This document shows, piece by piece, positions 1 to 32,330 of a stretch of DNA of 32,330 nucleotides. The DNA lies in the NCBI GenBank assembly GCA_905339355.1, contig CAJPFZ010000268.1, positions 1 through 32,330 of the forward strand, in the 5' to 3' direction. Within the stretch, counting starts at the first letter, position 1. Every line of letters begins with the position of its first letter. A model generated the notes under the pieces. That model searched no databases. It worked only from the letters and a program-made list of their open reading frames with translations, and was not told where the DNA came from. Origin of the DNA: Burkholderiaceae bacterium. GTDB lineage: Bacteria; Pseudomonadota; Gammaproteobacteria; Burkholderiales; Burkholderiaceae_C. The translations under genes and the position numbers were made by a program.

Positions 1-1
1 C

Positions 2-199
2 ATCGGAGAGACCATGCAGCTGCTCGGCGGCCGTGAAGGCATGGGCGGCGGCGATGACGGTGGATCGCGTGGCGCCGACCGCGGCGACGACCGCGGCGAC
101 TCTCAACGCAGCGCGCCGGCCTCGCGCCCCGCGCCGAGCAAGCCGGCAACCAAGTCTGCCACCGGCTTCGACGACATGGACGACGACATCCCGTTCTGA
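2..199 (+). CDS. ssb: Single-stranded DNA-binding protein SSB (C-terminal part, 5' end outside window)
   Basis: Only the last 65 codons are present; the reading frame is open to the left edge. The visible part starts IGETMQLLGGREG, which resembles the end of the SSB OB-fold. It continues into a Gly/Asp/Arg-rich then Ala/Pro/Ser-rich disordered linker and ends in the acidic tip DDMDDDIPF. That tip is the hallmark of bacterial SSB: the last residues (DDDIPF) dock partner proteins of replication, recombination and repair. The protein coats single-stranded DNA as a tetramer in the cytoplasm. An intrinsic terminator follows 24 nt after the stop, so the transcript probably ends here. The assignment rests on the tail and linker only, because the DNA-binding fold lies outside the window. 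Confidence 0.9.
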   Translation: MGETMQLLGGREGMGGGDDGGSRGADRGDDRGDSQRSAPASRPAPSKPATKSATGFDDMDDDIPF

Positions 200-222
200 G
201 CCGAGACCAGCTCCCACCCGCA

Positions 223-247
223 AGCCCGGCCGGTCCGGGCTTTTTCT
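223..247 (+). terminator. Intrinsic terminator of ssb
   Basis: A perfect 7-bp stem AGCCCGG / CCGGGCT with a 5-nt loop is followed directly by TTTTCTT. It lies just after the ssb stop codon and is a textbook rho-independent terminator. Confidence 0.85.
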
Positions 248-301
248 TGCGCACACGGCGTGTGGCGGTGGGCCGCGGTGCCAGGGCACGCGCGCAGGCC
301 C

Positions 302-307
302 TAATAT
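302..307 (+). promoter_or_regulatory. Possible -10 element before the first hybrid kinase
   Basis: TAATAT matches the sigma-70 -10 consensus TATAAT at five of six positions. It lies in otherwise GC-rich sequence after the ssb terminator, 10 nt before the ATG of a small ORF at 318. I found no good -35 hexamer at the expected distance, so this is tentative. Confidence 0.35.
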
Positions 308-317
308 CGCCGGTGGC

Positions 318-392
318 ATGAATGCACCGAACCCCCACCGTCGTCCAGTCGTCGCCATGACCTGCTGCCGCCGCCCCGGCGGCCCGCGCTGA
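318..392 (+). CDS. Possible 24-residue leader peptide overlapping the kinase start
   Basis: A short frame begins at ATG 318 (MNAPNPHRRPVVAMTCC and on, Pro/Arg/Cys-rich). It ends in a TGA whose A is the first base of the ATG of the hybrid kinase at 392, a TGATG junction. The kinase has no visible Shine-Dalgarno sequence of its own, so translational coupling through this ORF is plausible. A -10-like TAATAT ends 10 nt before the ATG. In GC-rich DNA such short frames arise easily by chance, so the coding nature is unproven. Confidence 0.3.
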   Translation: MNAPNPHRRPVVAMTCCRRPGGPR

Positions 393-3157
393 TGCGCAAG
401 GTCGGGCTGCGCAGGCGGCTGATCCTGCTGGCGGCGGCCGGCATCCTGCCGTTGGCAGTAATGTCGGGCTTCGGCCTGGCCGCACTGGTGCAGCAGCAGC
501 GCGAGCAGACCGAGCGCGCCAGCCTGGACATCACCCGGGCGCTGACCACGGCGGTCGACGCGGAACTGCGCAGCTCGATGGCGGTGCTCGAAAGCTTGGC
601 CACCGCGGCCCCGCTGGACAACAACGACGCCGACGGGTTCCACCGGGTTGCGCAGCGCATCGTCACGACGCGGCCGCAGTGGCGCGCGGTCATCCTGCAC
701 GAGCCCGACGGCAAGGTGGCCGCGCACACCGGCTACCCGATCGGCCGCGCCGACCTGGCGATCGTCGAGCCGGACAGCTTCGATCAGCTGCTGCAGCTGC
801 GCTCGCCGCTGGTCGGACCGCTGCGGCGCGGCCAGCGCGGCGAGTTCGGCGTGCCGGTGCGCGTGCCGGTGGTGCGCGACGATCAGTTGCGCTACGTGCT
901 CACGGCCGTTCTGAACCCGGATGCCATCCTCGAGGTCGTCACTCGCCAGCGCGTGCCCGAGGACTGGGTCGTGAGCGTGTTCGATGCACGCGGCGCGCGG
1001 GTGGCGCGTTCGCGCTCCCATGCCAAGACCATCGGCTCGTCGCCGTCGCCCACTTTGCAGCGCCTGATGGCCGCCGGCGGCGACGAAGGCGTGGGCCCGG
1101 CCTTCGCGCTCGAGGGCACGCCGATCATGACGGCCTACACCCGCAGCCGCTCGAGCGGCTGGATCGTCGCGATCGGCATTCCCTCGGAGAGTGTCGACGC
1201 CGGTGCCTACCGCTCGGCGTTTGCCTACGGCAGCGGCATGCTGCTGTCCATGGCCCTGGGCGGCGCGCTGGCGCTCGCCATCGCACGCGGCATCAACCGT
1301 CCGATCGGACAGCTGCGGCGTGCGGCGCAGGCGCTCGGGCGCGGCGAGGTGCCGCAGCTCCCCCAGTCCGACATCCGCGAAATCCAGGAGGTGGCCGACG
1401 CGCTTGCGGCCTCGGCCGAGCAGCGCTCTCGCGACGAAGCCGAGCGCGAGCGCCTGCTGGCGGCCGAACGCAGCGCGCGCAGCGGGGCCGAGCAGGCACG
1501 GAGGCGGCTCGAGCAGCTGGCCTCGGCGGGCGCGGTGCTCTCGCGATCGTTGCAGCCGCATGCCACGCTGGAGGCGATCGCCTCGATCGTCGTGCCCAGC
1601 ATCGCCGACTGGTGCCGTGTCGACCTGGTCGATTCAGAGGGCCAGTTGCAGCGCGCGCTGACACACCACTCCGACCCGCTGAAGTCGCGCATCGGCGCCG
1701 AACTCGTGCAGCGCCTGCACGCCACCTCCGACACGCCGGGCTCGATGGCCTGGACGGTGGCGACCGGCCGCTCGCACCTGGCGCGCTTCGATCCGCCCGT
1801 TGAGTTCGACCGCGTGCGCGATCGGGACGTGCTGAGCTTCGCGCAGGCCATCGGCTTGCGCTCGTATTTCATCGTGCCGCTGGTCGCGCGCGGGCGAACG
1901 CTGGGTGCGCTGGCGGCGCTGCAGGCGGAGTCGGACCGCGAGTTCAGCACCGACGACTGCGCACTGCTGGTCGAGCTCGCGCAGCGTGCCGCGCTGGCGC
2001 TCGACAACGCGCGGCTCTATGCCGATGCGCAGGCGGCGCGCAGCCAGGCCGAAACCGCCAACCGGGTGAAGGACGAATTCCTCGCGATGCTGGGCCACGA
2101 ACTGCGCAACCCGCTGGCGCCGATCGTCACCGCGCTGCATCTGATGGCGCGCCGCGGCGGCGACGAGTCGGCGATGGAGAGGCGCATCATCGAGCGCCAG
2201 GTGGCCCACCTGAGGCGCCTGGTGGACGACCTGCTCGACGTGTCGCGCATCGCGCGCGGCAAGATCCAGATAGATCGGGAACGGGTCGACATGAAAGCGG
2301 CCGTCGAGCGCGCGCTCGAACTCACGCAGCCGGCGCTGGAGCGGCGTTCGCGGCCCGTGCAGGTGGAATTGCCGGACGAGCCGGTGTTCGTCGAAGGCGA
2401 CCCGGTGCGGCTCGCGCAGGTGCTGTCCAACCTGCTCACCAACGCGGCCAAGTTCACGCCGAGCGACGGCCACATCGGGCTGCATCTGCGGCAACGCGAG
2501 GACGGCGAAGTCGAGATCGTGGTCGAGGACGCCGGCAGCGGCATCGCGCCCGACCTGCTGCCGCGGGTGTTCGACCTGTTCACCCAGGGAGAACAGGGCA
2601 TGGACCGCCACGCCGGGGGTCTGGGGCTCGGGCTCGCGATCGTGCGCACGCTGGTGCAGCTGCACGGCGGCAGCGTGCAGGCCGAGAGCGACGGCCCCGG
2701 CCGCGGCGCACGCTTCACCGTGCGCCTGCCTGCCGCACAGGCGCAGGTCGCGCCGCCGCGCGAATCTCCCACCGTCGCGCCGCCGCTCGAGTCGGGCGGC
2801 CGGATCCTGCTGGTCGACGACAACGCCGACGCGAGCGAGATGCTGCGATTGCTGCTGCAGGAGGCGGGCCACGAGGTGCAGGTCGCCTCGGACGGCCCGT
2901 CCGCGCTCGCCGCCGTCGACGGCTTCCGTCCCGACATCGCCTTGCTCGACATCGGCCTGCCTGGCATGGATGGCTATGAACTCGCGGTGCGGCTGCGTGC
3001 CGACCCGCGACTGCAGGGCATGAAGCTCGTGGCGCTGACGGGCTACGGCCGTGAACCCGATCGCGCGCGCGCGATGGCCACGCACTTCGATGAGCATCTG
3101 GTCAAGCCGGTGCCTTCGGAGCAACTGCTCGAGGTGATCGCCCGATTGCTCGGGTAG
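392..3157 (+). CDS. Membrane-bound hybrid histidine kinase (extracytoplasmic sensor, HAMP-like, GAF, HisKA, HATPase, REC)
   Basis: This 921-residue protein senses an unknown signal and autophosphorylates. A first transmembrane helix (about 9-31) and a second (about 277-301) bracket a periplasmic region of about 245 residues that looks like a Cache-type sensor. A HAMP-like stretch with a coiled coil follows (about 300-375), then a GAF domain (about 377-535). The HisKA motif is GHELRNPLAPI with the phospho-acceptor His569. The ATPase domain has NLLTNAAKFTP (N box), EDAGSGIAPD (G1) and GGLGLGLAI (G2). The C-terminal receiver has the acid pair Asp809/Asp810, phospho-acceptor Asp853 and Lys905, so all catalytic residues are present. 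No DNA-binding response regulator or Hpt gene is adjacent, so the output is unknown. It converges on the second hybrid kinase with 37 nt between stop codons. The start is the first ATG in frame; there is no Shine-Dalgarno sequence before it. Confidence 0.9.
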   Translation: MRKVGLRRRLILLAAAGILPLAVMSGFGLAALVQQQREQTERASLDITRALTTAVDAELRSSMAVLESLATAAPLDNNDADGFHRVAQRIVTTRPQWRAVILHEPDGKVAAHTGYPIGRADLAIVEPDSFDQLLQLRSPLVGPLRRGQRGEFGVPVRVPVVRDDQLRYVLTAVLNPDAILEVVTRQRVPEDWVVSVFDARGARVARSRSHAKTIGSSPSPTLQRLMAAGGDEGVGPAFALEGTPIMTAYTRSRSSGWIVAIGIPSESVDAGAYRSAFAYGSGMLLSMALGGALALAIARGINRPIGQLRRAAQALGRGEVPQLPQSDIREIQEVADALAASAEQRSRDEAERERLLAAERSARSGAEQARRRLEQLASAGAVLSRSLQPHATLEAIASIVVPSIADWCRVDLVDSEGQLQRALTHHSDPLKSRIGAELVQRLHATSDTPGSMAWTVATGRSHLARFDPPVEFDRVRDRDVLSFAQAIGLRSYFIVPLVARGRTLGALAALQAESDREFSTDDCALLVELAQRAALALDNARLYADAQAARSQAETANRVKDEFLAMLGHELRNPLAPIVTALHLMARRGGDESAMERRIIERQVAHLRRLVDDLLDVSRIARGKIQIDRERVDMKAAVERALELTQPALERRSRPVQVELPDEPVFVEGDPVRLAQVLSNLLTNAAKFTPSDGHIGLHLRQREDGEVEIVVEDAGSGIAPDLLPRVFDLFTQGEQGMDRHAGGLGLGLAIVRTLVQLHGGSVQAESDGPGRGARFTVRLPAAQAQVAPPRESPTVAPPLESGGRILLVDDNADASEMLRLLLQEAGHEVQVASDGPSALAAVDGFRPDIALLDIGLPGMDGYELAVRLRADPRLQGMKLVALTGYGREPDRARAMATHFDEHLVKPVPSEQLLEVIARLLG

Positions 3158-3194
3158 CCCGGCGTGCGGCGCGCGGGCAACGAAGGTCCGAGCG

Positions 3195-5675
3195 TCACAT
3201 GGTCACCATCACCCGCGCGATCGCGGCGGCCAGCATGCGCGTGCTGATCGGCTTGGAGACGTAGTCGTCCATGCCGCTGGCGAGGTAGGCCTCGCGGTGT
3301 TCGACCATCGCGTTGGCGGTCATCGCGATGATCGGAATGTTTCCGAGGCCGTTGGGCAGCGCGCGGATCGCGCGCGTGGCGGCCTCCCCGTCCATCTCCG
3401 GCATCTGGATGTCCATGAGCACGAGGTCGTAGCCGCCGTTCTGCACCTGGCGCACCGCCTCGACGCCGTTGGCGACGATGTCGCTGTAGTGGCCCATCTG
3501 GTCGAGCAGCGCCTTGATCAGGATCTGGTTCACGCCGTTGTCTTCGGCGACCAGGATGCGCAGGCCGCCCATCTCGGCGGCGGCGTCCATCGTCGTCTGC
3601 ACCTCGGCGAGGTGCGAGCCGTCGCCGCGTGTCATCGGCACGACGATCTTGAAGGTGCTGCCGACGCCGACTGCGCTTTCCACTTCGATGCGCCCGCCCA
3701 TCAGGTCGACGATCTCGCGGCTGATCGCGAGCCCGAGCCCCGTGCCGCCGTAGCGCCGCGAGGTGGTCGCATCGGCCTGCATGAAGCGGTCGAACAGCTT
3801 GGGCATGGCGTCGGCGGCAATGCCGATGCCGGTGTCGCGCACGGCGATCGTGAGTTCGATCTTGTTGTCGGGAAGCGCACGGTGCAGCGCCTCGACGTCG
3901 ACGTGGCCGTGCTCGGTGAACTTGAGCGCGTTGCCGATCAGGTTGAACAGCACCTGGCGCAGCCGGCTCGGGTCACCGAGCAGCGCTGGCGGCAGGTCGG
4001 GCGCCATGCGCAGATTCAGCGTCAGGCCCTTGGCCTGTGCGCGCACGGCCAGCAGCGAGACCACTTCGTCGAGCGTGTTCGACGGATCGAACTCGACGAT
4101 CTCCAGTTCCATGCGGCCGGCTTCGATCTTCGCGAGGTCGAGGATGTCGTTGATGACCGTGAGCAGCGTCTGCCCCGAGCTGCGGATCAGCTCGGCGAAG
4201 CGCCGCTGCTCGGGTGTCAGCGAGGTGTTCAGCAGCAGGCCGTTCATGCCCAGCACGCCGTTCAGCGGCGTGCGGATCTCGTGGCTCATCGCCGCGAGGA
4301 ACTGCGACTTCGATTCGTTGGCTGCTTCCGCCGCGGCCTTGGCACGCGCGAGTGCCCGCTCGGCGGCGGTCACGTCGCGCGTCACGCTGACCACGCCGCC
4401 ATCGGGCGTTCGGCGTTCGATGGCGTGCACGACCATGCCGTGCGCCAGCTCCTGCTCGTACATGCCGTGGCCGCTCTTGTGGATGGCCATGCGGCGGTCG
4501 ATCCAGGCCTGTCGGTCGGCCGCGCTGCCGCCTGGCGCCATCGCCGGCGCCACCAGTTCCACCAGCCGCTCGAATGGCACGCCCGGCGCGATCGCGTCGC
4601 GCACCCACGGGAAGATCTCGAGGTAGCGGCGGTTCCACGCGACCACCCGGTCGTGCGCGTCGCACAGCAGGAAACCGTCGGCCATCGAGCCGAGCGCCTG
4701 GTCGAGCGTGGTCTTGGCGGTGGAAATCTCGGCGCGGGCGCGGGCCAGGCGCGCCAACTGCCAATGGGTCAAGCCGCCGACCGCGAGGATCATCACGATG
4801 AAGGCGGCGGCGATCCGCAGAATGCCGCGGCGCGCATCGCGGTACTCGGCGAGCGCCGCCTCGAGCGGAATGCTGCCGGCCACGAGCAGCGAGCGATACA
4901 GCGTCGGCCTCGCGACGACGATGGCCGGGGCGCTGCCCAGGCGGCTGCCCATGCGCATCGCGGCGCCGGTGGCGATGCGCGTATCGAGCGGCGGTGTCAG
5001 CTTCTGGCCCATCAGCCGTTCGTCGGGCGGCACGCTGGCGAGCAATTGGCCATCTTCGCGCTCGAAAGTGGCGAGCAGGCCGTGGATCTCGATCGCCTGG
5101 GCGAGCACCGTGCCGATCAGCGACACCGGGACCTCGGCCACGGCGATCGTCGGCTGCCCGCCGGCCAGGCGAAGCGGCCGGGCGAAATAGACCACCCGCT
5201 CCGAGGTCGCGAAGTTCACCACCGGCGCGCTGATCGCCATCTGCGGCGCGGGCTGCGCCAGCACGTCGGCGGCAAACCCCTTGGGCAGGTCCACGCCCAT
5301 GCGCTGGCTGTTGCTCTGCGCCGCGGCCAGCACCGACCCATCGGGCGCGAGCACCGCCACGTCGCGCACCAGCAGGTTGCGGCCGGTCATCTCCAACAGC
5401 AGGCGATTGGCCAGCACCGCATCCAGGGTGCCGTCGCTGCGCACGGCCGGACGCAGCAGCGAGTCGGTGCCGGCGAGCAGCACGTCCACGCTGAGCATCA
5501 TGCGGTTGATGGCGGCCTCGGCGCCGCTCACGAAACGTGCGGCGCGGCCCTCGCTCTCGGCGATCGCGTCGCGCTCGCTGCGCGCGATCAGGTTCCAGGC
5601 GGCCGCCATCACGGCCACGACGAACAGCGTCGCGACGCCCCAAATGCCGGCCTGGACTCGACGGGAAAGCGCCAT
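3195..5675 (-). CDS. Membrane-bound hybrid histidine kinase (Cache-like sensor, PAS, HisKA, HATPase, REC)
   Basis: This 826-residue kinase has a transmembrane helix at about 10-30, a periplasmic sensor of about 250 residues resembling double-Cache domains, and a second helix at about 287-310. A short coil and a PAS domain follow (about 320-430, [20 protein letters not shown]). The dimerisation motif is [13 protein letters not shown] with phospho-acceptor His465. The ATPase motifs are [17 protein letters not shown] and GTGLGLAI. The receiver carries phospho-acceptor Asp755 ([12 protein letters not shown]) and SKPI with the conserved lysine. The gene begins 18 nt after the stop of a TRAP-type binding protein on the same strand, so the two are almost certainly co-transcribed. 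The likely model is that the binding protein delivers a ligand to this sensor. No separate response regulator or Hpt gene is nearby. The ATG lacks a strong ribosome site. Confidence 0.9.
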
Positions 5676-5693
5676 GGCGTCTGGTGATAGCTT

Positions 5694-6776
5694 CTACCGC
5701 GCTCGCGCTTCGATGCCGACGGCGGGACCGATCGTCTCGTTCCAGACCTGGGCGCATTGAGCGCCGCAGCGATGCACCCAGCGCGTCAACACGGTGCCGG
5801 CGAAGATGGTGCGGCGGCGCGCGTCATCGGTCGGCGAGGGCTTGACCTCGACCATCTTGCCCTTGCGGCCGTCGACGCAGCTCGGGCTGCCGGTGTTGCA
5901 GGCGATGCCGTCGCCCGTCTCGCGTTCGGCCTCGGCCCAGATCGCCTGCTCGAGCCGGGGCAGCTCGCGGCGCAGCGTGTCGCGCACCTCGGGCGGCAGC
6001 GCGTTCCAGGCGCCGGCATTGGCCCCGAAAATCGACAAGCCCCAGTTGATCGCCATCGAGTGCACGTGCGTCGTGACCTCGGGCAGGCCGATCGTGTTGC
6101 CCGACATCGTGCCGGTGATCACGCATTCGATGTTGCCGCTCTTCATGTTGGCCATGATCTCGGCGAAGCCGGTCTGCACCGGCACGCCGCCCAGCGCCTC
6201 GACCAGGTCGGCCTGCGGCGGGCTGGAGATGCGCGTGCGCCGCCCGTTGAGATCGGCCAGGCTCGCAAAGGGCTTGTTGCAGAACACCACCTGGGAGGGG
6301 TAGGCGTAGATCGCCAGCAGTTCGATGCCATAGCGCTCGCGCAGCGTCTTCTCCAGGTAGGGGCGGAACGCCGACACGACGGTCCGCGCGGCCTTGACGT
6401 CGGGGCTGAGCCCCGCCAGGTCGGGCGCGGCGAACACCGGCTCCTGGGCGGCGGACAGCGCCAGCAGCACGGTGCCGAAGGGCACCACGCCGAGTTGCAT
6501 CAGGCGAAGCATCTCCTGCCCGCGGATGCCGGCGCGGTCGAAGGGCACGATTTCGGCGCTGACCTTGCCGCCGGTGAGCCGCGGCAGCTCCTTGGTCCAG
6601 AACGGTTCCTCCTGGCGGGTGTACTGGTTGACGCCGGCCAGGCCGCCGACCACACGCAAGCGCTTCACCGTGTCAGCGCCCGCGACGGTCGTCTGACCAC
6701 ACGCGGCGCCTGCAGCGGCGAGCGCCAGCGCGCCGGCGAGCGCCGACATGGCGATCCTGTGGAGAGTGGGGGTCAT
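5694..6776 (-). CDS. TRAP-type periplasmic solute-binding protein (DctP family) without transporter subunits
   Basis: This 360-residue protein of the DctP/TRAP receptor family has a signal peptide ([20 protein letters not shown], then Ala-rich to about residue 27). The family core follows: an EIVPFDRAG segment, [16 protein letters not shown], the [14 protein letters not shown] region and [19 protein letters not shown]. Arg182 in GRRTRISS matches the arginine that binds the ligand carboxylate in family members. No DctQ or DctM membrane subunits are present; a hybrid histidine kinase lies 18 nt downstream instead, which suggests a sensing role. The C-terminal part has two cysteine pairs (CNTGSPSC and CGAQC), unusual for the family and possibly disulfide bonded. 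An ATG 23 codons further upstream is possible, but its Cys/Arg-rich extension would spoil the signal peptide. Confidence 0.85.
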
Positions 6777-6799
6777 CGAGAATCCGAAAGGCGTACAAA

Positions 6800-6816
6800 T
6801 GCATTCACATGATGCA
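6800..6816. repeat. Inverted repeat TGCAT-N7-ATGCA upstream of the TRAP binding protein
   Basis: Perfect 5-bp arms with a 7-nt spacer, 24 nt upstream of the minus-strand start at 6776. It is AT-richer than its surroundings and could be an operator of the binding protein/kinase operon. It is short enough to be chance. Confidence 0.3.
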
Positions 6817-6889
6817 GCACGGCGCGCTCGGTTGCCAGCGCTCACTCAGCAAACGTCGTGGCCGTGGTCATTTCACCGCAGGCCCAAGC

Positions 6890-6903
6890 GTGACCGATGT
6901 CAC
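6890..6903. promoter_or_regulatory. Inverted repeat GTGAC-N4-GTCAC in the divergent region
   Basis: A perfect palindromic 5+5 arm site lies between the divergent binding-protein and CAP-lipoprotein genes. Such dyads are typical operators, but no regulator can be named from the sequence. Confidence 0.35.
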
Positions 6904-6964
6904 GTCCGCCGACGTTCGCCCGCGGTGTTTACGTGTCATTACCCCAGGGAAGCGAGGGCTTGCG

Positions 6965-6970
6965 TAGGCT
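6965..6970 (+). promoter_or_regulatory. Possible -10 of the CAP lipoprotein (leaderless spacing)
   Basis: TAGGCT ends 6 nt before the ATG at 6977. If it is used, transcription would begin at or within a base or two of the start codon. There is no recognisable -35. Confidence 0.25.
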
Positions 6971-6976
6971 GGGCGG

Positions 6977-7573
6977 ATGATTTGCATCACCTCATTGCCT
7001 GCCCTGCGCCGAGCTGCGCTCCCGTGGCTCGCTGCCGTGCTGCTCGGCTGCGGCGGCGGCGGCGACAGCGCACCCCCACCCCAGGGCACCGACAGCGCCG
7101 ACACGCCCGCCCCCACTGCGCCGGCTGCCACGGCCACCTGCGGCTTGCCTGACTTCAGCGCGAGTGTGATGGCGCGTGTCAACCAATGGCGCGCAAGCGG
7201 CGCCAACTGCGGCAGCCAGGGTGTGTTCGCTGCCGCCCCGCCGCTCGTCTGGAACAACCTCCTGACGCAGGCGGCTGCCGGGCATTCGCAGGACATGGCG
7301 ACGCACGACTTCTTCTCCCACACCAGCCTGGACGGGCGCGCGCTGGCGCAGCGCATCGACGCCGCGGGCTATGCGTGGAGCGGCATCGGCGAAAACATCG
7401 CGGCCGGCCAGACCACGGTCAACCAGGTCGTCGACGGCTGGATCGCGAGCCCAGGCCACTGCGCGAACATCATGAACCCCGGTTTCGTCGACATCGGCGT
7501 GGCCTGCGTGCCCGGCAGCGCAAGCGCGAGCTACCGCAGCTACTGGACGATGGACCTCGCGCGGCCGCGCTGA
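6977..7573 (+). CDS. CAP/SCP-domain lipoprotein (YkwD-like)
   Basis: This 198-residue protein begins with a lipoprotein signal peptide: a basic n-region, a hydrophobic core and the lipobox LLGC with Cys25 as the lipidated residue. A Gly/Ser/Pro/Thr-rich spacer (about 26-55) leads to a CAP domain (PF00188, CAP superfamily). The domain motifs are AAAGHSQDMATHDFFSHTS, GYAWSGIGENIAAG, VVDGWIASPGHCANIMNP and DIGVACV. The histidines and glutamates of the CAP cavity (HSQDM, FFSHTS, GENIA, GHCANI) are present. Four Cys residues in the mature part may pair. The function of bacterial CAP proteins is poorly known; a surface or periplasmic role is all that can be inferred. It is convergent with mnmA, with 17 nt between stop codons. 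Confidence 0.88.
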   Translation: MICITSLPALRRAALPWLAAVLLGCGGGGDSAPPPQGTDSADTPAPTAPAATATCGLPDFSASVMARVNQWRASGANCGSQGVFAAAPPLVWNNLLTQAAAGHSQDMATHDFFSHTSLDGRALAQRIDAAGYAWSGIGENIAAGQTTVNQVVDGWIASPGHCANIMNPGFVDIGVACVPGSASASYRSYWTMDLARPR

Positions 7574-7590
7574 GCGATGGCCAGCCTTCG

Positions 7591-8709
7591 TCAGAACGCC
7601 GACGCGATCACGCCGCCGCCGAGGCACACCTCGCCGTCGTAGAGCACCGCCGATTGGCCGGGCGTGACGGCCCATTGCGCATTGGCGAACCGCAGTTCGA
7701 AGACACCGTTGGCGCCCGGCGCAAACGCGCAGGCCGCGTCGCCTTGACGGTAGCGTGTCTTGGCCGCCAGCGACGCGGCTGGCGGCGCGGCGCCTGCGAC
7801 CCAGCTCGCTTCGTCGGCGACCAGCCCTCGGGTGAGCAGCCACGGATGATCGTGCCCCTGCACGACGTAGAGCGTGTTGGCCTCCATGTCCTTGCGCGCG
7901 ACGAACCAGGGCTGGTGCTCGCTGCCGCCCTTGGCTTGCTTTCCGTCCTTCAGGCCGCCGATGCCGATGCCTTTGCGCTGTCCGAGCGTGTAGAAGCTCA
8001 GTCCGACGTGTTCGCCGATGACGCGACCGCGCTCGTCCTTGATCGGGCCTGGCGTGTTGGCGAGGTAGCGGTTGAGGAACTCGCGGAACGGGCGTTCGCC
8101 GATGAAGCAGATGCCTGTCGAATCTTTTTTCTTCGCGTTCGGCAGGCCGATCTCGGCGGCGATGCGGCGCACTTCGGTCTTCGGCAGCTCACCCACCGGG
8201 AACAGCGTCTTGGCAAGCTGCGACTGGTTGAGCCGGTGCAGGAAGTAACTCTGGTCCTTCAGCGGGTCCAGGCCCTTGAGCAGCTCAAAGCGGCCATCGG
8301 CCGCGTGCGGGTTCCAGCGGACCCGGGCGTAGTGCCCGGTGGCGATCTTCTCGGCGCCGAGCCGCATCGCGTGATCGAGGAAGGCCTTGAACTTGATCTC
8401 GGCGTTGCACAGCACGTCGGGGTTGGGTGTGCGGCCAGCCTGGTACTCGCGAAGGAATTCGGCGAAGACGCGGTCCTTGTAGTCGGCCGCGAAGTTGACG
8501 TGTTCGATCTCGATGCCGAGCACGTCGGCGACGCTCGCGGCATCGAGGAAGTCCTGGCGCGACGAGCAGTACTCGTCGTCGTCATCGTCTTCCCAGTTCT
8601 TCATGAAGATCGCGACCACCTCGTGGCCCTGCTGCTTCAGGAGATGGGCGGTGACCGCGGAATCGACGCCGCCCGACAGGCCGACGACGACACGCTGCTT
8701 GGAGTTCAT
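7591..8709 (-). CDS. mnmA: tRNA-specific 2-thiouridylase MnmA
   Basis: MnmA adenylates U34 of the glutamate, glutamine and lysine tRNAs and inserts sulfur to make 2-thiouridine, using sulfur relayed by TusE or an equivalent donor. The 372-residue length is normal. Visible features are the ATP-pyrophosphatase P-loop [10 protein letters not shown] near the N-terminus, [12 protein letters not shown] with catalytic Cys101, ATGHYAR, and TGICFIGE with the second catalytic Cys201, equivalent to the Cys102/Cys199 pair of E. coli. An acidic run of seven Asp/Glu residues (WEDDDDDEY) lies near residue 40. Its neighbour 64 nt upstream is a NudJ-type Nudix hydrolase, the same gene order as nudJ-mnmA in E. 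coli. Confidence 0.97.
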
Positions 8710-8715
8710 CCGTGA

Positions 8716-8721
8716 ATTCTA
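8716..8721 (-). promoter_or_regulatory. Possible -10 of mnmA (leaderless spacing)
   Basis: On the minus strand TAGAAT ends 6 nt before the ATG of mnmA, inside the 64-nt gap after nudJ. If active, the mRNA would start at the start codon. No convincing -35 is seen. Confidence 0.35.
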
Positions 8722-8773
8722 GGTAAGCCGTGCAGGCAGCCGCGCTGTCGTGGTGTTCTTTCGATGCCGCGCG

Positions 8774-9265
8774 TCAGCGCTTGACCTCGGGCTCGAAGAC
8801 CGTGGGGTCGCAGAACACCATGTCGAGCGGAAAGCGTCGGCCGGCGGCGAAGTCTTCGATGCACTGCAGGACGAGCGCGCTGCGATGGCGATCGCGGCTC
8901 GCGCGCACTTCGTCGAGCGTCATCCACAGCGTGCGCACGATGCTGGTGTCGAGTGCGCGCGCGGGGTCCGCTTCGCCGGCACTGCCGCCGTAGGCGAAGC
9001 GCAAGTACGTCACATCTTCGTCGCGCGACGGGCGTTGAAAGCGCGCGAGATAGATGCCGACGAGCCGGTCGGGCACGAAGATGCGCGCCGTTTCTTCGAG
9101 CGCTTCGCGCACCGCGCCTTGCTGCGGCGACTCGCCCGGATCGAGGTGGCCGGCGGGGTTGTTGAGCCGCAAACCTTCGGGCGTGTGTTCCTCGACCAAC
9201 AGGAAGCGGCCATTCGATTCGATGACCGCGGCCACGGTGACACTGGGTTTCCAACGTGATGACAT
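8774..9265 (-). CDS. nudJ: Nudix hydrolase, NudJ-type phosphatase
   Basis: This 163-residue protein has a Nudix box from Gly39 to Ala60: GHLDPGESPQQGAVREALEE, with Glu45, Arg53, Glu54, Glu57 and Glu58 in the metal-binding positions. The usual Gly after the EE pair is Ala here (EETA), as seen in some members of the family. The N-terminal strand (VTVAAVIESNGRFLLVEE) and the position directly upstream of mnmA match NudJ, which in E. coli hydrolyses nucleoside tri/diphosphates and thiamine pyrophosphate precursors. Substrate specificity cannot be read from the sequence. The ATG is preceded by a purine-rich TTGAGAA and by the -10-like TAGGAT. Confidence 0.88.
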   Translation of the reverse strand: MSSRWKPSVTVAAVIESNGRFLLVEEHTPEGLRLNNPAGHLDPGESPQQGAVREALEETARIFVPDRLVGIYLARFQRPSRDEDVTYLRFAYGGSAGEADPARALDTSIVRTLWMTLDEVRASRDRHRSALVLQCIEDFAAGRRFPLDMVFCDPTVFEPEVKR

Positions 9266-9271
9266 TTCTCA

Positions 9272-9277
9272 ATCCTA
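9272..9277 (-). promoter_or_regulatory. Possible -10 of nudJ (leaderless spacing)
   Basis: On the minus strand TAGGAT ends 6 nt before the nudJ ATG, in the divergent region shared with pntA. No good -35 is visible. Confidence 0.3.
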
Positions 9278-9352
9278 AATCCAGCGAAGAAAGCTAAGGT
9301 GAGCGCTCTTCGATAGGCCGCGCCGCAGATTCGGAAACGCCCACAGTTTGTG

Positions 9353-9358
9353 TAAGCT
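9353..9358 (+). promoter_or_regulatory. Possible -10 of pntAB
   Basis: TAAGCT in the context TTTGTGTAAGCT, with TTCGGA as a weak -35 at a 17-nt spacing. It would give a 5' leader of about 100 nt before pntA. Low certainty. Confidence 0.25.
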
Positions 9359-9462
9359 CTGCGGCTTCGACCTCGCTCACCACAGCAGTCGCCCGCGGTG
9401 ACCCGCCCCGGTTGCCACGTGAGGTTCAAGTTGCCATCAATGCGCCCGAGGAGGCTTTGATC

Positions 9463-11121
9463 ATGTCGATAAGTGTTCCGCTCGAAACCGCGGCCGGGAA
9501 GACGCTCGCCGCGGTCGCTTCCGAGAAGGCGAAGAAACCATTGCTGATCGGCGTGCCGAAGGAGACCGCAGCGGGTGAGAAGCGCGTCGCGACCGTGCCC
9601 GAAGTCGTGGAGAAGCTCATCAAGCTGGGCTTCTCGGTTGCCGTCCAAAGCGGCGCGGGCGACGCCGCGAACTTCAGCGACGACAGCTATCGAGCGGCCG
9701 GGGCGGAGGTCATCGACGGCGCCGCCAATCTGTTCGCCGCGGCCGACATGGTGTTCAAGATCGGCGTGCCGACGCCCGAGGAAGTCGGCTTGATGCATGC
9801 CGGGCAGACGCTCATCACCTTCATCTGGCCGGCGCAGAACCCGGAACTGATGAAGCAGCTCGCGGACAAGAAAGTCACCGTGCTGGCCATCGACTCGTTG
9901 CCGCGCACGCTGTCGCGCGCCCAGAAGATGGACGCTCTGACGTCGCAGGCCGGCGTCGCCGGCTATCGCGCCGTCATCGAGGCGGCGAATGCCTTCGGCC
10001 GCTTCTTCGCTGGCCAGATCACCGCCGCCGGCAAAGTGCCGCCGGCCAAGGTCTTCATCGCCGGCGCCGGCGTCGCCGGCCTGGCGGCGATCGGCACCGC
10101 GGTGGGTCTGGGTGCCATCGTGCGGGCCAACGACACCCGCGCCGAAGTGGCTGACCAAGTCATCTCGATGGGCGGTGAGTTCGTCAAGGTCGATTACGAA
10201 GAAGAAGGCTCCGGCGGCGGCGGCTACGCCAAGGTGATGAGCGAGGGCTTCCAGCAGGCCCAGCGCGAGATGTATGCCAAGCAGGCCCGCGAGGTGGACA
10301 TCATCATCACCACGGCGCTGATCCCGGGCAAGCCAGCGCCCCGGCTGATCACCGCCGACATGGTCAAGAGCATGAAGCCGGGCAGCGTGATCGTCGACAT
10401 GGCGGCCGAGCGCGGCGGCAACTGCGAACTCACCGAGCCCGGCAAGGCGGTGGTGAAGCATGGCGTGACGATCGTCGGCTACACCGACCTGACCTCGCGG
10501 CTGGCCAAGCAGTCGTCCACGCTCTACGCCACCAACCTGTTCCGCCTCACCGAGGAGCTGTGCAAGACCAAGGACGGCGTCATCGACGTCAACATGGAAG
10601 ATGAAGCCATCCGCGGCCTCACGGTCGTGAAGGAGGGCAGCATCACCTGGCCGCCACCTGCGCCCAAGGTCGTGGCCGCGCCCGCCGCCAAGCCGACGGC
10701 GGCGGTGGCCGCGCCCGCCAAGAAGGGGCACGGCCATGGCGCCGCGAGCGCACCGATGGCAGGCAACAAGCTCGCCATCATGTTCGGCGTCGCTGCAGCG
10801 CTGTTCTGGTTCGTCGGCGCCTACGCGCCGGCGGCCTTCCTGGCTCACTTCACGGTCTTCGTGCTCGGGTGCTTCGTCGGCTACATGGTGGTGTGGAACG
10901 TGACGCCGGCGCTGCACACGCCGCTGATGAGCGTGACCAACGCCATCTCGAGCATCATCGCCATCGGCGCGCTGGTGCAGATCGCGCCGCCGCTGGCGGG
11001 CGGCGCGGCGCCCGATACATGGATACGCTGGCTGGCCGTGGGCGGCATCGTGCTGACGGCGGTCAACATGTTCGGCGGCTTCGCCGTGACCCAGCGCATG
11101 CTGGCCATGTTCCGCAAGTAG
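9463..11121 (+). CDS. pntA: NAD(P) transhydrogenase subunit alpha PntA
   Basis: This is the alpha subunit of the proton-translocating transhydrogenase, which uses the proton gradient at the inner membrane to move hydride from NADH to NADP+. The 552-residue protein has the NAD-binding domain I ([20 protein letters not shown], then the [16 protein letters not shown] Rossmann loop and the [13 protein letters not shown] and [12 protein letters not shown] segments). An Ala/Pro/Lys/His linker follows (about 397-430), then four membrane helices (about 436-548). It is longer than E. coli PntA (510) because of a roughly 27-residue N-terminal extension and this linker. ATG 9463 is chosen because GAGGAGG lies 8 nt upstream; an in-frame codon at 9412 has no such site. 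pntB follows immediately. Confidence 0.95.
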
Positions 11122-11131
11122 GAGACACACG

Positions 11132-12544
11132 ATGTCTGCAAATCTCGCGAGCGTCTCCTACATCGGAGCGACCATTCTTTTCATCCTCAGCCTGGGCGGG
11201 CTGTCCAATCCCGAGACTTCGCGTCGCGGCAACCTCTACGGCATGATCGGCATGGCCATCGCCGTGCTGGCCACGGTGTTCGGTCCGCGCGTGACGGCGG
11301 CCGGCATCCCCTGGATCATCGGTGCGATGGTGCTCGGCGGCGCGGTCGGGCTGTACGCGGCGAAGATCGTCAAGATGACGCAGATGCCCGAGCTGGTGGC
11401 ATTGATGCACAGCCTGGTCGGCCTCGCCGCCTGCCTGGTCGGATTCGCCTCCTACATCGACACCTCGCACCCGCTCACGGGCGCCGAGAAGACCATCCAT
11501 GAGATGGAAATCTACATCGGCATCCTCATCGGCGCGGTGACCTTCTCCGGTTCGCTGATCGCCTTCGGCAAGCTCAACGGCAAGATCGGCGGCGCGCCGC
11601 TGCTGCTGCCGGCGCGCCATTGGCTGAACCTGATCGGGCTGCTGGTGGTGATCTATTTCGGCCGCGAGTTCATCAACGCGCCCAGCATCGAGGCGGGGAT
11701 GACGCCGCTGCTGGTGATGACGGTGGTTGCGCTCTTGTTCGGCATCCACATGGTGATGGCCATCGGCGGCGCCGACATGCCGGTGGTGGTGTCCATGCTC
11801 AACAGCTACTCCGGATGGGCGGCGGCGGCGACCGGCTTCATGCTCTCCAACGACCTGCTGATCGTGGTCGGCGCACTGGTCGGCTCCTCCGGCGCGATCC
11901 TGTCGTACATCATGTGCCGGGCGATGAACCGCAACTTCATCAGCGTCATCGCCGGCGGCTTCGGCACCGCCGGCGGCACGGCGGCCCCCAAGGGCGGTGC
12001 GGCGCAGCCGGCCGGTGAAGTGGTGCCCATCAGCGCGCTCGACACCGCGGAGCTGCTCAAGGAGGCCAAGAGCGTGATCATCGTTCCGGGCTACGGCATG
12101 GCGGTGGCACAGGCGCAGCACACGGTGTACGAGATCACCAAGCATTTGCGCGAGAAGGGCGTCAACATCCGCTTCGGCATCCACCCGGTGGCGGGCCGCA
12201 TGCCGGGCCACATGAACGTGCTGCTGGCCGAGGCCAAGGTGCCCTACGACATCGTGATGGAAATGGACGAGCTCAACGACGACTTCCCGGCCACCGACGT
12301 CGCCATTGTGTGCGGTGCCAACGACATCGTGAACCCGGCCGCGCAGGACGACCCGGCGAGCCCGATCGCCGGCATGCCGGTGCTCGAAGTCTGGAAAGCC
12401 AAGACCTCCATCGTGATGAAGCGAAGCATGGCGTCAGGCTACGCCGGCGTGGACAACCCGCTCTTCTACAAAGAGAACAACCGCATGCTGTTCGGCGACG
12501 CCAAGAAGATGCTCGACGAGGTGCTGGTTGCGCTGAAGACCTGA
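11132..12544 (+). CDS. pntB: NAD(P) transhydrogenase subunit beta PntB
   Basis: This beta subunit of 470 residues is close to the E. coli length (462). Its N-terminal two-thirds is membrane-embedded (domain II, proton channel) and includes the [14 protein letters not shown] and [20 protein letters not shown] segments. The C-terminal domain III binds NADP(H) and shows [47 protein letters not shown] and [13 protein letters not shown]. The AGGAG ribosome site overlaps the pntA stop codon, giving tight coupling of the two subunits. The operon ends at two hairpins about 16-60 nt after the stop. It supplies NADPH for biosynthesis. Confidence 0.97.
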
Positions 12545-12559
12545 GAGGTCGATGCAGCG

Positions 12560-12607
12560 GCGTCGCGCTCGCCGCGACGCACCAAGGGCCGCGGCGTGCG
12601 GCCCTTT
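12560..12607 (+). terminator. Tandem hairpins after pntB
   Basis: Two perfect stems stand in series. GCGTCGCG/CGCGACGC (8 bp, 5-nt loop) spans 12560-12580. AAGGGCCGC/GCGGCCCTT (9 bp, 5-nt loop) spans 12584-12606 and is followed by TGCGCTTC. The U tract is weak, so it may act as a weak intrinsic terminator or 3'-end stabiliser for pntAB. Confidence 0.55.
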
Positions 12608-12614
12608 GCGCTTC

Positions 12615-13478
12615 TCACTCGTCGATCAGCGCCTGATCCCAGGCGAACACGCGCTGGCGCTGCTCGCCCAGCCCGTCGATGCCCAGGCGCATCTCGTCGC
12701 CCGGTTTCAGGTACAGCGGCGGCTTGTGGCCCAGGCCGACGCCGGGAGGCGTGCCGGTGGTGATCAGGTCGCCCGGATACAGGGTCATGAAGCGGCTGAT
12801 GTAGCTCACCAGCGTAGCCACGCCGAACACCATCGTGCGCGTGCTGCCGTTCTGAATCCGCCGGCCGTTGAGTTCGAGCCACAGCGCGAGCGACTGCGGG
12901 TCGGGCACTTCGTCGCGTGTCACGAGCCATGGGCCGACCGGACCGAAGGTGTCGCAGCCCTTGCCCTTGTCCCACTGGCCGCCGCGCTCGAGCTGGTACT
13001 CGCGTTCGGACAAGTCGTTGACGACGCAGTAGCCCGCGACGCAAGACAGCGCGTTGGCCTCGTCGACATAGCGTGCCTTGCTGCCGATGACGACGCCGAG
13101 TTCGACCTCCCAGTCGCTCTTGAGCGAGCCCTGCGGCAGCACGACCGGGTCGTTGCAGCCCATCATCGAGCTGGTCGTCTTCATGAACAGGACCGGCTCG
13201 GCCGGCACCGGCAAGCCGGACTCGGCGGCATGGTCGGCGTAGTTGAGGCCGACGCCGACGAACTTGCCGCAGCCGCTCCATGGAACGCCGATGCGGCCCG
13301 GTTCCGGCACCACCGGGAGGGCCTCGGCCGGCAGCTTTGCCAGCCGCGCGAGGCTCTCGGGCATCAGCGTCGTCGCATTGATGTCGGGCAGCACGCCCAT
13401 CAGGTCGCGCACATGGCCTTGGGCATCGACCAGGCCGGGTTTTTCGAGGCCCTTGCGGCCGTAGCGGATCAACTTCAT
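12615..13478 (-). CDS. Fumarylacetoacetate hydrolase family protein
   Basis: This 287-residue protein belongs to the FAH superfamily (PF01557), which cleaves or hydrates beta-diketo or keto-acid substrates with a divalent metal. Family motifs are FVGVGLNYADHAAE, the metal-ligand stretch DWEVELGVVIG, NDLSEREYQ, GPWLVTRDEVPDP and the GDLITTGTPPGVGLG loop. The N-terminal region (MKLIRYGRKGLEKPG) resembles the sub-branch annotated as ureidoglycolate lyase-like or 2-keto-3-deoxy-L-fuconate hydrolase. The substrate cannot be told from sequence, and no catabolic pathway genes flank it. It is convergent with pntB and divergent from fadD. A GAGGGG run lies 6-11 nt before the ATG. Confidence 0.9.
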   Translation of the reverse strand: MKLIRYGRKGLEKPGLVDAQGHVRDLMGVLPDINATTLMPESLARLAKLPAEALPVVPEPGRIGVPWSGCGKFVGVGLNYADHAAESGLPVPAEPVLFMKTTSSMMGCNDPVVLPQGSLKSDWEVELGVVIGSKARYVDEANALSCVAGYCVVNDLSEREYQLERGGQWDKGKGCDTFGPVGPWLVTRDEVPDPQSLALWLELNGRRIQNGSTRTMVFGVATLVSYISRFMTLYPGDLITTGTPPGVGLGHKPPLYLKPGDEMRLGIDGLGEQRQRVFAWDQALIDE

Positions 13479-13632
13479 CTGCGCCCCTCGCTCTTCTTCA
13501 GCGCCGCTGCACCGGGTGAGTGCGCCCGAAAAGTCGGAAGACCATACGGCCTGACGGCCGGGCAGTCAACCGGGCAAGCGCAAGCGCGGCGCGAATGACC
13601 ATGGATTGGCGCGCGGCCTGGGGTGGGCGCCC

Positions 13633-13638
13633 TAGAGT
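13633..13638 (+). promoter_or_regulatory. Possible -10 of fadD
   Basis: TAGAGT lies in the 238-nt region between the FAH and fadD genes, about 79 nt before the fadD ATG. No clear -35. The rest of this intergenic stretch shows nothing I can name. Confidence 0.25.
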
Positions 13639-13716
13639 TCGCTATCGAATCCCCTGATACGAGGTGTGTCAGCCATCCGTCAGAATCGCGCACCGAATGA
13701 AGGAGCGCGCAAAAGA

Positions 13717-15390
13717 ATGGAAAAGACCTGGCTGAAGCACTATCCGAAGGGGGTGCCGGCGAACATCAACGTGGAGCAATACCCGTCGCTGGTGGCGCTG
13801 ATCGAGGAGAGCTTCAAGAAGTACCGCGACTTGCCCGCGTACCGCTTCATGGGCAAGACCATCACCTTCGGTCAGATCGACGACTTGTCGCGTGCCTTCG
13901 CCGCCTACCTGCAGGCGCAGGGGCTGGACAAGGGTGACCGCGTCGCGATCATGCTGCCCAACGTCCCGCAATACCCGGTGGCCGTGGCGGCGGTGCTGCG
14001 TGCGGGCTACGTGGTGGTGAACGTCAATCCCCTGTATACGCCGCGCGAACTCGAGCACCAGCTGAAGGACTCGGGCGCCAAGCTGATCCTGATTCTGGAG
14101 AATTTCGCGACCACGCTGCAGCAGGTGCTCGCCAACGTGCCGACCAAGAAGGTCGTGCTCACCGCGCTTGGCGACATGCTCGGTTTCCCGAAGAGCATGA
14201 TCGTCAACTACGTCGTGCGCAAGGTGAAGAAGATGGTGCCGGCCTATGACGTGCCCGGCGCGGTCAAGTTCAACGACGCCGTCTCGCAAGGCCGTGGCAA
14301 GGCGTTCAAGCCGGCGCAGGTCGGGCTCGACGACATCGCGGTGCTGCAGTACACCGGCGGCACCACCGGCGTCAGCAAGGGCGCGGTGCTGCTGCATCGC
14401 AACGTCGTGGCCAACGTGCTGCAGGCCGAAGCCTGGTACCAGCCGGCGTTGAAGAAGATCCCCGCAGGCGAGCAGATCGTCACCATCTGCGCGTTGCCGA
14501 TCTATCACATCTTCGGTTTCACCGCGAACATGATGCTGTCCATGCGCATGGGCGGCTGCAACATCCTGATCCCCAACCCGCGCGACCTGCCGGCGATGTT
14601 CAAGGAGCTGAAGGGGCAGAAGTTCCACAGCTTCCCGGCCGTCAACACGCTGTTCAACGCGATGGCGCACCACGCGGAATTCAACACGGTCGACTGGAGC
14701 GGCCTCGTGATCTCGGTGGGCGGCGGCATGGCGGTGCAAAGTGCCACCGCGAAGCTGTGGCTCGAGAAGACCGGCTGCCCCATCGTCGAAGGCTACGGCC
14801 TGTCGGAGACCTCGCCGTCGGCCACCTGCAACGCGGTCGACAGCACCTCCTACAGCGGCAACATCGGCATGCCGATGCCCAACACCGAGTTGAAGCTGCT
14901 CGACGACGACGGCAACGAGGTGCCGCTGGGCACCCCGGGCGAAATCGCGATCAAGGGCCCGCAGGTGATGGCAGGCTACTGGCAGCGTCCCGACGAAACC
15001 GCCAAGGTGATGACGGCCGACGGATTCTTCCGCAGCGGCGACATCGGTGTGGTGGACGAGCGCGGCCAGTTCAAGATCGTCGACCGCAAGAAGGACATGA
15101 TCCTGGTGAGCGGCTTCAACGTCTACCCGAACGAGGTCGAAGACGTGGTCACGCAGATGCCCGGCATTCTCGAATGCGCGGCGGTCGGCGTGGCCGATGC
15201 GAAGGCCGGCGAAGCGGTCAAGCTGTGCATCGTCAAGAGCGACCCGAACGTGACGGAAGCGGCCGTGCGCGCCTACTGCGAAGCCAACCTGACCGGCTAC
15301 AAGCGGCCGAAGATCGTCGAGTTCCGCTCCGAGCTGCCGAAGACCCCGGTCGGCAAGATCCTGCGGCGGGAACTGCGCGACAAGGTGTGA
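13717..15390 (+). CDS. fadD: Long-chain fatty acid--CoA ligase FadD
   Basis: This 557-residue AMP-forming acyl-CoA synthetase activates long-chain fatty acids with ATP and CoA for beta-oxidation or lipid use. The ANL-superfamily motifs are in order: the P-loop YTGGTTGVSKGAVLLH (A3), CALPIYHIFGFT, the EGYGLSETSPSA adenylate motif, and FFRSGDIGVVDERGQFKIVD with the hinge Asp-Arg-Lys (DRKKDMILVSGFNVYPNEVE). PKTPVGKILRREL near the C-terminus carries the catalytic lysine. The length matches proteobacterial FadD (about 560). ATG 13717 was chosen because AAGGAG lies 11 nt upstream and family members begin MEK-WLK-YP; a GTG 17 codons earlier has no such support. Subunits of the beta-oxidation complex are not nearby, so it stands alone. 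Confidence 0.93.
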   Translation: MEKTWLKHYPKGVPANINVEQYPSLVALIEESFKKYRDLPAYRFMGKTITFGQIDDLSRAFAAYLQAQGLDKGDRVAIMLPNVPQYPVAVAAVLRAGYVVVNVNPLYTPRELEHQLKDSGAKLILILENFATTLQQVLANVPTKKVVLTALGDMLGFPKSMIVNYVVRKVKKMVPAYDVPGAVKFNDAVSQGRGKAFKPAQVGLDDIAVLQYTGGTTGVSKGAVLLHRNVVANVLQAEAWYQPALKKIPAGEQIVTICALPIYHIFGFTANMMLSMRMGGCNILIPNPRDLPAMFKELKGQKFHSFPAVNTLFNAMAHHAEFNTVDWSGLVISVGGGMAVQSATAKLWLEKTGCPIVEGYGLSETSPSATCNAVDSTSYSGNIGMPMPNTELKLLDDDGNEVPLGTPGEIAIKGPQVMAGYWQRPDETAKVMTADGFFRSGDIGVVDERGQFKIVDRKKDMILVSGFNVYPNEVEDVVTQMPGILECAAVGVADAKAGEAVKLCIVKSDPNVTEAAVRAYCEANLTGYKRPKIVEFRSELPKTPVGKILRRELRDKV

Positions 15391-15474
15391 GTGCCCAGAT
15401 GGCGTGCGCCATCGGCGGCGCCGTCTGTGCTCCCGACGGTCGCGCTGCCCCTGTCGCAACCGCGGTGACGCTGC

Positions 15475-15480
15475 TAAATT
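15475..15480 (+). promoter_or_regulatory. Possible -10 before the 174-residue protein
   Basis: TAAATT, in otherwise GC-rich sequence 69 nt before the GTG start. The -35 is poor. Confidence 0.25.
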
Positions 15481-15549
15481 GATGGCCTTGGAGTACTCTG
15501 CGGCGCGGGCCGGGCGGTCCACACCGCACAACCATCGGGAGCGTCATCC

Positions 15550-16074
15550 GTGATCTGGGCCAAGACCGACGCAGGGCGTGCCGAAGTGCAGAGCAAAGCG
15601 CTCATCAAGGAGCGCTCGCAGCGCAACCTGCTGCTGCTGATCGACGGCCAGAAGAGCGAAGACATGCTGCTCTCCGGTGTCGCGGGCGTCACGCTGGACG
15701 ACTTCAGCGCGCTGGAGGCGATGGGCCTGATCGAGCCGCTGCAGACGCCGCCGACGCGCAGCGCATCACGCACCGGGTCGTCTGCCGCCGCCCCTGCCAC
15801 GCCAGCGCGCAGCACCGCACCCGCACCGCTCGGTGCCGCCGAGCCTGCCGCAGCGGCCGAGAGTCACGTCGACTATCGGCGCTTCGCCGAGACGCTGACC
15901 CAGCTGATCGCCAAGGAGCTGGGGCTGCGCGGCTTCACCCTGACGCTCGCGGTCGAAAAGGCGAGCACCCCCGAAGAGCTGAAGGACGTGGCCAAGCGGA
16001 CCATCGAGCAGATCCGCGAGAAGAAGGGCGCTTCGGCCGCGGAAGCGGCGCGGCGCGCGCTGTTCCCGCGCTGA
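15550..16074 (+). CDS. Conserved hypothetical protein of 174 residues (function not recognised)
   Basis: The start is a GTG (VIWAKTDAGRAE...). The N-terminal 60 or so residues look like a small helical module: a basic stretch (QSKALIKERSQRN), a hydrophobic strand LLLLIDGQKS, then LSGVAGVTLDDFSALEAMGL, a pattern like a winged-helix-type module. An Ala/Pro/Thr/Ser-rich linker follows (about 65-105), then a charged helical C-terminal domain (VDYRRFAETLTQLIAKELGL and on) ending in a Lys/Arg/Glu-rich segment. There is no signal peptide or membrane helix. A similar N-terminal module (ending in LLVLVDG-like text) is, as I remember, found in hypothetical proteins of other Burkholderiales, but I assign no function. 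It is 61 nt upstream of rsmE and may be co-transcribed with it. Confidence 0.75.
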   Translation: MIWAKTDAGRAEVQSKALIKERSQRNLLLLIDGQKSEDMLLSGVAGVTLDDFSALEAMGLIEPLQTPPTRSASRTGSSAAAPATPARSTAPAPLGAAEPAAAAESHVDYRRFAETLTQLIAKELGLRGFTLTLAVEKASTPEELKDVAKRTIEQIREKKGASAAEAARRALFPR

Positions 16075-16119
16075 GAAGGCCGCACTTTTTGCGCCGGCGC
16101 GGGAGGCGCGCCGCCGCCC

Positions 16120-16125
16120 TACACT
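16120..16125 (+). promoter_or_regulatory. Possible -10 of rsmE
   Basis: TACACT ends 10 nt before the ATG of rsmE. If active, the leader would be only a few bases. No good -35. Confidence 0.25.
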
Positions 16126-16135
16126 GCCGCGCACC

Positions 16136-16906
16136 ATGCCAGCCCGCCTCCATATCGATCGTCCGCTCCACGCCGCTGAGACCCTCACGCTGCCGCCCCG
16201 CGCAGCCCGGCATGTGCAGGTGCTGCGCCTGCAGCCCGGGGCGCCGCTGATCCTGTTCGACGGCCGCGGCGGCGAGTGGTCCGCCACCGTGCGACGCATG
16301 GGTCGCAGCGAGGTCGAGGTGGAGGTCGGCGCGCACGACAGCGTGGAACGCGAACTGCCATGCCATGTCACGCTCGCGCTCGGCATGCCGGCCAACGAAC
16401 GCATGGACAGCCTGATCGAGAAGGCCACCGAGCTCGGCGTCGCTGCCATCCAGCCGCTGCACTGCGAGCGCTCCGTGTTGCGGCTGAGCGCGGAGCGGGC
16501 GCAGAAGAAGCTCGAGCACTGGCGCGGGGTCGCCGTAGCCGCGAGCGAACAGAGCGGGCGCACGCAGGTACCGCGGATTGCCGAGGTGATGTCCTTGCCG
16601 GGGTGGCTCGCAGCACTCGGCGGCGCGGACGTTGGCGGCACGGAGCGCTTCGTGCTCAGCCTGCGCGAAGCGACGCCGTTTCGTCCGACCGCGGCACTCG
16701 AGCGCGCAGTGTTCCTCAGCGGCCCGGAGGGTGGCCTGAGCAGCGCGGAAGAGGACGCGGCACGGGCAGCCGGGTTCCAGGCCGCGTCGCTCGGGCCCAG
16801 GGTGCTGCGTGCCGACACCGCGCCGCTGGCCGTGCTGGCCGCCATCGGACTCGCAAGCAAGCCTGACCACAGCGGCAGAGTGCCGCCGCGCGCTCAGAGG
16901 CTGTGA
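16136..16906 (+). CDS. rsmE: 16S rRNA (uracil-1498-N3)-methyltransferase RsmE
   Basis: RsmE methylates N3 of U1498 in the 16S rRNA of the 30S subunit, using S-adenosylmethionine. The 256-residue protein is of family length (about 243). An N-terminal PUA-like domain contains HVLQVLRLQPG-like text (ARHVQVLRLQPGAPLILFDG). The SPOUT knot domain shows LALGMPANERMDSLIEKATELG, EQSGRTQVPRI, VFLSGPEGGLSSAEE and LGPRVLRADTAPLAVLAAIG, the last two being the SAM-binding knot motifs. The stop codon lies inside a 12-bp hairpin at the gene's 3' end. It converges with the 23S rRNA methyltransferase gene at 16992. Confidence 0.95.
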   Translation: MPARLHIDRPLHAAETLTLPPRAARHVQVLRLQPGAPLILFDGRGGEWSATVRRMGRSEVEVEVGAHDSVERELPCHVTLALGMPANERMDSLIEKATELGVAAIQPLHCERSVLRLSAERAQKKLEHWRGVAVAASEQSGRTQVPRIAEVMSLPGWLAALGGADVGGTERFVLSLREATPFRPTAALERAVFLSGPEGGLSSAEEDAARAAGFQAASLGPRVLRADTAPLAVLAAIGLASKPDHSGRVPPRAQRL

Positions 16907-16993
16907 GGCATTGGCTGCCTCACAGCCGTCGGTTGGCCTCTGAGCGAGCCGACTGCGCTGCACAATTGCATAGGGGCTTCGCTCCGTCGGCTC
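16891..16993. repeat. Nested and tandem inverted repeats between rsmE and rlmL
   Basis: An inner 12-bp perfect stem GGCTGTGAGGCA/TGCCTCACAGCC (16899-16927, 5-nt loop) is framed by an outer 11-bp perfect dyad CGCTCAGAGGC (16891-16901)/GCCTCTGAGCG (16936-16946). An 8-bp dyad GAGCCGAC (16946-16953)/GTCGGCTC (16986-16993) follows. The stop codons of both convergent genes lie inside these structures. There is no U tract, so they may form mutually exclusive RNA folds or a bidirectional 3'-end structure. Confidence 0.7.
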
Positions 16994-18212
16994 AGCGCAT
17001 CGTGCCCGCCACGAGATCGAAGCGGAACAGCCGGCATTCGATCGGCCCGTTCCACATCGGCACCCGCCGGCTTTCCTTCAGCCGCATCTCGCTCGGCAGC
17101 CGCATGTCCGGGCTCAGCACGTAGGCCGTCCAGCCTGCGGGGTGGTGCGTGTAGGCGCGCTTCCAGTGCGAGGCGAGGCGCGCGAAGAAGTCTTGTGGTG
17201 TGTCGCGATCCTGCGCCGACGGCCGCGCCGCCTTGCCGCCGACGTCGATGCGCTCGCCGTAAGGCGGGTTGAGCATCAGCGTGCCGGGCAGCTCGGGCGG
17301 CAGCGCAGGGGCAGGGCGTTCCAGCGCGTCGCCGCCGTGGAAGGTGATGGCGGCCTCGACGCCGGCGCGCTGCGCATTGCGGCGCGCGAAGTCGACCATG
17401 CGGAAGGATACGTCGCTCGCCACGATCGGCACCGCGCTCGCGTGGATGCGCGACTGCGCATGGCTTTTCAGCCGCTGCCATTGCGCGCGCATCTCGGGGC
17501 TCGAGAACGGCAGCAGTCGCTCGAAGGCGAAGCGCCGCTTCAGGCCGGGCGCGATGCCGCAGGCGATCTGTGCGGCTTCGATGGCGATGGTGCCGGAGCC
17601 GCAGCAGGGGTCGTGCAGGGCCCCGCCATGCTCGGCGGTGCCGCGCCAGCCGGCGGCGGCGAGCATCGCGGCGGCCAGCGTCTCCTTCAGCGGCGCATCG
17701 CCCTTGTCCTCGCGCCAGCCGCGCTTGAACAGCGGCTCGCCGGAACTGTCGATGTACAAGGAGGCTCGCTCGGGGCCGAGGTGCAACACCAGCGGCAGGT
17801 CGGGGTGCTGCGTGTCGACGCTCGGGCGCTCGCCGGCCGCCTCGCGCATCACGTCGCATACCGCGTCCTTGATGCGCAGCGCGGCAAAGTTCAGGCTCTT
17901 CAGCGGGCTGCGCTGCGCGGTGGTGTCCACCCGCAGCGTGTGCTGCGGCGTGATCCATTGGGTCCAGTCGACGCTGCGGCCGAGTTCGTAGAGGTCGTTT
18001 TCGTCGTGGTAGGCGCCCTCGGCCACCTCGACCAGCACGCGCTGCGGCAGCCGGCATTCGAGGTTGAGCTGCATCACCTCGTCGGGGCCGCCCTCGAGCG
18101 ACACGCCGCCGCGCGCCTTGCGCGCCTGCGCGTTCGGCAGAACACGTTGCACTTCGTCAGCGAGGAAATCTTCCACGCCGGCGGCGCAGGGCAGGAACAG
18201 CGGCAACGCCAT
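16992..18212 (-). CDS. rlmL: THUMP-domain 23S rRNA methyltransferase, RlmL-like (m2G2445 type)
   Basis: This 406-residue protein is a class I SAM-dependent RNA methyltransferase with a THUMP RNA-binding domain at its N-terminus. It corresponds to the N-terminal half of E. coli RlmKL (702 residues), which methylates N2 of G2445 in 23S rRNA; the RlmK half is absent. The catalytic part shows HDPCCGSGTIAIEAAQIACG (SAM-binding), DVSFRMVDFARRNAQRAGV, the NPPYGER active-site motif and FKRGWRED before it. Its ATG shares one base with the rpoN stop codon (TGATG), so the two are translationally coupled. The coupling with rpoN is unusual: in many proteobacteria hpf follows rpoN. The exact target base is inferred from family membership. 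Confidence 0.9.
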   Translation of the reverse strand: MALPLFLPCAAGVEDFLADEVQRVLPNAQARKARGGVSLEGGPDEVMQLNLECRLPQRVLVEVAEGAYHDENDLYELGRSVDWTQWITPQHTLRVDTTAQRSPLKSLNFAALRIKDAVCDVMREAAGERPSVDTQHPDLPLVLHLGPERASLYIDSSGEPLFKRGWREDKGDAPLKETLAAAMLAAAGWRGTAEHGGALHDPCCGSGTIAIEAAQIACGIAPGLKRRFAFERLLPFSSPEMRAQWQRLKSHAQSRIHASAVPIVASDVSFRMVDFARRNAQRAGVEAAITFHGGDALERPAPALPPELPGTLMLNPPYGERIDVGGKAARPSAQDRDTPQDFFARLASHWKRAYTHHPAGWTAYVLSPDMRLPSEMRLKESRRVPMWNGPIECRLFRFDLVAGTMR

Positions 18213-19741
18213 CACATGGCCTTGCGCAGGTTGGCCGGCGCGATCTTCAGCGCTTCGCGGTACTTCGCGACGGTGCGGCGCGCGACCTGGATGCCCTGCT
18301 CCTCGAGCATCAGCGACAGCTGGCTGTCCGACAGCGGCTTGGCCGGGTCTTCGGCCGACACCAGTTGCTTGATCAGCGCGCGCACCGCGGTGCTCGACGC
18401 GTTGCCGCCGGCCTCGGTGTTGAGCGAGGACCCGAAGAAATACTTCAGCTCGAAGGTGCCGAAGGGCGTCGACATGTACTTGGCGGTGGTCACGCGCGAG
18501 ATCGTGGACTCGTGCAGGCCCAGCTCGTCGGCGATCTCGCGCAGCACCAGCGGCTTCATCGCGATCTCGCCATGGGTGAAGAAGCTCTTCTGGCGCTCGA
18601 CGATGGCCTGCGACACGCGCTGGATGGTGTCGAAGCGCTGCTGGATGTTCTTCATGAACCAGCGCGCCTCCTGCAGCCGCGAGCTCAGGCCCGGACCGCT
18701 GCCGTTGGCCGCGCCGCGCGTCTGGCGGATCGCCTGCGCGTACAGGTCGTTGATGCGCAGCTTGGGCATCACGTCCTGGTTGAGCACCACCTTCCAGTTG
18801 CGGCCGGACTTCTGCACCACCACGTCGGGCACGATGATGTTGGCCTCGGCGCGCGCGAAGGGGCGCGCCGGCTTGGGTTCGAGCGAGGTGATCAGCGCCT
18901 GCGCTTCCTTGAGCAGCGCCTCGTCGGCGCCGGTGGCCGCCATCAGCCGTTTCAGGTCGCGGCGCGCGAGCAGCTCCAGGTGCTGCTTGCAGACCATGAT
19001 CGCGATCATCTGCGCCTCGCTGCGCGGCATCAGGCGCAGCTGCAGGATCAGGCACTCCGACAGCGAACGCGCGCCGACGCCGGTGGGCTCCATGCTCTGC
19101 AGCCACTTGAGCGCGCACTGCAGGCGCTCGAGCAGGTCGGCGCGTGCTTCTTCGTCCTCGTCGCCGATCAGTTCGGCGGCGATTTCCTCCAGCGGGTCGG
19201 CGAGGTAGCCGTCCTCGTTGAGCGATTCGATCAGCACGTGCAGCGCGGCGGCGTCTTCGGGCGACAGCCGCATGCCGGGCAACTGCTCGCGCAGGAACTC
19301 CTGCAGCGTCTGCGCTGCCGGGTTGCGGTCCTGCGGATCGAAGTCCTCGTTGTCGCTGCTGCCGGTGCCGCTGCCGCTGGGCGTTTCGCGGATGCCGTCG
19401 AAATCGTCGCGTTCGGTGCCGTTCTCCCAATCCTCGCGTTCGGTCGCGCCGAACTCCGCGCTGTCGACGCCGGGCGTGTCCTCTGCCGCGCTGCTGGAGG
19501 ACTCCGCGGCGGCCTCGGTCTCGCGTTCGCCCGCGCGCTCGGCGGGGCTCGATCGCTCGGCGAGCGGTTCGAACACCGGGGCGGTGTCTTCCTCGGCTTC
19601 GAGGAAGGGGTTCTGCTCGAGCATCTGCTCGACTTCCTGGTGCAACTCGAGCGTGGACAGCTGCAGCAGCCGGATCGACTGCTGCAGCTGCGGCGTCAGC
19701 GCGAGGTGCTGCGACAGGCGGACTTGCAATGACGGCTTCAT
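18212..19741 (-). CDS. rpoN: RNA polymerase sigma-54 factor RpoN
   Basis: Sigma-54 recognises -24/-12 promoters and needs AAA+ activators; it typically serves nitrogen control, motility and other functions. The 509-residue protein has the Gln/Leu-rich activator-contact region I (LTPQLQQSIRLLQLSTLELH), an acidic disordered region II (about 48-120, Glu/Asp/Ser-rich), the core-binding domain, the helix-turn-helix area and the RpoN box ARRTVAKYRE at about residues 487-496. It sits 18 nt downstream of lptB and overlaps rlmL by one base, so it belongs to the lptA-lptB-rpoN-rlmL transcript. No activator protein with an AAA+ domain occurs in the window, and I saw no clear -24/-12 promoter here. Confidence 0.97.
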   Translation of the reverse strand: MKPSLQVRLSQHLALTPQLQQSIRLLQLSTLELHQEVEQMLEQNPFLEAEEDTAPVFEPLAERSSPAERAGERETEAAAESSSSAAEDTPGVDSAEFGATEREDWENGTERDDFDGIRETPSGSGTGSSDNEDFDPQDRNPAAQTLQEFLREQLPGMRLSPEDAAALHVLIESLNEDGYLADPLEEIAAELIGDEDEEARADLLERLQCALKWLQSMEPTGVGARSLSECLILQLRLMPRSEAQMIAIMVCKQHLELLARRDLKRLMAATGADEALLKEAQALITSLEPKPARPFARAEANIIVPDVVVQKSGRNWKVVLNQDVMPKLRINDLYAQAIRQTRGAANGSGPGLSSRLQEARWFMKNIQQRFDTIQRVSQAIVERQKSFFTHGEIAMKPLVLREIADELGLHESTISRVTTAKYMSTPFGTFELKYFFGSSLNTEAGGNASSTAVRALIKQLVSAEDPAKPLSDSQLSLMLEEQGIQVARRTVAKYREALKIAPANLRKAM

Positions 19742-19759
19742 GCGGGTCTCGTCATCGCG

Positions 19760-20542
19760 TCACATGCGGAAATGCTCGCCGAGATAGACCTTGCGGACAT
19801 CGGGGTTCTCGACGATCTCGACCGGCGTGCCTTCGGCCAGCACGCGGCCTTCGCTGATGATGTAGGCGCGGTCGCAGATGCCCAGCGTCTCGCGCACGTT
19901 GTGGTCGGTGATCAGCACGCCGATGCCGCGCGCCTTCAGGAAACTGATGATGCGCTGGATCTCGATCACCGCGATCGGGTCGACGCCGGCAAACGGCTCG
20001 TCGAGCAGGATGAAGCGCGGCTGGGTGGCCAGTGCGCGCGCGATCTCGACACGCCGGCGCTCGCCGCCCGACAGTGCGGGCGCGGGCGAGTGGCGCAGCT
20101 TCTCGATGCTGAGGTCGTGCAGCAGCCCGTTGAGCAACTCCTCGATCAGCGCAGGCTTGAGCGGCTTGCCCTTCGCGTCGAGCTGCAATTCGAGCACCGC
20201 GCGGATGTTCTCCTCGACGGTCAGCTTGCGGAAGATCGACGCTTCCTGCGGAAGATAGGAGAGCCCGAGACGCGAGCGCCGATGGATCGGCAAGCGCTCG
20301 ACGGCCTCACCGTCGATCGTGATCTCGCCGGCATCGGCGCGCACCAACCCGACGATCATGTAGAAGCTCGTGGTCTTGCCGGCGCCGTTGGGCCCGAGCA
20401 GGCCGACCACCTCGCCGGCATCGACGGCCAGGTGCACGTCCTTGACCACCTTGCGCACCCCGTAGGTCTTCTGCAGACCCTGGGCCGACAGCCGGCCCAC
20501 ACTGCGCGGCGCCGCCGCGACAGCCGCTGTCGCCGCGCTCAC
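19760..20542 (-). CDS. lptB: LPS export ABC transporter ATP-binding protein LptB
   Basis: LptB is the cytoplasmic ATPase of the LptB2FGC complex that extracts lipopolysaccharide from the inner membrane. The 260-residue protein has Walker A GPNGAGKT at residues 50-57, the Q-loop region ([10 protein letters not shown]), the signature [15 protein letters not shown], Walker B with the catalytic Glu ([14 protein letters not shown]) and the His switch ([10 protein letters not shown]). It is slightly longer than the E. coli protein (241) because of an Ala-rich N-terminal extension. The start at 20542 is a GTG; no strong Shine-Dalgarno sequence is visible and a start nearer residue 19 cannot be ruled out. 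It lies between lptA and rpoN, the order common in Proteobacteria. Confidence 0.95.
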
Positions 20543-20582
20543 TGCAGCCCCGCCCGCGAGAGAGGGTTCGTCTTGGGGGCTC

Positions 20583-21227
20583 TCACTTCTTGTCCCCGAG
20601 CGAGGAACTGGGCTTGAGCGGAATACCGGCCGCCGACGCCGCCGCTGCTGCGGCCGGCGTGCCTTCGCGCGGCGTCAGCACGGCGCGGACGCGCCCGCCG
20701 GTGCTGCCGGCGGTGGTCGAGGCGGGGCCGCCCGACACGCTGAACACCTCGGTCGTGTTGTCGTAGGTGATCAGGTTGCCGGTGATCTCGTCGCCGATGG
20801 TGGCGCCGCGCAGGCGCCGCACGATCGCGTTGTTGACGAAGCGCACCGTGTCGGCCCTCTCCTCGTATTCGAGCCGGTCGGCTTGCCCGTCGATGTACTC
20901 GTCGACGCCGTCGCGCTTCTGGCGGAACGTGGCGGGCTGCGCCTTGCTGCCCAGCGCGACCGCGGTATAGAAGCCGTCCGGGCTTTCGCGCACTTCCACG
21001 CTGTCCGCCTTGATGACGATGCTGCCCTTGGTGATGATCACGTTGCCGCTGAAGACGATCACCTGCTTGAGCAGATCGAAGGTGCCCTGGCGGTCCGCCG
21101 CCACGTTCAGCGGTTTGGTGCGGTCGGCCTTTTCGGCCAGCGCCGGGGTGGCCAGCGCCAAGGCGAGCAGCGCCGCGGGCGCGGCTCGGCAGAGGCCTTT
21201 GAGCAGGGGGAAGCGCGGTGGTGTCAT
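20583..21227 (-). CDS. lptA: LPS transport periplasmic protein LptA
   Basis: LptA forms the periplasmic bridge that carries lipopolysaccharide from LptC to LptD. This is a 214-residue protein from the chosen start, with a signal peptide ([20 protein letters not shown], then a Leu/Ala core ending ATPALA). The OstA-like fold follows, with repeated beta-strand segments such as [37 protein letters not shown] and [21 protein letters not shown]-terminal Gly/Thr/Ala-rich tail ends the protein. An ATG 8 codons upstream (21251) exists, but the -10-like TAGAAT overlaps it, so transcription would begin after it and ATG 21227 is favoured. A strong terminator of dsbA lies upstream, so this operon probably has its own promoter. 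lptC, usually upstream, is not in the window. Confidence 0.93.
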
Positions 21228-21249
21228 AGAGGCATGAAACTTGCAGGCC

Positions 21250-21255
21250 ATTCTA
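21250..21255 (-). promoter_or_regulatory. Possible -10 of the lptA-lptB-rpoN-rlmL operon
   Basis: TAGAAT on the minus strand, 22 nt before the lptA ATG and downstream of the dsbA terminator. No clear -35. It is in the right place for a promoter of the operon and argues for the downstream lptA start. Confidence 0.4.
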
Positions 21256-21277
21256 GCCCGAAGACTTTCATGCCGAG

Positions 21278-21314
21278 GGAGAAAAGCGGGAATTCGCCCT
21301 CGAATATCCCGCTT
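21278..21314 (-). terminator. Intrinsic terminator of the argS-SPOR-dsbA cluster
   Basis: On the minus strand AAGCGGG pairs with CCCGCTT (7 bp). An inner ATTCG/CGAAT pairing extends the stem, and the hairpin is followed by TTCTC so that CCCGCTTTTCT forms the U-rich end. It lies 10 nt after the dsbA stop. A clear rho-independent terminator. Confidence 0.85.
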
Positions 21315-21324
21315 CGGTGGGCGC

Positions 21325-21966
21325 TCAGCCGCCCTTGCGCACGCGCTGGATCAGATGGTCGGCCACCGCCAGCGACGCATCGGGGCTGCCGGCGAGCGTG
21401 CCCGACGTATAGAACTTCCCGTGCACGCCGATCGCCGGCACGCCGTCGATCTTGTAGTCGGCGGCCGCCTTGGAGGCCTGGCGCACCTTGGTCTGCACGC
21501 TGAACGAGTTGTACTGGTCCAGGAACTTGGCGCTGTCGACGCCGTTCTTCTGCATGAAGGCGGCAATGTCGGCGGGCTTGTCGAGCCGCTGGCGCTCGCT
21601 GTGGATGGCGTAGAACACCTTGCGGTGCATCGTCGGGATGAGACCCATGGCCTCCAGCGCGTAGTAGATCTTCTGGTGCGCGACGAAGGGTTCCTCGCGG
21701 AAGGCGACCGGCACGCGGCGGAAAGCGACGTCGGCGGGCAGCTTCTTGGACCAGGCGTCGAGCGCCGGCTCGAAAACATTGCAGTGCGGGCAGCCGTACC
21801 AGAAGAACTCGATCACCTCGATCTTGCCCGCGGCGACCGGCACCGGCTGGCTCAGCTTGACGTAGTGCGTGCCTTCGACCGGCGCACCTTGCGCCACGGC
21901 GGTAGTCAGGCCGGTGGCGGCCAATCCGGCGACGGCCAGCTGGGCGGAGAACTCTCGACGATTCAT
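21325..21966 (-). CDS. dsbA: Thiol:disulfide interchange protein DsbA
   Basis: DsbA is the periplasmic oxidase that introduces disulfide bonds and is reoxidised by DsbB. The 213-residue mature-plus-signal protein has the active-site CPHC (Cys59 and Cys62) in FFWYGCPHCNVF, and the cis-proline motif GVPAIGV later in the thioredoxin fold. The helical insert (FREEPFVAHQKIYYALEAMG) is typical. The signal peptide starts MNRREFSAQLAVAGLAATG; the RREF pair resembles a twin-arginine motif, unlike the Sec/SRP signal of E. coli DsbA. ATG 21966 was chosen over one at 21981 because AAGGA lies 7 nt upstream. It follows the SPOR gene by 57 nt and ends at a clear terminator. Confidence 0.95.
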   Translation of the reverse strand: MNRREFSAQLAVAGLAATGLTTAVAQGAPVEGTHYVKLSQPVPVAAGKIEVIEFFWYGCPHCNVFEPALDAWSKKLPADVAFRRVPVAFREEPFVAHQKIYYALEAMGLIPTMHRKVFYAIHSERQRLDKPADIAAFMQKNGVDSAKFLDQYNSFSVQTKVRQASKAAADYKIDGVPAIGVHGKFYTSGTLAGSPDASLAVADHLIQRVRKGG

Positions 21967-21993
21967 TCCTTGTTCCTTCAAAGGCAGCGATCC

Positions 21994-22012
21994 TGAAGCA
22001 GAGTGTGCTTCA
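21994..22012. repeat. Hairpin between SPOR and dsbA
   Basis: TGAAGCA and TGCTTCA form a perfect 7-bp stem with a 5-nt loop in the 57-nt gap upstream of dsbA. No U tract follows on the minus strand, so it may be an RNA stability element or operator rather than a terminator. Confidence 0.45.
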
Positions 22013-22023
22013 AGCCGCCTGGT

Positions 22024-22686
22024 TCAACGTTGCACACGCACCAGCGAAGATTCCATGCCGGAGGCTTCCAGCCTGTCCTTGGTGACGTCGGCATCGTCCC
22101 TGCTCTCGAAGGGGCCGACACGCACCCGGTACACCGTGCGGCCGGCCTGCTCGCGCTCGGTGACCTTGGCGCCCATGCCGAGCATCGCGATCTTGGCACG
22201 CTGTGCCTCGGCGTCCTCGGGACGCGCGAACGCACCGACCTGCACGAAGTAACTGAACGGATCGGCGCCGGGTTTGGTGGACGCGCGCGGCGCGGCCGCC
22301 GTCTGCGTGGCGGGCGGTTTGTCGCCGAGGATCTCCGCCGGGTCGCGCCGGGCGGCCGCCGGAGCCGATGCGGTGGGCGCCGCGGCGACCGGTGGTGCGG
22401 CGGGTGGCGCCACCGGGACCGTCGCTGGCGGCAACGGCCCGGTCGCGGTGGCCGGCGGGCTCGTGCTCGGGCGCGCCGGCGACTTGCCGTGCAAAGGGCC
22501 GTTCGGGTCCCAGTTCTTGTTCTTCTCGGCTTCGGCCGCGTCCTGCTCGGCGGTTCGCTGCGGAACCTTGTTCACGAACGGCACCGGCACCTTCGTGACG
22601 TACAGCGCCACGCCGAGCGCCACCGCGAGCCCGACCATCAGGCCGACGATCAGCCCCATCGCGAAGCCACCACGTTGATATTTCAT
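22024..22686 (-). CDS. SPOR-domain membrane protein (FtsN-like layout)
   Basis: This 220-residue protein has a short cytoplasmic N-terminus (MKYQRGGF), one membrane helix (about 9-30, GLIVGLMVGLAVALGVALYV) and a periplasmic region rich in Pro, Ala and Thr. A C-terminal SPOR domain follows (about 145-220, YFVQVGAFARPEDAEAQ, YRVRVGPFESRDDADVTKD). SPOR domains bind denuded peptidoglycan glycan strands at the division septum, and the layout is that of FtsN. Being between argS and dsbA is a common betaproteobacterial order. ATG 22686 fits because GGGGGA lies a few bases upstream; a longer reading from 22743 would add a Cys/Arg-rich lead. A role in cell division is inferred, not proven. Confidence 0.88.
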   Translation of the reverse strand: MKYQRGGFAMGLIVGLMVGLAVALGVALYVTKVPVPFVNKVPQRTAEQDAAEAEKNKNWDPNGPLHGKSPARPSTSPPATATGPLPPATVPVAPPAAPPVAAAPTASAPAAARRDPAEILGDKPPATQTAAAPRASTKPGADPFSYFVQVGAFARPEDAEAQRAKIAMLGMGAKVTEREQAGRTVYRVRVGPFESRDDADVTKDRLEASGMESSLVRVQR

Positions 22687-22699
22687 TCGTCCCCCGGGA

Positions 22700-24385
22700 T
22701 CACATCTTGTCGGGCGCGCCGACACCCAGCACGCCCAACGCATTTTTCAGCACTTGCCGGGTTGCACTCAACAGCGCCATGCGCGCGCGTGTCAGCTCGG
22801 CATCGTCGACCAGGAACCGCACCTGGTCGTAGCAGGCGTGGTAGTCGCTCGCCAGCTCGCGTGTGTAGAAGGCCACGTCGTGCGGCGCCAGCCCGTTGGC
22901 GGCGCCCGCCAGCACGTCGGGATAGGCGGCCAGACGCAGCATCAACGCGAGCTCGGCCGGCTCCACCAGCAGATCGAGCCTGGCCGCGGCGAGGGTGCCC
23001 AGGTCGCCGCCGCGTTCGGCCGTCCAGGCACGCAGCACCGAGCAGATGCGTGCGTGGGCGTACTGGACGTAGAAGACCGGGTTGGTGTTGGCCTGCTCCA
23101 GCGCGAGATCGACGTCGAACACGAACTCGGTGTCCGCCTTGCGGCTGTTGAGGAAGAAGCGCACCGCGTCCTTGCTGGTCCAGTCGATCAGGTCGCGCAG
23201 GGTGACGTAGCTGCCGGCGCGCTTGGAGATCTTCACCTCCTCGCCGCCCTTCATCACCGTGACCATCTTGTGCAGCAGGTAATCGGGGTATCCCTCGGGA
23301 ATGCCCACGCCCGCGGCCTGCAGGCCGGCCCGCACGCGGGCCATGGTGCCGTGGTGGTCGGTGCCCTGGACGTTGATCGCCCGGGTGAAGCCGCGCTCGA
23401 ACTTGTTGATGTGGTAGGCGACGTCGGGCACGAAGTAGGTGTACGTGCCGTCCGACTTCTTCATTACGCGATCCTTGTCGTCGCCGAAGTCGGTCGTGCG
23501 CAGCCACAGCGCACCGTCGAGTTCATAGGTCTTGCCGGCGGCGATCAGCCGCGCCACCGTGTCGTCGACCCGGTGGGTGGTGTACAGGCTCGACTCGAGA
23601 AAGTAGTTGTCGAAGCGCAGTCCGAAGGCCTGCAGGTCGAGGTCCTGCTCGTGGCGCAGGTAGGCCACCGCGAACTCGCGGATGCCGTCGATGTCCTGCG
23701 GATCGCCCGAGGCGGTGAACTCGCGGTCGTCGGCCTTGACGGTCTTCTTCGCCATGAAGTCGTCGGCCACGTCCTGGATGTAGTCGCCGGCATAGGCGGC
23801 CTCGGGCCACCCGGCGTCGCCGGGCTTGAAGCCGCGGATGCGCGCCTGCACCGAGGCGGCCAGCGTCGCGATCTGCACGCCCGCGTCGTTGTAGTAGAAC
23901 TCGCGCGTCACCTGGTAGCCCTGGCTCTCGAACAGGCGGCACACCGCATCGCCCAGCGCCGCCTGGCGCGCGTGGCCCAGGTGCAAGGGCCCGGTGGGGT
24001 TGGCCGACACGAACTCCACCAGCACGCGGTAAGTCTTTGGCGGCTGCGCGCCGAAGCGCTCGCCGGCCTGCAGCACCTCGGCGACGACCGCCTGCTTGGC
24101 AGCGGCCGACAGGCGCAGGTTGATGAAGCCGGGGCCGGCGATCTCCATCGCGGCCACATGGCGCCGGGCGGCGTCCTGCCGGCCGAGCGCCTCGACCAGC
24201 GCCTGGGCCACCTCGCGCGGATTCTTCCTGAGCGGCTTGGCGAGCTGCATGGCCGCCGTCACGGCCAGGTCGCCGTGCGCCGCCTGTTTTGGGGATTCGA
24301 ACGCGGCCGCCAGGGTCGCGCCGGGGCTGACCTCCTGGATGGCCGCCTTCAGGGCGTCCAGCAGCGCCTGTTTCGCTTCAATCAT
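22700..24385 (-). CDS. argS: Arginine--tRNA ligase ArgS
   Basis: Class I aminoacyl-tRNA synthetase that charges tRNA-Arg. The 561-residue protein (E. coli 577) has the N-terminal additional domain (about 1-110), the HIGH-type motif in [19 protein letters not shown], the arginine-pocket segment [11 protein letters not shown], the KMSKS-like loop [11 protein letters not shown], and an anticodon-binding C-terminal domain ([15 protein letters not shown] to GVGAPDKM). ATG 24385 was chosen because family members begin near MIEAKQ-LL and a longer reading from 24658 adds unrelated text. TAGAAT ends 8 nt before it. It is the first gene of a minus-strand cluster with the SPOR protein (13 nt) and dsbA. 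It is divergent from the protein kinase gene. Confidence 0.97.
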
Positions 24386-24393
24386 GGGAGCCG

Positions 24394-24399
24394 ATTCTA
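24394..24399 (-). promoter_or_regulatory. Possible -10 of argS (leaderless spacing)
   Basis: TAGAAT on the minus strand, 8 nt before the argS ATG. No convincing -35. argS has no good ribosome site, which fits a leaderless or near-leaderless message. Confidence 0.35.
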
Positions 24400-24521
24400 A
24401 GGTTGCCCCTCCTTGCGCCGCGGCAGATACAAGGCGTTGCGACGACCGTGCCGAACAAGGGCAGGATTGCCGCGTCTTTGTGCCCTTTATCGGCCGGCAC
24501 ACTGATGCAGGCGGAGAGAAG

Positions 24522-25910
24522 ATGGCATTCCGGCCGAGTGAGGCCACCCCGTTCATGTCCAAAGACACCCGCCCCGCCGACCTGGCCCTCGAGATATCGG
24601 AATTGCCCGTGCAGATTGGCAAGTACCGCGTGCTGCGCAAGCTGGGCGAAGGCGCCACCAGCGAAGTCTTTCTCTGTCACGACGACTTTCATGACCGCGA
24701 CGTCGCGGTCAAGCGGGTGCGCGTCCTGTCTGGCGACCCGGTGGACGGCCGCTACAGCGAGCGCTTCTTCAACGCCGAGGCGGCGCTGGTGGGACGCCTG
24801 CAACACCCCAACGTCGTGCAGATCCTCGATGCGGTGGTCGACCCCGAGGGGGCTTACCTGGTCATGGAGTACGTGAGCGGCAGCACGCTGCGGCCGTATT
24901 GCCGGGCCGACCAGCTGCTGTCGCTCGAGCTGATCGTCGAGATCGGCTTCAAGTGCGCAATGGCGCTCGGCTACGTCTACCGCCAGGGCCTGATCCACCG
25001 CGACGTGAAGCCCGCCAACCTGCTGGTGGTGCTCAACAACGGCGCGATCACCGACGTGAAGATCACCGACTTCGGCAGCGTGCTGAACCTCGATTCGGAC
25101 GTGACCCAGGTCTACCGCGTCGGCTCGCTCGCCTACATGTCGCCCGAGCAGCTCGACGGCGGCACGCTCGACTGCCGCGCCGACATGTACTCGCTGGGCG
25201 CGGTGCTGTACCACCTGATCGCCGGGCGGCCGCCGTTCGACGCGCAGGTGCAGTCGGCGATGATGAACCAGATCTACAACCAGCAGCCGGCCTCGCTGAC
25301 CGGCCTGCGCTCGGGGCTCGCGGAGGCGGTGGACCAGGTGATCCAGCGCGCGCTCGCCAAGAACCCGACGATGCGCTACACGAACTGGGAGGAGTTCGCC
25401 CAGGCGCTGTCCTCGCTGATCGTCAACCACGACGTGCCGCGCGGGCAGATCCAGGGCGTGCTCGACTCCGAACGCTTCAACCTGCTGCGCAGCCTCGACT
25501 TCTTCACGAGCTTCGGCGACGTCGAGCTGTGGGAGGTCGTGCACCGCGCCAAGTGGCAGCGCTTCAGCTTCGGCCACGCGCTGTACCGCAAGGGCGAAGA
25601 GGGCAACAGCTTCCACATCATTGCGCAAGGCGAGGTGGAGGTGTTCCGCGACGGCATCAAGGTCGCGCAGCTGGGCGCCGGCACGTCGGTGGGCGAGATG
25701 GCCTACCTCGCCCCGAGCCCGGAGCTCAGGCGCCACAGCACCGACGTGATCGTCACCGAATCGGCGACCACGATCTCCTTCACGCCGGAGACGCTGGCGC
25801 AGGTCAGCCCGAGCTGCCGCCACCACTTCGACGAAGCCTTCATCCGCGTGCTGGTGCGCCGGCTGCATTCGGCGCACGAGGCGCTCGCGCATCCGCGGCG
25901 CATTCTCTGA
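24522..25910 (+). CDS. Ser/Thr protein kinase fused to a cyclic-nucleotide-binding domain
   Basis: This 462-residue cytoplasmic protein starts with a Hanks-type kinase domain (about 32-300). It shows the Gly loop [11 protein letters not shown], the ATP-anchoring Lys64 (VAVKRV), [10 protein letters not shown] with catalytic Asp161, the DFGS motif with Asp183, and [10 protein letters not shown] linker (about 300-325) leads to a CNB domain (about 326-445). It has [20 protein letters not shown] and [17 protein letters not shown], a phosphate-binding cassette with the Glu and a candidate Arg, though the canonical PRxAT motif is altered to RRHST. No transmembrane helix is present, so this is not the usual PASTA kinase. 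Kinase before CNB is the reverse of eukaryotic PKG. The start has GGAGAG 5 nt upstream. Regulation by cAMP, cGMP or another nucleotide is inferred. Confidence 0.9.
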
Positions 25911-26014
25911 CCGGGGCAGTCTCCCGCTGCAGCGAGGTGCGCGTCGTGTTCCTTGCCGGATGCAAGGGGCGGTGCTCCAATGTGCCGTCGTTCACTCACA
26001 ACACCGGAGACTCC

Positions 26015-26323
26015 ATGAAACGCCTGATGACCGCGCTCGCCTTCAGCCTGGCCGTGTTCGCGACGGGTTCGCAAGCCGCCTCCCCCGCCGCAGCCGCTTC
26101 CGCGGCAAGCGCGCCGGCAATGTCCAAGCAGAACACCAAGATGGCCGACTGCAACAAGGACGCCGCTGGCATGAAGGGCGACGAGCGCAAGGCCTTCATG
26201 AAGACCTGCCTGACCGACAAGAAGAAGGCGCAGAACGAAAAGATGAAGACCTGCAACGCCGACGCGCGCGACATGAAGGGCGACGCGCGCAAGGCGTTCA
26301 TAAAGGAGTGCCTGAGCAAGTAG
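26015..26323 (+). CDS. psiF: PsiF-repeat secreted small protein
   Basis: This 102-residue protein has a signal peptide ([20 protein letters not shown], then Ala) followed by an Ala/Ser spacer. Two copies of the PsiF repeat follow: [25 protein letters not shown] and [25 protein letters not shown]. Each repeat has two Cys residues spaced alike, and the pair is very basic. E. coli PsiF is a phosphate-starvation-inducible protein of unknown function with the same two-repeat layout, so homology is clear but phosphate control here is not shown; no Pho box was seen. The start is preceded by GGAG, 5 nt before the ATG. It stands 104 nt after the kinase gene, a gap containing only a weak CCTTGC/GCAAGG hairpin. 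Confidence 0.88.
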
Positions 26324-26333
26324 GCGGCGCGTC

Positions 26334-26357
26334 GACGCCCGGCAGCGCCCGGGCGTT
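26334..26357 (+). terminator. Hairpin after psiF
   Basis: An 8-bp perfect stem ACGCCCGG/CCGGGCGT, with a G-T pair extending it, and a 6-nt loop lies 11 nt after the stop. It is followed by TGCCTATTTCG, a poor U tract. A weak terminator candidate. Confidence 0.45.
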
Positions 26358-26391
26358 GCCTATTTCGCCTCGGAAGGCGTGCCGGATTCGT

Positions 26392-27309
26392 TCACGCCTT
26401 CTCAGCGCTGGCCCAGTAGGCCGCATCGCCATAGCTGTGCTTGAGGAAGTCGATCCACAGCCGCACCCGCAGCGGCAGGTGCTTGGCGTGCGGGAACACC
26501 GCATAGATGCCGTTGGGGGGTGCGGCGAAGTCGTCCAGCAGGCTCACCAGCCGGCCCGAGGCCACTTCGTGCGCGACCTCCCAAGTCGAGCGCCAGGCGA
26601 TGCCCATGCCGGCAAGGCACCAGTCGTGAAGCACCTGGCCGTCGCCGCAGTCGAGGCGGCCGCCGGGCCGCAGATGCGTGACTGCACCGTCGATCGTAAA
26701 GGTCCAGCCGCGGGTCTGGCTCGCATCGCTGCTCAGCGTGAGGCATTCGTGGCGCGACAGCTCGCTCGGATGACGCGGCGTGCCGGCACGTTGCAGGTAA
26801 GCCGGCGCGGCCACGCAGAGGCGCCGGTTGTCCGCCAGGCGCACGCTGACGAGCGACGAGTCCGGCAGCTCGCCCACCCGCACGGCGCAGTCGACCCCCT
26901 CGTTGACGATGTCGACGATGCGGTCGCTCAAGTTCAGCGACAGCGAGACCTCGGGGTGCTGGGCCAGGAAACGCGGCACCAGCGGGGCGACGTGCCGCCG
27001 CCCGAAGCCCGCGGGCGCGGTGATGCGCAGATGGCCGCTCGCCTTGACGCCGCCGGCGCTGACGCTCGCCTCCGCATTGGCGAGGTCGGCGAGCAGGCGC
27101 TGGCAGTCCTCGAGAAAGGCGCTGCCCTCGTGCGTCAGCGAGATGCGGCGCGTCGTGCGCAGCAGCAGCTTGACGCCCAGCCGCTGCTCCAGTGCATCGA
27201 TGCGCCGCCCGATCACCGCCGGCGCGACGCCTTCGGCATGCGCGGCGGCCGTCAGGCTGCCCTTCTGGGCCACGGCGACGAAGGATTCGATCTGCTTGAG
27301 GCGGTCCAT
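26392..27309 (-). CDS. LysR-family transcriptional regulator
   Basis: This 305-residue regulator has the N-terminal winged helix-turn-helix (about 1-60, [20 protein letters not shown], then [20 protein letters not shown]) and the effector domain (about 90-300, [33 protein letters not shown]). Its type is that of the large CrgA/DmlR-like subgroup. It lies 32 nt downstream of metE on the same strand, and TAATCT sits 7 nt before its ATG, so it may also be expressed from its own promoter. It is not the MetR type. No effector or target gene can be named from the sequence. Confidence 0.9.
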
Positions 27310-27316
27310 GGCGTGC

Positions 27317-27322
27317 AGATTA
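27317..27322 (-). promoter_or_regulatory. Possible -10 of the LysR gene
   Basis: TAATCT on the minus strand, 7 nt before the ATG, with CTGATC as a partial -35 at a 17-nt spacing at the end of metE. It suggests an own promoter with a leaderless message. Confidence 0.35.
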
Positions 27323-27341
27323 CGCCAACCACGGTCATGGA

Positions 27342-29675
27342 TCAGCCGCTCAGCACCGCCGGTTCGTTTGATTCAGCGCAGGAATCGCTCACCAAGCCGA
27401 GTTCGCGCCGCATGGCGCGCGCGGCGCTCACCATCTGCCTTAGCGCCGCTTCGGTCTCAGGCCAGCCGCGTGTCTTCAGTCCGCAGTCGGGGTTGACCCA
27501 GAGACGTTCCGGCGGAATGACCGCGCAGGCGCGCCTGAGCAGCGCGAGCATGCTGGCCTCGCTCGGCAACCGGGGCGAGTGGATGTCGTAAACACCCGGC
27601 CCGATCTCGTTCGGGTACGCGAAGTCGCCGAAGCCGTCGAGCAGCTCCATCGCCGAGCGCGAGGTCTCGATCGTGATCACGTCGGCATCCATCGCCGCGA
27701 TGGCGGGCAGGATGTCGTTGAACTCCGAGTAGCACATGTGGGTGTGGATCTGCGTGTCGTCGCGCACGGCGCAGGCGGCGAGCTTGAAGGCACGCACTGC
27801 CCAGTCGAGGTAGGCGGCCCAGTCGCGCCGCTTCAGGGGCAGCCCTTCGCGGAACGCCGGCTCGTCGATCTGGACGATGCGGATGCCTGCGCGCTCGAGG
27901 TCGGTCACTTCCTCGCGGATGGCGAGTGCGAGTTGCAGCGCGCTGCGTTCGCGTGGCTGGTCGTCGCGCACGAAGGACCATTGCAGCATCGTCACCGGCC
28001 CGGTCAGCATGCCCTTCATCGGCTTGTCGGTCAGCGACTGCGCGAAGCGTGCCGTCGCCACCGTGATCGGCTCGGGCCGGTGCACGTCGCCGTAGAGCAG
28101 CGGCGGCTTGACGCAGCGCGAGCCATAGCTTTGCACCCAGCCGTGTTCGGTGACGGCGTAGCCCCACAGCTGCTCGGCGAAGTATTCGACCATGTCGTTG
28201 CGCTCGGGCTCGCCGTGCACCAGCACGTCCAGGCCGAGCGCGGTCTGCTTCTCGACCGCGAGCCGGATCTCGTCGCGCATGCGCTGCAGGTAGTCGAGTG
28301 CGCCAAGCTCGCGGCGCTTGTGGGCCGCACGAGCCTGGCGGATGGCGGGGGTTTGCGGGAAGGAACCGATGGTCGTCGTCGGCAGCGGCGGCAGCGCGAG
28401 CGCCGCACGCTGCGCCGCCTGGCGCTGAGCAAACGGCGAACGCCGCTCGACCATCGCCGGCGTGATCGCGGCAAGCCGCTCCTGCACGCCCTTGCTGTGC
28501 ACGCGCCGCGATCCGCGGCGCGACGCCGCGGCCGCGCCGGAGGCGGCGAGCGCTGCCCCCGCGGCCGCCTCACCTTCATTCAACACGGCGGCGAGCGCCT
28601 GCAGTTCATGCAGTTTCTCTTCCGCAAGGGCGAGCCAGCTGCGCACGCCGGGGTCGAGCGCGCGCTCCTGGGCCAGCGACACCGGCACGTGGGCGAGCGA
28701 ACACGAGGACGCGAGCCACAGCCGATCGCCCAGTGCGTCGTGCAGCGGCTGCAGCACCTCCAGCGCACGCCGCAGGTCGGTGCGCCAGACATTGCGGCCA
28801 TCGACGATGCCGGCCGAGAGCACCGCGTCGGCCGGCAGGGCAGCCCGCCACGCCGAGAGCTGCGCCGGCGCGCGCACGAGGTCGATGTGATGGCCCTCGA
28901 CCGGCAGGGCACACAGCCGCGGCGCGTGCTCGGCCACGCTGTCGAAGAAGGTCGCGAGCAGGCGCTTGGGGCTGCGGCCGGCGAGCGCGGCGTCGATGTC
29001 GCGGTAGGCAACTTCCAGTGCGTCCCACCAGGCGGGGGGCAAGTCCAGGCACAGCGCCGGTTCGTCCAGCTGCACCCAGTCCACCCCCAGTTCGCCGAGC
29101 CGCCGCAGCAGCTGCACGAAGGCCTGCACCATCGCGGGCAGAAGGCTCAGCCGATCGAAGCCCGCGGCATGCGACTTGGCCAGCCACAGCCAGGTGATCG
29201 GCCCGGTGAGCACCGGCTTGACCGCGTGACCCAGCGACTGGGCATGCTGCACCTCATCGAGCAGTTCGTCGCTGCCGGGGCCGAAGGCGGTCGTGGCGTC
29301 CACCTCGGGTACGAGGAAGTGGTAGTTGGTGTCGAACCACTTGGTCATCTCCATCGCCGGCTGGCGCGCATTGCCGCGTGCGAGCTCGAAGTACTGCGCG
29401 AGCGTCAGCCGCGGCGGATCGAAGCCGAAGCGCGACGGCAAGGCGCCCAGCAGGGCCGACTGGCTCAGCATCGGGTCGTAGAAGGCGAAGTCGCCGGCCG
29501 CGACGCAGTGCAGACCGGCGTCGCGCTGCGCCTGCCAGCGCTGCTGCTTGAGCGTGTCGGCCACGCTGCGCACATGGGCTTCGTCGCTGTCGCGGCGCCA
29601 GAAGGACTCGAGCGCGAACTTCAGCTCGCGCTGGCGGCCGATGCGGGGGTATCCGGGAACATGGGTGCGGGCCAT
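27342..29675 (-). CDS. metE: Cobalamin-independent methionine synthase MetE
   Basis: MetE transfers the methyl group of 5-methyltetrahydropteroyltri-glutamate to homocysteine. The 777-residue protein (E. coli 753) begins [20 protein letters not shown] and has two (beta/alpha)8 barrels. The catalytic zinc is held by His646 and Cys648 ([10 protein letters not shown]), Glu670 ([10 protein letters not shown]) and Cys731 ([12 protein letters not shown]), matching His641, Cys643, Glu665 and Cys726 of the E. coli enzyme. A linker of about 30 Ala-rich residues between the barrels (near 360-400) explains the extra length. It is divergent from metR, and a MetR box lies 86-100 nt upstream of its start, in position for activation. 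CGGAG precedes the ATG. A LysR gene follows by 32 nt. Confidence 0.97.
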
Positions 29676-29760
29676 ACAACGCTCCGAGGGCTGGGATCAA
29701 CAGGGACCGCAGTGTGTGCATCGCCTAGACTTGAAGCAAGCGATGTCTTCTCAACAACAC

Positions 29761-29775
29761 ATGAATCACCTTCAT
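29761..29775. promoter_or_regulatory. MetR operator between metE and metR
   Basis: ATGAA-TCACC-TTCAT is a perfect palindrome that fits the MetR consensus TGAA-N5-TTCA. It lies between the divergent metE and metR genes, 14 nt before the metR start and about 86 nt upstream of metE. The position suits MetR auto-repression and activation of metE. A second half-site TGAA lies at 29732-29735. Confidence 0.8.
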
Positions 29776-29789
29776 AACGAGGCGGCGCG

Positions 29790-30701
29790 GTGATCGAGCT
29801 GCGGCACTTGCGCTCGCTGCAGGCGATCGCGGGCAGCCGCACGCTGGCTGCGGCGGCCGAGCAGGTGCACCTCACGCAGTCGGCGTTGTCGCACCAGATC
29901 CGCGCGCTCGAATCGCACTTCGGCCTGCCGCTGTTCGAGCGCAGCGCTCGCGGGCTGCGCTTCACACCGGCCGGCGAGCGCCTGCTGGCGCTGAGCCGTG
30001 CGGTGCTGCCTCAGGTCGAGGACGCGCGCCGCGACCTGCTGCGGCTGCAGGGCGACACGCGCGGCGAGCTGCGCATCGCGCTCGAATGCCACACCTGCTT
30101 CGACTGGCTGATGCCGGTGATGAACGAGTTCCGCCGCCGCTGGCCCGAGGTCGAGGTCGATCTGGTGTCGGGCTTTCACAGCGAGCCGCTGGCCCTGCTG
30201 GCCGAAGGCCGTGCCGACGTGGTGATCGGCTCGGCCCCGAAGCGCCGCCGCGGCCTCGTCGTGCGGCCGCTGTTCCGCTTCGAGATCCTGCTCGTGATCG
30301 CCAACGAACACAGGCTGCGCAACAAGCGCTTCGTCGAGCCGCCGGAGCTGGCGGGCGAAACGCTGATCACCTACCCCGTGCCCGAGGAGCGCATCGACCT
30401 CATCAGCCAGGTGCTCAAGCCGGCTCGGCTGCAGCTGCCGCGGCGCACGGCCGAGCTGACGGTGGCGATCCTGCAGCTGGTGGCGAGCCGGCGCGGCATT
30501 GCGGCGCTGCCGAACTGGGGCCTCACGAGCTACGTGCAGCACGACTTCGTGCTTGCAAAGCGCATCGGCCGCGCCGGGCTGTGGAGCGAACTGCATGCGA
30601 GCGCGCCCAAGGCGCTGGCTGACACGCCGTACTTCAACGACTTCGTGCAGATCGTGCGCGAAACCGCTCATGCCGGCCTGGACGGCATACGGTTGCTGTG
30701 A
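29790..30701 (+). CDS. metR: LysR-family regulator MetR
   Basis: MetR activates metE and other methionine genes, with homocysteine as co-inducer. The 303-residue protein has the winged helix-turn-helix (about 1-60, LRHLRSLQAIAGSRTLAAAA, QVHLTQSALSHQIRALESHF) and the effector domain. That domain has the MetR-typical segment ELRIALECHTCFDWLMPVMN and SGFHSEPLALLAEGRADVV. The start is a GTG with GAGG 7 nt upstream. It is divergent from metE and a perfect MetR box lies just before it. This classic arrangement makes the assignment secure. Confidence 0.95.
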   Translation: MIELRHLRSLQAIAGSRTLAAAAEQVHLTQSALSHQIRALESHFGLPLFERSARGLRFTPAGERLLALSRAVLPQVEDARRDLLRLQGDTRGELRIALECHTCFDWLMPVMNEFRRRWPEVEVDLVSGFHSEPLALLAEGRADVVIGSAPKRRRGLVVRPLFRFEILLVIANEHRLRNKRFVEPPELAGETLITYPVPEERIDLISQVLKPARLQLPRRTAELTVAILQLVASRRGIAALPNWGLTSYVQHDFVLAKRIGRAGLWSELHASAPKALADTPYFNDFVQIVRETAHAGLDGIRLL

Positions 30702-30770
30702 AGGAGCGATTACCCGCGCCGAAGTCACAAATCAAGCGCGTCGGACGTACTTAATCTGTGTTGTGGTTGG

Positions 30771-30776
30771 TAATAC
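30771..30776 (+). promoter_or_regulatory. Possible -10 of the dehalogenase-aceB operon
   Basis: TAATAC, in an AT-richer stretch, ends 10 nt before the dehalogenase ATG. No good -35; a very short leader is implied. Confidence 0.35.
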
Positions 30777-30786
30777 AGTCCCGGGC

Positions 30787-31464
30787 ATGAGCACATCGTC
30801 CGCTCCTCGCGCAGTCGTGTTCGACGCCTACGGCACCTTGTTCGACGTCTACAGCGTCGGGTTGCTGGCCGAGCAGCTCTTCCCGGGCCGCGGCGACGCA
30901 CTGAGCGTGCTGTGGCGCGACAAGCAGATCGAGTACACGCGCCTCGTCTCGATGAGCGGGCGCTACCGGCCGTTCTGGGAACTTACGCGGGCAGCACTGC
31001 GTTTCGCCGCCTTGCGCCTTTCGCTCACGCTCGACAGCGCCGCCGAAGACCGCCTGATGAACCAGTATCGGCACCTGAGCGCGTTTCCGGAAAACCTCGA
31101 GGTGCTGCGCGAGCTGAAGGCGCGCGCGATCCCGGCCGCGATCCTGAGCAACGGCGACCCCGAGATGCTGGCGGTGGCGGTCAAGAGCGCCGGCTTCACG
31201 GAGCTGCTCGATCACGTGCTCAGCGTGCACCCGATCCGCAAGTACAAGACCGACCCCGAGGCCTACGCCCTCGGTCCGCAGGCCTTCAAGCTGCCTGCCA
31301 AGCAAATCCTCTTCGTGTCGAGCAACGGCTGGGACGCGATCGGCGCCACCTGGTTCGGCTACACGACGCTGTGGGTCAACCGCCACGGCCTGCCGCTGGA
31401 GCAGCTCGACACCGCACCCACGCGCATCGGCACGAGCCTGCGCGACGTCCTCTCGTTTTTCTGA
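30787..31464 (+). CDS. L-2-haloacid dehalogenase, type II (HAD superfamily)
   Basis: This enzyme hydrolyses the carbon-halogen bond of L-2-haloacids such as chloroacetate or L-2-chloropropionate, giving the 2-hydroxyacid. The 225-residue protein is of family length. Motif residues match L-DEX: the nucleophile Asp13 and Thr17 in FDAYGTLFDV, the Arg of LWRDKQIEYTRL, the Ser/Asn of LSNGDPEM, Lys154 with KYKTDPEAY, and the Ser-Asn-Asp of VSSNGWDAIGATWFG. The full set argues for real dehalogenase activity rather than a generic phosphatase. It starts 26 nt upstream of aceB and may form an operon with it: chloroacetate gives glycolate, which after oxidation to glyoxylate would be a malate synthase substrate. 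No glycolate oxidase genes are seen in the window. Confidence 0.93.
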   Translation: MSTSSAPRAVVFDAYGTLFDVYSVGLLAEQLFPGRGDALSVLWRDKQIEYTRLVSMSGRYRPFWELTRAALRFAALRLSLTLDSAAEDRLMNQYRHLSAFPENLEVLRELKARAIPAAILSNGDPEMLAVAVKSAGFTELLDHVLSVHPIRKYKTDPEAYALGPQAFKLPAKQILFVSSNGWDAIGATWFGYTTLWVNRHGLPLEQLDTAPTRIGTSLRDVLSFF

Positions 31465-31490
31465 AGCACCGTTAGAAGGGAACCCACACC

Positions 31491-32330
31491 ATGAGCATTC
31501 CATTGCCGCAGGGCATGCAGATCAACGCGCCGATTCTTCCCGGCTTCGACGCCGTGCTGACGCTGCCGGCGCTCGAACTCGTCGCCAAGCTGCACCGCGC
31601 CTTCCAGCCGCGGCGGCGGCAACTGCTCGCCGCGCGCGTCGAGCGGGCGAAGCGGCTGGATGCCGGCGAGCGCCCCGACTTCCTGCCCGAGACGAAAGCC
31701 ATCCGCGACGGCGACTGGAAGGTCGCGCCGATCCCGAAGGCGCTGCATTGCCGGCGTGTGGAGATCACCGGCCCGGTCGACGCCAAGATGGTCATCAACG
31801 CCTTCAACTCGGGCGCCGACAGCTACATGACCGACTTCGAAGACAGCAACTCGCCGCTGTGGTCGAACCAGGTGCAAGGGCAGATCAACCTGTCGAAGGC
31901 GATCCGGCGCGAGCTGACGCTCGAGCAGGGCGGCAAGACGTACCGACTCAACGACAAGATCGCCACGCTGCAGGTGCGCCCGCGCGGCTGGCACCTGGAC
32001 GAGAAGCACGTGCTGGTCGACGGCGAGCGTGTCTCGGGCGGGATCTTCGATTTCGCGCTCTTCATGTTCCACAACGCGCGCGAGCAGATCGCGCGCGGCG
32101 CGGGCCCGTTCTTCTACCTGCCGAAGATGGAGAGCCACCTCGAGGCACGCCTGTGGAACGACATCTTCGTGATGACACAGAACGAGCTCGGCCTGCCGCA
32201 AGGCACCATCAAGGCGACGGTGCTGATCGAAACCATCCTCGCTGCCTTCGAGATGGACGAGATCCTGTACGAGCTGCGCGAACACAGCGCGGGGCTGAAC
32301 GCAGGACGCTGGGACTACATCTTCAGCTGC
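31491..32330 (+). CDS. aceB: Malate synthase A (N-terminal part, runs off the window)
   Basis: Malate synthase condenses glyoxylate with acetyl-CoA to malate in the glyoxylate shunt. The first 280 codons are present and the frame is open to the right edge. Family motifs are [52 protein letters not shown], the [15 protein letters not shown] segment with the catalytic metal-site Glu, and the signature [17 protein letters not shown]. The catalytic Asp of the C-terminal part lies outside the window. GAAGGG lies about 10 nt before the ATG. It follows the haloacid dehalogenase by 26 nt on the same strand. Confidence 0.95.

Follow-up and report, generated by a model that had tools for sequence, protein, structure and literature searches.

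The stretch of 32,330 nucleotides analysed here (the window), from a Burkholderiaceae genome, encodes a Ser/Thr protein kinase with a C-terminal cyclic-nucleotide-binding (CNB) domain. In the phosphate-binding cassette of this domain a histidine, His405, stands where the canonical Arg would align. The exchange is shared by nearly a whole clade of relatives. Among its 119 aligned rows the residue is His in 117, Tyr in one (L141) and Arg in one (the sister sequence L135), whereas all 39 distant kinase-CNB fusions that we read carry Arg. The contact between this Arg and the phosphate has been treated as a hallmark of cyclic nucleotide binding, and the clade discards it while keeping the rest of the pocket.

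The preliminary description of this DNA had presented the architecture as exceptional, and in this respect our results are more sober. The His cassette is the actual finding and the architecture itself is not new, because matches to it are widespread in the order and the class and because a 2007 survey of CNB domains already names kinases among the domains attached to its 'Other_bacterial' CNBs (PMC2246266). The CNB domain has furthermore been described as common to eukaryotic kinases and Planctomycetota Ser/Thr kinases (PMC11032199). The terms 'cyclic nucleotide' and 'cNMP' are absent from the accessible main text, supplements aside, of two surveys of prokaryotic Ser/Thr kinase architecture (PMC1262709, PMC2877116). 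Our literature search, with subscription papers mostly outside its scope, returned no study of this particular protein and none that describes a bacterial kinase with a His cassette.

Architecture, distribution and genomic setting

Both Pfam domains of the 462-residue protein exceed their own cut-offs: Pkinase with an E-value of 8.9e-49 (166.7 bits) and cNMP_binding with 2.5e-10 (40.6 bits against a cut-off of 27.5). Several points noted earlier from the letters of the sequence were borne out. The Hanks core is intact, with Lys64, Asp161 and Asp183 invariant in 119/119 clade rows, and the kinase (residues 35-292) precedes the CNB domain (346-427), an order opposite to that of PKG, in which the CNB domains lie N-terminal to the kinase. 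The protein also looks cytosolic, as no membrane helix was found by Kyte-Doolittle hydropathy; the highest mean over 19 residues is 1.61, starting at residue 132 and thus within the kinase domain. Table 1 gives the positions of the features.

Table 1. Features of the kinase-CNB gene and its neighbours in the window
Feature	Position	Strand	Basis
DsbA-like protein	21325..21981	-	Pfam DSBA; neighbour in 67/80 and 36/38 loci
SPOR-domain protein	22024..22686	-	Pfam SPOR (E 2.9e-18); neighbour in 73/80 and 37/38 loci
argS (arginyl-tRNA synthetase)	22700..24385	-	Pfam Arg_tRNA_synt_N, tRNA-synt_1d, DALR_1
Kinase-CNB gene (Ser/Thr protein kinase of 462 aa, CNB domain C-terminal)	24522..25910	+	ORF; Pfam Pkinase and cNMP_binding; orthologues
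Hanks-type kinase domain, residues 35-292	24624..25397	+	Pfam, conservation, PknB fold match
Residues 299-342, conserved linker plus the N-terminal CNB helices	25416..25547	+	alignments; model helices 317-324 and 333-342
CNB beta-roll, residues 346-427	25557..25802	+	Pfam, fold matches
Gly391-Glu392 of the phosphate-binding cassette	25692..25697	+	invariant in 158/158 kinase-CNB rows
His405, column of the canonical cassette Arg	25734..25736	+	gapless comparison, profile alignment
Long C-terminal helix, residues 430-456	25809..25889	+	model, conservation

The kinase appears to be catalytically intact and of the PknB type. Glu86, the HRD motif, Asn166, Asp221, Arg285 and the activation-loop Thr195 are invariant in 119/119 clade rows, as are the DFG motif and the first two glycines of the Gly-rich loop, Gly42 and Gly44; the third loop Gly is replaced by Ser (112 rows) or Ala (7 rows). 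The full-length model matched PknB (5u94) with a Z score of 28.7 and an rmsd of 2.2 over 251 residues at 36% identity, and PknB and StkP are also the nearest solved kinases by sequence (E 1.2e-42). The protein does not belong to the PASTA kinases with a transmembrane helix and extracellular repeats: against the NCBIfam Stk1/PknB model it scores 230.5 bits, over the kinase part only, where the cut-off is 450, and Pfam finds no PASTA repeat in the 462 residues. Among the 39 distant kinase-CNB rows, 15 have Ser in place of the DFG Gly (among L103-L111 and L123-L127).

The fold search with the full model returned kinases alone, and the CNB part was therefore folded separately. Its best match was PycTIR with cUMP (8jsk; Z 16.0, rmsd 3.5 over 144 residues), followed among others by CRP of Mycobacterium tuberculosis (4a2u; Z 15.2, rmsd 2.4 over 143 residues); the matches that come next include PKA, PKG and HCN domains. 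Together with the Pfam score, the beta-roll with flanking helices places this part in the CNB superfamily. Both AlphaFold models are of moderate confidence (mean pLDDT 77.8 and 75.4), with values of only 68-69 around residues 390-400 and 83 at 401-410, and the side-chain positions in the pocket discussed below come from alignment and not from coordinates. Alignments indicate that residues 299-342 are largely common to the distant kinase-CNB fusions. The helix at 430-456 is a possible dimerisation or docking helix in the model.

In one genome collection, 516 of the 542 candidate stretches encode a relative of the protein by tblastn; orthology in this set was examined for the 80 loci that we kept. 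These are 73-91% identical to the window protein and come from named Burkholderiales (Rhizobacter, Piscinibacter, Aquabacterium, Methylibium, Ideonella, Leptothrix, Schlegelella and others), the rest being metagenome bins labelled Proteobacteria, Pseudomonadota or Betaproteobacteria. The gene argS lies divergently upstream of the kinase gene in 78/80 of these loci and in 38/38 further orthologue loci. The open reading frame is not a chance reading, because of these two observations.

A profile built from the linker plus the CNB part (A2) matched, at E 1e-15, 76 of the 200 genomes searched in the window's family, 69 of them strongly (E < 1e-68), and at the same threshold 38 of 229 genomes of the class. 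The suggestion that the same architecture be sought across Burkholderiales was fruitful, as 75 of 250 genomes of the order match at E 1e-20. Some of the order and class matches lie in short, unread open frames (146-337 aa), so that not every match need be a fusion. In the loci L092-L131, all 51 ORFs read have a kinase HRD motif upstream of the CNB part. Our distant rows are fetched loci, that is the best-scoring matches and chosen regions, and not all matches of the order and class; they share 32-45% identity with the window protein (median 39, n=39), and the clade rows 59-93% (median 77). Where several rows had the same last 100 residues, one was retained. Over the last 300 residues the 119 clade rows hold 115 different sequences, and a few species are counted twice because they occur in two collections (for example L166 and L070, or L167 and L058, each pair being identical). 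In several stretches distant kinase-CNB genes are paired within a few kb (L114, L119, L122 to L127). In the window's own genome the kinase-CNB protein is the only full-length match, and 11 other matches cover parts of the kinase domain. The same genome has 18 CNB matches, including the kinase-CNB protein, 6 PP2C matches and 2 class III cyclase matches, so components of such signalling are present.

The wider neighbourhood of the clade is stable. Besides the genes in Table 1, the 80 kept loci have lptB (63 loci), lptA (62) and a downstream LysR gene on the strand opposite to the kinase (59), counts that are depressed by short contigs. In two of the kept loci argS was not found: in L040 the contig ends 75 bases from the kinase, and in L069 3.8 kb upstream are covered; dsbA is absent from L155 and L163 among the 38 further loci. 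Around the distant fusions no stretch had an argS match (0/22), and seven neighbour proteins that we scanned there gave EAL, DUF1302, L-PSP and one weak SpoIIIAH match, three being without a match, with no common theme. We also considered reading the function from the neighbours, but argS, SPOR, dsbA, lptA and lptB are housekeeping genes that point to no clear pathway. A promoter scan of positions 24300-24600 found none, as in shuffled sequences. Just downstream of the kinase gene, at 26015-26323 on the forward strand, the window encodes a small protein with two PsiF repeats, and a match lies near the kinase on the same strand in 24 of the 80 kept loci.

The phosphate-binding cassette

The Gly-Glu pair that the preliminary description saw in the cassette is indeed kept in every clade and distant row. 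Met393 is likewise invariant in all 158, and Tyr395 and Pro398 are so in all 119 clade rows. Position 394 is Ala in 110 clade rows, with Val in 6 and Ser, Cys and Met in one each. Position 403 is basic (Arg or Lys) in 117 of the 119. The same description proposed a candidate Arg for the cassette. Arginines do exist at 403 and 404, but neither stands in the column of the cassette Arg, which corresponds to Arg209 of PKA.

Three checks agree in placing His405, and not Arg404, in this column. The sister sequence L135 reads LRTADV at the cassette at equal length to the clade, so that His405 and its Arg pair without a gap. A profile-profile alignment (hhalign) of A2 with a profile of 36 distant sequences also pairs His405 with Arg. 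Finally, the Asp-Val that follows His-Ser-Thr in the clade also follows Arg-Ser-Thr in L096 and L102. The distant fusions have canonical cassettes of the form GEM...KRTATI, RSASI, RTATA or RSADV. The idea of a moved cassette Arg was rejected for both neighbours. Position 404 is variable among the 119 rows, its five commonest residues being Arg (80), Lys (13), Leu (9), Thr (8) and Gln (4), with 5 rows beyond these; and L135 has a basic residue at 403 in addition to the Arg in the 405 column.

Other residues around the pocket are conserved to different degrees. His341 is His in 112 and His365 in 116 of the 119 clade rows. We considered His365 as a pocket residue and set it aside; it is a marker of the clade and, judging from strand parity, probably faces outwards. 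Gly361 holds the position of Gly169 in the beta2-beta3 loop of PKA, a residue described as co-conserved with the cassette Arg (PMC2246266), and is kept in 117/119 clade rows. It lends weak support to a working pocket, because the distant rows, which all bear the Arg, have Gly here in only 22/39; in the kinase-CNB group this Gly is not tightly tied to the Arg.

The cassette is thus unusual, as had been suspected, and with the Arg replaced and the Gly-Glu pair kept an unusual ligand specificity is possible. The earlier proposal of a directly nucleotide-gated kinase fares less evenly. The loss of the Arg across orthologues, which that description had itself named as a refutation, speaks against its simple cyclic-nucleotide form. 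Gating by some ligand may still hold, because the Arg did not decay but gave way to a fixed His while the rest of the pocket stayed conserved.

To trace the evolution of the change we built a tree without the cassette columns from 105 of the 158 rows, taking one in three of the first 80 loci and all later ones. The clade lies on one side of a branch with a support of 100, and L135 is sister to the rest of the clade, which has a support of 96. These values come from a short search with SH-aLRT support only, in which several distant rows are long-branched and for which the program issued a warning about long branches that meet. The residue at 405 needs at least two changes on this tree, and the plain reading would be one change from Arg to His after the split of L135, then one from His to Tyr. 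L135 (Arg) and L141 (Tyr) are natural cassette exceptions of the clade and of comparative use.

Histidine in other CNB proteins of the family

A second protein of the same genome has His at the position of the cassette Arg. This Crp-type regulator (CNB domain and Crp helix-turn-helix; L191:2344-3009, forward strand, G000:C577:9343-10008) is flanked, according to Pfam, by ftsK and by a gene for a pyridine-nucleotide oxidoreductase, and its cassette, GEMSLIDNEPHSATV (PHSAT), is otherwise canonical. We read 50 of the 67 matches in the window's family together with L194 (51 matches: His in 50, Arg in one) and four from separately queried genomes (all His), which gives His in 54 of 55; the sole Arg is in a protein of 44% identity. 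Among 17 matches from the order outside the family the residue is Arg 15 times and Ser twice. Judging from the sequences, the same exchange of Arg for His has been made in one bacterial family by two CNB proteins that are unrelated to each other. The two sites do not change together, because G373, with Arg in the kinase, and G300, with Tyr, keep the His in the regulator.

The two proteins also co-occur. In 80 genomes the regulator is found in 28/28 with a kinase of the clade and in 35/52 without (Fisher 0.0003, counted by hand); of five kinase-clade genomes queried separately, G332 (86% complete) gave no regulator match. The association is weak evidence because of shared ancestry. Three further CNB domains of the window's genome (L178, L183 and L186), FNR-like by eye, have His in the Arg column without the Glu, and for this reason the His alone is no proof of a ligand.

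Two other proteins of this genome touch on cyclic nucleotides. One is a class III nucleotide cyclase fused to an FHA domain (L090:1483-2424, forward strand, G000:C216), a fusion that possibly links Ser/Thr phosphorylation to cyclic nucleotide synthesis. The other (L192:3143-5176, reverse strand, G000:C326) has a CNB domain with the canonical PRSAT fused to a part that by eye resembles a patatin-type lipase; its gene adjoins a long ORF holding a class III cyclase match.

Readings of the altered pocket and known systems

The explanation that we prefer, and whose prospects as a whole we consider evenly balanced, is a soluble PknB-type Ser/Thr kinase whose activity would be controlled in cis by its C-terminal CNB module. 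PknB-type kinases activate one another as dimers. Through its N-terminal helices and its long C-terminal helix, the CNB module could set the kinase arrangement or dimerisation. A small ligand in the His-type pocket would then shift these helices, and the resulting change in how the kinase domains are arranged or paired would raise or lower trans-phosphorylation. The ligand would not be held by the canonical Arg-phosphate contact and may be some other metabolite or messenger, or else a cyclic nucleotide whose binding is weak or depends on pH. The protein probably responds to something other than cAMP, or binds cAMP differently. A point against this explanation is that the basic position 403 could partly take over phosphate binding.

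Two alternatives keep more of the ordinary behaviour of CNB domains. The kinase could be gated in the usual sense by cAMP or cGMP, with Glu392, the backbone, His405 and the basic 403 holding the nucleotide, a reading that we regard as unlikely. The conserved Glu392, Ala394 and Gly361 would fit it, as would the two cyclase matches of the genome, one of them with the FHA domain, but the clade has lost the Arg in 118/119 rows where the distant fusions all keep it. Selectivity for cGMP through a PKG-type Arg was rejected, as position 382, the counterpart of the guanine-binding Arg of PKG, is Ala in 81/81. In PKA itself, an exchange of the cassette Arg for Lys lowers the affinity for cAMP nearly ten-fold and not to nothing (PMC2246266), which would leave room for binding without it. 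The CNB part could also be a ligand-free scaffold that merely dimerises or docks the kinase, like CRP/FNR proteins that have no effector in this pocket; this we likewise hold to be improbable, if a little less so. Non-allosteric members of the family bind no ligand (PMC12937710), and the FNR-like domains of the same genome show that His can stand in this column. Those domains are, however, without the Glu, whereas the clade keeps Gly391, Glu392, Met393, Tyr395 and Pro398 without exception, which seems to go beyond the needs of a scaffold.

Other CNB proteins that lack the Arg suggest two more specific readings, both of which we consider very improbable. His405 could be an axial ligand in a heme or metal sensor of the CooA style. 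In CooA the His that binds heme sits at a place analogous in structure to that of the PKA cassette Arg (PMC2246266), and His341 and His365 are mostly His too. Against this, His365 probably faces away from the pocket, and heme binding in CooA needs the absence of the region of CRP residues 72-82 (PMC12937710), which is present here with its Gly-Glu. The kinase could instead sense nucleosides, as does the PKA of trypanosomatids. The cassette Arg, which in PKA neutralises the phosphate, is replaced there too, and its loss goes with nucleoside binding and with a Glu at the position of Ala202 that contacts the ribose hydroxyls (PMC10959531); at the corresponding position 394 no clade row has Glu. 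Because neither the CooA-type absence nor the trypanosome Glu applies and Gly361 is kept, we favour a pocket that would be working but altered over a dead one.

A broader idea, speculative and in our view rather unlikely, is that His-cassette CNBs in one large Burkholderiales family are receptors for a molecule other than cAMP and cGMP, or for a pH or phosphate-state signal, and that the kinase and the Crp-type regulator evolved the swap independently to read it. If this were true, the kinase would serve as the phosphorylation branch in such a His-cassette pathway. A clade with a fixed chromosomal place and a His cassette makes directly testable what a CNB domain with Glu and His binds. This matters for annotation, as at the family level (Pfam cNMP_binding) these proteins would be called cyclic-nucleotide-binding. 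If the kinase is gated, it would offer a small one-chain system in which to study how an intracellular messenger controls bacterial Ser/Thr kinases.

Among known systems, kinases of the PknB/StkP type resemble the window's kinase domain in sequence and fold; the window protein differs from them by having no membrane-like stretch, no PASTA match and a CNB domain instead. The kinase-CNB fusions with a canonical cassette (e.g. L092-L127) share its domain order and have a similar linker and CNB helices, but they keep the Arg, occur several per genome or in tandem in some genomes, have no argS match in the 22 stretches fetched and have Ser-Pro where the clade has Ser202-Leu203. CooA, FNR-like and PDZ-GEF CNBs have non-canonical cassettes as in the window, with His (CooA) or Met/His (PDZ-GEF) at the Arg position. 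The PDZ-GEF and FixK/CooA consensus sequences are without the Gly-Glu that is invariant in the clade, while the FnR consensus has it (PMC2246266). The trypanosomatid PKA regulatory subunit is, like the window protein, a kinase-controlling CNB protein that has lost the Arg (PMC10959531); there the change is accompanied by the Glu at the Ala202 position, and in the clade the substitution is His and this Glu is absent. PKG and the PKA regulatory subunits finally tie CNB domains to the control of a kinase, and in a profile search of the PDB the CNB part matches cGMP-dependent protein kinases best (E 3.8e-26), but the window protein differs from them by its reversed order, its single CNB domain and the replacement of its cassette Arg.
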